Shown here: positions 1 to 53,060 of the stretch, one piece after another
How positions within the stretch are numbered: position 1 is the stretch's first letter
How the letters are laid out: every line of letters begins with the position of its first letter
Origin: a virus
Direction: 5' to 3' (one strand)
DNA: 53,060 nt
Virus record (IMG/VR): IMGVR_UViG_3300027554_000056
Coordinates: 1-53,060 of that record
The notes under the pieces: model-generated
Databases searched by the model: none
What the model was told of the DNA's origin: nothing
The model's input: the letters and a program-made list of their open reading frames with translations, nothing else
Position numbers and translations under genes: made by a program

Positions 1-432
1 CTATGCTGTGCCGGTTGCTGGACGCCATAAGTAGTCGCCACGATCTTCTAGCATTGCTGGCTCGTGTTCAACACATGGGCATTCGTACCCTCGGTATTTA
101 TCTGCGACTGGCATCCAAAAATTACGCACTTTTCCATAAGGCACATGGTTATCTTCCAGCGCGTCATCGGCGGCGAACATTTGCAGTGTTGCGCGAGCAT
201 CGTTAGCAGTGCATCGTCTACCGCCACCGCGAGATACTGAAATATGATGCTCCGGACCTACGTCAATCTCTCCCTTCTCGGGTTCGGCTTTTTCAACTGC
301 AGACAGTACAACTAGCTCTTGTGTGCGGTGCATCCAGACCATAGCCATGCCCAAACCTGTGTTAATCCATCCGTCAAATCGCCACATTGGCATAGCAAGC
401 GGGGTTGGTTGTAATGGTTTTATTATTTCCAT
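1..432 (-). CDS. Hypothetical phage protein (143 aa)
   Basis: Unrecognised protein at the far end of the leftward early operon; its TAG stop is the first codon of the window. The N-terminal half is rich in Trp and Met with beta-strand-like stretches (MPMWRFDGW, then MAMVWMHRTQELVVL), followed by an acidic middle and a C-terminal GYECPCVEHEP segment. I chose the ATG at 432; an upstream TTG at 453 would add seven residues, and neither has a strong ribosome binding site. Position suggests an accessory, non-structural phage gene. No function is assigned. Confidence 0.5.
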   Translation of the reverse strand: MEIIKPLQPTPLAMPMWRFDGWINTGLGMAMVWMHRTQELVVLSAVEKAEPEKGEIDVGPEHHISVSRGGGRRCTANDARATLQMFAADDALEDNHVPYGKVRNFWMPVADKYRGYECPCVEHEPAMLEDRGDYLWRPATGTA

Positions 433-525
433 TTTACTCAGTGGGCCTAGCAACCCTATCGGGATTAAATGATCTGTTTATCAAGCATTGACAGATGAAT
501 CGGCCCTTACGGGTTGATAAGTGAG

Positions 526-969
526 TCATTGCTGTGTCGGTATTCTTTTGCCGAAGAACTCAAGCGCATCGTTGCGATCGCCGACAAACCAGCCAAGTAA
601 GTGAATGTCAGTAACAGTCTCAACGTACTGGGCCATCCAAGCATCTTTCTCCTTGTGCCGAACTACCATCAGAGTGCGGGCGTTTTTCACGTGTAGCCAT
701 TGCTCGTACCAGGACCCGCTATCCTCAAACCAGTTTAAGCCGTTTATCTGAACACCTACGATCTCGGCTATTTTCCAGTAACCACCAGTTGGCCCGCCCT
801 TACAAAATTCGAGTGTAACGTTATCGTTTTTAGTAACTATTGCAGTTTGCCCGGTGCCAACTAAAACATGCCCTTCGCCATCTTCATCGTGCAAAACGAT
901 AGCGTTATCGACAATACCTTTGACAGTCGCATTTTTAGTTGATCCGTATTCCCACGTTCGTTGTTGCAT
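526..969 (-). CDS. Hypothetical phage protein (147 aa)
   Basis: Unrecognised soluble protein. The start is placed at the ATG at 969 because a GGAGAA ribosome site lies just upstream; the frame is open to 1002, but that extension would overlap the upstream small membrane gene. The N-terminal half reads as beta strands (NATVKGIVDNAIVLHDEDG, then GQTAIVTKNDNVTLEF), and the C-terminal half is Trp-rich with a DALEFFGKRIP end. It lies in the leftward early operon between small unknown genes. No function is assigned. Confidence 0.6.
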   Translation of the reverse strand: MQQRTWEYGSTKNATVKGIVDNAIVLHDEDGEGHVLVGTGQTAIVTKNDNVTLEFCKGGPTGGYWKIAEIVGVQINGLNWFEDSGSWYEQWLHVKNARTLMVVRHKEKDAWMAQYVETVTDIHLLGWFVGDRNDALEFFGKRIPTQQ

Positions 970-994
970 GTGATTCTCCGGGGGATGTGTTGGG

Positions 995-1168
995 TTAATC
1001 AAACTCTAGAACTGAGCAATCTTCACGCTTGCCAGTTGTAGAATCGTAAATGCAAATATTAACAACGTCCGGCATTGCTTTCTTTGCGTAGTATCGTCCA
1101 GCATGAGTTGCCGCACCACTAACGAAAAAGAAAGCCAGAGCCAGCGCTGTATATCCTGCAATTTTCAT
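995..1168 (-). CDS. Small membrane or secreted protein (57 aa)
   Basis: A short gene found by reading the minus strand. It starts with ATG at 1168, about six bases after a GAGAA ribosome site, and ends with TAA at 995. Residues 3-20 (IAGYTALALAFFFVSGAA) form one hydrophobic segment, probably an N-terminal membrane anchor or signal peptide. A lysine-rich stretch (GRYYAKKAMPD) and a tail with two cysteines (NICIYDS, REDCSV) follow. It probably sits in the inner membrane with the tail outside the cytoplasm, but the role is unknown. Confidence 0.6.
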   Translation of the reverse strand: MKIAGYTALALAFFFVSGAATHAGRYYAKKAMPDVVNICIYDSTTGKREDCSVLEFD

Positions 1169-1195
1169 AATATTCTCGTAGTGGGGTTGATGACG

Positions 1196-1471
1196 TTAGT
1201 CGTATTTGATTCCTTCGCAGCCATTTTCAATGGCGTGTTCGATAGCAGCATCGATCATATCGGTCACAAGCGTACTGCCGTCTTCACGCTCGCTATTCAA
1301 TGACGTTACCACCTCGGCTGCGTATACCTTTTCGTCTTCGACAACATAAGCAGAGTCCAACCCGCTCCACGTGGGGTGATTTTCAGTCGCGCACTTTAGC
1401 GTTTCTGCATCAAGTGTTATTGACAACACATTGTCTTTAAATGTGCAGCGTAGTGGGTGGCCTTCACTCAT
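1196..1471 (-). CDS. Hypothetical protein (91 aa)
   Basis: Acidic soluble protein in the leftward operon. The ATG at 1471 is preferred because a TGGAGG ribosome site lies eight bases upstream; an ATG two codons earlier is only two bases from that site. The gene overlaps the end of the upstream zinc-ribbon gene by eight bases, which suggests translational coupling. The N-terminus looks like beta strands (PLRCTFKDNVLSITLDAETL) and the C-terminus is a helix (LVTDMIDAAIEHAIENGCEG). Family not recognised. Confidence 0.6.
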   Translation of the reverse strand: MSEGHPLRCTFKDNVLSITLDAETLKCATENHPTWSGLDSAYVVEDEKVYAAEVVTSLNSEREDGSTLVTDMIDAAIEHAIENGCEGIKYD

Positions 1472-1640
1472 CTTCATCGCCTCCACAGTTGTCACAACGG
1501 TGTCCATCTGGACCCCAGCCACCGTGCTTGCTCCAACAGAACGACTCGCCACAGTCTTTGCAGAAACCAGCTTCGGACATATCAAGCGTTTCTTTGCATA
1601 CAGAGCATTCGCCGCCGTATTCGAAGTCCTCTAAGGTCAT
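1464..1640 (-). CDS. Small zinc-ribbon-like protein (58 aa)
   Basis: A short gene starting at ATG 1640 after an AGGAAGAA ribosome site. The protein has three CxxC pairs: C12-x2-C15, C27-x2-C30 and C49-x2-C52, plus C35, with His39 and His47 between, and it ends in an acidic GGDEDE tail. The pattern is that of a treble-clef or zinc-ribbon fold binding one or two zinc ions. It overlaps the next gene downstream by eight bases. Such proteins in phages may bind nucleic acid or protein; the role is not known here. Confidence 0.7.
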   Translation of the reverse strand: MTLEDFEYGGECSVCKETLDMSEAGFCKDCGESFCWSKHGGWGPDGHRCDNCGGDEDE

Positions 1641-1667
1641 GATTGGTTCTTCCTGCTAGTTACCGGG

Positions 1668-1733
1668 CTAATGAGGTAGCTTGCGCAGCTCTTCAACCAG
1701 CTCGACCATCGTGCTTTTTCTTACTCGACTCAT
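1668..1733 (-). CDS. Possible very small protein (21 aa)
   Basis: A short open frame between the HNH gene and the zinc-ribbon gene. It starts with ATG at 1733, preceded by a GGTAAG that could act as a weak ribosome site, and encodes a basic then amphipathic peptide (MSRVRKSTMVELVEELRKLP). The gap it fills would otherwise be empty, and the peptide looks helical. At this length coding is only a possibility. Confidence 0.25.
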   Translation of the reverse strand: MSRVRKSTMVELVEELRKLPH

Positions 1734-1792
1734 TATGCTTACCCGTAGTAGTTAATTGCTTGGTGTACGCTGTCCGAGGACAAGCGCTTCGG

Positions 1793-2431
1793 TTATGCGA
1801 TTTGCTTTCTTGTTGCGCTGCCAATTTTGGCGCGTAGCCGTGCCAGGGTAATTAATGCAACACGTTCTTCGATCGTAGCTTCTCGATAACGTGGCATCGA
1901 TCGGTTATTAAGAGCGACTAACTCAGCTCGCGATAGACATTGATAGTTATCTGGATCACAGCAGTTGTCCGGATCAAGGTCGAGACTCACCAGTACATGT
2001 GCTCTGGGTATCGGTCCTCGGTAGCATTCCCAGGCAACGCGATAGAGCGGCTTCCACAACTTGGGCTCTTCCAACTTAACCCACCATTGTGGGTGTTCGA
2101 TCACTTTGCCTTCGTCGTCGGTCTTTCCGCCTCTCAAACCTACGGAGCCAACCGGTAACGAGCTGGCGGGTTTGGCTCCCTTTTTGTAGCTGGTCTTGTT
2201 CCTATGCGTCAAACCCTTGGTGCCTGTATTCCAGATGACTGCTACCTCGGAGCCTTTACGACCGGTCATGATTCGATGGCGCTTGCAGTAGCTTCTCAAT
2301 GAGTCTTTACTAACACTCATCGAAAAATGCCTATTGAACAACTCAACAAGCACAGCACCGGGGTAGATCGGTCTGTTCTCTCTGCACCATTCTTGAGCGC
2401 CCGAAGGCCAGTCAATTGGTGTGCCCTTAGC
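1793..2431 (-). CDS. HNH homing-type endonuclease (212 aa)
   Basis: Predicted phage HNH nuclease. The C-terminal half carries the HNH_3-like pattern: LYRVAWECYRGPIPRAHVLV, then LDLDPDNCCDPDNYQCLSRAELVALNNR. This is the arrangement of free-standing phage HNH enzymes, although the first His of the motif is replaced (RVAWE where RLVWE or HRLVWE is usual). The N-terminal half has a helix-turn-helix-like stretch (SVSKDSLRSYCKRHRI) likely to recognise DNA. The ATG at 2431 overlaps the stop of the upstream gene (ATGGCTAA). Such enzymes either spread as mobile genes or act in packaging; which applies here cannot be told. Confidence 0.8.
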   Translation of the reverse strand, partial: AKGTPIDWPSGAQEWCRENRPIYPGAVLVELFNRHFSMSVSKDSLRSYCKRHRIMTGRKGSEVAVIWNTGTKGLTHRNKTSYKKGAKPASSLPVGSVGLRGGKTDDEGKVIEHPQWWVKLEEPKLWKPLYRVAWECYRGPIPRAHVLVSLDLDPDNCCDPDNYQCLSRAELVALNNRSMPRYREATIEERVALITLARLRAKIGSATRKQIA

Positions 2432-2672
2432 CATCTGCAGGTGTCTCATCTGAAAGCATTGCCGGCAACACGGCAGCATTAGGTAAAGGTCTGAATTCAT
2501 CCTGATGCTTTTTCGCATCCAATGCGAGCCGGCCATTCTCGATAATCGTTTTACCAACGCCAGTTATTGTTTTAGCGCGTTCAATCTCTGCGCTAAGTTC
2601 ATCACCTTTGGCTTCACCAAGGCGGTTAAGCTGTGCAAACAGTGCAGAATTGAGTGTGGATAGGTTGCTCAT
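2427..2672 (-). CDS. Conserved phage hypothetical protein (81 aa)
   Basis: Small protein of a type often seen in prophage early regions: an opening like MSNLSTLNSALFAQLNRL, then a helical DELSAEIERAKTITGVGKTIIENGRLAL stretch. The ATG at 2672 follows a TGGAGAAA ribosome site and overlaps the methylase stop as ATGA, so the two are probably translated together. It is expected to be a soluble helical protein. I know the look of the family but not its function. Confidence 0.7.
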   Translation of the reverse strand: MSNLSTLNSALFAQLNRLGEAKGDELSAEIERAKTITGVGKTIIENGRLALDAKKHQDEFRPLPNAAVLPAMLSDETPADG

Positions 2673-3508
2673 GAAATTTTCTCCAGAAGATCGTATTGCT
2701 TGGACTGGCCAGCGCATGCAGGATTCAGCCAAATGGTTTCAGTTTTAACTTTGGTTCCTCTGCCTGCAGATATTCTCGATCGACAGTTGTGCTTAGTCCA
2801 TCCGGGAAGTGCATCGTCATAAGTGCCGTCATCGTAACCAGACAACATGACCATGCCTTTTGCTCGAGCTAGATACTCGCAGAGCTCAGTGTGATCGTCA
2901 GCTGTCATTTCATGGCGATACACCAAGCCGCGCATTTCGCGAGTGCTGTGAAGGTAGGGTGGGTCTACGTAGATAAATGCCTCAGGATGATCGTGGACTC
3001 GAATAACGTCGATTGCTGGTAAGCACTCAATAGTGACCCCGGCGAAGCGCTCGCCTGCAGCTTTGAGCCGATCGGGGAATTCAGCCCAGATGGAAGCTGC
3101 GGTACCGTACTTTCTTGAGGAGTCGCTTCGAAAGCCAGTAGATTGTTTTGAAGCACCACCGGAACCAAAACCCATCATTGCCCGAACTGCCACACGCCTA
3201 GCACTTTCTACCTGGTCGAATTCGCATGGCTCATACGCCTTCTCAAACTCCTGCCTCGAGTAGGGGGTGAGCTGCAATTGCTCAATTAGTTGGCCGCGGA
3301 GTTCTCGATCGCGGAGTACTGAAAAGTAATTAACGATCGACCGATCGAGATCGTTGTAAACCTCAGATTCAGATCGCGGCTTTTGGATGAGTACTGCAGC
3401 AGCGCCGCCGAACGGTTCAACATAAATTCTATGCTCAGGAATAAATTGCTCAAGCCAACTATACAATCGCCACTTGCTGCCGTGATAACGCAGTGGTGGT
3501 GCTTTCAC
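2669..3508 (-). CDS. dam: D12-class DNA N6-adenine methyltransferase (279 aa)
   Basis: Transfers a methyl group from S-adenosylmethionine to adenine in DNA. Motif I for cofactor binding is at residues 31-40 (EPFGGAAAVL), the N-terminal RYHGSK box at 7-12, and the catalytic DPPY motif at 182-185. Length fits the D12/Dam class. The start is GTG at 3508, overlapping the integrase stop as GTGA, so it is coupled to int. No partner restriction enzyme is visible, so it is probably an orphan methylase protecting phage DNA or affecting regulation. GATC as target is likely from the family but not proven. Confidence 0.88.
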   Translation of the reverse strand: MKAPPLRYHGSKWRLYSWLEQFIPEHRIYVEPFGGAAAVLIQKPRSESEVYNDLDRSIVNYFSVLRDRELRGQLIEQLQLTPYSRQEFEKAYEPCEFDQVESARRVAVRAMMGFGSGGASKQSTGFRSDSSRKYGTAASIWAEFPDRLKAAGERFAGVTIECLPAIDVIRVHDHPEAFIYVDPPYLHSTREMRGLVYRHEMTADDHTELCEYLARAKGMVMLSGYDDGTYDDALPGWTKHNCRSRISAGRGTKVKTETIWLNPACAGQSKQYDLLEKIS

Positions 3509-4626
3509 GATCTGTCTCGTTTGGATTTAGTGGGTTTTGAAAACATATTGCTAATTCCAGAGTCAGCCTGACGCATCCATTTGGTGTAGTGCTTGAGCAT
3601 CATTTCCATTGAGTGGCCGGCTTGCTCTGATACCTGGAACGGGTTAGCGCCTCCGGACAAGGCGATGCTGATGAATGTATGGCGGGTGCAGTAGGCAACG
3701 CGGTGCCTGATCTCAGCTTTTTTCAATGCGGCATTCCATGCATTGCGTGGTGGCTTGTCGTTGTTAATCTGCTTGCCTCGATGTTCGAACACGAGAACGC
3801 CGGCTAGATAAGTGCTGGCTTTCTGATCACGCAGCCCGGAAATCGATAGCTCGTTTAGCTCAACGAACCGAGGTTTGTATGTTTTTGTTCCCTTTACTTG
3901 TTTTTCAACGTATGCGCGTTCAACTCTGATCAATCCTGAGTTGAAGTCGACGTCGGCCCAGCGTAAGGCGATCAGCTCGCTTGGACGCATGCCAGTGCCA
4001 AAGGCAACACGAAAGTAATTCAGCCACTCAGGCGCGATGTGACGCAGCATCAGGTACATTTCTGATTCATCCATTGGGTCGGGCATTGGGCGCTGCAGTT
4101 TGGCTGCTTTTATTTTGTTGCAGGGATTTATGCTGATTGATTCATAATCTACGGCAAGGTCAAAGATGCCGCGCAAGGGTGTCATCGCATTGTTGAATGT
4201 CTTATTGCTTAGATCAGTGAGCCCGCTATCGGTAATGGCATCATGTATGTCACCGGTGGTGATCGTGCCGATCGGGCGTTCCATAAATAGCGGTAACCAG
4301 TAGTTGTTGATCATCTTGCGATAACCCTTCACTGTGCTGGCGGCTTTGTGTTGCTCCATGGTGGCTATGTATTTTTTGGCCATCACAAAGAAGCTGCCAG
4401 TGTCCTGATTGGCTCGGATACTATTCGGGAAGTAGTCACGGTAAGTGAACAGCCCCATGTCAATTTTCTGGACAATCTCAGCGCGAAGCCGAGCAGCATC
4501 AATCAGACCACTAGGCGTCGGCCGGTGGCCGGTGAACTCATAGACCGGCTTGCCCTCATACTTGAACCAGATGCGGACCTTGTTGCGGAAGATGCTCGCA
4601 CCTGTCGTCTTTGACTTGGTACCCAT
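3505..4626 (-). CDS. int: Tyrosine-family phage integrase (373 aa)
   Basis: Catalyses integration and excision of the prophage. An N-terminal arm-binding region (residues 10-55) is followed by a SAM-like core-binding region (about 75-170) and the catalytic domain. Visible active-site residues are Arg214 (GTGMRPSELIALRW), Tyr312-x-x-Arg315 (AYCTRHTF, with Tyr in the place often held by His), His338 (EQAGHS) and the nucleophile Tyr347 (LKHYTKW). The ATG at 4626 has a GAGG about ten bases upstream. The gene starts inside the xis reading frame and ends in GTGA overlap with the methylase, so no attP lies directly after it. Confidence 0.93.
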   Translation of the reverse strand: MGTKSKTTGASIFRNKVRIWFKYEGKPVYEFTGHRPTPSGLIDAARLRAEIVQKIDMGLFTYRDYFPNSIRANQDTGSFFVMAKKYIATMEQHKAASTVKGYRKMINNYWLPLFMERPIGTITTGDIHDAITDSGLTDLSNKTFNNAMTPLRGIFDLAVDYESISINPCNKIKAAKLQRPMPDPMDESEMYLMLRHIAPEWLNYFRVAFGTGMRPSELIALRWADVDFNSGLIRVERAYVEKQVKGTKTYKPRFVELNELSISGLRDQKASTYLAGVLVFEHRGKQINNDKPPRNAWNAALKKAEIRHRVAYCTRHTFISIALSGGANPFQVSEQAGHSMEMMLKHYTKWMRQADSGISNMFSKPTKSKRDRS

Positions 4627-4808
4627 TTGTTATATGCCTCGACGTTCCACATGACACGTCCGTTCGATGAATTTGCTGGACTTAAATACTCGACACCATC
4701 GGTGACATCACCATTGCGCCGATAGTGTTCGAGTGCATTCGGACTTAAGCCTGTAATGGCTGCCAGCTTTTTTTCAGTAACCCAGCCGGCTATCTGTTCA
4801 ACTTGCAT
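4503..4808 (-). CDS. xis: Excisionase-like protein (101 aa)
   Basis: Probable recombination directionality factor. Residues 1-63 match the DUF1233-type putative excisionase pattern: GWVTEKKLAAITGLSPNALE as a winged-helix DNA-reading segment, then GVEYLSP and VMWNVEAYNKWV. The last 38 residues are low-complexity Ser/Arg-rich because this frame runs 124 bases into int. The ATG at 4808 overlaps the upstream stop (TGATG) and has GGAG seven bases before it. The arrangement xis-int is as in lambda, but the overlap is much longer. Function is inferred from the family pattern and position. Confidence 0.75.
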   Translation of the reverse strand: MQVEQIAGWVTEKKLAAITGLSPNALEHYRRNGDVTDGVEYLSPANSSNGRVMWNVEAYNKWVPSQRRQVRASSATRSASGSSMRASRSMSSPATGRRLVV

Positions 4809-5089
4809 CAATCAACTCCTTTGTAGGTGTCGTACATATCGCGGGTGCCACTAAAATAGAATGCTGGCTCCATAGCGACCTCAACATGGAGTTTTTTGCA
4901 TACCGATGTTTCCTTACAAACCACGTAAATTTCCATTTCACCTTCTTCTAATTCTTCCCTAGTTTTGAGATAAATGCGTGCCGCATCTTTGTGGCTAATG
5001 TCATGCTCAGCAGTAGCGATGCCGTGATCAGAAGGGGCGTCAAGCTCAGTGCCTACACCTTCATCCCATACGTAGTATTCGTTGGCCAT
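4808..5089 (-). CDS. Hypothetical protein (93 aa)
   Basis: Acidic protein directly before xis. It starts with ATG at 5089 after a GAGGATTG ribosome site and stops in TGATG overlap with xis. Features are MANEYYVWDEGVG at the start, a central helix (SHKDAARIYLKTREELEEGEME) and a beta-like tail with two cysteines (IYVVCKETSVCKKLHVEV). I do not recognise the family. Tight coupling to xis and int makes a role in early lytic growth or excision possible but unproven. Confidence 0.65.
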   Translation of the reverse strand: MANEYYVWDEGVGTELDAPSDHGIATAEHDISHKDAARIYLKTREELEEGEMEIYVVCKETSVCKKLHVEVAMEPAFYFSGTRDMYDTYKGVD

Positions 5090-5092
5090 CAA

Positions 5093-5371
5093 TCAATCCT
5101 CGAATGCTCGTTTTTTTTGCGCGGCTGTCAATCCGACAGCATCACAACCAGCTTCAGTAACTATGTAGAACTGATCACCACCTGACAATTCGTTGGGTGT
5201 TCCGATTGGCTTCATCAGCCCAGCGCTAACAAGCCGCGTTACTGCTTCAGTTGTTCCGCAGTAGCGGTTTCTAAAGCCCCATTGACTGCGCTTATAGTGC
5301 GACTCGGCTCCAAGCGAATGTCTTAGCGTATCGAGATCGGACACCTCAATTGCTGGACTAGAGGCGATCAC
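5093..5371 (-). CDS. Conserved phage hypothetical protein (92 aa)
   Basis: Resembles a small protein common in Gram-negative prophages: [21 protein letters not shown], an RY or NHY-like element, then [20 protein letters not shown] and a [14 protein letters not shown] end. The C-terminal half looks like a winged-helix fold. The start is GTG at 5371, overlapping the csrA stop as GTGA. It lies between csrA and the gene before xis in one coupled operon. Function unknown. Confidence 0.7.
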
Positions 5372-5577
5372 GAATCAATACTCTCAAGCTCTTCGCTCTT
5401 AATTCGATCGAATATCTCTTCGCGATGCACCTTCACATCTGATGGCGCATCGATACCGATTCGAACCTGCTTGCCTTTAACTGAAAGCACAGTGAGCTTT
5501 ATATAGTCACCGATCATGATTGACTCGTTTGGCTTGCGAGTAAGTATCAGTAAGCCGCCAGCTGTATCGTTGCTCAT
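5368..5577 (-). CDS. csrA: CsrA/RsmA-family RNA-binding regulator (69 aa)
   Basis: A phage-encoded homologue of the host carbon storage regulator, which as a dimer binds GGA motifs in mRNA leaders and changes translation or stability. Near-full-length match: [20 protein letters not shown], then [16 protein letters not shown] and [12 protein letters not shown]. The two RNA-contact regions (LILTR near the N-terminus and VHREEI) are intact. It has a seven- to eight-residue N-terminal extension (MSNDTAGG) before the usual start. ATG at 5577 follows GGAAGGG and overlaps the upstream stop as ATGA. It is probably expressed early from PL, so it may reset host mRNA use. Confidence 0.92.
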
Positions 5578-5891
5578 AAAATCCCTTCCTTTTTTCCGAG
5601 CCAAGTTTGAATCCAGATAGTGATGGTGACTTTCTCATCACAAGCATGTTGAATATCAGTGCGATCGAGCTCACTGAGTAAGACGCGCTCATCGGTAGCA
5701 GCCACAGGGGTGCGACCAAAGGCGTTATTGAAAACGTTACGACTGACTTGCACAGCTTTAAACCCAAGTGGTCCGGTGTTGTGCATTGTTTTTGAGCCAC
5801 TACCTGGTACGTTGGCCAAGATCGAATTGTCGAGCACTCGCTTGATGGTGCATTCCATCGGGTGCCACTTCTTTCCGAGATTGCGGCTCAT
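5574..5891 (-). CDS. Hypothetical protein (105 aa)
   Basis: Unrecognised protein directly before csrA. It begins with ATG at 5891 (ATGA overlap with the preceding gene) and ends in ATGA overlap with csrA. The sequence has a basic start ([20 protein letters not shown]), a Gly/Ser loop ([18 protein letters not shown]), an acidic helix ([17 protein letters not shown]) and a hydrophobic beta end ([12 protein letters not shown]). It is likely an early accessory protein co-translated with CsrA. No function assigned. Confidence 0.6.
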
Positions 5892-6145
5892 TCGATCACC
5901 TTCAATGATTCAGGGCGTACGAATCGAATGACTGAATTGAGTGCGTTGTCGAGTTGGATGCCGTACGAAATCCACAGAGGCTCTGACACACCTGAACCAT
6001 GGAAAGTGACGGACTCAACTATTGCCTTGATAGTTTGATCATCGTTGCCGTGCTCGACTTGCTGGCCAATCATGGCCATGGCCTTATCGATCTCACCTCG
6101 ATCAGAGTTCTCAATGAAGTCCATAGCAATCTGCGTCGGACTCAT
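5888..6145 (-). CDS. Hypothetical protein (85 aa)
   Basis: Second gene of the leftward operon. The ATG at 6145 is chosen because it overlaps the stop of the first gene as ATGA; the frame is open further upstream but inside that gene. A weak GGCAGG lies before it. The N-terminus is helical and acidic (MSPTQIAMDFIENSDRGEID) and the second half contains IKAIVESVTFHGSGVSEP and a hydrophobic FVRPESL end. Family unknown. Confidence 0.6.
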   Translation of the reverse strand: MSPTQIAMDFIENSDRGEIDKAMAMIGQQVEHGNDDQTIKAIVESVTFHGSGVSEPLWISYGIQLDNALNSVIRFVRPESLKVIE

Positions 6146-6333
6146 GCACCTGCCACCGCACCAATGAGCTCCAATGGCCATGGCGCACGACCACGAGCTT
6201 TCTTGCGCACGATCCTGCATCTGAGGTGCTGATAGATGACCGACTGAATCAGCCAGTGGTTGATTGCCTTGTCTGCAGCTGAGTCGCCGCGACTGATGTG
6301 CTTGGTTGTGAGATTTTCTGAGTAGTTTTTCAT
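6142..6333 (-). CDS. First gene of the leftward operon, basic protein (63 aa)
   Basis: The first gene downstream of the proposed PL promoter. ATG at 6333 is preceded by TGGAGC. The protein is basic, with a HLRCRIVRKKARGRAPWPLE stretch at residues 37-56. This position is where N-type antiterminators lie in lambdoid phages, and a short Arg-rich RNA-binding segment would fit, but the sequence does not otherwise look like a known N protein and no clear boxB was found. I therefore call it hypothetical. Confidence 0.6.
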   Translation of the reverse strand: MKNYSENLTTKHISRGDSAADKAINHWLIQSVIYQHLRCRIVRKKARGRAPWPLELIGAVAGA

Positions 6334-6372
6334 TGCTATTGCTCCAGTGTTGTACCTGATCACTTGAACAGA

Positions 6373-6401
6373 AGAATAGTACATAACTATTTTCAATGCA
6401 A
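6373..6401 (-). promoter_or_regulatory. Proposed leftward early promoter PL
   Basis: On the minus strand, TTGCAT (6401-6396), a 17-base spacer and TATTCT (6378-6373) form a sigma70-type promoter reading leftwards. It would give a leader of about 33 bases before the ATG at 6333. Its -35 box and spacing are the same as those of the rightward promoter near 7517. Operator OL1 covers the -10 box and spacer, and OL2 abuts the -35 box. Confidence 0.65.
6376..6390. promoter_or_regulatory. Operator OL1
   Basis: The 15-base site ATAGTACATAACTAT has half-sites ATAGTA and AACTAT around a 3-base centre. It shares the ATAGTA-N3-TACTAT consensus with the other five sites and covers the PL spacer and the end of the -10 box. 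Confidence 0.65.
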
Positions 6402-6415
6402 TAGTAACAAGCTAA
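6401..6415. promoter_or_regulatory. Operator OL2
   Basis: ATAGTAACAAGCTAA has one perfect half-site (ATAGTA) and one degenerate half-site. Its centre is 25 bases from the OL1 centre, the same spacing as OR1 to OR2, and it lies at the upstream edge of the PL -35 box. Confidence 0.6.
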
Positions 6416-6419
6416 TAAA

Positions 6420-6434
6420 ATAGTAAAAAACTAA
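6420..6434. promoter_or_regulatory. Operator OL3
   Basis: ATAGTAAAAAACTAA, with one perfect half-site. Its centre is 19 bases from that of OL2, matching the 20 bases between OR2 and OR3. It is the weakest of the three by match and lies upstream of PL. Confidence 0.55.
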
Positions 6435-6481
6435 TATTATTTTTCCGTTTACACTGAGGCTTGAATAATGGAGGTATTTAA

Positions 6482-6787
6482 GTGCAGAAGAAATCACAGT
6501 TTTACGCGGCAGCTTTTACCCTTTTTTTTGGACCGCTCGGTTTGTTTTACATTAGCGTTAGCCAGGCGTTTTTAGCAATTGCGTTGTCGATACCTGTATT
6601 GTTTTGGGCAGCTGCTGCATCTCATACTGGCTCCACTGTGCTAATTGTTTTCTGGCTAGTCTTGATTGCCGTCGCGGTCAGTATGACGCGCAAGCACAAC
6701 AGAATAGTTATGGAGAAAGAAGATCTAGATGAGCGCCGGCATCAGGAGGTTGTTAATGCGGCGCGTGGAGGCGTTAGGGGCCGATAA
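6482..6787 (+). CDS. Small membrane protein between OL and the repressor gene (101 aa)
   Basis: GTG start at 6482 with a strong GGAGG upstream. Residues 4-30 (SQFYAAAFTLFFGPLGLFYI and on) and 32-66 contain two or three hydrophobic segments; the first resembles TM2-domain proteins with the FFGPLGLFY hairpin. A charged C-terminal tail follows. It converges with the repressor gene and overlaps its end by 14 bases. Genes in this place in lambdoid prophages are often expressed during lysogeny, for example in superinfection exclusion; that role is inference from position. Confidence 0.65.
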   Translation: MQKKSQFYAAAFTLFFGPLGLFYISVSQAFLAIALSIPVLFWAAAASHTGSTVLIVFWLVLIAVAVSMTRKHNRIVMEKEDLDERRHQEVVNAARGGVRGR

Positions 6788-7478
6788 CGCTCAGTATCTT
6801 GCCAAGGACAGTGAATTCGTCTCGGATATTGTCCCACGCAGGATTTAAAGGCTTTAAGTAAGTTTGGCTTCCATCAAAAATAATGGATTTAAAGGTCACT
6901 CTGCGCTCGATAGCTAAGCTTGGGTCGGCAAGCAGTGCGATAACCCTGTCTCCGGTCGTGACAGCCCCACGTTGCTCTGGATCCACGAGTATCACGTCAT
7001 CTTCGAAGTATGTAGGCCGTCCCCTAGGGTTCACCATTGAATCACCTCGAACTTTGAGCGCGTAAGTTCTGCTGCTACACTTCACAGTTGTTGAGTGCCA
7101 AGCATAAGCATCACCGGGCTCAAATAAATCAATAGCCTCATCCCATCCACTTGCGGCAACCCAGCTTATCTCTGGAATTCTAGCAACCTGCACCAGCGTC
7201 GTGTACTGCGCGGGTGTGTCGTTTACAGCACTAGAACCATCCTCACTTCCCCAAAGATTTGGGTGTGGAGTTTCAAGCCAAAGAGATTCCAACTCAAATT
7301 TTTCGTAGATCTTTTTTGCCGTTCTATCACCGATTCTCGCGTGCCCACGAATAAGCTGGTTTAGATAGTTAGTGTCCGCGTAATCGAGCGCACTCGCTAG
7401 TTCTTCCCGAGAATGGTTTCGAGCGAGAAGCTCAAGATTCTTTTGCCGTACTTGCCAAATTTCCATGCTGCGCATCAT
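6774..7478 (-). CDS. cI: CI-type repressor with S24 (LexA-like) peptidase domain (234 aa)
   Basis: Maintains lysogeny by binding the six operators flanking it. The N-terminal region (about 15-60) is a helix-turn-helix (REELASALDYADTNYLNQLI). The C-terminal region is a LexA/S24 serine protease: Ser147 in VRGDSMVNP and the catalytic Lys197 in RVTFKSII, ending YLKPLNPAW. These residues indicate RecA-stimulated self-cleavage, but the expected Ala-Gly cleavage site reads AASGW (109-112). Possible starts are at residues 1, 2 and 5; none has a good ribosome site, so a leaderless message is possible. OR3 lies five bases upstream. Confidence 0.9.
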   Translation of the reverse strand: MMRSMEIWQVRQKNLELLARNHSREELASALDYADTNYLNQLIRGHARIGDRTAKKIYEKFELESLWLETPHPNLWGSEDGSSAVNDTPAQYTTLVQVARIPEISWVAASGWDEAIDLFEPGDAYAWHSTTVKCSSRTYALKVRGDSMVNPRGRPTYFEDDVILVDPEQRGAVTTGDRVIALLADPSLAIERRVTFKSIIFDGSQTYLKPLNPAWDNIRDEFTVLGKILSVIGP

Positions 7479-7482
7479 ATCA

Positions 7483-7497
7483 ATAGCAATCTACTAT
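7483..7497. promoter_or_regulatory. Operator OR3
   Basis: ATAGCAATCTACTAT has one mismatch to the ATAGTA-N3-TACTAT consensus. It lies directly before the repressor start, where binding would shut off repressor synthesis, as OR3 does in lambda. Confidence 0.65.
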
Positions 7498-7502
7498 TAA
7501 AA

Positions 7503-7517
7503 ATATCAATAAGCTAT
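7503..7517. promoter_or_regulatory. Operator OR2
   Basis: ATATCAATAAGCTAT matches the consensus less well but keeps the outer ATA and CTAT. Its centre is 25 bases from that of OR1 and 20 from that of OR3, so the spacing mirrors OL. It touches the -35 box of the rightward promoter. Confidence 0.55.
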
Positions 7518-7545
7518 TGCATGATTCATAGTAACGTACTATTAT
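7517..7545 (+). promoter_or_regulatory. Proposed rightward early promoter PR
   Basis: TTGCAT (7517-7522), 17 bases, TATTAT (7540-7545). Transcription would start about seven bases downstream, at or next to the ATG at 7552, so the cro-like message may be leaderless. OR1 fills the spacer. Confidence 0.7.
7528..7542. promoter_or_regulatory. Operator OR1
   Basis: ATAGTAACGTACTAT is a perfect inverted repeat (6-base arms, 3-base centre) and the best of the six sites. It lies between the -35 and -10 boxes of PR, so a bound repressor would block it. Confidence 0.75.
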
Positions 7546-7551
7546 TCTCAC

Positions 7552-7815
7552 ATGAGCCCAAGAAATTACTGGAATGAACGCACGCAGTCCGAGATTCAAG
7601 ACCTTTGTGATCGCGCTGAGACCACCGTTGCAAACTTTAAGCAGATTGCACTGTGGGGTGGCTCTGTTGGGGCTGCTTTGGCGAAGCGTTTGTCCACTGC
7701 CTCTGGTGAAGCCATGTCTGCAGCAGAGATTCTTTGGCCGACAGATCAACAGATGCTCGACGCTCGTGAGCATCGACAGAAGTACGGCACGTTGAGAAAA
7801 GCGAAAAGCGATTGA
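7552..7815 (+). CDS. cro: Cro-like repressor (87 aa)
   Basis: First gene transcribed rightwards from PR, divergent from the repressor. Residues 25-62 (TVANFKQIALWGGSVGAALAKRLSTASGEAMSAAEILWP) resemble the helix-turn-helix and trailing 'EILWP' end of YdaS/Cro-like phage regulators. The C-terminus is charged. No ribosome site is visible before the ATG, fitting a leaderless transcript. It is expected to compete with the repressor for the same operators and push the switch to lysis. Function is from position and fold pattern. Confidence 0.75.
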   Translation: MSPRNYWNERTQSEIQDLCDRAETTVANFKQIALWGGSVGAALAKRLSTASGEAMSAAEILWPTDQQMLDAREHRQKYGTLRKAKSD

Positions 7816-7830
7816 ATGCATTTTTTATTA

Positions 7831-7849
7831 CCTCGTTTTGAGGCTTTTT
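7831..7849 (+). terminator. Short terminator after cro (tR1-like)
   Basis: CCTC-GTTTT-GAGG followed by CTTTTT just after cro. The stem is short, so it is probably a leaky terminator that limits read-through into the cII-like gene, as tR1 does in lambda. Confidence 0.55.
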
Positions 7850-7870
7850 ATTTAAGCGCCGAAGGGCAAG

Positions 7871-7904
7871 AAACGCACGAAACAGCGCACGAAACGCGCG
7901 AAAC
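7871..7904 (+). repeat. Short tandem ACGAAAC repeats before the cII-like gene
   Basis: Three successive units AAACGCACG, AAACAGCGCACG and AAACGCGCG are followed by AAACC. They lie between the tR1-like hairpin and the ribosome site of the next gene. They could be a protein or RNA binding site (nut-like or CII-like), but no known motif is matched. Confidence 0.5.
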
Positions 7905-7918
7905 CAAGGAAAAGGCTA

Positions 7919-8356
7919 ATGAATTACACAGTGCAGGTACAAGCACCAAAGGGGGTGGAGACAGCCTCTGAGCTAGAAATGCCACCGGATGATCTCGTTG
8001 AATCATGGGGAGGTGATGAACAGAAGGCTATTGAGTATTCGATCTCAGTTGCCTTGAGAGGTAGAGGCGTCACTTATAGCGATCTGGCAAAGCAAGCCGG
8101 GATGAATAAATCACAACTGTCGCTTATGAGAAGCGGCGAGCGGGGCGTACCAGTGGGAAGATTTTGTCAATTTGTATGGGCTACTGGATCGTTGGCGTTG
8201 CCAAAGCTTCGAGCTGCGATGTTGGGTTGCGTGTTGAAGCCCAAGACAGAGTGGGGTGCGGTGATTCGAGAGCGTAACGCACTGCGCGAAGAGAATGCTG
8301 AGCTTCAGGCTGAGCGCAAAAAGGACAAGCAACGACTGGCGGAATACGAAGGCTGA
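7919..8356 (+). CDS. CII-like transcription regulator (145 aa)
   Basis: Probable DNA-binding regulator in the cII position. Residues 45-80 form a helix-turn-helix (VTYSDLAKQAGMNKSQLSLMRSGERG), and the C-terminal 35 residues are a charged coiled coil (ERNALREENAELQAERKKDK) likely for oligomerisation. ATG at 7919 follows AAGGAAAAGG. Its TGA overlaps the next start (TGATG). In lambda the equivalent gene drives repressor and integrase expression; that it does so here is inference. Confidence 0.7.
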   Translation: MNYTVQVQAPKGVETASELEMPPDDLVESWGGDEQKAIEYSISVALRGRGVTYSDLAKQAGMNKSQLSLMRSGERGVPVGRFCQFVWATGSLALPKLRAAMLGCVLKPKTEWGAVIRERNALREENAELQAERKKDKQRLAEYEG

Positions 8357-8622
8357 TGTTCTCAGAGGTGGCACACAACGCTGTTCGCAAGGTCGTTCCA
8401 GAAAAGCTGGAGATGTGGGTGGTGTCTCGAGGTTGGCCGGGTTGTCCGGATGGCTTTGTCGCTCGGAAGTATGTTGCGAAAACTGGCGAAGCGGTACCAA
8501 CGCAGCTCGCTTATCGATATCACGGTCTGGCTGAGTGCCAAGAATTTCTGACAAACAAGGGCTTGATTCGATTCGAGCGATCAGAAACTGATGATCAGCC
8601 CGTTGTTGAAACGTGGTTATAA
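8356..8622 (+). CDS. Hypothetical protein (88 aa)
   Basis: Starts in TGATG overlap with the CII-like gene. It has a Trp-rich core (LEMWVVSRGWPGCPDGFVARKYV), a central TQLAYRYHGLAECQEFLTNKGLI helix-like part, and an acidic end. Translational coupling supports expression, but I do not recognise the family. Confidence 0.6.
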   Translation: MFSEVAHNAVRKVVPEKLEMWVVSRGWPGCPDGFVARKYVAKTGEAVPTQLAYRYHGLAECQEFLTNKGLIRFERSETDDQPVVETWL

Positions 8623-8637
8623 CTGAGAAATAGAAGA

Positions 8638-9006
8638 ATGGGCTGGTCAATTGGTTATGACGAAAACTGGAAGCGCGATATTGGCTACGGCGTGCCTGCT
8701 GTTTGTGATCATCCAGAGTGCAATGTCGAAATAGATAGAGGTCTTTCTTACGTTTGTTGCAATGAAGAACCACGCGGTGGTGATGATGGCTGCGGTTTAT
8801 ATTTTTGTGGTGAGCATCGGTTTCACGTTGATTCGGAATTGCTTCAACCAGCTAAGTGCGACAGATGCAATTACAACATGCCTCCGTTCGAGCCTAAGCC
8901 AGATACGCAGGAATGGCTCGACTGGAAAGAGACAGACCCAAGCTGGCAGGCATGGCGTGATGCACGACTAGCCAATTTGAACGAACACGACGCTGGGGAG
9001 ATCTAG
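8638..9006 (+). CDS. Cysteine-rich phage protein (122 aa)
   Basis: Resembles a conserved prophage protein beginning MGWSIGYDENWKRDIGYGVPA. Metal-binding residues include CDHPEC, the CC pair in LSYVCCNEEP, GCGLYFCGEH and CDRCNY, so it probably binds two zinc ions. The C-terminus is acidic and Trp-rich (WLDWKETDPSWQAW). It lies in the rightward early operon with three bases to the next start. Molecular role unknown. Confidence 0.7.
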   Translation: MGWSIGYDENWKRDIGYGVPAVCDHPECNVEIDRGLSYVCCNEEPRGGDDGCGLYFCGEHRFHVDSELLQPAKCDRCNYNMPPFEPKPDTQEWLDWKETDPSWQAWRDARLANLNEHDAGEI

Positions 9007-9008
9007 TT

Positions 9009-9743
9009 TTGGAAGCATCCGAACTAACAAAAGACGAAATAGAGTTTATTGGACAAGATGGTAATAAGCGCAAAGTACCGTCTGTATCACATACAAAGAT
9101 ACCTGGTCTCTGCGTCACCTCAGCGAATGTCTTTGGCGAGTTCGATATTACGCACCGCACTAGCGCAATGACTTTATGCCGTGGCTTTGAGCGTATGTGG
9201 GAAGCATTCCACTACATGGCAGAGTTGCAGAAAAAAGCCATTGATCATGGATTCGATTGGAATGTTGACAAGGAAGCATTGGTAGCGCAGCCCGAATTTC
9301 AGAGCAGCGGAGTTAAAGGCGATCTTCGTAATGTCACAACTCTCAATGTCATGTGCCAATTCCCTTGGGAAGATCAGCACCCAGTCGAAAAAGCCCAAGA
9401 GTTGATCGATGGCTTTGATGATAAGCAACACGACCCTGATGAGGCAGTCCGTCCAATGAGCGCTATTACAAAAGAAATTTACGCCACGCTGCTTAAATTT
9501 CAGTCGCAGCTAGGTCCTGAGTCGCTAAACCTTCTTGAAGTTTCGCGGGAATCTCAGAAGCTTGTGGAGAGCTACAGGGTATCCAGACAGAATCCAGAAA
9601 GCGCTCCATCCGAGTTTGATTTGATGGTTCTGCTGATGAGTGCTGCAACAGTCGCGAGTATTTTGCATGAAACGAACACCGGTGAGATGGCTGATGGCAC
9701 GAAGCCGGCCGTTGAGATTGATGCAGTGGAAGCAGTTCATTAA
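9009..9743 (+). CDS. Conserved phage hypothetical protein (244 aa)
   Basis: TTG start at 9009, eight bases after GGGGAG. The sequence has a recognisable phage-protein look: HTKIPGLCVTSANVFGEFDITHRTS then LCRGFERMWEAFHYMAELQ, but no known motif. The last third contains a helical segment and an ATVASILHETNTGE stretch. It is the last gene before a strong terminator at 9777. No function assigned. Confidence 0.65.
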   Translation: MEASELTKDEIEFIGQDGNKRKVPSVSHTKIPGLCVTSANVFGEFDITHRTSAMTLCRGFERMWEAFHYMAELQKKAIDHGFDWNVDKEALVAQPEFQSSGVKGDLRNVTTLNVMCQFPWEDQHPVEKAQELIDGFDDKQHDPDEAVRPMSAITKEIYATLLKFQSQLGPESLNLLEVSRESQKLVESYRVSRQNPESAPSEFDLMVLLMSAATVASILHETNTGEMADGTKPAVEIDAVEAVH

Positions 9744-9776
9744 ACGAATTTTACGAACCTCCTCCAAGTGGTATTG

Positions 9777-9815
9777 GCGGCCAGCGATTCACTGTTGTAC
9801 TGGCCGCAATTTTTA
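9777..9815 (+). terminator. Rho-independent terminator in the early operon
   Basis: An 8-base-pair perfect stem (GCGGCCAG with CTGGCCGC) with a 15-base loop is followed by AATTTTT. It separates the cII-side genes from the replication genes, so read-through probably needs antitermination. Confidence 0.8.
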
Positions 9816-9833
9816 ATCAACAAAAGGTGAATT

Positions 9834-10190
9834 ATGAAACCAACAAATGTATCCCAACTTATTACTGATCTTGGTGGTGGCTTGGTCGAACAGCATATCG
9901 CTAGCATGATCAGCGATGTAGCTACCGCAGCGATCGACACTGGCAAGGTGGGTGAAGTCACTTTGTCATTGAAATTCAAGCGGCCGCAAGTGGAGCATCC
10001 ATCGGGGCCGACCGTCCACATCGAACACAAGGTCGCATACAAGCGCCCTAAGACGCGCGGCAGTATCTCTGAGGATGATGCCAGTGAGTCGGTGTTCCAT
10101 GTCAATCAGTCGGGCAGCATCTCGCAATTCCCTGAGAAGCAAAACGACATGTTCAACGCCACAAAGGAAACAGCACCAGATGCTAGTTAA
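9834..10190 (+). CDS. Conserved phage hypothetical protein (118 aa)
   Basis: Begins at ATG 9834 with an AAGGTGA ribosome site. The core (LVEQHIASMISDVATAAIDTG then KVGEVTLSLKFKRPQVEHPSGPT) resembles a small protein often found next to DUF2303 genes in prophages. It overlaps the start of that gene here by 11 bases. It is predicted cytosolic, with helix then beta strands. Function unknown. Confidence 0.65.
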   Translation: MKPTNVSQLITDLGGGLVEQHIASMISDVATAAIDTGKVGEVTLSLKFKRPQVEHPSGPTVHIEHKVAYKRPKTRGSISEDDASESVFHVNQSGSISQFPEKQNDMFNATKETAPDAS

Positions 10191-10980
10191 GTTATTTGAG
10201 AAGATTCAATCGACCTGTATATCAGGCACGAGCTCACCGGCGGCATCACCAGATCCGCTAATGCTCGCAGATAATCTCAATCTGCATAATTTGGAAAAGT
10301 TCCATAGTCATCGGTACCGCGAACGCATGGCTATGAGTACCACCGACATCGATGCTTATTGTGGCTATGTGAACATCCACTCCAAGGATGCTGATGTAGT
10401 GCCGTTGGTCTCTGTTGACGAAGTCGAGTGCAGTTCGCAGTCGATTTTTAATCACATGGATGTTGGCCGCTTGCCTGGTCATTGCGACGACACAGCTTCG
10501 TGTGTGCTTCTGGCCAATCCGATGTACGCCCAGATAATCAAGATGGCCGAAAAAACCTCAAAGCTCTATTCGCAACGCTCTGTGATCGACTGGATTGCTG
10601 ATTGGAACGAATGGATTGATGACCCTGCAAAGTTGGCTGGCCAATTACAAACGCTTAAAGCTGATCACGTTAGTAAGCGTGCACAGTCTGAAGGTGACTG
10701 GAAACGCGAGAAGTCAGCGATGGAGAGTGTTGAGATCAATGCGGGTGCTGGCGATGTTCCAGAGCGCATCATAGTTTCATTCGAGCCATACGATGGTTTT
10801 GAGCAACGCACGCTTGAGATAGCGGTTGCAGCGACAGTGCATGACGATGAAATTCAATTGCGTTTGCGGGTGCTCGGATTCGAAGCGTTGCGAAAGTTGA
10901 TCGCCAAAGAGTTCACCGCAACGCTCACTGAAAAACTGAGTGCCGAGCCGTTCATCGGGACGATCAAGCCTGCGGCATAA
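10180..10980 (+). CDS. DUF2303-like protein (266 aa)
   Basis: ATG at 10180 overlaps the previous stop and follows AAGGAAA. Features that fit the DUF2303 pattern are the middle region YRERMAMSTTDIDAYCGYVN, DADVVPLVSVDEVECSSQSI (for the usual tyrosine-Asp strand) and SQRSVIDWIADWNEWIDDP, ending in a beta-rich domain. The frame is open to 10075, but that part overlaps the upstream gene. The family is widespread in phage early regions and has no settled function. Confidence 0.65.
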   Translation: MLVKLFEKIQSTCISGTSSPAASPDPLMLADNLNLHNLEKFHSHRYRERMAMSTTDIDAYCGYVNIHSKDADVVPLVSVDEVECSSQSIFNHMDVGRLPGHCDDTASCVLLANPMYAQIIKMAEKTSKLYSQRSVIDWIADWNEWIDDPAKLAGQLQTLKADHVSKRAQSEGDWKREKSAMESVEINAGAGDVPERIIVSFEPYDGFEQRTLEIAVAATVHDDEIQLRLRVLGFEALRKLIAKEFTATLTEKLSAEPFIGTIKPAA

Positions 10981-11055
10981 CTGAATAACCCCAAGAGAAG
11001 GGCGGCACCGGCAAGTGATATCGAGGGCGCCCGTACAGAGAGTAGTAAGCAGTAT

Positions 11056-11087
11056 CCCGAACTGTACCGGTAATCGGTTCGGGCTTT
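11056..11087 (+). terminator. Hairpin before the replication genes
   Basis: CCCGAAC and GTTCGGG pair over a 14-base loop and are followed by CTTT. The T-run is short, so it may be an attenuator, a weak terminator or an RNA processing site between the DUF2303-like gene and the next gene. Confidence 0.45.
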
Positions 11088-11113
11088 AATCAAAACACAA
11101 TCGGAGCAACACG

Positions 11114-11404
11114 ATGGCACTAACAACAAGGCCTGTTTTATTTGGCAGCACGCTTGACCCTGATTTTCAAACTGAAAATGAGGCCGAGGCACTGGCTCAC
11201 GACGCAGCACTTGGCGCTAAACCAACGATTGATGCATACGTGGACGACTCAGGCAGGTTTACATCGGGCAGCAAGAAAGATTTGGCATCCGGTGAGAAGA
11301 AGCGCCTGCTTGAATTTACAAAGCACTTGATCATCAAGGGTGTTGTCGCTGTGCCTGAGAGTGATCCAGAGCGTGGTGAGTACAAAGTATCTGAAGCCGA
11401 ATAA
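11114..11404 (+). CDS. Hypothetical protein (96 aa)
   Basis: Starts at ATG 11114, seven bases after GGAG, and ends overlapping the initiator start by one base (TAATG). The protein is acidic with a possible DNA-mimic-like composition: DPDFQTENEAEALAHDAALG then a lysine-rich middle (SKKDLASGEKKRLLEFTKHL) and an acidic end. Coupling to the replication gene suggests an early role. No family recognised. Confidence 0.55.
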   Translation: MALTTRPVLFGSTLDPDFQTENEAEALAHDAALGAKPTIDAYVDDSGRFTSGSKKDLASGEKKRLLEFTKHLIIKGVVAVPESDPERGEYKVSEAE

Positions 11405-12384
11405 TGAGCGGAGCGGCGACAGTTTGGGCATGGCAACAATCGGTTGCCAACCCAGTGCGCAAGTTAATCTTGCTGCACATGGCTGACTCTGTAAGCGTAG
11501 AAAATGGCTGGCAGAGTTGGTACTCACTGGCAAGGATTGCAGAGCGTTGCGACTGTTCCAGAGGCTCTGTGCGCAATCATTTAAAAGCATTGGTTGACTC
11601 TGGTTTTTTGACGTTAATAGAAGCGTCGACGCGGCAAGGCCGTGCAGCTCGATATCGATTAAATATAGGCGTGCTAAAGAGCGAAACAAGCACCGAAGGT
11701 GGTACACCAGATGTACAGCAGCATGGGCAAAACAAGCTAAAAGGTGGTGCATCAGATGTACAGCTAAATAATCAAATACTTAAAAAAGGTGGTGCAACAG
11801 TTACACACGGTGGTGCAACAGGTAAACAGGGTGGTACACCAGATACACAGCTAGGTGGTACACCAGATGTACAGGGTGGTACAAGAGATGTGCAAGGTGT
11901 TCATCTGGTGAACGAAGGTGGTACAAGAGATGTACCCAAACCATCAATAGAACCATCCATTAACCAAAAAGAAACAAAGGACGATTCTGTTTCGTTTTCT
12001 TGGATGAAATATTTTGCCGAGCAGCATGGGTACCGAGTTGATCTATTCAGCGCCATCGATCGAGACAAATTTGAGCAGTGGATTGAGATGGAAGTGACTC
12101 GAGATGAAGTGTTTGAAGCACATCGGATTGGCGTGGTTAATTTGGGTACCGACTATCCGGGCATTGGCTACCTTCACGGGGTGATTAACAACACTCGAAA
12201 AGATGACGCGAAGAAGCTCGTTAAAAAACCCCCAACAAAACAATTCAGGCAAGTCGAAAGTACCGACGTGCTTGATGACCCTGAGGTCCAGAAACGATAT
12301 CAGCTGTCCGCGGACAGGGAGTTGGCAGAAAAGTTACGTGCTCAGGGATTGCCGGTACCCGAAGCACTCGAGGGTGTGACATGA
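11404..12384 (+). CDS. Lambda-O-like replication initiator (326 aa)
   Basis: Binds the phage origin and starts replication. The N-terminal region (5-95) is a winged-helix domain: ATVWAWQQSVANPVRKLILL, then IAERCDCSRGSVRNHLKALV, GFLTL and the GRAARYRLN wing. Residues 98-180 are a repetitive linker with GGTPDVQ-like units, because the DNA there is an array of 21-base iterons (11698-11937). The C-terminal part (200-326) probably recruits host replication proteins. Origin DNA inside the initiator gene is the lambda arrangement. I see no lambda-P-like helicase loader downstream. Confidence 0.85.
   Translation: MSGAATVWAWQQSVANPVRKLILLHMADSVSVENGWQSWYSLARIAERCDCSRGSVRNHLKALVDSGFLTLIEASTRQGRAARYRLNIGVLKSETSTEGGTPDVQQHGQNKLKGGASDVQLNNQILKKGGATVTHGGATGKQGGTPDTQLGGTPDVQGGTRDVQGVHLVNEGGTRDVPKPSIEPSINQKETKDDSVSFSWMKYFAEQHGYRVDLFSAIDRDKFEQWIEMEVTRDEVFEAHRIGVVNLGTDYPGIGYLHGVINNTRKDDAKKLVKKPPTKQFRQVESTDVLDDPEVQKRYQLSADRELAEKLRAQGLPVPEALEGVT
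11698..11937. repeat. Iteron array, proposed replication origin
   Basis: Nine related 21-base units start at 11698, 11743, 11788, 11809, 11830, 11854, 11875, 11896 and 11917. The best contain GTACA-N5-TGTAC inverted half-sites after GGTG; the unit at 11896 is degenerate (GTTCA-N5-TGAAC). All spacings are multiples of three (45, 45, 21, 21, 24, 21, 21, 21), so the array stays in the reading frame. An A-rich stretch follows. As in lambda, the initiator is expected to bind these units. Confidence 0.8.
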
Positions 12385-12629
12385 AATTTCGCGATCGCTA
12401 CTACTGGCGGGTGATGATTGCATTGCTTCGGCGCACTGGAATTACGCACCAGCTGATCTCGGATGCGATTGGTGTTAGCACAGCTTCCGTGTCTGCCTAC
12501 GGCAGTGGGTATTGTCGACCAAGCGACCCAGTGCCATTACTAAAACTTGCACAAGAGCACCTACAACCGCACCTGATGCGCCTATGCATCAATCCAGCAT
12601 ACGAGGAGCAAAGCAGTGAGGAATCCTAA
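12381..12629 (+). CDS. Small helix-turn-helix protein (82 aa)
   Basis: ATG at 12381 overlaps the initiator stop (ATGA). Residues 10-45 (VMIALLRRTGITHQLISDAIGVSTASVSAYGSGYCRP) are a helix-turn-helix of the Xre/Cro type, followed by a helical tail (LLKLAQEHLQPHLMRL). It is probably a DNA-binding regulator or a replication accessory factor by position. No known family is evident. Confidence 0.65.
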   Translation: MKFRDRYYWRVMIALLRRTGITHQLISDAIGVSTASVSAYGSGYCRPSDPVPLLKLAQEHLQPHLMRLCINPAYEEQSSEES

Positions 12630-12843
12630 TCAACCGGTTGACTACCCGAAGTCAAACAGCGAGCCATCACCACCAAGAATCATTCCATCTGGGCCCTGGG
12701 CTTCGGCATTGGTTTCTATGGCGATCGCTTTCACGGTTGCATTGGTTTTTTTATTTGTTGGTGATTGGCTGGTGACTCGCCATATCGAAAAGGCTCAGCC
12801 GGCTCCAAAGGTTTACATCGAACCGATGGAGCTCAGCGCTTGA
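12616..12843 (+). CDS. Single-span membrane protein (75 aa)
   Basis: GTG start at 12616 with GAGGAG upstream, overlapping the previous gene. A Pro-rich N-terminus is followed by one hydrophobic helix (residues 34-54, WASALVSMAIAFTVALVFLF) and a short tail. It overlaps the next gene by four bases. Role unknown; probably an inner-membrane protein. Confidence 0.6.
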   Translation: MRNPNQPVDYPKSNSEPSPPRIIPSGPWASALVSMAIAFTVALVFLFVGDWLVTRHIEKAQPAPKVYIEPMELSA

Positions 12844-13076
12844 AATTCAGTACAGACGCTGAGATCGGTGGCCGGCTGGCTATGGTTCGCGAAGATGAGA
12901 AATTAACGCAATGGCAGCTGGCCGACAAAATGTGCGTATCGCACGGCACGATCAGCCATCGAGAGACAGGGGTAGTGAAGTTGACATCGGAAGATTGCCG
13001 GAGGTTGCTGAAGGTGCTACCGAAAATTAATTTGCATTGGTTGATAACAGGGGAAGGTGAGCAATGGGTAGCTTAA
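12840..13076 (+). CDS. Xre-type helix-turn-helix regulator (78 aa)
   Basis: TTG start at 12840 overlaps the previous stop and has GGAG about eight bases upstream. The protein is almost only an Xre domain: GGRLAMVREDEKLTQWQLADKMCVSHGTISHRE, then LKVLPKINLHWLITGEG, which is the usual end of such phage regulators. It may regulate this operon or a host gene. A longer open frame upstream lies inside the membrane protein gene and was not used. Confidence 0.75.
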   Translation: MKFSTDAEIGGRLAMVREDEKLTQWQLADKMCVSHGTISHRETGVVKLTSEDCRRLLKVLPKINLHWLITGEGEQWVA

Positions 13077-13222
13077 TTTTATTTTGTTTGGGCGTGTTGG
13101 TTGGCGTTGTGCTCGGTGCCTTAGGGTTGTTTGTTTGGGCTGCTGCTGATCATGATTTTTACGCCGCTGGCCAAGTAAAGCAACGCGAAGATGCTGAAGC
13201 CGGTATTTGCGAGGGTGGCTGA
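13064..13222 (+). CDS. Small membrane protein (52 aa)
   Basis: ATG at 13064 follows GGGGAAGGTGAG and overlaps the end of the regulator gene by 13 bases. Residues 3-26 are strongly hydrophobic (LILFCLGVLVGVVLGALGLF), then a short charged tail (QVKQREDAEAGICEGG). A single-span membrane peptide; role unknown. Confidence 0.65.
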   Translation: MGSLILFCLGVLVGVVLGALGLFVWAAADHDFYAAGQVKQREDAEAGICEGG

Positions 13223-13225
13223 CAG

Positions 13226-13582
13226 ATGCCGAGAATGATCAGTTTCTCAGCCACGATGCCGCAATTTCGTGACGGAAGCAAAACCGTTACACGCCGCACT
13301 GGCTGGCTAAATCTGAAGTCTGGTGATGAGCTTTGTGCGGTAGAGAAAGCAATGGGCCTGAAGAAAGGCGAGAAGGTCAAGCGCCTTGGAATGATTCGAG
13401 TTGTGTCGGTTAGACGTGAAGAAATTATCGCCATCCGAAATGCAGACGTTGTACGCGAGGGCTTTCCAGAAATGAACGCAAGTCAGTTCATTGATTTCTA
13501 CTGCAAGCTAAACAAATGCAAGCCTAGCGACCTATGTACGCGCATTGAATTTGAGAGGGTGGAATCTAATGCAATCAACTAG
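13226..13582 (+). CDS. ASCH-domain protein (118 aa)
   Basis: ASCH domains have a PUA-like fold that binds RNA or modified nucleotides. Here the usual pattern is clear: SFSATMPQFRDGSKTVTRRTGW at the N-terminus, a Gly-Asp turn (LKSGDELCAVEKAMG), and a basic strand (RLGMIRVVSVRREEI), then VREGFPEMNASQFIDFYCK. ATG at 13226. It overlaps the next gene by 14 bases. Such genes are common in phage early regions; the ligand is unknown. Confidence 0.85.
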   Translation: MPRMISFSATMPQFRDGSKTVTRRTGWLNLKSGDELCAVEKAMGLKKGEKVKRLGMIRVVSVRREEIIAIRNADVVREGFPEMNASQFIDFYCKLNKCKPSDLCTRIEFERVESNAIN

Positions 13583-14270
13583 CCTTCCAGCAGTAACAAA
13601 GAAGCAGCAGAATCTGTTCGAGCAACTACTCGACCAGGTTGGTTGTGCGGTGTGTCATTTCCATTTGCGAGCTGAGGGCTCCTTAGGTGAGATACATCAC
13701 TTGGTCGAAGGTGGCAAGCGTCTATCACACTGGATGGTGTTACCCCTGTGCACTTATCACCACAGAGGCAATGGTGAACACGGCCCGACCAGGCATGGGA
13801 ATGAGACGCAGTTCAAGGCTCGCTACGGCACTGAGTTTGAGCTGATTCAAAAGTGCGCTGATTGGATTAACTGGCAATACCAGGATGAATTTGAAAATGA
13901 AAAAAGAATTAGCTACGAAACAGCCGACGCCATTGATCACGAGCCTGATGTCGACTGGGGTCCCGATGGTGATCACGATACCGATACCCATGCCGACGTG
14001 GAACCAGATCATGGCCATGAAGCTATCAAACCGAATGAAGTGCAAGAAGATGGTGCACGCGTTCACATCGGCTTCGTGCACTACTGCCACCGGCTCAAAG
14101 ACATCGACAACTACAGCGGCAAATGGGCGCTTGATGCGATTGTCAGTGCCGGCATACTTGCAGACGATTCGGCCAAAGAAATCGAAGCAGTCAGCCACCG
14201 GCAAGAAAAAATCCCGAAGTCGACGCCGGAATATACCGAAATCCATATTAGATCGGTCTTAGTTGCATGA
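13569..14270 (+). CDS. Ref-type RecA-dependent nuclease joined to a RusA-like C-terminus (233 aa)
   Basis: ATG at 13569 follows GGTGGAA. Residues 1-105 match the P1 Ref pattern, an HNH-type nuclease working with RecA: VGCAVCHFHLRAEG, GEIHHLVEGGKR, LPLCTYHHRGNGEHGPTRHG. Residues 155-230 look like the C-terminal half of a RusA-type Holliday-junction resolvase: RLKDIDNYSGKWALDAIVSAG then LADDSAKEIEAV. The linker between is Asp/His-rich and unlike a folded domain. The expected RusA N-terminus is in the next frame (13885-14056), so this is either a true fusion or two genes joined by a one-base deletion. Confidence 0.7.
   Translation: MQSTSLPAVTKKQQNLFEQLLDQVGCAVCHFHLRAEGSLGEIHHLVEGGKRLSHWMVLPLCTYHHRGNGEHGPTRHGNETQFKARYGTEFELIQKCADWINWQYQDEFENEKRISYETADAIDHEPDVDWGPDGDHDTDTHADVEPDHGHEAIKPNEVQEDGARVHIGFVHYCHRLKDIDNYSGKWALDAIVSAGILADDSAKEIEAVSHRQEKIPKSTPEYTEIHIRSVLVA
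13885..14056 (+). other. Out-of-frame N-terminal half of a RusA-like protein
   Basis: In the frame one base after that of the Ref ORF, an ATG at 13885 (or 13897) opens a stretch with GVPMVITIPIPMPTWNQIMA at its core, then an RMKCKKMVHAF helix. The beta strand ending in Pro-Met-Pro followed by an Asn is the look of a RusA-like N-terminus. The matching C-terminal half is in the Ref frame after about 14056. A shift of -1, or a one-base deletion in this region, would join them. The frame stays open to 14262. Confidence 0.5.
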
Positions 14271-14965
14271 GATACGTTGAGATGCTGGCGGGGCTGAATC
14301 CGACCATATCGAACTTCCTGGCAACCAACATCGATTCGGGTAATCGTGTGTTGAGTCCAGAGGACCAGGCAAAGCGATTAGCCGCTAAAAAGACCGGGTG
14401 TATTGCTTGTCGATCGCGCGGGCGTATCAAGGTGCTCGAAGATGGCGATACACAGAAAACGTGGCGGCCTTGCCCGGAGTGTGGAGGCTCGAAAAAGCGC
14501 AAGGTGCCGTCCGAGACTGAAACGCGGAGTTATCGTAAAGACCGTATATTGTCGGTTGAGCAATTGTCATTTGCGTTGGCTGGTATGGAGCCGCATATCC
14601 TGCGAGCCGCGCTTGTGTATGCAACACATGATGAAACAGCCCGTCTGGCGTTAATCAAGGACATCTCAAAGCTACTGGTCAAGCCAATCGCTGATGAGTT
14701 ATCAGCAGATGATAGGTCGATCATTGGTCTGTCCCGGGTGGTGTCTTACAACCTGAAGATGCGCGAAGGAGTGCACATAGTCCCGCTGAGGGGCGCTGAG
14801 CTGTTGTCTGTTAGTGAGCGCACCTGGTACCGCTCGTGGTCTCAGCCTTCCAAGGAATTAACAGACAAAGCGCGTGGGTGGATTCTGGTTGCTAATGATC
14901 ATATGAAACATAGGCTCACAGTCGACCAATCAGCGTGCGCATCAGCTCCTCCAGTATGCAATTAG
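14267..14965 (+). CDS. Q-like late antiterminator with zinc motif (232 aa)
   Basis: Last gene of the early rightward operon, where lambdoid phages carry Q. It has a zinc-binding arrangement GCIACRSRGR ... RPCPECGGSKKRK (residues 44-79), a CxxC pair type found in some Q proteins and DnaJ-like fingers. Near the C-terminus SVSERTWYRSWSQPSKEL resembles a helix-turn-helix. ATG at 14267 overlaps the previous stop. I assign Q by position and zinc motif; sequence alone does not prove it. Confidence 0.6.
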   Translation: MRYVEMLAGLNPTISNFLATNIDSGNRVLSPEDQAKRLAAKKTGCIACRSRGRIKVLEDGDTQKTWRPCPECGGSKKRKVPSETETRSYRKDRILSVEQLSFALAGMEPHILRAALVYATHDETARLALIKDISKLLVKPIADELSADDRSIIGLSRVVSYNLKMREGVHIVPLRGAELLSVSERTWYRSWSQPSKELTDKARGWILVANDHMKHRLTVDQSACASAPPVCN

Positions 14966-15086
14966 TACGTTCTAAATCCCTGCAATCGGTAGCTTCCTAA
15001 TAATAAGATTTCAGTTGTGAACAACTAGAATATAAAGTTCAGGATGACCTAACCTGTCAGAACTAACTATGAACAGCAAAATAAAA

Positions 15087-15905
15087 CTAAAGACTGACCC
15101 TTCTTCGGAATCGCGGGTCGTTCGCAAAAGCGTCTACAAGGGATACGACCTCGCTATCAAAGCTGTCGATCGCGCTAATCAAATCCATGCGAGAAACAGA
15201 CTCAGCGTCAGAGATTTCTATCTGGAAGTCGATGGCTTCATCAAACTGGATTTCTTTGTTAGGCATTTGGATATTGCCGACATGAATATTGCCCCCAAAA
15301 ACGGTCATGCCATCGAGCCGAGAATCAATTATTACAGTGCCCTGATCAGATATCTCTGCCCTAATCGTCCCGATGTTTATGTGCCGTCCCATCCGGACAT
15401 TGGTCAGTGTGACCATGCCGACCTGTGGGATAAGCATTTTATGCTTGTCCGCGACGTCGAGTTCGTGAATTGTTCGGATTTTGGCCCCGCGCCCTCCAAG
15501 ATATATCTCGCGCCTACGAAGCTCGTCGATAACTGGCTGTCCTGCCCCTTTTATGCGTCCATCAAGCGCTCCGATAAAGGCGGCCTCATCCGTACCGGTC
15601 GGGAAATGCAGTTGGCTTATGCCCCTGTTATTGGCAAGGACGAGGTCATGAGCCAGATGATCAAGAGCAGTTCGGTAGTTGTGGACAACATCGCCAAGCA
15701 TGAGAGGGATTATGTCGGGGACGGGGATAACGGTTTTTACAATGAGCTGCTTAATGCCATTGACCTCATCTACGTTTTTGACCAATCTGTAGGGGTTGCT
15801 TTCAAGGAAGTCTCGAACATGAATTTTGAGTTCGTCGGCAAGGGCGCGTGCGCGGGCAATTTTTAAATGAACTGATTGAAAGTTATTAAATTTTAAAGGT
15901 TTCAC
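15087..15905 (-). CDS. Hypothetical moron-type protein (272 aa)
   Basis: Reads against the early and late operons, as independent morons do. It contains FQSVHLKIARARALADELKI near the start and LMLGDVVHNYRTALDHLAHDLV at about 85-106, a HEPN-like or conserved bacterial pattern that I have seen in unnamed proteins, and a beta-rich second half. GTG start at 15905, with AGGAAGAG upstream. The complementary plus-strand frame is also open but lacks protein-like features. Function unknown; possibly a lysogeny trait. Confidence 0.65.
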   Translation of the reverse strand: MKPLKFNNFQSVHLKIARARALADELKIHVRDFLESNPYRLVKNVDEVNGIKQLIVKTVIPVPDIIPLMLGDVVHNYRTALDHLAHDLVLANNRGISQLHFPTGTDEAAFIGALDGRIKGAGQPVIDELRRREIYLGGRGAKIRTIHELDVADKHKMLIPQVGMVTLTNVRMGRHINIGTIRAEISDQGTVIIDSRLDGMTVFGGNIHVGNIQMPNKEIQFDEAIDFQIEISDAESVSRMDLISAIDSFDSEVVSLVDAFANDPRFRRRVSL

Positions 15906-16066
15906 TCTGCTTTCTCTTCCTAAGTAGGCGCGTAAAAAACCGACGTTTCCGTAGATTTCATGTTAAGACTCGCTCTTGGTGGCAGCTCTGAGAAAAAACT
16001 ATGTTGAAATGTGCTGAAGTAGTTAGCTGCTGTGCAAGAGCGTGTAGTTAAATTTAGGGGCATTTT

Positions 16067-17053
16067 TTAGCTATTTTGATCTCTGCCAAGAATAACCTCT
16101 TCACCGAAATCGCCAGTCCATTGCCTAATCTCCATCTGAGTGGGACCGGAGCTTGGGAATTCAGTGATGCTCAGGGTCTTGATACTGGCTTCCTTGAGGA
16201 GTTCATAATTGAAGTAAACCGTAGCAAAATTAGCTCTCTTTCTGACCGATCTATGAAATTCACCGATATCACTATACTCAGCGGTAATGGTGCTTAGAGA
16301 CGCGTGCTTGACGATAGTATTGGGGTCAAAGCCGGCCGCGGTGAAGAGTGGCAATCCACCACCCGTGTCGGATCTTTCACACTGAAAATTGAATTTAATC
16401 GACACTTTTTGACCGTGCATAAGGAAATAAGTATGTTGGAGCGCGCTGCTGACATCACAGTTATAAGTTTCAGAGTAGCTGCCATTTGTTATAGTAAATA
16501 TGGCCCGTCCTTCATGTTTTATAAGAATATTGTTTGCGGGGGTTTTCCCAATATTCTTAATGTCAATTTCGAGAATAAATCCAGGTGCGTTATTTATTTT
16601 GGTCGCCGTAAGACTTTTATTGGCGGCCGCTGTGGTGTTTCTAGCTTCACCTAGAATCCCACGCGTTTGAATTACCGTCCACACCAGAAGCCCGGTGGTG
16701 AGCATAGCAACGATGGCCTGAATGGCGCTTACCCTCAGCAAGCCTTTTGTAGCCTGAGCGACAATGTCTTGGGCTATAATATTGGCGATCGGAATGCTAG
16801 AGTTGAGAACCCTTTCCACAGATTTATAGCAGCTTGATCTGTCAGAGTTTTTTTGTTTTTGCCCGCAGTCTTGATAGGCATTGAACGCAAACGTGCTGAT
16901 GTTTACGGGGTATGTATTGGCATGGCTATCGTATCGCCACTGTTCATACTTATTTACTTTAATTAGCGTGTAGCTAGCGCCAGCAATAATAATAACAATT
17001 ACCAAAGGTAGCGCTGCAGTGTTAATCAGTGCTTTAGTTTTTGGACTGAGCAT
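16067..17053 (-). CDS. Two-span membrane protein, probable moron (328 aa)
   Basis: ATG at 17053. Hydrophobic helices at about 12-32 (AALPLVIVIIIAGASYTLIK) and 108-128 (VSAIQAIVAMLTTGLLVWTV) leave a periplasmic loop with two cysteines (QDCGQ, SSCYK). A short coiled coil (GEARNTTAAANKSLTAT) follows, then a cytoplasmic Ig-like domain with the IDIKNIGKTPANNI pattern. Proteins with this layout are frequent in prophages and genomic islands; their role is not known. It is transcribed opposite to the late operon. Confidence 0.7.
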   Translation of the reverse strand: MLSPKTKALINTAALPLVIVIIIAGASYTLIKVNKYEQWRYDSHANTYPVNISTFAFNAYQDCGQKQKNSDRSSCYKSVERVLNSSIPIANIIAQDIVAQATKGLLRVSAIQAIVAMLTTGLLVWTVIQTRGILGEARNTTAAANKSLTATKINNAPGFILEIDIKNIGKTPANNILIKHEGRAIFTITNGSYSETYNCDVSSALQHTYFLMHGQKVSIKFNFQCERSDTGGGLPLFTAAGFDPNTIVKHASLSTITAEYSDIGEFHRSVRKRANFATVYFNYELLKEASIKTLSITEFPSSGPTQMEIRQWTGDFGEEVILGRDQNS

Positions 17054-17350
17054 GCCATCTCTTCTAGTATCAAAATATAAATCACCGCGCTAAACCGATC
17101 ATGCGCAATTTTATTGCTCAAATTATTGGGTGTTCAGGTGTTACCGTACGCCTGTTCTGGAAGCTTTGCTAAATAATATGCTTGCGTGGCAGTGAAAAAC
17201 GTAATATATTCTAGTTGTCGATTCAGCACACGCATGTGCGACTTCAAGCGAATCGAGCAAAAAGCGCACGATTAAAGCCCGTTAGTCTGGTCAGTCAGCT
17301 TCGGGTTTTGTCGTTTCTGGCGTTTACAAATCTCAACTAAGGAATTTTCC
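17054..17350. other. Gene-free region between the morons and the lysis genes
   Basis: About 300 bases without a gene. It should hold the moron promoter (minus strand, near 17060-17110, not resolved), the candidate late promoter at 17182-17210, and a 5-prime leader of about 130 bases. In the leader, GCCCG (17276-17280) and CGGGTTTT (17304-17311) could form a hairpin that may act in pausing or Q loading. This is the usual location of a pR-prime and qut-type region. Confidence 0.45.
17182..17210 (+). promoter_or_regulatory. Candidate late promoter (pR-prime position)
   Basis: TTGCGT (17182-17187), a 17-base spacer, then TATATT (17205-17210). It is the best sigma70-like match in the gap upstream of the lysis genes and would give a leader of about 130 bases. 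Its place between the Q-like gene and the lysis genes fits a Q-controlled late promoter. Confidence 0.5.
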
Positions 17351-17689
17351 ATGCGAATGAAATTAATGGCCTGTATAGGGCTGTTCGGTTTGCTCGTGGG
17401 TGCCTGTATGGTGCCTGCAGCTGCTGAGCAGTCGACAAACTTCGATGCTTACCCAATGACAAATAAGACTAACGATTCTTCTACTGATGCGGTTGCGGTG
17501 CCTGATGCCGAATCCATAGGCTTAGCTGAGGTCATTGATATTGGTCCATCGGTTAGCGGCGTCGCAATGGCGGCATTGGAATCTGCGAATTTATCTATTG
17601 CTAGTCCAGCATCAAACCATGCTCATCAAGGTATTACGAGGTGTACGCACCTTGCCTTGCCGGTACGCGAACCTGGTTGGCGAGTCTAA
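17351..17689 (+). CDS. Small secreted or lipoprotein-type protein (112 aa)
   Basis: ATG at 17351 after AAGGAA. The N-terminus is a signal peptide (MKLMACIGLFGLLVGAC), with VGAC a possible lipobox and AAAEQ a possible signal peptidase I site. The rest is a low-complexity, acidic, Ser/Asn/Ala-rich mature part (KTNDSSTDAVAVPDAES). It has its own upstream promoter and a strong downstream terminator, so it may be expressed separately, even in the lysogen. Role unknown. Confidence 0.6.
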   Translation: MRMKLMACIGLFGLLVGACMVPAAAEQSTNFDAYPMTNKTNDSSTDAVAVPDAESIGLAEVIDIGPSVSGVAMAALESANLSIASPASNHAHQGITRCTHLALPVREPGWRV

Positions 17690-17723
17690 TACGACTCTGA
17701 AATAGATAACGAGTATGCGAATT

Positions 17724-17754
17724 AAAAAGGCCCGGCAAAGTTTGGGCCTTTTTT
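17724..17754 (+). terminator. Strong rho-independent terminator before the lysis genes
   Basis: AAAAAGGCCC pairs with GGGCCTTTTTT over a 10-base loop. The A-tract makes it symmetrical, so it could also work on the other strand. If the promoter at 17182 is the late promoter, this would be the terminator that Q must overcome. Confidence 0.85.
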
Positions 17755-17770
17755 GTACGTGTATTTGCCA

Positions 17771-17986
17771 ATGAGCCCAGACCAAGCATTGAGCCACTTA
17801 CGCACCGCACAAGGCTTTTGGGGTGTTCGAGTTGTCGGTGGTCCGGAGACAATATTTCCGAGCAAGGCAGGCGTCACTGTGACGATCAAAGATAACGACC
17901 GGGAGTTAACTGACGATGAATTCCTTGCTCAGTTCACAGGTAGTTCGTTCAAATTGCCACAAGTGGTTGACCAGGTGAATTCATGA
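17771..17986 (+). CDS. Hypothetical protein in the lysis region (71 aa)
   Basis: ATG at 17771; no ribosome site is visible and the open frame begins in the terminator T-run. The sequence (MSPDQALSHLRTAQGFWGVR, then a VTVTIKDNDRELTDDEFLAQF part) is soluble and not recognised. It ends overlapping the next start (ATGA). Expression would depend on read-through of the terminator just upstream. Confidence 0.5.
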   Translation: MSPDQALSHLRTAQGFWGVRVVGGPETIFPSKAGVTVTIKDNDRELTDDEFLAQFTGSSFKLPQVVDQVNS

Positions 17987-18189
17987 AAGCTCTAATCATC
18001 GCTGCGGCTATTGCACTTGGTGGTTGTGCATCGACTAAAGCGCCGGTACCGGCAACGACTATTACATACTCAGTCGATCGATTTGGTGTTCCGGCACCGG
18101 TTGTCAATGGTGTTCGTTATGAGATGACTGAGGATGAGCGCAGAAGCGTGATTCAGGCCATCGTCAACGAATACTGCCCAGCAAGTTAA
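17983..18189 (+). CDS. Small lipoprotein (68 aa)
   Basis: ATG at 17983 overlaps the previous stop. Residues 1-15 (MKALIIAAAIALGGC) are a clear lipoprotein signal with lipobox LGGC, so Cys15 should be lipid-anchored in the outer or inner membrane. The mature part has a Pro-rich start (TKAPVPATT) and a short helix (TEDERRSVIQAIVNEY). Its position next to the endolysin would suit an outer-membrane spanin, but it is less Pro-rich than Rz1. Confidence 0.65.
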   Translation: MKALIIAAAIALGGCASTKAPVPATTITYSVDRFGVPAPVVNGVRYEMTEDERRSVIQAIVNEYCPAS

Positions 18190-19209
18190 ATGTCATTGAT
18201 TGGCACTTTGTTTGGTGGGGCGGCTAAGCCGTTTACTGACACAGCTGAAACCTACATGGAGCAGAAGGGTGAAACCCGACGCACAGAGGTGCGTGCAGAC
18301 TCAGATGTAAGGGCAAAGCAACTCAGCACGACTGCTGCACTGCAAGCGGGTCAGAGTACTTGGCGTCCGATGTGGATGCACACGATACGCAAATTGTTGA
18401 GCTGGTACTTCAAGCTTTCATTTGCAGGCGCTACTGTCACGTTCGCCATGCTGGTCAGTACGTTTTTGGAGTATGCGCAGTATTCGCAATGGGCGCAGAT
18501 AAAAGATGATCTGGTCTGGTTTCTGGCTTCGTGGGTGGCGCTTGGTGCCTCCTTAGCATCGATTGCTACATGGTCCTTTCTTGGTTATTCACCGTTCCGT
18601 TCGATTTATGACAAAAACGGTGGCGGCAACGTTAGCCAGAAGCTGTTCGAAGTGGCGCGCAATGTTATTCCGGAAAGGCTTCAGCCAAAAATCATCCGCG
18701 AATCTATGCCGGAGCCGATTTATGCGGATGAAGGGATAGAACGGGTCAGTGGAATTGTGGTCCCGGGAAGCGATTCTAGTGTTCAGCCATTTGCAGAGCC
18801 TCGACGCGTTGCTCGTAGCAAGTACCTAACGCAAGCAGAGCTGGAGTGTAAGGGCAGGGCATGCGATTGCGAATACCCCGGCCTGGACCCTTTGGTGCTG
18901 GCGATCGCTGATGAGCTTCGTGAAGTATTCGGACCAATTGTTTCAAATTCAGCTTTTCGATGCCCCGCTCACAACAAAGCAGTTGGTGGAGCTAAAAAAA
19001 GTTACCACCTATACGGCCAGGCGATCGATCTTCGTGCTCTTAATGCTTCGCCTCAGCAAATTTACGACTACCTGAACAACAAGTACCCGAAGCAATTCGG
19101 AATTGGTCTGTACAACACATTCGTGCACATCGATACAAGAACAAACGGGTGGGCAAGGAAAACAGGCCCGCAGCGTCAATGGCGTGCGTTTAAACAACCA
19201 CAAGGCTAA
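18190..19209 (+). CDS. Membrane-anchored M15-type endolysin (339 aa)
   Basis: Combines a membrane part and a peptidoglycan peptidase. Residues 1-60 are hydrophilic; two hydrophobic helices lie at about 72-93 (WYFKLSFAGATVTFAMLVST) and 108-131, resembling 3TM-type holins (note WRPMWM before the first). From about 205 on is a peptidase M15 domain: SAFRCPAHNKAVGG, zinc ligands His273 and Asp280 in SYHLYGQAIDLR, and His313 in TFVHIDTR. It would cut peptide cross-links of the cell wall. Most phage M15 endolysins are free single domains, so this fusion is unusual. Confidence 0.8.
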   Translation: MSLIGTLFGGAAKPFTDTAETYMEQKGETRRTEVRADSDVRAKQLSTTAALQAGQSTWRPMWMHTIRKLLSWYFKLSFAGATVTFAMLVSTFLEYAQYSQWAQIKDDLVWFLASWVALGASLASIATWSFLGYSPFRSIYDKNGGGNVSQKLFEVARNVIPERLQPKIIRESMPEPIYADEGIERVSGIVVPGSDSSVQPFAEPRRVARSKYLTQAELECKGRACDCEYPGLDPLVLAIADELREVFGPIVSNSAFRCPAHNKAVGGAKKSYHLYGQAIDLRALNASPQQIYDYLNNKYPKQFGIGLYNTFVHIDTRTNGWARKTGPQRQWRAFKQPQG

Positions 19210-19212
19210 TTC

Positions 19213-19611
19213 ATGAAAACACTATTTCGACAGTTTGTTGAATCAAGCGAAGCTGATCCCGGAATTTTAAAGGCGCTCTCGCTTGTATTGCGTCAATCCT
19301 TGGAACGCGCCACATCACGTGTGGTTCATCTGCAGGCTGAACTCGATACGGCAATGGCTGTAGAGCGACACGCGCATGATCAACTGGCAGCAGTTGCCAG
19401 TCAACAGGAGCAGGCCTCTGTTGCATCATTTGCACCGGTAAAGGCGGCATTGGCTGCTTCCAGTGTCCCCGATGTTGATCTTGGGTCCACGGTAGGCGAA
19501 CAGCACAGCAATGCTAATGGCTTCCCCATGGTTTATGACAAGCCTTTATCAGCTGAAGCAAAAATAGATGATGAAGCGCTAATCGAAACACAGGATACGT
19601 CCAATGTCTGA
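19213..19611 (+). CDS. Hypothetical protein in the lysis region (132 aa)
   Basis: ATG at 19213, three bases after the endolysin gene. Residues 20-65 form an alpha-helical, coiled-coil-prone stretch (SLVLRQSLERATSRVVHLQA, then LDTAMAVERHAHDQLAAVAS). No hydrophobic helix is present, so it is not a normal Rz inner-membrane spanin. The end is acidic. It overlaps the next gene by eight bases. Role unknown. Confidence 0.55.
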   Translation: MKTLFRQFVESSEADPGILKALSLVLRQSLERATSRVVHLQAELDTAMAVERHAHDQLAAVASQQEQASVASFAPVKAALAASSVPDVDLGSTVGEQHSNANGFPMVYDKPLSAEAKIDDEALIETQDTSNV

Positions 19612-19768
19612 TTTTGGACAATACGGCGATAAAGTGAAACGCAAAGCAGAAAAGGCCGCTAAGAAATCCAGCAAGTGGTATCACTTAAACATCCCTGATA
19701 AATACCGGCCATTTTTCTGGCTTGGTGTTCTATTTGTGCTGGTTGTCGTCGTCGGATCGATAATCTGA
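19604..19768 (+). CDS. Small tail-anchored membrane protein (54 aa)
   Basis: ATG at 19604, overlapping the previous gene. The N-terminal half is basic (KVKRKAEKAAKKSSKWYHL) and the C-terminal half is a hydrophobic helix (FFWLGVLFVLVVVVGSII). This tail-anchored shape could suit an antiholin or holin-like peptide in the lysis cassette, but there is no family match. It ends overlapping the next start by one base (TGATG). Confidence 0.6.
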   Translation: MSDFGQYGDKVKRKAEKAAKKSSKWYHLNIPDKYRPFFWLGVLFVLVVVVGSII

Positions 19769-19938
19769 TGAAGGCGGTATTTACAGTCATCGTGGGTGCG
19801 TGCATGGCATGGCCAGCAACACCAGTATGTGAACAGTGGATAGACGCTTCTACCCGCGAGAAGTTAACTCAGGCTCAAGCCTTGGGTCGTAGTGAGATTG
19901 AGTGTCAAAAGCAAGCAATTAATCAGCATGTCCCATGA
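19768..19938 (+). CDS. Small secreted protein (56 aa)
   Basis: ATG at 19768 in overlap with the previous stop. The first residues (MKAVFTVIVGACMAWPATP) are a signal peptide; VGAC could be a lipobox, or cleavage could occur after the Ala-Thr-Pro stretch. The mature peptide has two cysteines (VCEQW, IECQK) and a helical middle. It may be periplasmic or a lipoprotein with a part in lysis. Function unproven. Confidence 0.55.
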   Translation: MKAVFTVIVGACMAWPATPVCEQWIDASTREKLTQAQALGRSEIECQKQAINQHVP

Positions 19939-19989
19939 GAACTGCATCGGTGTACATAGTCAGCATGCTGAAAATGGCGGCAGAGAACA

Positions 19990-20238
19990 GTGACCGAAGG
20001 GCAAAAGAAACCATCCGACAAACTAAGCGAGGACCATATCGCTTGGGTTGTTGCTGGTCATCGGCGTGCAATGAGATACCGAAGAACCTTTCGGTTTTTA
20101 TCCAAGGCATTGGGCGGATTATTTTCCACTCTCAAGTGGCTGGCAGACAGTCTTAAATGGGCGGTTCCATTATTCCTAAGTCTATACACGGCTTGGCAAT
20201 CAGGGTTGTTCGAGGCTTTGAAAGGATTCTACGGATGA
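19990..20238 (+). CDS. Small membrane protein, holin candidate (82 aa)
   Basis: GTG start at 19990 with a weak GCAGAG upstream. A charged N-terminus (TEGQKKPSDKLSEDH, then HRRAMRYRRTFRF) is followed by one hydrophobic helix near 52-75 (LKWAVPLFLSLYTAWQSGLF). It ends overlapping the next gene (ATGA). Size and place in the lysis cassette suit a class III holin or pinholin-like protein, but there is no specific motif. A rival frame starting at 19935 is less protein-like. Confidence 0.5.
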   Translation: MTEGQKKPSDKLSEDHIAWVVAGHRRAMRYRRTFRFLSKALGGLFSTLKWLADSLKWAVPLFLSLYTAWQSGLFEALKGFYG

Positions 20239-20687
20239 CTGAGAAACCAAGAATATGGGCCAACCGAATAGCTAAATTAGTGGTTGGTATGTCGATCTGT
20301 TTTCTGGCATACGATTTACTGATGCCTATCTATCATGACGTTGAATTTTCAGATTTTGAGCGCACTGATAAAGGGATACAGGCTAAGATCAAGTTTGTAA
20401 AAGACAGGGACTGCGCGCCTATCACTGGGACAGTTGTCGCGTTTGTATATTTTGGAGAAGACTACAGGCTTCCCGCAACCGTATTAAAAGATGGCGAGGT
20501 GCTAGTGCTGAAGAATTTTCCGCCTTCACAGACACCGACATCGGTAACGCTGACTTGGGTTGCTGCATCTGATTTACCCGACCCTACAGGTATAAGTATG
20601 GGTTTTTATCTTAAGTGCCAGACCCGGATAGCGCAGCATATCGAGTGGTTTTCAGATATCCATCTTGGCAGCCCGGCAGGCATTTGA
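20235..20687 (+). CDS. Membrane-anchored hypothetical protein (150 aa)
   Basis: ATG at 20235, coupled to the previous stop. A short cytoplasmic start is followed by one hydrophobic helix (residues 14-33, AKLVVGMSICFLAYDLLMPI) and a periplasmic beta-rich domain containing KFVKDRDCAPITGTVVAFVYF and TVLKDGEVLVLKNFPP, with two cysteines likely able to pair. It is the last gene before the fibre block. The family is not recognised. Confidence 0.6.
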   Translation: MTEKPRIWANRIAKLVVGMSICFLAYDLLMPIYHDVEFSDFERTDKGIQAKIKFVKDRDCAPITGTVVAFVYFGEDYRLPATVLKDGEVLVLKNFPPSQTPTSVTLTWVAASDLPDPTGISMGFYLKCQTRIAQHIEWFSDIHLGSPAGI

Positions 20688-20770
20688 AGTGGGAATTTGT
20701 AAATTAGAACTAGATGCAAAATCCCGTTATCGCACTAACATTAATTAACTAACCAGAGTAAAAATCCGAG

Positions 20771-21355
20771 ATGCCTGATGCACCTACCGACTTTAATCAG
20801 CCGGTAAGGCGTCCTGCGCGTGGTGAACAGAGGCCGATTAGTGATTGGTCCGGTTTTTCGACTTGGGATGGTAGTCCGTCATCAGTGCCGGAGGGTTATA
20901 TCTGGTCTCACGATGAAGCCAATGATGACCGTGATGTGTTGGATAACCATGCTGACTGGATAGAAAAACAAGCCAAAGACATAACTGGCGTTTCTGAGCC
21001 ATGGGTTCTTGGCAATACGTCGCGTAGATCTGCAATCGTTGATGAACATGGAGTATTGGTCTCTTATGTGGCGCTCGAAAATGCGAGCGCTGCACATATA
21101 GCCAACATCAAGCCTGGAACAAATGCGCTGATTTGGTTGGCTGAAAACTTTCGCAGCCAAATTATTGGTGATGGCTCCAGCAGTAGTTTCAGTTTCGATC
21201 ACGGATTTTCAGACGGTCACGTCAGTATCGATATCCGCAACAACGAATCCGGCGATATCGAGTATCCACATGTCAGCAATACAGGCGCGGTTGTCACCGT
21301 AAATTTCGCCGTTGCTCCACCTTCTAATAGTTACACAATTGAGGTTTCAAGATAA
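20771..21355 (+). CDS. Virion fibre-associated protein (194 aa)
   Basis: ATG at 20771. An N-terminal region rich in Pro/Arg/Trp (SDWSGFSTWDGSPSSVPEGY) leads to a C-terminal beta-sandwich domain (130-194) with IIGDGSSSSFSFDHGF and VTVNFAVAPPSNSYTIEV. The same domain ends the next protein. It overlaps that gene by one base (TAATG). This layout suggests a small fibre or a collar protein, perhaps a scaffold for the spike encoded downstream. No experimentally known relative comes to mind. Confidence 0.6.
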   Translation: MPDAPTDFNQPVRRPARGEQRPISDWSGFSTWDGSPSSVPEGYIWSHDEANDDRDVLDNHADWIEKQAKDITGVSEPWVLGNTSRRSAIVDEHGVLVSYVALENASAAHIANIKPGTNALIWLAENFRSQIIGDGSSSSFSFDHGFSDGHVSIDIRNNESGDIEYPHVSNTGAVVTVNFAVAPPSNSYTIEVSR

Positions 21356-22104
21356 TGGCTGATAAACCGCTCAAGCAGCTGGTCAGTACCAATTTTATGC
21401 TCAACCAAATTCAAAACGCGGTAGTTCATCCACTAGCGTCTGATCCAGCGGCACCGGTAGATTTTCAAATTTGGGGAAACACCACCACCAACAAAATTAA
21501 AATTAAGATCAATGGTGTTGTCGAAGAGCTTGCGACACTTGGAGATGTAAACGCCGGTGGTTTATCAACTGCCACGTTTGACGCAAATACCATATTAAAA
21601 GCCGATGCTGATGATACTCCGGTGGCTCTGCCAGTAGCGCCCTCTAGCATATTAGGCCGCGCGGCAGCTGGAGGCATCGCAGCGTTGACGCCTGCTGAAG
21701 TTAAAACTGTTCTGGGTATTCCTGCTGGGGCGTTGGCAGATCAAGGATATGTAGACAACCAAATAGCCACTTTGATTGATACATCCCCAGATGCGCTGAA
21801 CACGTTGAATGAGCTTGCTGCAGCTTTGGGTGATGACGCCAACTTTTCAGCAACGGTAAATTTCGCCCTTGGTAATCGAACGCAGCAATTCACAACATTA
21901 ATTGGTGATGCAACTGCAACCACGTTTGCGTTGACACATGGCTTTACGCGCAATGTGACTGCTGCGTTATACAAGGAATCAGGTGGCGAGCGCTATTGGG
22001 CAGGAGAAAGCGCCGGTCCGGCTGCATCTGTAACTTACACATTCGATTTCGCAGCACCCCCGGCCAACAATGAATATCGTGTCGTCATTCAGGGACTGGC
22101 GTAG
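21355..22104 (+). CDS. Tail-fibre-type protein with phage tail repeat (249 aa)
   Basis: Residues 125-165 (YVDNQIATLIDTSPDALNTL then NELAAALGDDANFSATV) match the well known phage tail-fibre repeat. A C-terminal beta-sandwich domain (180-249, TLIGDATATTFALTHGFTRN, then YTFDFAAPPANNEYRVVI) is shared with the preceding protein. The N-terminal 80 residues are beta-rich and may attach to the virion (TNKIKIKINGVVEEL). It is expected to be a trimeric, receptor-binding or spacer fibre. Confidence 0.75.
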   Translation: MADKPLKQLVSTNFMLNQIQNAVVHPLASDPAAPVDFQIWGNTTTNKIKIKINGVVEELATLGDVNAGGLSTATFDANTILKADADDTPVALPVAPSSILGRAAAGGIAALTPAEVKTVLGIPAGALADQGYVDNQIATLIDTSPDALNTLNELAAALGDDANFSATVNFALGNRTQQFTTLIGDATATTFALTHGFTRNVTAALYKESGGERYWAGESAGPAASVTYTFDFAAPPANNEYRVVIQGLA

Positions 22105-22138
22105 ATCAATAGGTGGATAACGTTCGGAGCATCGAGTT

Positions 22139-24025
22139 ATGACTGGATTTGATCCAATATTGAACCTTGGTCAAAGTGCCGTTGGTGTAGGAACCAAGGC
22201 AGAGCGCTTAGTTGCGAATAATAATTTTCTTTGGTATCAGGATGACGGTTCAATTTGGGAAAAAGCGTTCGGTTCCAACGTGTGGGTACGTCGAAACTTT
22301 GCAGGAGAAGAGCTAACGGTTGACGCATCAATAACACATCAGGCGGTGAAATACACAATAGCTCATTTATCTGATAGTGCGGCCGCTGCAACTGAATATC
22401 AACTCAAGCTAACAATGTTAGATCAGAGTAACCAGGAAATCATTATCAGCGGTGATTCTCTTGCTGCAGCTCCAACATTAATCACAGACAATCGGCTTAT
22501 TAAGGAAGCTGAGAATACCGCTACAGCTATAACCGGGACAATGGGCAGTTTAGAGATCGATAAGCTTTCTGCTGCGTTATGGGGACGAATACGCTTCGAA
22601 TATAAGGTAACGGACTCAAACAACGATTTTGGTGTCAAGACACTTGAGCAGCACGGCTTATTTGCTACTGACCCACTACCAATCTACGACTGCACGCCAA
22701 GTAACTTTGTTTCTCAGCTCGCAGCGATGCTGGCGAATGGTGGGGGGACATTAAATCTAACTACTCCTGGTAACTACGACCTTATAGGATTAGAAGGAGG
22801 AAAAACAGCGTTTAAATCTGATAGTGCCGGAGGTTTAAACACTATGCTGGTGCGTGGTCTCGGGAAAGACGCTGGGACAGTCATAAGATTCACTGATAAT
22901 GGCGGATTTAATCAAGTCAGACCAATAAACATAATCAATAGCAGTAACTTAGAATTTGCTGATCTTGAGATTGATGGTTACTGGGTCAATCACTATCACC
23001 CTGACACACCATCTCGATTGAACACCACGCATGGTATAAAGCATGGCGCGGTTGATTATTGGAAAGGCGACGGTTTGGCAGTATATGACTGGATCGGAAA
23101 AGAAGGTATAGACAACGGATACGATGAGCACGGCGCAACTATCCAATTTGATAACGCCACAATTATGCACCAGTCAAACATTCTGTTACGTGACTGTACT
23201 AACGTCTTACTGAGAAACGTTAGAAGCGTTCGTGCCGGTGGAGATGGATTTAATTTTGGAGATGTTAGTGGTGTGTTTTTGGATAACACTCTTATTGATG
23301 ACTGCATGAGAAACGGCGTTACTTTTGGGCAGACTGGCTCATCCAATATAGACATTGGAATAGGTGGAAACTGTGAGCTAGGTGCTTTGAATAACGTTCA
23401 AAACGTAGATTTCGAACATTCAATTATTAATCAAAATATTTGGCTACACAGCGGTATAACTGTTGGTGAGCAGGATTATGATTACATTGACCAAGATCAG
23501 ATATGGGCGTTGGCTGATGTTGACGGGGTTCATTTGGGCGCTATTGATGTAAATAAAACACCTATAGCAATACGTAACTCGACCGGTGTGGTTTGCAATG
23601 ATGTTACGAATATCGGAGCATTGGTTGTTGATGGCACCAGCGATACGCCGGTATTTAATAATCCAACGTTTGATATTGATGGGTCCAAGTTACGTCGCGT
23701 TTCAGAGGGAGGATCAATTCAGAATGGAGTTTATGTGCCATTTATTCTAGCTGGGATTTTATGTCGAGAAGCTAACGGTGGACGTCCAGTTGGTTTGGAG
23801 TTAAATAACCCAACTATCGTTGCAAATAACATAGATACAGATGTTATTGAGATTAATAGTGTCGAATCGTTCAAAATGGAAAACGCTACGCTAACTGGTG
23901 ATAATGGATGGGGCACGGCCCTCAGACTAAGAGGTAAATCTTCATCAGAACCATTGGACGCGGAGCTTTCCGATAACTCAGCAAATCTCGCTCCGACCAT
24001 CGTGTCAGATGTCAATCTAATTTAG
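22139..24025 (+). CDS. Beta-helix tailspike (628 aa)
   Basis: N-terminal part (1-170) looks like a beta-sandwich adaptor (TKAERLVANNNFLWYQDDGS). From about 180 on is a right-handed beta-helix of the pectate-lyase-like type: many short rungs with Asn/Asp turns such as NSSNLEFADLEIDGYW, NVLLRNVRSVRAGGDGFNFG, NTLIDDCMRNGVTFG. Tailspikes of this kind bind and often cut host capsule or O-antigen. Acidic residues in the HHP- and GDG-containing rungs could be catalytic. It lies before the packaging genes, unlike in lambda. Confidence 0.8.
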   Translation: MTGFDPILNLGQSAVGVGTKAERLVANNNFLWYQDDGSIWEKAFGSNVWVRRNFAGEELTVDASITHQAVKYTIAHLSDSAAAATEYQLKLTMLDQSNQEIIISGDSLAAAPTLITDNRLIKEAENTATAITGTMGSLEIDKLSAALWGRIRFEYKVTDSNNDFGVKTLEQHGLFATDPLPIYDCTPSNFVSQLAAMLANGGGTLNLTTPGNYDLIGLEGGKTAFKSDSAGGLNTMLVRGLGKDAGTVIRFTDNGGFNQVRPINIINSSNLEFADLEIDGYWVNHYHPDTPSRLNTTHGIKHGAVDYWKGDGLAVYDWIGKEGIDNGYDEHGATIQFDNATIMHQSNILLRDCTNVLLRNVRSVRAGGDGFNFGDVSGVFLDNTLIDDCMRNGVTFGQTGSSNIDIGIGGNCELGALNNVQNVDFEHSIINQNIWLHSGITVGEQDYDYIDQDQIWALADVDGVHLGAIDVNKTPIAIRNSTGVVCNDVTNIGALVVDGTSDTPVFNNPTFDIDGSKLRRVSEGGSIQNGVYVPFILAGILCREANGGRPVGLELNNPTIVANNIDTDVIEINSVESFKMENATLTGDNGWGTALRLRGKSSSEPLDAELSDNSANLAPTIVSDVNLI

Positions 24026-24035
24026 GTTAATAGAA

Positions 24036-24659
24036 ATGGGCATACCAGCAGAAGTCAGTAAAAGCGGGCCATTCCCTATACTTGGTGTTGTAGATGATGT
24101 TACAAAAGAAGTGTTGGATGTGTTGGGGTATTACCCAGAAAGTGATACATGGGATGCGATACCCGCGAGCGAAGATTCGGCAAGTGCTCCCAGCAGTATT
24201 ACACCATTTAAGGATTACTTATTAAACGATCACTCGTTCGATTCAAATAATCAATACCAGTTACCAAACCCTGCTGGCAGCTTATCTTTTCTACTTAATA
24301 AAGTAGGTGAGTTCAGCATAGAAGGCTTCATTCAATACAGAGCAAACGCAACTAGCGATATACAAACTACTATCAATTATTCTGAAACTAAGTTGTCTGG
24401 AGCAGTAGGATTTAACGGAGCTACATTCGGAGATGCTGCGCCGACGGTAGCCCAAATGCAAACAGCATCTGGTTTTGATACTGATCAAGCGAAGTTTGCA
24501 GGAGATGCTTTACTGGATATGCACGTAAATATCAAAGGCTCCATAAAAGTTGATTCGATAACAGGAATACTTACTCTTTCATATGCTCAGCGAATTATAC
24601 ATGCAGACACAGTAATAGTACGCGCAGGCAGCTATTTAACTGCAACTCAAATTGGCTAA
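24036..24659 (+). CDS. Fibre-associated protein (207 aa)
   Basis: ATG at 24036, 11 bases after the spike gene. The N-terminus (MGIPAEVSKSGPFPILGVVDDVTKEVLDVLGYYP) is followed by a Ser/Ala-rich linker and a beta-rich domain (LSFLLNKVGEFSIEGFIQYR, then DMHVNIKGSIKVDSITGILTLSY). It may be a spike tip, tail-fibre chaperone or virion decoration protein. Expression with the spike supports a virion role; the family is not recognised. Confidence 0.55.
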   Translation: MGIPAEVSKSGPFPILGVVDDVTKEVLDVLGYYPESDTWDAIPASEDSASAPSSITPFKDYLLNDHSFDSNNQYQLPNPAGSLSFLLNKVGEFSIEGFIQYRANATSDIQTTINYSETKLSGAVGFNGATFGDAAPTVAQMQTASGFDTDQAKFAGDALLDMHVNIKGSIKVDSITGILTLSYAQRIIHADTVIVRAGSYLTATQIG

Positions 24660-24770
24660 CAGGTCATGCGACAGATTGATCTGATATCGCTACATTGGCA
24701 GCAATGTTTTATGTTTTGCGTCGCCGCATTATTAATCAACGGGTCCTTCCCATGCATATACGGTCATAGC

Positions 24771-24790
24771 GGGTGGTAAGCCTCCCGGTT
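24771..24790 (+). terminator. Hairpin upstream of the terminase genes
   Basis: GGGTGG-taag-CCTCCC followed by GGTTTTC forms a short stem with a weak T-run. The 24660-24838 gap must also hold the entry to the packaging genes, and in a lambda-type phage cos would be expected here; GGGTCCTTCCC at 24741-24751 is a possible part of it. Confidence 0.4.
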
Positions 24791-24838
24791 TTCGTGAATA
24801 TTTCAAACCTCTATGCGCCACAGCAGCAGGTGAGCTGA

Positions 24839-25369
24839 GTGCATGCTGTTAAGGCTCGGCAGGGTTGGAGTAAGTCTGATCTTGCCAATGAGTTTGGAAT
24901 CGATAGGCGACGTGTGGACACGCTTCTCGAAGGTGTCGAGGCAAGGGGTAATAAATTCAGAGGGCATCCGACTTATTGGATTGCTGATGTTGCATTGCCC
25001 CTGGCTCAATACGCTAAAAAACAAACGACACCGAACAGCCAGCCGCAGACCGACGATGATGGAAACGATCTCGTTATTGGTTTAGGTGAAGGCCAATTGC
25101 ATCCGGACAAGCTTGACCCGAAAAGCCGAAAGGAATGGTACGACGGCGAGAAGGTCCGAAAGATCATGCTTAAAGATGATGCTGATCTGGTACCCAAATC
25201 TGAGGTTCGTGCAGGTCAGGCCAGTTTGTTTAAAACTATGAAGGCCTTTCTGTTGACGCTGCCCGATGTGCTTGAACGTGATGCAGGGTTGCCGCCGAAG
25301 GCCATAGCGCGAACCGCGGTATTAGCCGATAAGTTGTGTGACAACTTCGCCGATCTAGCTAACGACTAA
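24839..25369 (+). CDS. Terminase small subunit, DUF1441/Nu1-like (176 aa)
   Basis: GTG start at 24839 after AGGTGAG. The N-terminus is a helix-turn-helix (GWSKSDLANEFGIDRRRVDT) as in Nu1-type small terminases that recognise cos. The C-terminal part has the DUF1441 pattern LVPKSEVRAGQASLFKTMKAFLLTLPDVLERD and LPPKAIARTAV. It precedes the large subunit directly (its TAA overlaps ATG by one base). It should bind the packaging site and load the large subunit. Confidence 0.85.
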   Translation: MHAVKARQGWSKSDLANEFGIDRRRVDTLLEGVEARGNKFRGHPTYWIADVALPLAQYAKKQTTPNSQPQTDDDGNDLVIGLGEGQLHPDKLDPKSRKEWYDGEKVRKIMLKDDADLVPKSEVRAGQASLFKTMKAFLLTLPDVLERDAGLPPKAIARTAVLADKLCDNFADLAND

Positions 25370-27471
25370 TGAGCTACGCCAGCTGGAATGAAATTTTGAA
25401 GGAAACTTCAAAGTTGGTCCGGGTTGGTGAGCGCTTAACGGTCCCGAAAGCTGCTGAGGCGTACGTCAAAACCGAGTCTGGTGATTGGTCTAATGATCTG
25501 ACCTACTACATGAACAAGCCTGCAGAGACACTAACGTCTCGATTGCATAAAGGTGTCGTATTCGTTGGCCCTGCAAGGACCGGCAAGTCTCAAGCGTTAG
25601 GGGATAACTGGGTGGCGCACAACGTTATGTGCGACCCGACTGACATGCTGCTGGTTTTTCCTTCTGGCAGAACAGCTGAACGATTCTCGAAGAGGCGGCT
25701 GGATAAAATGCATCGGCATTCTCCAGACATCCGTGCAGAGTTGGGTGATCAATCGTCTGATAACAACATTGGCGAAAAAACCTACAAATCTGGTGCTTGT
25801 GTGATGCTGGTTAGTCCGACAAAAAACACTTTGTCGACGTTGGATTTCTGCAAGGTTTTGTTGTCCGATTACGAACGTTATGACCTGGACATCGGTGGTG
25901 ATGGTTCAGCATGGGTCATGGGTTCGAAGCGAACGCAAACGTTCTTAAGTCGAGGCATGACATGCGCTGAGTCGTCACCATCGAGACCGATACTTGATTC
26001 GTCTTGGGTGATACCGGCCGAATCTCCACACCTTGCACCGCCATGCGAAGGTGTTCTTGAGCTCTACAACGAAGGCACACGTCACCGGTTATATGCAAAG
26101 TGCCAGCATTGCGGCGAGTACTGGTTGCCCGGTCCTGATTATCGATCGGCGTTTATACCTGAGGCGGGTGATTATTCAAGTATCAAGGACCGAGCTCGTG
26201 ATTGTGGTTTGCCTTGTGCTATTTGCGGTTCGATTAATACGCAAACAGATCTTGATGGCGATGGTTACTCTCACGAGCACCACTTAAAGCGATCAGGCGT
26301 GTGGGTTGCTGAAGGTCAAATGATTAATCAATATGGAGAAGTCTCCGGTCAAGTCTATGACACGGAAATAGACTCTTATTGGATGCCTGGTTGGTTTGCC
26401 GCATTTCAAAGCTGGCAGGGAATATTTGAAAGAACGCTGGCTGGTTTGGATTCATTCGATCGAACCGGCCGTGAGGACAAGCTCAAAGGCACGGTAAACG
26501 TCGATCAGGGCGCACCGTTCCTATCGCTACACCGTCAAAGCGATACCAGCGCTAAGTCACTAATGGAAAAAGCACAGGATGTTGAGGCACCGCATCAGAA
26601 GGGTGTTGTTCCTGACTGGGGTCGGTACCTGATCGGCACCATAGATAACCAGGCTTATTCGCTTGATTTGCAAGTGCACGCATTTGGCATTGATGGCCAA
26701 TACACCGTTATCGATCGACACGCAATCACTGTCTCTGAATCTCGCAAGGATGTTAACGGCAAGCCGGTCGTGATCGAGGCGGCCACGTACGTCGAAGACT
26801 TAGCCGTTTTGTTTCCTGAGATGATTGACAAGAAATACCCGACCGATGACGGCCGGATGATGTCAATCAAAGCTGTCTTCATGGACATGCATGGCGCACC
26901 AGGGCTCTCGCCAAATGCCCGTCAATTCTGGCGCGACTGTCATGCACAGGGCAAGGGCGATCGAGTTCGATTGGTTCGTGGTGGTTCAAACAAGCGAGCC
27001 GACTTGTATAAACAAACATGGCCGGATTCGACCGACAAGGCGAGCAACGCAAAACCGTTCGCATCCATTGCACGTGGTGATGTACCGGTGTTAACGCTCA
27101 ACACCGACACGGCCAAGGACATGGTTAAGAGATCACTGGATCGCGAGACAGTCGGTCCAGGTTACCTACACCTTCCGACCTGGGCTGACTTGAGTTGGTT
27201 CGAGGAAATAGTTGCAGAGATTCGCAAGCCTTCAGGGGTTTGGGAGAAGGCTGGTGACCATGTTCGAAACGAAACGCTAGACCACCTTACATATGCCCAG
27301 GCCGGTAACGATTACATTGGCGGCAACTTGATCGATTGGGAGAGTCCACCGGATTGGGCGGCACCATGGAAAGACAATAGCCTTATCGAAGGCAACGTGA
27401 GCAGGGACAATGAAGGTAATGTGCCTGCTTTTTTTGATGATGATTTCGGAGATAACGATCCATGGCTGTAG
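25369..27471 (+). CDS. Terminase large subunit, lambda GpA type (700 aa)
   Basis: Packaging motor and cos nuclease. Walker A at residues 67-74 (GPARTGKS), a Walker-B-like VLLSDYERYD near 162-171, and a zinc-type CxxC pair (KCQHCGEYW ... LPCAICGS). The C-terminal half contains the nuclease region (GTIDNQAYSLDLQVHAFGID, then MDMHGAPGLSPNARQFWRDC) and ends with the NETLDHLTYAQAG motif common in this family. Length is normal. It overlaps gpW by 10 bases. Strong identification. Confidence 0.95.
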   Translation: MSYASWNEILKETSKLVRVGERLTVPKAAEAYVKTESGDWSNDLTYYMNKPAETLTSRLHKGVVFVGPARTGKSQALGDNWVAHNVMCDPTDMLLVFPSGRTAERFSKRRLDKMHRHSPDIRAELGDQSSDNNIGEKTYKSGACVMLVSPTKNTLSTLDFCKVLLSDYERYDLDIGGDGSAWVMGSKRTQTFLSRGMTCAESSPSRPILDSSWVIPAESPHLAPPCEGVLELYNEGTRHRLYAKCQHCGEYWLPGPDYRSAFIPEAGDYSSIKDRARDCGLPCAICGSINTQTDLDGDGYSHEHHLKRSGVWVAEGQMINQYGEVSGQVYDTEIDSYWMPGWFAAFQSWQGIFERTLAGLDSFDRTGREDKLKGTVNVDQGAPFLSLHRQSDTSAKSLMEKAQDVEAPHQKGVVPDWGRYLIGTIDNQAYSLDLQVHAFGIDGQYTVIDRHAITVSESRKDVNGKPVVIEAATYVEDLAVLFPEMIDKKYPTDDGRMMSIKAVFMDMHGAPGLSPNARQFWRDCHAQGKGDRVRLVRGGSNKRADLYKQTWPDSTDKASNAKPFASIARGDVPVLTLNTDTAKDMVKRSLDRETVGPGYLHLPTWADLSWFEEIVAEIRKPSGVWEKAGDHVRNETLDHLTYAQAGNDYIGGNLIDWESPPDWAAPWKDNSLIEGNVSRDNEGNVPAFFDDDFGDNDPWL

Positions 27472-27719
27472 CTTTAACTGATGCCGATTTAGTGCTACAT
27501 CAAACGCGTCTTGCAAATGCTGTGGCCGCGCTTGATCGAATTGAAAATGGCGATCAAGAGGCGAGCATCAGTCATGGAAACTCAGCCAGCAATTCATCCA
27601 TATCGTTCACCAAAGCAGACCCGATTGCATTACGCGCAAAGATTAGTCGGCTTCAATGGGAAATAGAAAACAAATGTTTGCAAAGTTTCAGCCACACACC
27701 GGTGACGATTTGTAACTGA
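27462..27719 (+). CDS. gpW-type head-tail joining protein (85 aa)
   Basis: Small protein in the gpW position between terminase and portal. ATG at 27462 overlaps the terminase end by ten bases. The sequence shows the gpW look: a first helix (DLVLHQTRLANAVAALDRIENG), a loop with ISFTKADPIALRAKI and a second helix (LQWEIENK). gpW is needed to attach the tail connector to the filled head. The ORF overlaps the portal start by one base. Confidence 0.75.
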   Translation: MAVALTDADLVLHQTRLANAVAALDRIENGDQEASISHGNSASNSSISFTKADPIALRAKISRLQWEIENKCLQSFSHTPVTICN

Positions 27720-29383
27720 TGCAACACCCTTATATCGCAGGCCAGAGCTACTCCGGTCTACTGGACCATCGTGGCCAGCCAATGGTGACGGCGGGCAGTA
27801 GTCCACGCGATACGCAGCATTATGGAGCATCACACAGTGCTCGGGAAATGCAGGGATGGGATGTTGACAGTGGTGATGCGAACCGTGACAACAATAGCGA
27901 GCTTGGAACGCTCACCGCAAGAGCTCGTGATCTCGATAGAAATAATGGTCTTGCGAAAAATATCCGAGTCGTTAAAGGCGACAACATTATCGGCACTGGG
28001 TTGCAAATATCCCCGATGCCGAACTGGCGAGTACTGGGCCACGATGCGGACTGGGCGGCTGACTGGTCAAAGAACGTAAAAGCTCATTGGAATGACTTCG
28101 CGCGATCGCGTTTTGTTGACTCCGATGGTGAGGACAATTTTCACCAACAAACCCGACTGGTATTTAATAGCGAATTTTTAGCCGGTGGTGGTTGCGTTGT
28201 TCCGATGTGGAAAAAACGCCCTGGAACGATCTACAAAACCTGCTTCAAAATTATAGAAGCAGACCGTCTCTGCAATCCAAGCGAAGCCGATGACACAGCG
28301 AAGATTGCTGGTGGAGTTGAGCGCGCGCGCGATGGTGAGATCGTGGCTTACCACGTTAGAAACGTGCACCCGGGTGCTGACGATCAAAGCACTACATTGA
28401 AATGGGAGCGAATCCCTGCCTACTTCCCAACTGGTCGCAAGCGATTCGTACACGTATATGAAAAGACACGCCCAGGGCAATCGCGAGGTGTAGTCGCTGC
28501 TTCTAACGTGATGGCAGCATTTGGCTTGCTGGGAAAATACACGCTTACAGAGCTTCAGTCACAAGCGATCAACGCAAAGATCACGCAAGTTCTAGAAACA
28601 CCGCTCAGTGATGAGCAAGCTGCTGAGTTATTCGGTGGAAAAAAAGATGACTACTCGAAACACCGTAGCAATTGGAAAGGTCAGCTTGATGCTGGAACGA
28701 TTCTTAAGCTGCCGGTCGGTACATCGCTCAAGTCTCATGACCCGAAACGACCGGCACCAGCGTTTGTTGCGTTCATTGAGCACCATTTACGTGAGATTGG
28801 CGCTGGCTTCGGGCTGCCATTCGAACTGGCGATGCGCAATTTCAGTAAGACGAACTATTCAAGTGCACGTGCTGCATTGCTTGAGGCATGGCGTCACTTC
28901 CACGTTGAGCGCCAGCGTTATATCTATCAGCTTTGCCAGCCGTATTTTGATTGTTGGCTCGAAGAGGCGGTCGACTTAGGGATTATTGAAGCGCCTGATT
29001 TCCAGCTATACCGTACCGCGTATACCTACGCCGAATGGTATGCACCTTCGCACTTGCCGATCGATCAACTCAAGACTGCCAATGCTCAAAAAACTCGACT
29101 GGAATCTGGAACGATCACAAAGCAGCGAATAGCGATCGAAGAGGGTGAGGATTGGGAGGACATCGAGGACCAGCGATTAAAGGAACGAGTTAAGTCACAC
29201 GAGACTGAGATCAGATTCCAGAAAGCAAAAACGGCACTTGAAAAAGAGTATGGCGTTGAAGTGGTAGAGGTTGTGCCTACATCATCGCCAGCTGACCCTA
29301 GCGCTCCGCAGTCTGCTGAAGAAATGGATGCGAAAGAGCCAGAAGAAATAGTCGAAGAGACTGAGGAAGCAAATGCCGCATGA
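27719..29383 (+). CDS. Portal protein, lambda family (554 aa)
   Basis: Forms the dodecameric ring through which DNA enters and leaves. Typical features: AREMQGWDVDSGDANRDNNS, then LTARARDLDRNNGLAKNIRV, DNIIGTGLQISPMPN, and later EHHLREIGAGFGLPFELAMR and NYSSARAALLEAWRHFHVER, all characteristic of phage_portal_2. Length fits. It overlaps the protease gene by four bases. ATG at 27719 follows the gpW stop. Confidence 0.95.
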   Translation: MQHPYIAGQSYSGLLDHRGQPMVTAGSSPRDTQHYGASHSAREMQGWDVDSGDANRDNNSELGTLTARARDLDRNNGLAKNIRVVKGDNIIGTGLQISPMPNWRVLGHDADWAADWSKNVKAHWNDFARSRFVDSDGEDNFHQQTRLVFNSEFLAGGGCVVPMWKKRPGTIYKTCFKIIEADRLCNPSEADDTAKIAGGVERARDGEIVAYHVRNVHPGADDQSTTLKWERIPAYFPTGRKRFVHVYEKTRPGQSRGVVAASNVMAAFGLLGKYTLTELQSQAINAKITQVLETPLSDEQAAELFGGKKDDYSKHRSNWKGQLDAGTILKLPVGTSLKSHDPKRPAPAFVAFIEHHLREIGAGFGLPFELAMRNFSKTNYSSARAALLEAWRHFHVERQRYIYQLCQPYFDCWLEEAVDLGIIEAPDFQLYRTAYTYAEWYAPSHLPIDQLKTANAQKTRLESGTITKQRIAIEEGEDWEDIEDQRLKERVKSHETEIRFQKAKTALEKEYGVEVVEVVPTSSPADPSAPQSAEEMDAKEPEEIVEETEEANAA

Positions 29384-30624
29384 GTAAGAAAGTAAAACCA
29401 ACTCCGCGCAATTCATCAATCGCAGATATTTTTGGATGTGGTCAGTGGTTGATTACCGCTGATGGGCAAGCACAGCTCGAAGCTGCCACAAATCTATTGG
29501 CCGCGGCACAACCGCAAACGCTAAGCGCGACAACACAGCAAACCGATCTTCATGGCGTTGTTAACGTCATTGGTCCTCTTGCTCGATATGACAACTGGGT
29601 TAGTGGCTATCTCGGATGGTCAACGATCGAAGGTATACAACGCCAAGTAAAAGAATTGGATGCGAACGCGGACGTCAAAGAAATCACAATGAATTTCGAT
29701 ACACCGGGCGGTGTTGTTCATGGCCTTCCAGAGTGCGCGACAGCGATCGCAGAGTGCGAAACACCTATCAAGGCTTACACATCAGGCGTATGCGCATCGG
29801 CCGGCTACTGGCTAGCGAGTCAATGTGATGCGATGTACAGCAGCATCTTGGGAATCGTTGGAAATATCGGCGCAAAGAGTTATTTCTACGAACCAGAAAA
29901 AGAGGTGGTCACTTCTCGGCATGCTCCGAAAAAATCAGGCACCAGGGCTGGAACTCAAAGACTGGTTGACGATGTAGAGGCAGTGTTTATCGACACAGTT
30001 GCTGCTGGTCGTGGTGTGACTCGTGAGCACGTTATAGCTAATTACGGGGGTGGTGATGTGTTCGTCGGTCAGTCTGCAGTTGATGCAGGTCTAGTTGACG
30101 GCATCGCAACCTTTGATCAAATTCTTGCCGGAGATATCGGCATGCCACCGGTGCTAGACACCAATCATGAAACGTCAGCCATAGGGGAATCCATGAAAAC
30201 TGACACCACTACTACCGGCGGCAAAGCTACCGGAAAAACGACTGCGGCCGCTCCTGCGGAACCAGCAGCTGCTCAAGCAACCGCATCTGCAGCGCCAGAG
30301 CTCACTGCTGAGCAGGCTGCTACCGCCGCGGTTAAGGCGGAGCGCGAACGTAGCTCTGCAATTACCAAAGCCGGTGCTGGTAAAGATCAAACAATGGTCC
30401 AAGCCTACATCGATGACGGTGTCAGTGCTGAGCAGGCAACTGCATGGCTTGCCATGATGCCTGAGGTTAAGCCCGGAGGTGGTCTTGCCGCGCAAATGGC
30501 TGGCACCAATCCAGAGATCACTAACGGTGAACAAACTAATAGTGACGGTAGCGATGACGAGGACGCGAAAGCGACTGCGGAATACGTTGCTGGCGCTGAA
30601 TCCGCAATGAAGGAGATCGTGTAA
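29380..30624 (+). CDS. S49-type head maturation protease with scaffold domain (414 aa)
   Basis: Processes the procapsid, like lambda gpC. The N-terminal 250 residues are an SppA/ClpP-like fold: VVNVIGPLARY, MNFDTPGGVVHGLPE, catalytic Ser140 in SGVCASAGYWLASQ, and SILGIVGNIGAKSYF. The C-terminal 140 residues are the scaffold part, low complexity then helical (TAEQAATAAVKAERERSSAI). An in-frame internal start at 30193 would give the scaffold alone. ATG at 29380 overlaps the portal stop. Confidence 0.9.
   Translation: MSKKVKPTPRNSSIADIFGCGQWLITADGQAQLEAATNLLAAAQPQTLSATTQQTDLHGVVNVIGPLARYDNWVSGYLGWSTIEGIQRQVKELDANADVKEITMNFDTPGGVVHGLPECATAIAECETPIKAYTSGVCASAGYWLASQCDAMYSSILGIVGNIGAKSYFYEPEKEVVTSRHAPKKSGTRAGTQRLVDDVEAVFIDTVAAGRGVTREHVIANYGGGDVFVGQSAVDAGLVDGIATFDQILAGDIGMPPVLDTNHETSAIGESMKTDTTTTGGKATGKTTAAAPAEPAAAQATASAAPELTAEQAATAAVKAERERSSAITKAGAGKDQTMVQAYIDDGVSAEQATAWLAMMPEVKPGGGLAAQMAGTNPEITNGEQTNSDGSDDEDAKATAEYVAGAESAMKEIV
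30193..30624 (+). CDS. Nested scaffold protein, Nu3-like (143 aa)
   Basis: In-frame ATG at 30193 with GGGGAATCC as a ribosome site gives the C-terminal 143 residues of the S49 gene alone. It begins MKTDTTTTGGKATGKT, then Ala-rich and helical parts, which suits a removable head scaffold. The same nested start produces Nu3 from gene C in lambda; here it is inferred from the site and position. Confidence 0.65.
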   Translation: MKTDTTTTGGKATGKTTAAAPAEPAAAQATASAAPELTAEQAATAAVKAERERSSAITKAGAGKDQTMVQAYIDDGVSAEQATAWLAMMPEVKPGGGLAAQMAGTNPEITNGEQTNSDGSDDEDAKATAEYVAGAESAMKEIV

Positions 30625-31007
30625 TGGGCCCAGTAGCAACGTCATCAATTAACCGCGACGGTGGATACATCGTCAGCGAAGTTACCGAGCATCCGGATCA
30701 CCAATGCCGGGAGCATGTCACTTTGAAAATGGACGCAGTCGATAGCGTTTATTTGCCAGGCACCGTTTTGAAAGATGACGGCACTGGGCTCATGGTCCGT
30801 TGGGATGGTATTGGCGATGTTGCCGGTATCTTGTTTGGTCAGCGCATTGCCGAGACGGCAGATCAGCGCGCCGTTGCTTCGACGTGGGGCATGTCTTACA
30901 AAATCCCATTGCTTGTGTGGGACGCGGCGGTCACCGATGCACAAAAAATTACTGCCATGGCTCAGATGAAAGCCGCTAACCGAATGGTCGGCGTGCCGGC
31001 TCACTAA
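30624..31007 (+). CDS. Head decoration protein, gpD-like (127 aa)
   Basis: Fits the HDPD family: a beta-rich protein that trims on expanded capsids to stabilise them. The pattern RDGGYIVSEVTEHPDHQCRE, then VYLPGTVLKDDGTGLMVRW and ETADQRAVASTWGMSYKIP is characteristic. It lies between the protease and the capsid gene, as gpD does. ATG at 30624 overlaps the previous stop by one base. Confidence 0.85.
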   Translation: MGPVATSSINRDGGYIVSEVTEHPDHQCREHVTLKMDAVDSVYLPGTVLKDDGTGLMVRWDGIGDVAGILFGQRIAETADQRAVASTWGMSYKIPLLVWDAAVTDAQKITAMAQMKAANRMVGVPAH

Positions 31008-31022
31008 AGGAAACTTAAGAGA

Positions 31023-32045
31023 ATGACACCAGAAGAAATCCTAGCGTATTGGATGCTTAAATCGCGTGATCTAATTAAGATCGCAAGTACAGTGCCTTAC
31101 CGGCCCAGTTATTTGCAGTCTTTGAACATCACCACGTTTAAGCCGATCACTACGACTGAAGTGACTGTCCAGGTGCAAGCACCTGGTAAATTGGCTTTGA
31201 TTCAGACTACCGAACGTGGTGGTCCGATTGAGCAAGATACGCCAAAGAGTGGCGATCTACGTGTGTTGCCGACTTTTCGTTTAGCCAAAGGCGCAACTAT
31301 CCGAAGCCACGAGCTGCGTGATGTTGTTATGTTTGGCGAGGGCACTGTTAAAAAGCGTATTGGTGCCGAGCTGGCAGAGCGGTTTGCTGCCATCGATGAA
31401 GACATGACGCTGACTGAAGAGCACATGCTCATGGGTGCGGTGCAGGGAATCATCATGGATGCTGATGGCACCACACCACTTTTAGATTGTTTCACTGAGT
31501 TTGGTGCGCCAGCCCGAGCGACTATAAATCTGGATTGGGCTAACTGGACAATCGGGGATGCTCGAAAGTTCTTTAATAACTTGAAACGCGAAATGACTCG
31601 CGAAATGACTGGTTTGTCCGGCCGCGGCAAAATGATCGCGCTTTGTGGCGATCAAGCATACGACGATCTAGTTACCGCCCCTGCGGTCGAGAAACTCTAT
31701 GCGTCGCACTCTGGTGCTCGGGAACTTGAAAAGATCGGTCAAGCTTATGAAAGCTTCCCGTTTGCCGGTATTGAGTGGCATAACTATCGTGGCACCGATG
31801 ACATGACCACGATTAAAATCCCCGACAATGAAGTTCGGTTCTTCCCTGCAGGCGTTAAGGACTTGTTCCTTGATGTTCGTGCACCGGGTGAGACTATTTC
31901 AGATTTGTCGGTCAAGGGCAAACGTCGTAATCCAGTAATGCTTCGTGATAAAGATCGTGATTTCTGGATGAAGGCGGAGCAGTACACTTACCCGAGTTAC
32001 GTTTGCACGCGTCCTGGTGTGCTTCGTAAAGGAGTATTGGTGTGA
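31023..32045 (+). CDS. Major capsid protein, gpE-like (340 aa)
   Basis: Builds the icosahedral head. Typical Phage_cap_E elements: the N-terminal YRPSYLQSLNITTFKPITTT, the LRVLPTFRLAKGATIRSHEL strand, and a C-terminal region with KTFRGTDDM-like and NPVMLRDKDRDFWMKAEQYT stretches. ATG at 31023 after AGGAAACTTAAGAGA. The protein is of normal length for the family. It overlaps the next gene by four bases (GTGA). Confidence 0.93.
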   Translation: MTPEEILAYWMLKSRDLIKIASTVPYRPSYLQSLNITTFKPITTTEVTVQVQAPGKLALIQTTERGGPIEQDTPKSGDLRVLPTFRLAKGATIRSHELRDVVMFGEGTVKKRIGAELAERFAAIDEDMTLTEEHMLMGAVQGIIMDADGTTPLLDCFTEFGAPARATINLDWANWTIGDARKFFNNLKREMTREMTGLSGRGKMIALCGDQAYDDLVTAPAVEKLYASHSGARELEKIGQAYESFPFAGIEWHNYRGTDDMTTIKIPDNEVRFFPAGVKDLFLDVRAPGETISDLSVKGKRRNPVMLRDKDRDFWMKAEQYTYPSYVCTRPGVLRKGVLV

Positions 32046-32701
32046 TAGTGGGTGTGGCCATGGGTCTTAATTTAAGACCCGGCCGTACCCTAAAGCGCGG
32101 TGCTTACATTGTTGGTGACGGTATCACTGCTGCTGAGGCAAAGACTGTGCTGAGTAATCCGCGATGGGGCCGAAAGATTGAAAAGTCGGAGATTCCCGTG
32201 TTTGGCGGATTGGTTGGAAGTGCAAAAGCACCGGCAAATAAGTTTCCCGATGTCCCTGTAGCTTCCGGTGCTGACGCCGATGCGAAAGCCAAAGCTGATG
32301 CCGATGCGAAAGCTAAAGCTGATGCCGATGCGAAAGCTAAAGCTGACGCCGATGCGAAAGCTAAAGCTGACGCCGATGCGAAAGCTAAAGCTGACGCCGA
32401 TGCGAAAGCCAAAGCTGATGCCGATGCGAAAGCCAAAGCTGATGCCGATGCGAAAGCCAAAGCTGATGCCGATGCTAAGCTCGCTGCACTTCCTGCATTA
32501 AATTCTGATGACGCAACGCTAAAAGCTGGGCTAAGTGTTCTGAACAAAGCGGACATGGATGCTTATTGGGATGCTCAAGACGAAGAAGTCATGGCAGTGT
32601 TCCTGGTCGAACGTGTTGGCCGTGAGCGCAAGCAATGGAACCGCGGAATGATGGGTAACATGATTCAAAACCATCTAGGTATTCCAGAGCCAGTTGTTTA
32701 A
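32042..32701 (+). CDS. FI-like protein with AKADAD tandem repeats (219 aa)
   Basis: GTG start at 32042 with GGAG upstream. The N-terminal 75 residues form a folded part (AYIVGDGITAAEAKTVLSNP), then eight full copies of an 8-residue unit DADAKAKA (about 78-141), then a C-terminal part with LKAGLSVLNKADMDAYWDA. The position after the capsid gene is that of lambda FI, which has a role in packaging. The repeat is acidic-basic and Ala-rich, probably a rigid or extended helix. Assigning FI is by position only. Confidence 0.6.
   Translation: MIVGVAMGLNLRPGRTLKRGAYIVGDGITAAEAKTVLSNPRWGRKIEKSEIPVFGGLVGSAKAPANKFPDVPVASGADADAKAKADADAKAKADADAKAKADADAKAKADADAKAKADADAKAKADADAKAKADADAKAKADADAKLAALPALNSDDATLKAGLSVLNKADMDAYWDAQDEEVMAVFLVERVGRERKQWNRGMMGNMIQNHLGIPEPVV
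32062..32080. repeat. Perfect inverted repeat at the start of the FI-like gene
   Basis: GGGTCTTAA and TTAAGACCC flank a single T. It lies at the fourth to tenth codons and could form an RNA hairpin near the start or act as a protein site. Function unknown. Confidence 0.6.
32273..32479 (+). repeat. Tandem 24-base coding repeat
   Basis: Eight full 24-base units start every 24 bases from 32273 to 32441, with a partial ninth. Units differ at only two positions, both synonymous C/T changes (GAC/GAT and GCC/GCT), so they are recent copies under strong protein-level constraint or recent expansion. They encode the 8-residue DADAKAKA unit. Confidence 0.9.
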
Positions 32702-33210
32702 TGTCTATCGGTAGCCGTCGCGGCTTTATTCGTTTAGCCGCGGCGGTCAACCGACAGTTATCTAATTGTGAGGTAGAGATTTCAAAGTCAATTGGATGGG
32801 CTTCGAATATCTACACACCAACCGCAACCCCGCTTGTATTGGACGATGCTGCAAATGTTCAGGTTAGCGGTATTTATTCTGATTATCACGCTGAATCATT
32901 GAACACGGATGGCCATACTCTATCGGTTTCTATTCCAGCGCTGGTGTCAACGAACAAAACACAATTCGACCTTCGCATATTGCACGGTCATCGATTCGCA
33001 ATAAAGATGCTCGAATATCCAACGCACCCAAGAATGATTTGCAAAGTGAGGCAGTCAGAGCCGGACGGTACGCACAGAATTCTGCATTACCTGCATATGC
33101 TTGGACCAGAATGCAACGATGCATCCGGAGTGCCTAAGGGTTACCCGTACACCTTCCCGTTTGTGTTTGGCGCTATGTCATTCAATCGGTGTGCAAAGCT
33201 TGAAATCTGA
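32701..33210 (+). CDS. Head-tail connector region protein (169 aa)
   Basis: ATG at 32701 overlaps the previous TAA by one base. A basic start (GSRRGFIRLAAAVNRQL) precedes a beta-rich protein (VQVSGIYSDYHAESLNTDGHTL, then RFAIKMLEYPTHPRMICKV) that ends with a PYTFPFVFG motif. The place between capsid and Z-like genes is where FII-type connectors lie. I do not recognise the family itself, so this is a positional assignment. Confidence 0.6.
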   Translation: MSIGSRRGFIRLAAAVNRQLSNCEVEISKSIGWASNIYTPTATPLVLDDAANVQVSGIYSDYHAESLNTDGHTLSVSIPALVSTNKTQFDLRILHGHRFAIKMLEYPTHPRMICKVRQSEPDGTHRILHYLHMLGPECNDASGVPKGYPYTFPFVFGAMSFNRCAKLEI

Positions 33211-33213
33211 CTA

Positions 33214-33780
33214 ATGCAGCTATCTGTCAATGGTTCATTGAAGGCCATTAAGGCTGATATGCGCAAGGTCAAGAAAATACAGGAACGCGTGGCTGTCAGC
33301 GCTGCCAATAAGACCTCCCGAAAAATCTACACGCAAACCATTCGCGAGCTATCCAAGGAAACGGGTATTAAGGCGATTGTACTGCGCGGTAGAAAGGGTA
33401 AAGGCGGTCGAGTTAAGCACTACAAGTACGCAAAGACTAAAGGCCGCGCACGCGTCTGGGTTGGCCTGAGCAAAATTCCGCTATCAAAAGTATTCACTGG
33501 CAAACGCACATCTACCGGTGTTAAGAAGTTCAGCAAGTACACGTCGGGCTCGATGCAAGGCCGAACTGCTGCCGACGTTTTCGGCGCAAACATGAAAGCT
33601 GGGCACTTTGGATTCTATGTTCGCAAGCCTGGTTCGAAACGATTGCCGATTCAAGAAGTGTCCCTTGATATTAAGTCAGTTGGAACGAGAATCGTGCACC
33701 TGCACGGACGTCGACTTGGAAAGATCGAGTTTGAGAAAGAATTCCAGCGCGACATGAAAAGGAGACTGGCGAAGCGATGA
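33214..33780 (+). CDS. Minor tail protein Z-like (188 aa)
   Basis: Strongly basic protein with the Minor_tail_Z pattern: LKAIKADMRKVKKIQERVAVSAANKTSRKIYTQTIRELSKETGI, then RARVWVGLSKIPLSKVF and GHFGFYVRKPGSKRLPIQEVSLDI. In lambda Z is needed for correct joining of DNA with the tail top. ATG at 33214. It overlaps the U-like gene by four bases. Confidence 0.8.
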   Translation: MQLSVNGSLKAIKADMRKVKKIQERVAVSAANKTSRKIYTQTIRELSKETGIKAIVLRGRKGKGGRVKHYKYAKTKGRARVWVGLSKIPLSKVFTGKRTSTGVKKFSKYTSGSMQGRTAADVFGANMKAGHFGFYVRKPGSKRLPIQEVSLDIKSVGTRIVHLHGRRLGKIEFEKEFQRDMKRRLAKR

Positions 33781-34256
33781 CCAAACATGTACGTGAGCAG
33801 GTTCTTGAATATGTCAAAGATCTGCTAATTGAAAAAACAAAAATACTGAATTGCCAAGTTCATCGAATTGGTCCAGGTCAAGCACATCAGCCTGAGCATA
33901 TCGAAGTCTACATCGATGGCGAGACGACAGGTGGTTCAAATTCAGATGATGAGATTGAGGACATGCTTGGTACGTCTGTTCGAGTAGCAGCGTTAGGTGT
34001 TCGCATTACGGTCAAGGCTGGTTATGACGAGCACCCTGATACAAGAGCAAATGAAATACTGGCATTGGTTGAAGCAGCGTTGTTTGGCCCTGATAAAAAC
34101 GGCGATCACACAATAAACGACGCCTACGTCAGCATCCAATGGGCTGGCGTTGTAAATGATTATGAAGACGAACTAGAAAACGAAATGACACAGCTTGAGG
34201 TGGCATATCAAACCAGTTACCGAACCCCTGTTGGCGATTCGCTGACCCTTATCTAA
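33777..34256 (+). CDS. Tail terminator, U-like (159 aa)
   Basis: ATG at 33777 in ATGA overlap with the Z-like gene. Size and pattern fit a tail-terminator protein: N-terminal helix (VREQVLEYVKDLLIEKTKI), then VRVAALGVRITVKAGYDEHPDTRANEILALVEAAL and a VAYQTSYRTPVGDSLT end typical for this group. It would cap the tail tube at the right length and join it to the head. Confidence 0.75.
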   Translation: MTKHVREQVLEYVKDLLIEKTKILNCQVHRIGPGQAHQPEHIEVYIDGETTGGSNSDDEIEDMLGTSVRVAALGVRITVKAGYDEHPDTRANEILALVEAALFGPDKNGDHTINDAYVSIQWAGVVNDYEDELENEMTQLEVAYQTSYRTPVGDSLTLI

Positions 34257-34273
34257 CCGGAGCAATCCAAAAA

Positions 34274-34495
34274 ATGAATATCGACTCTGTTCTGAAAATG
34301 GACAGCGGCACGGTTGTGTGCGTGGAAAATGGCGCAACCATCACCGTTAAAACAACAGGCGAGGTCAAGACCTTTAAACCATCGTTTCCAAAAAAATCGT
34401 CTGCACTGAGCGCTGAAACTTTCGGCGATCTGTACAAGCACAAACATTTTGAAGAGCCTGCTGCAAAAGCACCGGCCAAAGCAGGGGATAAGTAA
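34274..34495 (+). CDS. Small tail-region protein (73 aa)
   Basis: ATG at 34274 after CGGAGC. It has a beta-like core (SGTVVCVENGATITVKTTG) and a Lys/Ala-rich tail (EEPAAKAPAKAGDK). It lies between the terminator and tail-tube genes and overlaps the next start by one base. Function unknown; possibly a small virion or assembly protein. Confidence 0.55.
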   Translation: MNIDSVLKMDSGTVVCVENGATITVKTTGEVKTFKPSFPKKSSALSAETFGDLYKHKHFEEPAAKAPAKAGDK

Positions 34496-34902
34496 TGCCA
34501 CTATCGACCAAAACAGCCCGTCTGACTATCGGCGGTGTCCGCATCATGGAAGTCATAGATGTAACTCCATCTCAATCGGTTGAGGAGGAAGATACGAGTG
34601 TTATAGATCGCGCTGAATCCGCCTATGCACCGCGTATAGAGATTGAGCCCGGCACACCGGAGCTCGCTGCAAATCTCTACGTTGATCTGACAGACCCAGG
34701 GCAATCTGCACTGAGCTTGGGGGCGGCTGGTATTGAAGCGGTGCTCACACCTGCAGGCACCGCCTCTGGAATGCTCCGTCAGACTTATAGCGATTGCATT
34801 GTTACTGAATATCCACTGCAGACAATTGCATACAAGGGCAAGCTCAAGCGAACTCTGAAGCTCAAGGCAAACGGCGGCATGATTGAGGACACCATTCCGT
34901 AG
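34495..34902 (+). CDS. Major tail (tube) protein candidate (135 aa)
   Basis: ATG at 34495. Beta-rich protein with STKTARLTIGGVRIMEVIDV, then IEIEPGTPELAANLYVDLTD and a strand-rich LQTIAYKGKLKRTLKL end. Position directly before the G-like chaperone gene is that of the tail-tube gene V in lambda. It overlaps the chaperone start (GTG) by one base. Identification is mostly by position and fold look. Confidence 0.65.
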   Translation: MPLSTKTARLTIGGVRIMEVIDVTPSQSVEEEDTSVIDRAESAYAPRIEIEPGTPELAANLYVDLTDPGQSALSLGAAGIEAVLTPAGTASGMLRQTYSDCIVTEYPLQTIAYKGKLKRTLKLKANGGMIEDTIP

Positions 34903-35651
34903 TGTTCAACATTAATGACGCAAAAAAACGCATCGCCGAGCTTGGCGTACTCCAAGGGCCGATCATCGTTGCCGATTGTGGTGATGATGGTTTGGCTGGT
35001 GAGGTTTACTATCACCAGCTGACTGTTGGGGTGGATCGAAAGATACGGGCACTGCAGCGCACGCATCCGGACACCTGTAATTATCGCGAGCTATTGCTTC
35101 GCTCGCTTGATAAAGAAGGCGATCGCATTTGGGAAGATGAAGAGATCACTGAAATTTTAAACGGTGGAATCGACCCTATTGACGTGGCTTTTATCGTTGG
35201 CTCCATGTATGCCGGTGATAAAGCGAAAAAAATAGATTTGAAATCAGGGCCGTTCAACAAGGCATCTGCCCGGAAATTGTTCGAAGACAATGATTGTCTC
35301 TATGGTCCGGTTAATGTGCCAGGCATTGGTCCTGAAGATGGTCCGTTAGAGATTTACTACAGGCCAAACAACGGACTGAAAGATGCGGCAATTTCTGTAT
35401 TAAAAATCAAAAACCCCGACGACTGGGATATTCGATTACTGATTCAGCGTGCAAGAACAAAGGATGACAAACCTATGTTCAAGACTCAGCACCTGCCTAC
35501 GCTTGCATCGGCGCTTAAGCAGGAAGAACTAACCCGTGTGACCGCGCAAATGATGCACCCAAGGTTCATGCCCGAACAAGTTCGAATAGAGCTAGCGGTC
35601 GCGCAGGAGGCAAATCAAGAGCTGCACGTGGACGACCTAAAAAACTCATAG
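34902..35651 (+). CDS. Tail assembly chaperone, G-like (249 aa)
   Basis: GTG start at 34902. It lies between the tail-tube and tape-measure genes, the place of lambda gene G. The sequence is mostly helical and acidic, with the end QVRIELAVAQEANQELHVDD. Near the stop a perfect -1 slippery heptamer (A AAA AAC, 35639-35645) allows a longer product. Such chaperones bind the tape measure protein and recruit tube subunits; they are not in the finished virion. Confidence 0.8.
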   Translation: MFNINDAKKRIAELGVLQGPIIVADCGDDGLAGEVYYHQLTVGVDRKIRALQRTHPDTCNYRELLLRSLDKEGDRIWEDEEITEILNGGIDPIDVAFIVGSMYAGDKAKKIDLKSGPFNKASARKLFEDNDCLYGPVNVPGIGPEDGPLEIYYRPNNGLKDAAISVLKIKNPDDWDIRLLIQRARTKDDKPMFKTQHLPTLASALKQEELTRVTAQMMHPRFMPEQVRIELAVAQEANQELHVDDLKNS

Positions 35652-35803
35652 AGGCAGATGGTGAACTTAGATACTTATTGCGCCGTGCTGAAAAAGCCGG
35701 TCGCAACTTGTCATCTGCCACAAATGAGTTTGATTTACCAAGGCTTGAGTTTCTACTCAAAATCGCATACGCAAATTTTCAAACAGAACAGGGAAACAAT
35801 TAA
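34902..35803 (+). CDS. Frameshifted tail assembly chaperone, GT-like (300 aa)
   Basis: Ribosomes slipping back one base at A AAA AAC (35639-35645) leave the G frame after Asn248 and continue in the -1 frame from 35645 to the TAA at 35801-35803. This adds 52 residues (LIEADGELRYLLRRAEKAGR and on). The extension is open until four bases before the tape-measure start and fills a gap that would otherwise be non-coding. The same device makes gpGT in lambda. Confidence 0.82.
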
Positions 35804-35807
35804 CTAA

Positions 35808-37877
35808 ATGGCTAGAGCGAGCGCAGTCTATGACATGGTCCTATCGGACAAGTCAGAAACCGGCCGCACGTCGTTCTTAGGCAGTATTGATCGAATAGAT
35901 AAGCGCACAGCTGCATTGGCGGTAGGTGGCTTTGCAGCATTGGCGACAGCAGGTGTGGGTGCTTTCACAGCGATTCTAGCCACGCAAGGCCCTGTGATTG
36001 ATGAGATCGGCAAGATGTCCGAGGTGTTGGGCATAAGCGTCACCTCCTTACAAGCAATGAAGGATGCTGGAGAGAGGGCTGATGTACCGCTTGGTTTGAT
36101 AGAAAAATCATTAAAAAAGATGACGGCTGCTGTGTCGGATGCCAATAATGGTACCGGTGCTGCTGTCAAGTCACTTGCAGAGCTTGGCATTGGTGTTGAG
36201 GAGCTCAATAAGCTTGCACCTGATGAGCAATTTAAAAGAATTAGTGATGCGCTCGCTGACGTTGGCAACCGCAATGATCAGCTGAGACTGTCAGAGGATT
36301 TCTTTGGCAGTCGCGGCACGAACTTGCTTCGATTAACCAGCTCAGCAATAAATGATGCTGAAAAGGAAATGCGAGATCTTGGCATAGCGTTGACTGAGAT
36401 CGATGTCGAGAACGTTGAGCAGATGAACGATGCTATTCAGCGAGTGCAAAGAAACGCCACAGGTGCACAGCAAGTGTTTCTAGCGGAGATGGCTCCGGCT
36501 ATCAGGTCTGTATTGGATGAAGTTTTTGCCGTCGATGAAGCGATCGGTAATGTACGCGGTACTTCCAATGGATTGGCAGACGGATTGATCGAGGTAATTG
36601 GCTTTATTGGCGACGTTTTCCAAGGACTGGATAATTCCTTTGATTTTGTCAACTTGTTATTTGCGAAGGCGGGCGCGATTGATGCGAAAATATTTGATTT
36701 TTTCAAAGGCACAGAAGATTCGGCTGCGGAAGTGGTTAGAGCCGCCCAGGCTGCGCAACAACTAGATGACAATCTCGCGGGCCAGGTCAATGAAGCGGCA
36801 TTCAGTGAGCAATTGAAAGCCCGCCGCCAACTCTATGAAGAGGAGGCTGCTGCGAACGCCAAAGCGATCGAAGAGGGTCGTGCGGCGCGTGATGCTAGAG
36901 CAGGGAGCGATACATCTGGCGGCACATCATCTTTGACAGATCAGAGTGAGGCTAGGGCCGCAGAAGCTGCTGCTAGGGCTGAAGAAAGAGCGCAGAAGGC
37001 AGCCGCTACTAAAGCAAAGCGAGATGAAGCACAAGCCGAGCGTGATCGAGAGCAGGAAATTGCTCGCGTTACACGACTTGCTGAACAGGAAAAACGCGAA
37101 CTTGAAGCAGCGGAAAGAGCTGAGGAACGAGAAAAGCAGATACAAGAATCCAAGCTTGAGCGCATCCGTGAAGCTGGACTGTCCGAAGATCAAATATTGT
37201 TGGAACGCCAACAAGCAACAAACGAGTTTTTAGATTCGATAGCAGCTAATGATGTCTCTCGCACTGCTGAAATTAATGCTATCAAGAAAGCCTCAAACGA
37301 GGATTACTACGACAAACAATTAGCGCTCATAGAGCGCAGCCATGCGGAAGCAAACCGTCTCGAAGCTGCTCAACTCAAGGCCGGAAAGTCATACGTTGAA
37401 GAGGGCATAGCGTACTTTGCTGAGCAATCACAAGCAGCCGACGCAATACACAAAGGCCTTGTGGCTGTTCGCATGGTCCGAGAAGGTAAAGAGGCGGTCA
37501 TTGGTGCGTACAAATGGGGCAACAGTATCGGCGGGCCTGGCTTTGGTGCTGTCGCCGCGGGCGTTGCGATCGCTTACACAGGTGCACTGATCAACGAAGC
37601 GGTTGGCGGTGGTAGCGGAACTAGCTCACCACCTTCAGGGGTCGCTGAAACTGCAACTGATTCAGAAACAGCCGCAACCACAGCCGCGACCACAGAAGAG
37701 CAGCAGAACACCACTTCAGTCATATACAACGCCTACTTCAGAACAAGTGATACAGAAAATCGAGAATCGCGGGCAGCAGCTGAGTTGCAGGCTGACATCG
37801 ATGCTAAGCGTGTTGACTTTGGTCCTAACGTGCAAGTTACCACCAATATCTTGGACTATGAGGACTTCAGAACATGA
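35808..37877 (+). CDS. Tail tape measure protein (689 aa)
   Basis: Sets tail length and later helps DNA entry. The N-terminal helix-rich part (SVTSLQAMKDAGERADVPLG, then KMTAAVSDANNGTGAAVKSL and FFGSRGTNLLRL) is characteristic of tape measures. A long charged coiled coil at about 400-470 follows, and a Gly/Ala-rich hydrophobic segment near 570-600 (SIGGPGFGAVAAGVAIAYTG) ends it. At roughly 1.5 angstrom per residue the tail would be near 100 nm. ATG at 35808. Confidence 0.92.
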   Translation: MARASAVYDMVLSDKSETGRTSFLGSIDRIDKRTAALAVGGFAALATAGVGAFTAILATQGPVIDEIGKMSEVLGISVTSLQAMKDAGERADVPLGLIEKSLKKMTAAVSDANNGTGAAVKSLAELGIGVEELNKLAPDEQFKRISDALADVGNRNDQLRLSEDFFGSRGTNLLRLTSSAINDAEKEMRDLGIALTEIDVENVEQMNDAIQRVQRNATGAQQVFLAEMAPAIRSVLDEVFAVDEAIGNVRGTSNGLADGLIEVIGFIGDVFQGLDNSFDFVNLLFAKAGAIDAKIFDFFKGTEDSAAEVVRAAQAAQQLDDNLAGQVNEAAFSEQLKARRQLYEEEAAANAKAIEEGRAARDARAGSDTSGGTSSLTDQSEARAAEAAARAEERAQKAAATKAKRDEAQAERDREQEIARVTRLAEQEKRELEAAERAEEREKQIQESKLERIREAGLSEDQILLERQQATNEFLDSIAANDVSRTAEINAIKKASNEDYYDKQLALIERSHAEANRLEAAQLKAGKSYVEEGIAYFAEQSQAADAIHKGLVAVRMVREGKEAVIGAYKWGNSIGGPGFGAVAAGVAIAYTGALINEAVGGGSGTSSPPSGVAETATDSETAATTAATTEEQQNTTSVIYNAYFRTSDTENRESRAAAELQADIDAKRVDFGPNVQVTTNILDYEDFRT

Positions 37878-38317
37878 CCCTCAATCCATTTTATATTCAC
37901 TACGAGGTATCGAAGTCGCCGATAGCCGATGAGAGGATTGGTGGTGGTGCGATTCTCGTTGCAGAAGCCCGAAATATGAACCCACCGGTCGATAAGTACA
38001 ATCGATCTGATGCCCGATATGAGGGTGGTTTTGAATCAACCTTACTGGAGCAATGGGAAGAGATCAGTATCACGGTGATTAATATTCTCCATGGCCATCG
38101 TGATGAGATCAGCGATCTGAATCTGTCAAAGCACTTGGACTTTAAAGAGTTTTTCCAGTCTATGGCTGGTGGGCGGGTGGCTTTGCTCGTTGCAACCAAT
38201 ATCGGCGGCATCGATGACGTTAAGAACGTCAAGTTAATTAATCCATCATCTGAGCTAATTCGAAAAGGCCAGCGGCAAAAATTCTCTACAACATTCAATT
38301 TAAGGGTGGTCGACTAG
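37874..38317 (+). CDS. Minor tail protein (147 aa)
   Basis: ATG at 37874 overlaps the tape-measure stop. A mixed protein with IHYEVSKSPIADERIGGGAI, then NRSDARYEGGFESTLLEQWEEISITVINILHG, and a C-terminal FSTTFNLRVVD. The place between tape measure and the tail-tip genes is where distal tail proteins lie. The family is not recognised. Confidence 0.6.
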   Translation: MTLNPFYIHYEVSKSPIADERIGGGAILVAEARNMNPPVDKYNRSDARYEGGFESTLLEQWEEISITVINILHGHRDEISDLNLSKHLDFKEFFQSMAGGRVALLVATNIGGIDDVKNVKLINPSSELIRKGQRQKFSTTFNLRVVD

Positions 38318-38357
38318 ATGCAAAATTTACTGATGAATTTGTGCATAGGGTGTACAC

Positions 38358-39902
38358 ATGCCATTAAGTGATGCAGCTGTTGTTGGCGCAGAGATATTAA
38401 TTGAGGGTCATTTTGGCGATGGTTTTCGAGATGATTTCGATACCCTTGATTTAGAAACTAGCAGCGCTGCGGGCAATAGAACCGGCAAATGGAAGCTTGG
38501 CTTTATGCACGCCAACATGACAGAGAACGGATTTATTTACGGCTCTGACGAGAACCCAGCTAGCGGGCACAACTTTGTGCACGCTGGAATCAATAGCGAG
38601 GATCAGGTCTATCCAGACACTCGCAAAGCTGTGCCTAGCACGATGAATCCCATAACGGCTAGCGATAGCGTATTGAAGATTGAATCTCGCCTTGTATCAG
38701 GTGCAGCAGAGCAAGAGTACGCGCGCGTTAAGGATTACACGCTTAATCCTGATGGTACATTGAAGGATTTTCTGTTTGACAAGCAGGTTCCTTATGTATC
38801 AGGGATGCTATCAACATATGGTCGGTTTGCTATGTCGTTTGGGCGATTTCGGGCCCGCGTTAAAACACCTTATGGTGCTGTTGGAAACAATGCTGACATC
38901 AATCAACGAAAAGCGATATTCCCAGCGGCTCTCTGGTCGCTCATGGATATCCCTTACGGATGTGATATCAATGGCGATCCTTTCGGCGATGGCAATACTA
39001 CCTACAGACCAGCGAGACCTAACGGCGGTGGCCAGTTTTTTGAGATTGATGGAGATGAGAATTTCGGCGAATCAGAAACCAAGATCCACCAAACTGTGCA
39101 CACGCATCCACCAGGAAGCAATCCAGATAATGGCAGCGTTCAATATCCGCTAACGATACAGACAGGTAAAGACCTTCGATCAGTTTGGCGAGAATCAGGC
39201 TGGGATATCTTCCCAGAAAAAATAGCGTTTTTTGTCGACGGTGTTTATACCCATGTTGTTGATACACCAGATGAAATAAGAAATGGACTTCCAATATATG
39301 AGCCAAAAGCGGGCGAAGAATTTGACCCTGTTATGAGCAGCACGCACACCGCGAAAGTGTTAGGACGTCAGCAGCATGCTGACAGTTCAACACGCTATAT
39401 GTGTCACGCGATAATCATCAATCTTGCACGTAATGGAAAATATCCCCGCGATTTGGCAAAGCAGATTATTGATGCAGGTGGAGCTTTGCCAGCGCATAAC
39501 GACACGGTCAGCCTCGAGGTTGATTGGGTAGAGGCTCGTCCATTAATAACGGACAACCCAGACAATTTCCCAATGCGTATCGCTGGGGTGCCAACGGCCG
39601 CTGTATCAGAGCCTGTCCCAGTCGAGCATTTAACTTTCGACGAAACATTCGAATTCAGCATATCGCACACCAAAGCTGCTTTAGTCGGCGCCCCTGCAAG
39701 TGTTCGTTGCATAGTTACTGCGAATCCGCTTGGCTTTCCGTACCGATTCGAGTTTGAGGTCATTGATGCGAATGTGCCTGCTGGCATAAACGTCACTATC
39801 AGCGGTATCAGCGGCAACCAGATAAGTGTGCACTCTGATGGCGAATTTGATTTGACTGACGTAATTCAAGTTACCGCGTCTCAAGATGGCGAGATAGTGT
39901 AA
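38358..39902 (+). CDS. GH16-like glycanase in the tail module (514 aa)
   Basis: Probably a virion enzyme that cuts a beta-linked polysaccharide. GH16 features: a strand YGRFAMSFGRFRARVKTP (154-171), FPAALWSLMD (188-197), and the catalytic box EIDGDE (Glu229, Asp231, Glu234; ExDxxE type) followed by KIHQTVH. The C-terminal 90 residues are an Ig-like domain (FDETFEFSISHTKAALVG, then GNQISVHSDGEFDLTD). It sits between a minor tail gene and the tail-tip gene, overlapping the latter by one base. Substrate could be laminarin-, agar- or carrageenan-like; not determined. Confidence 0.8.
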   Translation: MPLSDAAVVGAEILIEGHFGDGFRDDFDTLDLETSSAAGNRTGKWKLGFMHANMTENGFIYGSDENPASGHNFVHAGINSEDQVYPDTRKAVPSTMNPITASDSVLKIESRLVSGAAEQEYARVKDYTLNPDGTLKDFLFDKQVPYVSGMLSTYGRFAMSFGRFRARVKTPYGAVGNNADINQRKAIFPAALWSLMDIPYGCDINGDPFGDGNTTYRPARPNGGGQFFEIDGDENFGESETKIHQTVHTHPPGSNPDNGSVQYPLTIQTGKDLRSVWRESGWDIFPEKIAFFVDGVYTHVVDTPDEIRNGLPIYEPKAGEEFDPVMSSTHTAKVLGRQQHADSSTRYMCHAIIINLARNGKYPRDLAKQIIDAGGALPAHNDTVSLEVDWVEARPLITDNPDNFPMRIAGVPTAAVSEPVPVEHLTFDETFEFSISHTKAALVGAPASVRCIVTANPLGFPYRFEFEVIDANVPAGINVTISGISGNQISVHSDGEFDLTDVIQVTASQDGEIV

Positions 39903-42900
39903 TGGGCTTTACTCGGTCTGTCGGTCTATCGTTCGGTGCTTATGAGCCTCGATACCAACCCCAACAAACGGAAGGCCACACGCATGTTGTTCGTCTGACA
40001 TGGCGCAATGGTGAGCAGGTTCTGATACCGAGGAAAACAGGTCTAGATCTGATTGGTGGGGTTCCCATCTCGAGTGCTCGAATAGCGGTCAATGGCATTA
40101 GCGCTATAACTGAGAATGCAGGTGTTCAGAGTAACGTTGCAACGATTACGGGCTGTACTTTAAAGCTGGTGGATGTTGATTACGATATGGCGAATCGGTT
40201 TGGCAATAATCTAGTAGCGGGTGCCGGCTCTCGTCATTCAAGGGTCGAGATATTCGCATTCGATCCAGATGAACCGATGGATGAGAAGCATCTTATTTAT
40301 ACCTTCATTCTCGATGGGTACCAGAACACCAAGGAAGGTAAAACAAAGATATTGAATTTGGTCGATGTGTCTCGAGAAAGCACCAAGACAATTTTCGAAA
40401 CCAAAGAATGGACGTTAACGCAATCGGTCGGCACCGGACAAAAATTAATTGACATTGCTAGCACAGCTGATGATGACTTCAGATTTGCACGTGGACCAAA
40501 CGACAACCGCTACCCCAACAACTTTGTTGGGTACATGCGTTTTGGTGATGATGGAGAGATCTGGTCGTACAATCAGCGCATTCGAGTCTCAGATGATGTT
40601 TACACCTACGTGGTATTAGATCGTGGGTTGTTTGGCACGACAGAAGAGACGTTCATCAAGGTTGAATCGACATCTCCGATCGAGAACAACCAAAAGGTAA
40701 AAGAATTTGTCTATTACCAAGAAGACGTGCGCGATGCTCTGCTAATGGCAACTGTCGGCAGAACGTTCGACGGTCGTGTAGCCCCGGCACACTGGTCGCC
40801 TGAAATAGATATTGATTACGTCGATCCGTTTTCAATCGGCAGTGATGCTGCTGGCGAGAGTACTGTCGAGGTCGAAGAGCCTGATGAACAAGAAGCAAAG
40901 ACATTTTATGAAACCTATTTATTGCCTCGCGCTAATAATTCAGTGTTCAGAATTAGCAATAAAGGCAAGCTCACTTTAAAGCCAGTCCCGCATGCCGCTC
41001 CCGAAGCCGACGCATCAGTTGTCTTTGATGCAACCAATATTGATCTGTCGACGCTTTCACCGCTCAAAGTCAATCAAAGCGATCTGGCCGACACCATCAC
41101 CGCTAAATGGGACTATGACCCGTTAACCAAGGACTATGCAAACATCACGGTCGAGCGCGACCTGATATCAACGGCAGTGCATGGCGCATCAAGTTCTTAT
41201 ACGCTTGAATTGCCGACGGTCCATACTGGAACCTATACAACGCCACAGGTGCGCAGTGCGATCGTATCGGCCTCTGAGCGACTGAGCAACCCAACGACCA
41301 CGATATCATTTGACGCCATTACATCAATGCGCTGGGTCAGCACGGGCACACTGGTTCGATTGACGTTGGATGGTGGTGTGATCATTGACGATTCAACCGG
41401 TGCCGCATTGAATCTGGACCGCACGTTTCTTGTTATTGGTCGTCGATACAATCCTTCTACTCGAAAAATCAGATATTTTCTTTGGGGCACATCAGGCCAA
41501 GCTATCCAGCGAGAGAACAGCAGGCTTACCAGTCATATACCTGATACCGAGTTCAAGCGTGGCGCAATTAATCTGGCTGATGTGCTGCCGATTACTGGTG
41601 GAGTGCTATCCGGTGTTCATTCACTTGCACCTGGCAAGTATTATTACGAAGGTAATTTAAGACTATCGCCAACGTTCTCTTGCACCTTTACATCTCGTGG
41701 CCCCAAGTTCCAGCTGTGTGTGCTCGGCGTATTTATCATCCAATCTGCCAACCCCTTCGAGCTTAGAGGCATGGGTATCCATAGGGGCGGAAATGGAGCG
41801 TCATCAGCAGGGCCAGCCACCACTGGAGAGCCTGGTTATTTTGGCCGCCCAGTCAGTGCTGGTGGCTTTGTGAATACGCAGCGCTTTGACCGTAAACCAC
41901 TTGGTGATGCCCAGATCTACGCGAAAGGGGATTTCACTTATTCGCCGACGCAAGGTGTAACCAATCCGCCTGCAACGGTCGAAACAATACCTTCGTACGA
42001 ATTGTCTTTAAATAACAATCAATTCTCGGGAATCCCAGCAGACCTATCGAGCAGCGGCTCACCAGGTGGTGCAGGTGTTGATTATCACGATCCGGATCTG
42101 GATGGTTTTGCAGCCCGAACCTCAAGTGATCACAGTGGAAGGGGTGGTGTTCCAGTACCTACCACCACTCATGTAGCTGATGGGGCGGATGGGGAGTGGG
42201 GAACAATGGGTCTCGAATTCTGGTCACGAGGTGGTGGGTGGGATGGCGCTGGCGGTATCAACATTAGTGGCAAAGACAACGCCAGTGTCCCCGCCGATGA
42301 TTACGGTCTTGTTGGTGGTGCTCCGGGTCGAACACCACCAGGTGCATTCGTTTGGATTATGGACGATCCTGCAGCGCCTTTGCCTGACATGGGGCCTGAT
42401 CGCGTTAAAGCTTTTACGGGCGAAGTGATCCAGCCGGGTGTTCGATCAAATGCGACAGATACAAGATGGCCGCTAGAATTGGCATTTGCACTCGTGCCTG
42501 ATTTGCTACACAGCTATCACGAAGTGCCGGCGCGAAGGAATCTTGCGTTGTCAGCAGCTCGTGCGATGTATTCGCCGGTGCCTGCAGTAACTGAGCGACG
42601 AACCAATCCGTCCTACCAGACTGTTAGCTCTTTGAGGCAAGAGCGTGGTCAAATCGAACTGATCATCAGCACGAGCACATCGATACCACCATCACCTCCA
42701 CCGTCCTCAGAAGGCTTACCAGGCGATCTGGGCATCACTCAGATTGAGTTGGATGGTACCAACGCTCAACCGCCTGCATGGATTAAGGACGACAACAACA
42801 TTTGGCAGCCGGTTGTTTGGGCCGGTACCGCGAGTGATTACAAAAATCTTATATTGCTTTACCGTGCAGAAGGCACAACAAAATCGATTCTATCTGCGAC

Positions 42901-43762
42901 AAGACCCGTAAATGAGGCAGAGGGTACGCATTGGATTGACGAAGCAACGGGTATCGAGTGGATTCTTGGCGAGACTGCAGCCGAGGATAGGATGTTCAGG
43001 TACCAGGGCGCAGCTGTTGGTAGGAATCTAACGAACGAAACAAAGTTTGCGAAATCCAAACAGGGTTACAAGATCTGGGGTGCGACTCGTAATGGATTTT
43101 TAGAGCCATTCAACGCGTTGGACAAAGCTGCGGAAGATCTATCAGACCTTTTCATCGCCACAGGGGTTCTAGAGGGTGAGTATATTGCGTCGGGAACAAC
43201 GACCTCGGATGAAACGGTTCAACCACCTGTTATCGTTACAATATCTGGAACATCAGATAGCATCACTGTCACATTTGCGCAGCCATCAGATCAGGACAAC
43301 ATCGCTAGTGCTGAAATTTTGCTTGATGGCGAAGTCATAGCGACCCCAACAACATCACCGTACGTGATCACCGGCCGAACCCCAAGCACGACGTACAGCA
43401 TAGTGGTTCGGAATATTGGAACTAGCGGTAATCGCTCGTCATCCTATGCGCGAATATTTACAACCGCCTCAGAAAGCGGTTCTGGCCAGCTTGGAATAAC
43501 GCTGATTAGTAGCGGTGCCGATCGTATAGTTTCTGGCACAGCTCATCAGGACAACGTATCCGTAGTAATAGAGCAAGGCCGACAAGGTACGCTTTCTCTA
43601 AGCGACGGTTATGTCGTTGTGATTACCGTCCAATCAGAGGGATCGTTTTCCGCTCAGGTGCCGGCAAGCAAGGATGATCAGTTGGGTTTGAGTGCATCGT
43701 TGTATTTCAATAATGGTGATGATTCCACAAAGGCGCAATTGAGTTTCACTTACGAATTATGA
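39902..43762 (+). CDS. Tail-tip / central fibre protein (1286 aa)
   Basis: Large tail-tip protein in the place of lambda J or its group. Residues 1-530 are beta-rich and resemble baseplate hub proteins (RLTWRNGEQVLIPRKTGLDL, then GVPISSARIAVNGISAITEN, SASERLSNPTTTISF). The middle (about 630-860) is Gly/Ser-rich with loops like NGASSAGPATTGEPGYFG. Residues near 1110-1200 form an Fn3-like domain (DSITVTFAQPSDQDNIASAEI, TGRTPSTTYSIVVRNIG). It probably contacts the host. ATG at 39902. Confidence 0.8.
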   Translation: MGFTRSVGLSFGAYEPRYQPQQTEGHTHVVRLTWRNGEQVLIPRKTGLDLIGGVPISSARIAVNGISAITENAGVQSNVATITGCTLKLVDVDYDMANRFGNNLVAGAGSRHSRVEIFAFDPDEPMDEKHLIYTFILDGYQNTKEGKTKILNLVDVSRESTKTIFETKEWTLTQSVGTGQKLIDIASTADDDFRFARGPNDNRYPNNFVGYMRFGDDGEIWSYNQRIRVSDDVYTYVVLDRGLFGTTEETFIKVESTSPIENNQKVKEFVYYQEDVRDALLMATVGRTFDGRVAPAHWSPEIDIDYVDPFSIGSDAAGESTVEVEEPDEQEAKTFYETYLLPRANNSVFRISNKGKLTLKPVPHAAPEADASVVFDATNIDLSTLSPLKVNQSDLADTITAKWDYDPLTKDYANITVERDLISTAVHGASSSYTLELPTVHTGTYTTPQVRSAIVSASERLSNPTTTISFDAITSMRWVSTGTLVRLTLDGGVIIDDSTGAALNLDRTFLVIGRRYNPSTRKIRYFLWGTSGQAIQRENSRLTSHIPDTEFKRGAINLADVLPITGGVLSGVHSLAPGKYYYEGNLRLSPTFSCTFTSRGPKFQLCVLGVFIIQSANPFELRGMGIHRGGNGASSAGPATTGEPGYFGRPVSAGGFVNTQRFDRKPLGDAQIYAKGDFTYSPTQGVTNPPATVETIPSYELSLNNNQFSGIPADLSSSGSPGGAGVDYHDPDLDGFAARTSSDHSGRGGVPVPTTTHVADGADGEWGTMGLEFWSRGGGWDGAGGINISGKDNASVPADDYGLVGGAPGRTPPGAFVWIMDDPAAPLPDMGPDRVKAFTGEVIQPGVRSNATDTRWPLELAFALVPDLLHSYHEVPARRNLALSAARAMYSPVPAVTERRTNPSYQTVSSLRQERGQIELIISTSTSIPPSPPPSSEGLPGDLGITQIELDGTNAQPPAWIKDDNNIWQPVVWAGTASDYKNLILLYRAEGTTKSILSATRPVNEAEGTHWIDEATGIEWILGETAAEDRMFRYQGAAVGRNLTNETKFAKSKQGYKIWGATRNGFLEPFNALDKAAEDLSDLFIATGVLEGEYIASGTTTSDETVQPPVIVTISGTSDSITVTFAQPSDQDNIASAEILLDGEVIATPTTSPYVITGRTPSTTYSIVVRNIGTSGNRSSSYARIFTTASESGSGQLGITLISSGADRIVSGTAHQDNVSVVIEQGRQGTLSLSDGYVVVITVQSEGSFSAQVPASKDDQLGLSASLYFNNGDDSTKAQLSFTYEL

Positions 43763-44754
43763 GCTTTCTATACCTACCTGAAGAGCCTGATGTTTCATGG
43801 ATGCGCATACTGCCAGAGGGTGGCCCAAGTGGCGGCGCTGCGATGCAGATCGACGCGTCGGGCCTCGATCTTAGGAACAGGGTTTATCATTATCAGTTAA
43901 TTGAAAACACCACTGATGCTCGTGTATTGATTCGATGGTTGTTCAAGTCATCGCTTGTGGCAAGTGATAACGGCTTCGAGGGTGCCGCGCCAAGGCTTCG
44001 CGGTTACCAGACATTGGCGGACGGCTCGCTGCGGATGGTGGTTGATACCAACCCCAGTGCGGGTGGGAAGAAGCTGTGGGTGTCTCAGCAATCAAGCGAA
44101 TGGAAGACAGCTTCGTTTCTCATCGATTTTGAAGACTACCCAGATCATGAATCGATTGATCACTTCACGCTTGAGTTAGTAGTCAGAGCTACATCGGGTC
44201 AATTCACGTTGGCTAACGTTGAGTGCCAAGCGCATTACTCAAAAGAGCTGACATTCACTACTGTAACCGATCAAAAAACATACTACAAAGCGGGACTGTA
44301 TAACGTTGATATATCGATCGTTAATGTCGCGGGTGAAGATGAGATAAGGCGTTATCTTAGAGACGTGCAGGACTTGGACAGATTCATCCCTAGAGGCAAA
44401 CGCCTTACTGCCTATGGCAGTGTGATGGCCCGCGGCCGTATGAATAACAACGGGAGTTCGTCGGCGCTTGAAACCGGGTTGTTTGGATATTTTAAAATGC
44501 GGATAGCTGGCACAGGCACATACGACTACTACGAGCTTGGATGGGCGCAGTCGACCTACCTATCTGGCAGTCGAGTCATCACATGGAACGCGGACGAAGA
44601 GGCGATCAACGACTACGACAAAGTTATTCTGGCAATTGGGATAGGCGCCACTGATAACACTCCAACCGAAGAGCAATCTGCCACGGAGTTTGTTTTGTTT
44701 GCGCATAACACCAAGCTTGTGATCAATGATTTTATTGCGCCGAGTCAAGGTTGA
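43759..44754 (+). CDS. Tail-tip associated beta-rich protein (331 aa)
   Basis: ATG at 43759 overlaps the previous stop. A beta-sandwich-like sequence with carbohydrate-binding look (VLIRWLFKSSLVASDNGFEG, then HFTLELVVRATSGQFTLANV and YDYYELGWAQSTYLSGSRVI). It lies directly after the tail-tip gene, so a virion part that binds sugars is plausible. Family not recognised. It overlaps the next gene by one base (TGATG). Confidence 0.6.
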   Translation: MSFLYLPEEPDVSWMRILPEGGPSGGAAMQIDASGLDLRNRVYHYQLIENTTDARVLIRWLFKSSLVASDNGFEGAAPRLRGYQTLADGSLRMVVDTNPSAGGKKLWVSQQSSEWKTASFLIDFEDYPDHESIDHFTLELVVRATSGQFTLANVECQAHYSKELTFTTVTDQKTYYKAGLYNVDISIVNVAGEDEIRRYLRDVQDLDRFIPRGKRLTAYGSVMARGRMNNNGSSSALETGLFGYFKMRIAGTGTYDYYELGWAQSTYLSGSRVITWNADEEAINDYDKVILAIGIGATDNTPTEEQSATEFVLFAHNTKLVINDFIAPSQG

Positions 44755-45227
44755 TGAAAGGCGATCGGTACAAAATTCTCAATGATAAAGGTGAGCTGTG
44801 CGGATATGGGTTTGGATACGAGAATCTACAGCCCGGAGAACGCTTCGAAGAGATCGACACGGCCGAAGATTTAGAAGCTGATCCCGACGTTCGGAAAGCC
44901 AAGGCACAAGCGGCGGCGACTGGACATATTGGTCTTCGTAAAATCGAAGACCGTAGTCAAGCATTTGCTCTGAAGTCGCTTTGCGCAGATAGATTCTTAG
45001 CTGAAGTACCAGATGTAGGTGTTGCAGGCCAGCCGGAGTTGATTAATTCTGATTTGTATTACCCGCTTTATATCGAGTACAAGACAACCTATCTGCTAAT
45101 GAAGGATGTCACGCCTTGGGATCTAGCCAGATCGCAGCAGGCCAAAAGCCGGGAAGTGATCGATTCTGAAACACTGCGCCGCGATGATATTTTAATTAAC
45201 GAAGCGTATTTGGATACGCAGCAGTGA
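44754..45227 (+). CDS. Tail-region hypothetical protein (157 aa)
   Basis: ATG at 44754 follows AAGGTTG. Opens with GDRYKILNDKGELCGYGFGY then an acidic helix (EEIDTAEDLEADPDVRKAKA) and a long helical second half (LKSLCADRFLAEVPDV and on). It may be a fibre chaperone or small virion protein. A terminator lies 26 bases after its stop, so it is the last gene of the tail unit. Function unknown. Confidence 0.6.
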   Translation: MKGDRYKILNDKGELCGYGFGYENLQPGERFEEIDTAEDLEADPDVRKAKAQAAATGHIGLRKIEDRSQAFALKSLCADRFLAEVPDVGVAGQPELINSDLYYPLYIEYKTTYLLMKDVTPWDLARSQQAKSREVIDSETLRRDDILINEAYLDTQQ

Positions 45228-45252
45228 ACAACGCCCAACAATCTAAAACAAC

Positions 45253-45279
45253 AAGCCTCGCTAGTCGGGGCTTTTTTTT
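45253..45279 (+). terminator. Rho-independent terminator after the tail genes
   Basis: AAGCCTCG-ctagt-CGGGGCTT with one G-U pair, then a run of eight T. It lies in the gap between the tail module and the second spike, so it probably ends or thins late transcripts. Confidence 0.85.
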
Positions 45280-45298
45280 GCCCGATGGAAACACACCA

Positions 45299-45508
45299 AT
45301 GGTCACAGAAAAGGATAAGGCAATTGTTATCACTGAGTTGATACAGCATGCGGAGCACGGGCGACGATCATCGAACGTTAGCGTTGATGCATACGAGTGG
45401 CGATTGAGCCTGCTGAGCGCAATACAGGCGCGCTTAGGGGGATCGGACGAAGAATTGATCGATATTGTCCATGGCAGTCTAGAGGGTGAATACCATGCCA
45501 AGAACTGA
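45299..45508 (+). CDS. Small protein before the second spike (69 aa)
   Basis: ATG at 45299 after GGAAA. A helical protein (VTEKDKAIVITELIQHAEHG, then WRLSLLSAIQARLGGSDEEL). An upstream GTG at 45224 would extend it, but that part is mostly terminator sequence. It overlaps the spike gene by 14 bases. Function unknown. Confidence 0.55.
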   Translation: MVTEKDKAIVITELIQHAEHGRRSSNVSVDAYEWRLSLLSAIQARLGGSDEELIDIVHGSLEGEYHAKN

Positions 45509-47270
45509 AGGGTTTTATTTGCCCGGCTCGGTCAACGCAATTGATGGCGTTACTGCAAATTTGTTGGTTTACAAGTCGACTGACTTAACAACAGTGCTGC
45601 ACACGATTCCGTTTTCAGTTGTCAATAGTCGTTGGGTAATTGATCAGAGCGCTGCTCAAGTTGCTGGCTGGCCGGATGATGCGCAGTTTCAGATCGCTAT
45701 TGGCGTGGGTGCAGCTCAGCGCAAAAAGTGGGTGTCCATAAATGGGGTGAAAAGCCTTGTGCGTGCTGGAACATCCAGCGGCCCGCAGTTCACATCCCCC
45801 GATTTCTCTGAGGTGCACACCAATAGCACTATTGATTTTAATTGGATTTGGGACAGAAGAATTGATATTCAGGTGCATTCGAGTGACCCCGGGCTAATCC
45901 ATGCCCAAGGCGATATGTACGACAGCGAAGGCCTGACAGAAACTGATTCACAGTGGTCGACAGGATACCTGCCTAACGGTACGTATTGGATTCGCATTAC
46001 TTGGCCGCCAGTGAGCAATGTGTGGCCTGACGATCCACAGGAAAACTACGACGAAGGCCGTGTGACTACCCATCAAATGACTGTGAGCGCAGCGGTCTCC
46101 AGTTCTGCTGTTGACGCATGCTTAGGTTTTAGCATGGCGAATCTACTGAATAGCTATACAAAGCCGGTGTTCACAGAGCCAACAATAGCGGAAACATTCA
46201 CCAGCACATCGGCACTGCAGAGCAAAATAGACAGCCTTACCGATCATGGTGGCGCTGTATACGAATTGGCGGGTGGCGACCACAGTGTCGATAGCGCTAA
46301 TAGCATTAGAATCCGAACACAGCGGAACTTCAAAATCTACTGCGATCCGAACAACCGCGCGCGATTAATTGGTGATGCGACTTCGCTTGTGGACAGCTCA
46401 AGCTTTGTCAATCATCTCATTGACTTTAATGCAACAGCCGCAGTCAGCGACGTCGAAATAATAAACTTAGAGCTATCAAAAGCCAGATTTCCGCTGGGCA
46501 TCATTACTAATGGTGGGTCGGTTTCGGGTGTGCATTTTAAGAATATAAAAATCGAGGAGGCGACGTTCATCGGTTGCTTGCTACGTGGGCCAAACGTTTC
46601 AAGCACAACTATTCGTCACATGGTCATCGATAAAGTGGCGACGGCAGCCGCCGACGGCCAGGGCGAAGGTATATACATAGGTAAAGGCGCGACAGGCGGA
46701 ACAGGCAACTACGCTGATGGCGTTGATATTGATGGGTTGTTCATATCGAACACGTTTGGTGAGGCGGTCGACATGAAGCGAGATTCACGCAATATCACAC
46801 TTAAAAACTTTGTATTCAAGACGATCAGTGTTAAGTCACAGGGCGCTATTACGCTTCCGCTAGATGATCGCGGCACGGGCGTTGATTATGATGCGAATAT
46901 AACCATTCAGAATGGTCTCATTGATGGTGTTACGACTCGCGAATTTAACGGTGATGCTATATCGGGCGGTATCGGTGGCACAACGATTAAGAATGTGGTT
47001 TGCACAAATATCGCCAGTGGCAATGTATTCGATATATATCCGCATTTTGAGGGACCGAACGATACTATTTCGGTCGATGGTTGCGTTCTAGATGGCGCGG
47101 TACCGATCAAGATGAACACTGGCGGCACGCACGTCGGACAAAATAGCCCTGGTGTATTGACGCAAACCAATAACGTTGGCACAGCCAGCACGACTGGTTA
47201 TTGCAATGTCAATGAGGCCGATGTTGATCAACTGGTTGCGTCGATCACAACTACTCAACATCTCGCTTAG
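45495..47270 (+). CDS. Second beta-helix tailspike (591 aa)
   Basis: ATG at 45495 preceded by GAGGGTG; a GTG three codons earlier is also possible. The N-terminal 190 residues are beta-rich adaptors (VNAIDGVTANLLVYKSTDLT). From about 200 comes a pectate-lyase-like beta helix, with rungs such as DVEIINLELSKARFPLGIIT, GVHFKNIKIEEATFIGC and GVDIDGLFISNTFGEAVDMK. It probably binds or cuts a surface polysaccharide different from that of the spike at 22139, because the sequences are not clearly alike. It lies after the tail terminator. Confidence 0.78.
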   Translation: MPRTEGFYLPGSVNAIDGVTANLLVYKSTDLTTVLHTIPFSVVNSRWVIDQSAAQVAGWPDDAQFQIAIGVGAAQRKKWVSINGVKSLVRAGTSSGPQFTSPDFSEVHTNSTIDFNWIWDRRIDIQVHSSDPGLIHAQGDMYDSEGLTETDSQWSTGYLPNGTYWIRITWPPVSNVWPDDPQENYDEGRVTTHQMTVSAAVSSSAVDACLGFSMANLLNSYTKPVFTEPTIAETFTSTSALQSKIDSLTDHGGAVYELAGGDHSVDSANSIRIRTQRNFKIYCDPNNRARLIGDATSLVDSSSFVNHLIDFNATAAVSDVEIINLELSKARFPLGIITNGGSVSGVHFKNIKIEEATFIGCLLRGPNVSSTTIRHMVIDKVATAAADGQGEGIYIGKGATGGTGNYADGVDIDGLFISNTFGEAVDMKRDSRNITLKNFVFKTISVKSQGAITLPLDDRGTGVDYDANITIQNGLIDGVTTREFNGDAISGGIGGTTIKNVVCTNIASGNVFDIYPHFEGPNDTISVDGCVLDGAVPIKMNTGGTHVGQNSPGVLTQTNNVGTASTTGYCNVNEADVDQLVASITTTQHLA

Positions 47271-47437
47271 CAAATATCGCTAGCGTTCAATCAGGCACAT
47301 GTTTGCCTAAACTACTGACCTTAAAGATTTAATCAGACTCACTTCACAAAATATTGAGCTAAAAGCGGGGCAGGGAGCTTTGCTTTTCATGGCCATAATA
47401 TTCCTCGAAATATTCCCACAAATCAGAAAACCTCTAA

Positions 47438-47542
47438 GGTAGGCATGAAAGCTGCCGTTGAATAGGTGGCGAGCCTACCGAAGTAGGCCCAAACGACCGT
47501 GTCTCACCACGGTCATTCCACAACCGCTTAAACGGAGCGATC
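47438..47542 (+). promoter_or_regulatory. Structured leader with alternative hairpins
   Basis: GCCTACC at 47473-47479 can pair upstream with GGTAGGC (47438-47444) or downstream with GTAGGC (47483-47488, CGAA tetraloop); the two pairings exclude each other. A third perfect hairpin, GACCGTG/CACGGTC (47495-47514), and a short CCG-CTTAAA-CGG at the ribosome site AACGGAG follow. This fits a riboswitch, thermosensor or attenuator controlling the downstream membrane protein gene. No known riboswitch class is recognised. Confidence 0.5.
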
Positions 47543-48313
47543 ATGACCAATATCAATAGTAGTGTGCGCGAGTTACTTGCGCCAGAAGAAAAACGCCATT
47601 TATCCTTTATTAAGTACGCATGCGTCGCTGTGTCGCTCATGCAGGCCGGTTCTGTTGTATGGGCCAAAGCTGCCACCACATTTGAACTAGCTTGGTTCGT
47701 TGGGGCAGTGGGGGTGATCCTGATTGCATCGCTTGCTCTGACTGTTGTCGCTGAGCGCAACTGGGAGGCGGGCAGATATGGCCGAATGTTTCTCTGTGTT
47801 CTAGCTGTGATACTCATCGAGCGCACATCAATTCAATTGTCACTTACTGCCATGGATAGCCGAGAGGTGAGCACAGTGCGTCAGGAGACACTCGACAGCC
47901 CTGAATACAAAGAAGCTCAAGCCAACATCGAGCAATACAACGCTGACCTGGTGTTCTGGAAGCAGGTCGTTGCAAACGCCTGTGCTGGCTGCAGGACCGA
48001 TCGAGAGCAAGCCCAGGCAAACGTCCGAACGATCACAGCCCAGCGCGATGCTGAGCGTGTACGTCGCGACGGCTTAAAGGTATCAACTGCTGAGATCAGC
48101 GCTGACAATGTATCCGAATCATTCTTTGGTCAATCATCGACCGATCTTTGGAAGGTTATGGCGTGGGCGCTGTCGATCGTTCCGCACTTGATCACACTGG
48201 GTTCGGCTCGAGTTGGCTTACCATCTGGTGATACTCCTAAATCTAAAGCAAAGCCGGCATCGAGGGTGACCAGAAAAAAGTCGAGAGCCCGGCCGAAGTT
48301 GCAAGCGGTGTAG
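47543..48313 (+). CDS. Four-helix membrane protein with coiled coil (256 aa)
   Basis: ATG at 47543, with CGGAGCGATC before it. Hydrophobic segments at about 25-42, 47-67, 78-97 and 210-232 (VMAWALSIVPHLITLGSARV) flank a long cytoplasmic or periplasmic loop (105-190) containing helical, charged repeats (TVRQETLDSPEYKEAQANIE, AQANVRTITAQRDAERVRRD) and a CAGC pair. The C-terminal tail is basic (KSKAKPASRVTRKKSRARPK). A slippery A AAA AAG at 48274-48280 would replace the last ten residues with a 75-residue extension. Family not recognised. Confidence 0.7.
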   Translation: MTNINSSVRELLAPEEKRHLSFIKYACVAVSLMQAGSVVWAKAATTFELAWFVGAVGVILIASLALTVVAERNWEAGRYGRMFLCVLAVILIERTSIQLSLTAMDSREVSTVRQETLDSPEYKEAQANIEQYNADLVFWKQVVANACAGCRTDREQAQANVRTITAQRDAERVRRDGLKVSTAEISADNVSESFFGQSSTDLWKVMAWALSIVPHLITLGSARVGLPSGDTPKSKAKPASRVTRKKSRARPKLQAV

Positions 48314-48507
48314 ATTCAGACCTTGCCGATGTCATAGCGAGAGCAGAGCGCGACATCGAGAACGGTGAAGTTGAATCGTTAACCTTGAAGTTTGCGCGTA
48401 ACCGGTACCGGATAAACGCAAACGATGCCCAGAGGCTCAGGGCGGCGTTGTTAGAATCACATCACTTGGTAGTCGCGTCAGGCAATAGATACTTGTCAGC
48501 GGCTTAA
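47543..48507 (+). CDS. Probable -1 frameshift product of the membrane gene (321 aa)
   Basis: Slippage at A AAA AAG (48274-48280) continues in the -1 frame from 48280 to a TAA at 48505-48507 and adds 75 residues. The extension is clearly protein-like: DLADVIARAERDIENGEVES, then FARNRYRINANDAQRLRAAL and LLESHHLVVASGNRYLSAA, a winged-helix-like layout. No normal start codon occurs in this frame before TTG 48384, and the last stop in the frame (48244) lies before the slip site. GAGGG at 48262-48266 sits seven bases before the heptamer, as in dnaX. Confidence 0.7.
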
Positions 48508-48514
48508 TACGACG

Positions 48515-48545
48515 GCTCACCCTTATTGCATGGGTGGGCTATTTT
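48515..48545 (+). terminator. Terminator after the frameshift gene
   Basis: GCTCACCC and GGGTGGGC pair (one G-U) over a 9-base loop, followed by TATTTT. It starts eight bases after the extended-frame stop, which supports that frame being the real end of the gene. It also separates the late operon from the convergent leftward operon. Confidence 0.8.
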
Positions 48546-48564
48546 GATTCCTCGTTATTCAGGT

Positions 48565-48651
48565 TTAAAGTTCCAGCGTATCAACATAATGTTGCCCGTC
48601 GATGTTGTTCTTGTCTTGATAGACTTTGTAAAATACGATTTTATCGGTCAT
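48565..48651 (-). CDS. Very small protein, last gene of the leftward operon (28 aa)
   Basis: ATG at 48651 with AAGGAG about ten bases upstream. The peptide begins MTDKIVFYKVYQDKNN and ends YVDTLEL; strand-rich and soluble. It lies 15 bases from the next upstream gene. The AAGGAGTC before it resembles the ribosome sites of two neighbours in the operon (AAGGAGTCACC and GGGGAGTCTAAATAGC). Role unknown. Confidence 0.5.
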   Translation of the reverse strand: MTDKIVFYKVYQDKNNIDGQHYVDTLEL

Positions 48652-48666
48652 TCTATTTAGACTCCT

Positions 48667-48867
48667 TTATGATCTTTTCTCAAACAAATTAGCTTCAGGA
48701 CCGCAAAGCGGAGTCACCGACAAAAAATCAGAATTGTCTTTCCGCATAATCTCGCATTCGACGTATTCAGTTTCTTTAACACCTCGAATTACTCTCATTT
48801 TTAATTTGCAACAATCCATAAGCATAATTGAAGTGTGATGCTTGCAGTCAGTGCAAGATATTTTCAT
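48667..48867 (-). CDS. Cysteine-rich small protein (66 aa)
   Basis: ATG at 48867 with AAGGAGTC upstream and ATGA overlap with the previous gene. Cysteines occur as CTDCKHH and DCCKLKMR near the start, then ECEIMRKD and PLCGPE; with the two histidines this suggests one or two zinc sites. A short beta strand (RVIRGVKETEYVECEIM) follows. Second last in the leftward operon. Function unknown. Confidence 0.65.
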   Translation of the reverse strand: MKISCTDCKHHTSIMLMDCCKLKMRVIRGVKETEYVECEIMRKDNSDFLSVTPLCGPEANLFEKRS

Positions 48868-49142
48868 GGTGACTCCTTTACGGGTGTTAGTTTTTGCGCG
48901 AAGTATCTCAGCGCCTTGCGTATGTGCGGAGTGCCGTCAGCGTAGCCCATGTTGCCGTGCGTCTTTCCATCTGACACGGTGCCCATCCATTCACCTTCCA
49001 TTTTTGCATCAGTATGGCCGAACACAGAAACACTACGACCATCGGGCAATTGCGCAACGGCTTGCACCCAGTCGGCATCTTCTTCGTTGCCGTGCTGAAC
49101 GTTCCAAGCTAAACCGCCTTCACTTGTAGGTATTGTTGCCAT
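48864..49142 (-). CDS. Hypothetical protein (92 aa)
   Basis: ATG at 49142 follows GGGGAGTCTAAATAGC. A soluble protein with ADWVQAVAQLPDGRSVSVFG and a DGKTHGNMGYADGTPHIRKALR stretch, ending in a helix. It overlaps the next gene by four bases. No family recognised; a candidate for a host-takeover or anti-defence role only by its operon. Confidence 0.6.
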   Translation of the reverse strand: MATIPTSEGGLAWNVQHGNEEDADWVQAVAQLPDGRSVSVFGHTDAKMEGEWMGTVSDGKTHGNMGYADGTPHIRKALRYFAQKLTPVKESP

Positions 49143-49143
49143 G

Positions 49144-49359
49144 CTATTTAGACTCCCCAATGATAGGTTTGTTTGTTCCGTTGAATTTGCCCATGCGAAC
49201 CTTAGTAGCGCATGGGACATCTGATAATCCGAATAAGGCGTTAGCGAAATTATCCAGTGAAAGCTCTGCATTGATTGATCTATCCGGCAAGCGAATAGTT
49301 ACGCGGATACAATTATCTGTCGCGACCATTTTCGTTATAGTTATAGTTCCATCGCTCAT
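49144..49359 (-). CDS. Hypothetical protein (71 aa)
   Basis: ATG at 49359 overlaps the stop of the helix-turn-helix gene (ATGA). The protein is beta-rich at the N-terminus (DGTITITKMVATDNCIRVTI) and helical after (SLDNFANALFGLSDVPCATK). A ribosome site AAAAAGAA lies before it. Function unknown; coupled to the regulator genes upstream. Confidence 0.6.
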   Translation of the reverse strand: MSDGTITITKMVATDNCIRVTIRLPDRSINAELSLDNFANALFGLSDVPCATKVRMGKFNGTNKPIIGESK

Positions 49360-49510
49360 TTCTTTTTACTCTGCTCGTCTTCATACTGTTTCAATCGGCG
49401 CGTGATCGTTTGAACATGCACCTCGTATTTTTTAGCGGCTGCGATGTCATGCCGATGTAGATAACACCGCCATTCAAGACAATATCGTAAACACACGCTT
49501 TCTTATTCAT
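49356..49510 (-). pseudogene. Helix-turn-helix gene split by a -1 shift (about 51 codons)
   Basis: The ATG at 49510 overlaps the upstream stop (ATGA), but its frame (MNKKACVYDIVLNGG) ends at 49391. In the -1 frame the sequence YLHRHDIAAAKKYEVHVQTI then TRRLKQYEDEQSKKK is a clear helix-turn-helix end and stops at 49356 in ATGA overlap with the next gene. Both ends fit the operon only if one base is skipped near GGCGGTGTTATC (around 49470). So it is a frameshift mutation, a sequencing slip or a recoding event. A GTG at 49496 could also start the second frame alone (46 aa). Confidence 0.6.
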
Positions 49511-49698
49511 TTCTTACGCCTCTTAATCCGCTTGATTTCTTTTTTAATTAGCATTTTTACCCAACCTGAGAATGTGTAGCCTTCTGATTTTGCAGCGTTC
49601 TTACCTTCTTGTAAATCATCTTCGCTGAACTTAATATAAGAACCTGTTTCCTGCTTATCTTCAACAGCTGGACGGCCTCGTTTCTTCTTATTCGTCAT
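49507..49698 (-). CDS. Ribbon-helix-helix-like regulator (63 aa)
   Basis: First gene of the leftward operon. ATG at 49698; the promoter just upstream would start transcription at about this codon, so the message is probably leaderless. The basic N-terminus (TNKKKRGRPAVEDKQE) is followed by a strand (GSYIKFSEDD) and two helices (LQEGKNAAKSEG, FSGWVKMLIKKEIKR), the Arc/CopG layout. It probably represses its own promoter through the palindrome there. Confidence 0.65.
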   Translation of the reverse strand: MTNKKKRGRPAVEDKQETGSYIKFSEDDLQEGKNAAKSEGYTFSGWVKMLIKKEIKRIKRRKK

Positions 49699-49703
49699 AT
49701 TTT

Positions 49704-49734
49704 AAGTATATACTTTATTACTTGCAAAGGTCAA
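49704..49734 (-). promoter_or_regulatory. Promoter and operator of the leftward operon
   Basis: On the minus strand TTGACC (49734-49729), 18 bases, TATACT (49710-49705). The 12-base perfect palindrome AAGTATATACTT (49704-49715) covers the -10 box and its upstream edge, a natural site for autorepression by the regulator gene 6 bases away. The start of transcription would fall at the ATG. Confidence 0.7.
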
Positions 49735-50164
49735 GAATTGTTGTTATTCTGGCTACATCAAATCGCTGCGGTTGGCTGGCTGGCCTGTAGTAAAACAATC
49801 GATTTTGTGTGCGCGGAAGGCAGCTATGCGCACACCCTTAGCTATTAGAGGTATCAGGTTGGAACGTCGGAGGCCGGTAAGATAGCAGCGATGCGAGGGG
49901 CGTAACTATTCTCTTAGTATTCGCGGACGTGACAAGTCGGGAGAGACCGGCACCTAACAACATTAAGGCCAGTTGACAAATAGAGAGAATTTTCTTGTTT
50001 GGTTGCGCGGCTTACGTTGCAACCAAAACCGAAATTAGACGATATTTGTCAACCTACATAACCAACGCACTCTCAAACTTTTGTTTTTGAGCCGAAATGA
50101 CATCAAACTTTATTTGATAGTCGATTAAAGTTTGAGACAACATAACCCACGCACGGAGAAACTA
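49735..50164. repeat. Gene-free region with nested inverted and direct repeats
   Basis: About 430 bases without a credible gene. From left: hairpin GTGTGCGC/GCGCACAC (49807-49835, 13-base loop); long-range pair GCCGGT (49873-49878) and ACCGGC (49946-49951) enclosing a GC-rich, RNA-like stretch; outer repeat GTTGACAAATA/TATTTGTCAAC (49972-50053) enclosing TTTGGTTGC/GCAACCAAA; then TCTCAAACTTT/AAAGTTTGAGA (50071-50137) enclosing ATCAAA/TTTGAT. Each of the last two blocks is followed by ACATAACC(A/C)ACGCAC (50056-50070, 50140-50154). It is a candidate for structured RNA, recombination or regulatory sites. Confidence 0.65.
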
Positions 50165-50398
50165 ATGGTAGTCAAAGAGCTAATAGATAAGCTATCTAAA
50201 TTGAACCCTGACTTGCTGGTTGCTTTCTCCTATGACGGCAAACGATCAGAAGTATGCGACCCGATAGAAGGTGTTAATTCCGAGCCAGTACCTTTGCATT
50301 GGGCGACTAACGACAATGGTGGTGAAAGCCTGTCTTTTGAAGATACCGACGAACACGGAAACGAGCCGCTTTTGGTCGCTACCATTTACACCTCATAA
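50165..50398 (+). CDS. Conserved small phage protein (77 aa)
   Basis: ATG at 50165, eight bases after CACGGAGAA. Typical small-accessory look: VVKELIDKLSKLNPDLLVAF, then the SYDGKRSEVCDPIEG strand and FEDTDEHGNEPLLVATIY. First of a row of small genes on the plus strand. Soluble and acidic; function unknown. Confidence 0.65.
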   Translation: MVVKELIDKLSKLNPDLLVAFSYDGKRSEVCDPIEGVNSEPVPLHWATNDNGGESLSFEDTDEHGNEPLLVATIYTS

Positions 50399-50412
50399 CC
50401 CCCGGACGAACA

Positions 50413-50829
50413 ATGCAGCCATACGCAGAAGATTTGAACTACTGGAAAACGTCCAAGCAATCACCTGGACACTTTCTCGAAAAGGCCTCTGAGTTTCTTA
50501 TTGCCAATGGTGCTGAGGTGCGTACTACTGCCAAAGGAACGAATAACGGGCAAGCTGCATACCTGATCGAATTTGCTGTTGATGGCGATAGGTTCCGCAT
50601 TGTTTGGCCTGTATTGGAATCATCTGCCGGCAACGTTAAAGCTGCTGAAAGACAAGCGGCGACAATGTTGTATTACGACGTTAAGAGTCGCGCTATCCGT
50701 CTAGCGATTGGTGGTGCTCGAACAGCGTACTTTGAGTTTCTTATGCTGCCCGATGGTCGCACAATGGGCGAGCTGGCATCGAACGCAATAACGGACGCCG
50801 CTCGACTGCTTCCTTCGCCTCAACATTAA
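50413..50829 (+). CDS. Hypothetical accessory protein (138 aa)
   Basis: ATG at 50413 with CCGGACGAA before it as a weak ribosome site. The protein has a helical start (YAEDLNYWKTSKQSPGHFLE), a beta core (YLIEFAVDGDRFRIVWPVLE) and a long helix (GNVKAAERQAATMLYYDVKS) with a KSRAIRLAIGGARTAYFEFLML end. It resembles small phage proteins of unknown role. Second of the small-gene row. Confidence 0.6.
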   Translation: MQPYAEDLNYWKTSKQSPGHFLEKASEFLIANGAEVRTTAKGTNNGQAAYLIEFAVDGDRFRIVWPVLESSAGNVKAAERQAATMLYYDVKSRAIRLAIGGARTAYFEFLMLPDGRTMGELASNAITDAARLLPSPQH

Positions 50830-50853
50830 CCCCACTTAACCGGATAATCGAAC

Positions 50854-51201
50854 ATGCCTGAATCTGAAGTTACATTTTTTGGCCAAAGAGCCAAGGTTAA
50901 TTGCGATGGCAACTGCGCTAAAGCATGGGGCATTGCTGCACGACCGAGAGAGCAATTGTCAGACGATGTGGATGACATTGTTTATCTGTCTGATGGCGAG
51001 TTGGGTGACGCTCCTGCCGATCCAGAAACTTACGAGGGTACTTTTGCCAAGCCATTAAGCGTTTCTGATTTTCCAAACAAATGGTGTACTCGGCAATGCG
51101 AGCGAAGTAACATTTCAGAGCCAGATCATTACGACAGACCACTGGAAATCAAGCGATGGGATAAGCGTGTTTTTAACCAGCCACACAAACATCAACATTA
51201 A
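50854..51201 (+). CDS. Cysteine-containing accessory protein (115 aa)
   Basis: ATG at 50854 after CCGGATAATCGAAC. Two C-x3-C pairs (NCDGNCAKAWG near residue 17 and KWCTRQCERS near 86) suggest a zinc site. The middle is acidic (SDDVDDIVYLSDGELGDAP) and the end His-rich (NQPHKHQH). It resembles phage proteins of unknown role. Third of the small-gene row. Confidence 0.6.
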   Translation: MPESEVTFFGQRAKVNCDGNCAKAWGIAARPREQLSDDVDDIVYLSDGELGDAPADPETYEGTFAKPLSVSDFPNKWCTRQCERSNISEPDHYDRPLEIKRWDKRVFNQPHKHQH

Positions 51202-51224
51202 GCCCCCCCCACACCGGATAAGCT

Positions 51225-51434
51225 ATGACAGATCGAGAATGGACAAGGGCTAATATGCTTGGCCCGCAAATACCAGATGAAATGGCTGCAAACATGGTGC
51301 GAATGCTTTTCCGCGACCAGCTAGACCATGAATTTGTCTGCACATTAGCGCGTGACAGAATCAGAGTTTTGATGGCTGAAAAAGATTCCCTTGAAAAGCA
51401 GTTGCAGGCCATTGCAGCTAGAGCCGATCATTAA
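51225..51434 (+). CDS. Hypothetical accessory protein (69 aa)
   Basis: ATG at 51225 after CCGGATAAGCT. Helical protein: MTDREWTRANMLGPQIPDEM, then MLFRDQLDHEFVCTLARDRI and a coiled-coil-like end (LMAEKDSLEKQLQAIAARAD). Fourth of the small-gene row. No family recognised. Confidence 0.55.
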   Translation: MTDREWTRANMLGPQIPDEMAANMVRMLFRDQLDHEFVCTLARDRIRVLMAEKDSLEKQLQAIAARADH

Positions 51435-51441
51435 CCCCACT

Positions 51442-51642
51442 ATGAAACTGACAAAACAAATATGGATGTGCGAGAGCGGTGAACGCGTGGTTTCGTATTG
51501 CGTTGCTGGCGAGCCTTTAGCGCAAATTATTAGGCGCAGCACCAAGCGCACGTGGGACGTTGTATTTCCGCCTGAATCTGGCCGTGAAAACCTTCGAGGC
51601 TTTAAGTCGAAGTCACGCGCTGAAATGTATCTTACTGAATAG
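51442..51642 (+). CDS. Hypothetical accessory protein (66 aa)
   Basis: ATG at 51442, only eight bases after the previous stop and without a clear ribosome site. Beta-rich, basic protein: KLTKQIWMCESGERVVSYCV, then SAGEPLA-like and GRENLRGFKSKSRAEMYLTE end. Fifth of the small-gene row. Function unknown. Confidence 0.55.
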   Translation: MKLTKQIWMCESGERVVSYCVAGEPLAQIIRRSTKRTWDVVFPPESGRENLRGFKSKSRAEMYLTE

Positions 51643-51670
51643 CACCACCAATTCCGCACGGAGAATTTAA

Positions 51671-51865
51671 TTGACTGAGCGAAGATACTGCAAAACATGC
51701 AACCGAGAAACACTGCACGATATCAGCAATGGTAGAAAGTTCCATAGTGCACCTGAGAAGATATTCTTTGGACTTATCACATTTGGCATTGCGCTCGCAG
51801 CAGACGCAGCTTCCGCGCAGCCTTTTCGTCAGTGCCAAGTATGCGATACATATAGCCATTCGTAA
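51671..51865 (+). CDS. Small zinc-ribbon membrane protein (64 aa)
   Basis: TTG start at 51671 with CGCACGGAGAA upstream, the same ribosome-site block as before 50165. A CxxC pair at the start (RYCKTCNRETLH) and one at the end (QCQVCDTYSHS) flank a hydrophobic stretch (EKIFFGLITFGIALAADAAS), the layout of short zinc-ribbon membrane proteins. Sixth of the small-gene row. Confidence 0.65.
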   Translation: MTERRYCKTCNRETLHDISNGRKFHSAPEKIFFGLITFGIALAADAASAQPFRQCQVCDTYSHS

Positions 51866-51880
51866 ATCCCAAACAGCAAT

Positions 51881-52096
51881 ATGAACGCAGAACAAAAGCA
51901 GGTCGAAAAAGAGAAAAAACAACTGCTTCGCGTGATGTTGAGAAAACCACATGAACCAATAACCGAATGGAACAAAACTCTCGGCTGGGTCAATTCCAAA
52001 AATAATGTCGATCAGACCAAGATCAATAAACGACTAAAACAACTTGAAGCCGATGGCTTGGTGGTTCAGATCGGTCACCGGTATGTGGTCAAGTAA
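51881..52096 (+). CDS. Small winged-helix-like protein (71 aa)
   Basis: ATG at 51881. Charged helical start (NAEQKQVEKEKKQLLRVMLR), then EWNKTLGWVNSKNNVDQTKI and NKRLKQLEADGLVVQIGHRY, which resemble a winged-helix end (recognition helix and wing with GHRY). It is probably DNA-binding. No ribosome site stands out. Last of the small-gene row before dinD. Confidence 0.6.
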   Translation: MNAEQKQVEKEKKQLLRVMLRKPHEPITEWNKTLGWVNSKNNVDQTKINKRLKQLEADGLVVQIGHRYVVK

Positions 52097-52205
52097 AGCT
52101 AATTCAATGCGCTGTAGATCATAACTGACTAGTATGGTGCACTGATCATAAGCAGTCGAGCTGTTACACTTGTCCGAATACCAATCAATACAGGGGTAGT
52201 CAGAT

Positions 52206-53060
52206 ATGACCGATACAGGCGATATTGACCTGAACAGCGTCGACGTTTTTCATTTTGAAGACGAACTTCTCAGCTTTAACGATCTCTCGCAGGAGAACGG
52301 TTTTACTTTTTGGTATGCGCGTGAGTACATGGCCATGCTCGGCTACGAGAATTTTACGCCATTTAAGAAGGCCATAAACAAGGCCATCGCCACGTGCATG
52401 ACTCTCGATATAGATGTGCAGAACAATTTCCAGCAGGTACAAACCGAGATTGATGGCAAGTCCTGCCCGGATTACAAGATGTCGCGGTTCGCTTGTTATC
52501 TGGTGGCGATGAATGGCGACACGAGTAAACTCGAAGTCGCCCGCGCCCAAGCCTATTTCGCTGCAACCGCCGAGACAATACGTCGTTATGTGGACGATAC
52601 TGATGAAGTCGAAAGAGTGCAGATTAGGGGTGAGATTTCTGAGCGTGAGAAAGGCCTGGGGGCTGCAGCAAAAAAAGCCGGAGTGCAGGGCCAAGGCTTC
52701 GCATTGTTCCACAACGCTGGCTATAGAGGCATGTATAACATGGACCTCAACAAGCTAAAGACCTACAAAGGCCTTAAGCAGAAAAATCGGTCTCTGCTTG
52801 ACTTTATGGGTAAAGAGGAACTCGCTGCAAATCTGTTCCGGGTCACTCAAACCGAATTGAAGATGAAGAGCGAAAATATCAAAGGCCAAGCAAGTGCAGA
52901 AGCTACGGCTGAGATTGTTGGCAAGCGAGTTCGTAAAGCCATGGTCGACATCAGCGGAACCAGGCCTGAGGACTTGAAATTAACGGGCGATATCAAGCAG
53001 GTCAAAACCTCTCTAAAGCAGACTGAAAAAGGTTTGAAGAAAATCGATTCGAGTGTGTAG
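52206..53060 (+). CDS. dinD: DinD-like DNA-damage-inducible protein (284 aa)
   Basis: Full-length match in look to the DinD/Bro-N-like group: ENGFTFWYAREYMAMLGYEN near residue 36, FQQVQTEIDGKSCPDYKMSRFACYLVAMNGD, the AQAYFAATAETIRRYVDDTD stretch, and the C-terminal KEELAANLFRVTQTE then HxxGREVRKAMVDISGTRPE-type end, here GKRVRKAMVDISGTRPEDL. In E. coli DinD is under LexA control and acts on RecA. No clear LexA box is visible here. ATG at 52206 after GGGGTAGTCAG; the stop is the last codon of the window. Confidence 0.88.
   Translation: MTDTGDIDLNSVDVFHFEDELLSFNDLSQENGFTFWYAREYMAMLGYENFTPFKKAINKAIATCMTLDIDVQNNFQQVQTEIDGKSCPDYKMSRFACYLVAMNGDTSKLEVARAQAYFAATAETIRRYVDDTDEVERVQIRGEISEREKGLGAAAKKAGVQGQGFALFHNAGYRGMYNMDLNKLKTYKGLKQKNRSLLDFMGKEELAANLFRVTQTELKMKSENIKGQASAEATAEIVGKRVRKAMVDISGTRPEDLKLTGDIKQVKTSLKQTEKGLKKIDSSV

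Follow-up and report, generated by a model that had tools for sequence, protein, structure and literature searches.

We analysed a stretch of viral DNA of 53,060 nucleotides (IMG/VR record IMGVR_UViG_3300027554_000056), referred to below as the window. An orphan phage membrane-protein gene runs on its plus strand from an ATG at 47543 to a TAG at 48311–48313, encoding 256 amino acids in frame 0. The -1 frame stays open between 48247 and a TAA at 48505–48507, and the two frames overlap for 67 nt. Reading through from frame 0 into the -1 frame would give a product of 246 + 75 = 321 amino acids. The coordinates were checked, and the features of the locus are as follows.

47468 to 47544, minus strand: RNA of three tight hairpins, cUUCGg loop; weak match to isrB (RF01386); lies across the ribosome binding site and the gene start; possibly antisense
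47543 to 48313, plus strand: frame-0 open reading frame, 256 amino acids; about four hydrophobic helices, a CAGC-bearing helical segment and a basic C-terminal tail
48247 to 48313, plus strand: two-frame overlap, the only region in which frame 0 and the extension frame are both open
48262 to 48266, plus strand: GAGGG, Shine–Dalgarno (SD)-like, 7 nt 5′ of the heptamer (8 nt if taken as GAGG); background 0.13
48274 to 48280, plus strand: slippery heptamer A AAA AAG in frame-0 phase, a run of six As and then G
48280 to 48507, plus strand: -1 frame extension, 75 amino acids and stop; predicted winged-helix-like; fusion of 321 amino acids
48514 to 48540, plus strand: terminator-like hairpin followed by UAUUUU, −16 kcal/mol, z −2.3, just 3′ of the -1 stop

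The membrane protein and the RNA at the gene start

Hydropathy predicts four helices in the 256-residue protein, centred near residues 30, 61, 92 and 211; the third and the fourth are separated by a long helical segment that contains CAGC. The C-terminal tail past the last helix has 10 Lys/Arg against 1 Asp/Glu and, because of this basic charge, is predicted by the positive-inside rule to be cytoplasmic. The AlphaFold model of this part of the protein is too weak for use (pLDDT 51). Hydrophobic helices were also read in the phage endolysin (18190–19209, plus strand), where a Peptidase_M15 domain is fused to an N-terminal part reading as two such helices; this gene lies far from the tail genes.

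The minus strand of 47468–47544 folds into its three hairpins with −41.5 kcal/mol and a z of −4.67, the lowest energy among the top-ranked segments of a folding scan of the whole window; the plus strand gives −29.1 kcal/mol and a z of −3.34, and G–U pairs together with the cUUCGg loop likewise favour the minus strand. Given its overlap with the ribosome binding site and start codon, this RNA could act on the membrane gene, to which it is a possible antisense. Its match to Rfam isrB scores 25.1 bits, below the gathering threshold of 35, and we do not claim the family name because related records, mostly at 18–22 bits, come close to the 25 bits of the window. The same scan gave its lowest folding z at 32691, in the flank of a gene (32042–32701, plus strand) whose protein repeats near-identical ADAKAK-type units over a long stretch.

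The coding extension in the -1 frame

The firmest result of the analysis is that the extension is genuine coding sequence and most likely part of the membrane gene. Its codon score is 0.156 bits per codon, compared with 0.23 ± 0.09 for the genes of the phage, and when all off-frame 75-codon windows were taken as controls the best of them reached only 0.018. The extension has no start codon of its own: there is no ATG, GTG or TTG in the -1 frame before 48385, only the rare candidates ATC 48259, ATA 48334 and ATC 48355. Six nucleotides past the -1 stop begins a hairpin of nine pairs (GGCUCACCC/GGGUGGGCU, 48514–48540), which a simple terminator scan had missed because its loop is 9 nt long. Since the codons are gene-like, a start is lacking and the stop lies near a terminator-like hairpin, the extension most likely belongs to the gene, and we regard a single gene spread across two frames as very probable.

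Re-initiation at one of the three rare codons, making the extension a separate small gene, would fit the late block of this phage, where overlapping -1 genes are the rule. However, the neighbours in that block are listed with ATG, GTG or TTG starts, and the first such codon here, TTG 48385, would cut off the first helix of the domain; a separate gene is therefore improbable. We consider it equally far-fetched that the open -1 frame arose by chance and yields no product. The absence of a homologue from every collection searched would agree with this, but the codon score exceeds all the off-frame controls, winged-helix-type domains predominate among the top-ranked fold matches, and the hairpin is placed after the -1 stop rather than the frame-0 stop.

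The fold of the extension (an example of its peptide sequence is VESPAEVASGVDSDLADVIAR) was modelled with AlphaFold from the single sequence. Three helices are predicted with pLDDT of about 74–86, whilst the wing region stays at or below 55. Structural neighbours of the model are mainly winged helices, including GntR/VanR regulators, AraR and the FtsK gamma domain, with VIA Z values of 6.0–6.8 for the best matches and 5.6–6.0 for FtsK gamma, all below the level at which a common arrangement could be excluded. Although the GntR/VanR-type N-terminal domains and FtsK gamma are the best structural neighbours, the extension has no sequence similarity to either. FtsK, too, is a membrane protein and carries its winged helix at the C-terminus, but the phage protein has no motor domain. 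Searches for a sequence-profile match to the extension found none, a BFVD search gave no informative match, and PADLOC and NCBIfam returned nothing useful.

A preliminary description of the locus had proposed an extension that looks like folded protein, lacks a start and is followed by a terminator; the codon score and model, the start codons and the hairpin agree with it on all three counts. Its description of the extension as winged-helix-like finds partial backing in the three-helix core and the predominance of winged helices among the top matches, but the wing is of low confidence and there is no profile match. The case for a winged-helix-like domain is fair but not proven.

The slippery site and the origin of the frame change

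The A AAA AAG at 48274–48280 is a slippery heptamer of the X XXY YYZ type, phased AGA|AAA|AAG relative to frame 0 and lying inside the overlap. No other phased X XXA AAN or X XXT TTN heptamer occurs in the frame-0 open reading frame. At the phage's own rate, a phased A AAA AAG is expected in a random 67-nt coding stretch with P of about 0.004; the value is 0.094 once the encoded Lys-Lys peptide (..TRKKS..) is granted, and 0.0015 with the SD-like element upstream. The background for the SD-like element alone is 0.13.

A GAGG 6–17 nt ahead of the motif is a proven stimulator (PMC4066793), and the GAGG here, 8 nt upstream, falls within that range. Stimulatory SD spacing has also been cited as 8–11 nt (PMC6321510); by this measure the GAGGG at 7 nt is slightly closer and the GAGG at 8 nt just inside. 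A downstream stimulatory structure would be expected to start about 5–8 nt past the slip site. No stem-loop is predicted 3′ of the heptamer, where the close downstream folds are no more stable than those of shuffled sequence, and the downstream folding energy is unremarkable, with 78% of random genic sites at least as structured.

In E. coli dnaX the frameshift product is the shorter form of the protein, whereas in the phage gene it would be the longer. The dnaX site combines A AAA AAG with an SD element and a downstream stem-loop of 10 bp (PMC7282821). The phage gene shares the heptamer in frame-0 phase and the SD-like element upstream, but the third element of such a cassette, the stable stem-loop, is missing, and the SD-like element is slightly closer. 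Thus the open overlap, the heptamer with its phase and the GAGGG seven bases upstream, all put forward in the preliminary description, were borne out at their exact positions, whilst its phrase ‘as in dnaX’ holds for the heptamer and the upstream element but not for the downstream structure or the exact spacing.

On paper the gene works like a -1 frameshift cassette, a reading that the sequence partly supports. Most ribosomes would make the 256-residue membrane protein with its short basic cytoplasmic tail. A minority would slip by -1 at A AAA AAG, the two lysyl-tRNAs re-pairing with AAA AAA and the GAGG 8 nt upstream aiding the slip, and would make the 321-residue product, whose cytoplasmic end would be a membrane-tethered winged-helix domain. 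Given stimulators, A_AAA_AAG ranks with the most efficient -1 motifs in E. coli; without them it gives only about 0.3% (PMC4066793). Lacking a downstream structure, the phage site would probably slip at low efficiency, a few per cent or less.

The phage carries a canonical slippery site in its tail chaperone genes, of the G/GT type, on the plus strand (34902–35651 and 35639–35803), with A AAA AAC at 35639; because of this site, -1 frameshifting is probably functional in its host. The -1 frame of that pair has about 54 residues and ends at 35803, 5 nt ahead of the tape-measure start at 35808. The lambda-type G/GT arrangement resembles the membrane gene in that a -1 slip near the 3′ end adds a C-terminal domain to a minor product. 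It differs in that the membrane gene is an orphan, lies away from the tail-assembly block and has no relatives that would show conservation.

The main rival to programmed frameshifting is an indel, in which an in-frame fusion of 321 amino acids has lost one A from a run of seven, by real mutation or by an assembly or sequencing error, and no programmed slip takes place. This would explain the data almost as well. The break lies exactly in the A run, the likeliest place for indels, and the join falls within a low-complexity linker rich in K, A, P, S and R; the extension has retained gene-like codons, the slip site has no downstream stimulator, and no family conserves it. On the other hand, 16 other runs of at least six equal bases occur in intact late open reading frames and none breaks the frame, and under an indel the exact phase and the SD-like element would coincide only by luck (about 1/3 × 0.13). 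An independent second contig of this phage (L087, IMGVR_UViG_3300005651_000011) also speaks against it: the contig aligns to 21749–27172, a span that does not include the slip site at 48274–48280, and over these 5,424 nt shows 12 mismatches and not a single gap, so that homopolymer errors are uncommon in the assembly. Eleven of these mismatches are clustered in 27078–27168 at the contig end, perhaps through strain mixing or recombination.

The same A run might instead cause slippage of the RNA polymerase, giving a mixed mRNA pool of which part encodes the fusion. The A run at the frame junction would agree with such transcriptional slippage, and the product would be the same, but six As are short, the reported sites usually being runs of about 8 or more (PMC3711429), and we think it a slim prospect. 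The GeneTack survey treats unclustered (singleton) frame transitions as likely indels or errors, and sets orphan genes apart (PMC3711429). Because of this view, we keep programmed -1 frameshifting at A AAA AAG only as a tentative first choice, with the indel, itself a serious possibility, placed little below it.

Relatives and possible role

Conservation would be the decisive evidence, and it is missing because no relative was found by sequence in the collections below or among about 770 genomes and records. The membrane part had no homologue in IMG/VR, phages, GTDB contigs or plasmids. The extension had none in IMG/VR, and its search against phages gave only chance matches to DNA polymerases; the 321-residue fusion found no relative among phages at an E value of 10. 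No relative of the gene was present in 50 records with a related terminase, and apart from the second contig of the same phage the closest records by terminase are only 34–41% identical. Further sets of 299, 369 and 54 genomes gave weak matches only. Six of these loci (L167, L170, L174, L183, L184 and L185) were read and taken as chance, all being in unrelated genes, such as a DapA-like synthase, an LptF-like permease and an amidase. No second copy of the slip region was found in IMG/VR with a pattern that left the number of bases between its flanks free, and a scan for the 3 + 1 arrangement of membrane helices among the open reading frames of the fetched loci, which lie near terminases, gave no convincing look-alike.

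If the ribosomes do slip, the protein may exist in two stable forms, with a putative nucleic-acid-binding role. The longer might be a membrane-tethered regulator that binds nucleic acid or protein, present at a low ratio to the plain form. The fuller picture, of a temperate phage in which a -1 frameshift makes a minor winged-helix form at a fixed ratio whilst a structured, possibly antisense RNA controls expression, is more doubtful than the slip itself.

Should the frame change be an indel, the gene would encode one more phage orphan, a membrane protein ending in a winged helix, and would serve to remind us that a lost base and a slippery heptamer look alike within a homopolymer. Should the slip be real, it would be a rare case of a phage frameshift that serves neither a tail chaperone nor an insertion sequence, and would offer a means of setting how much membrane-tethered regulator is made relative to the tail-less form.
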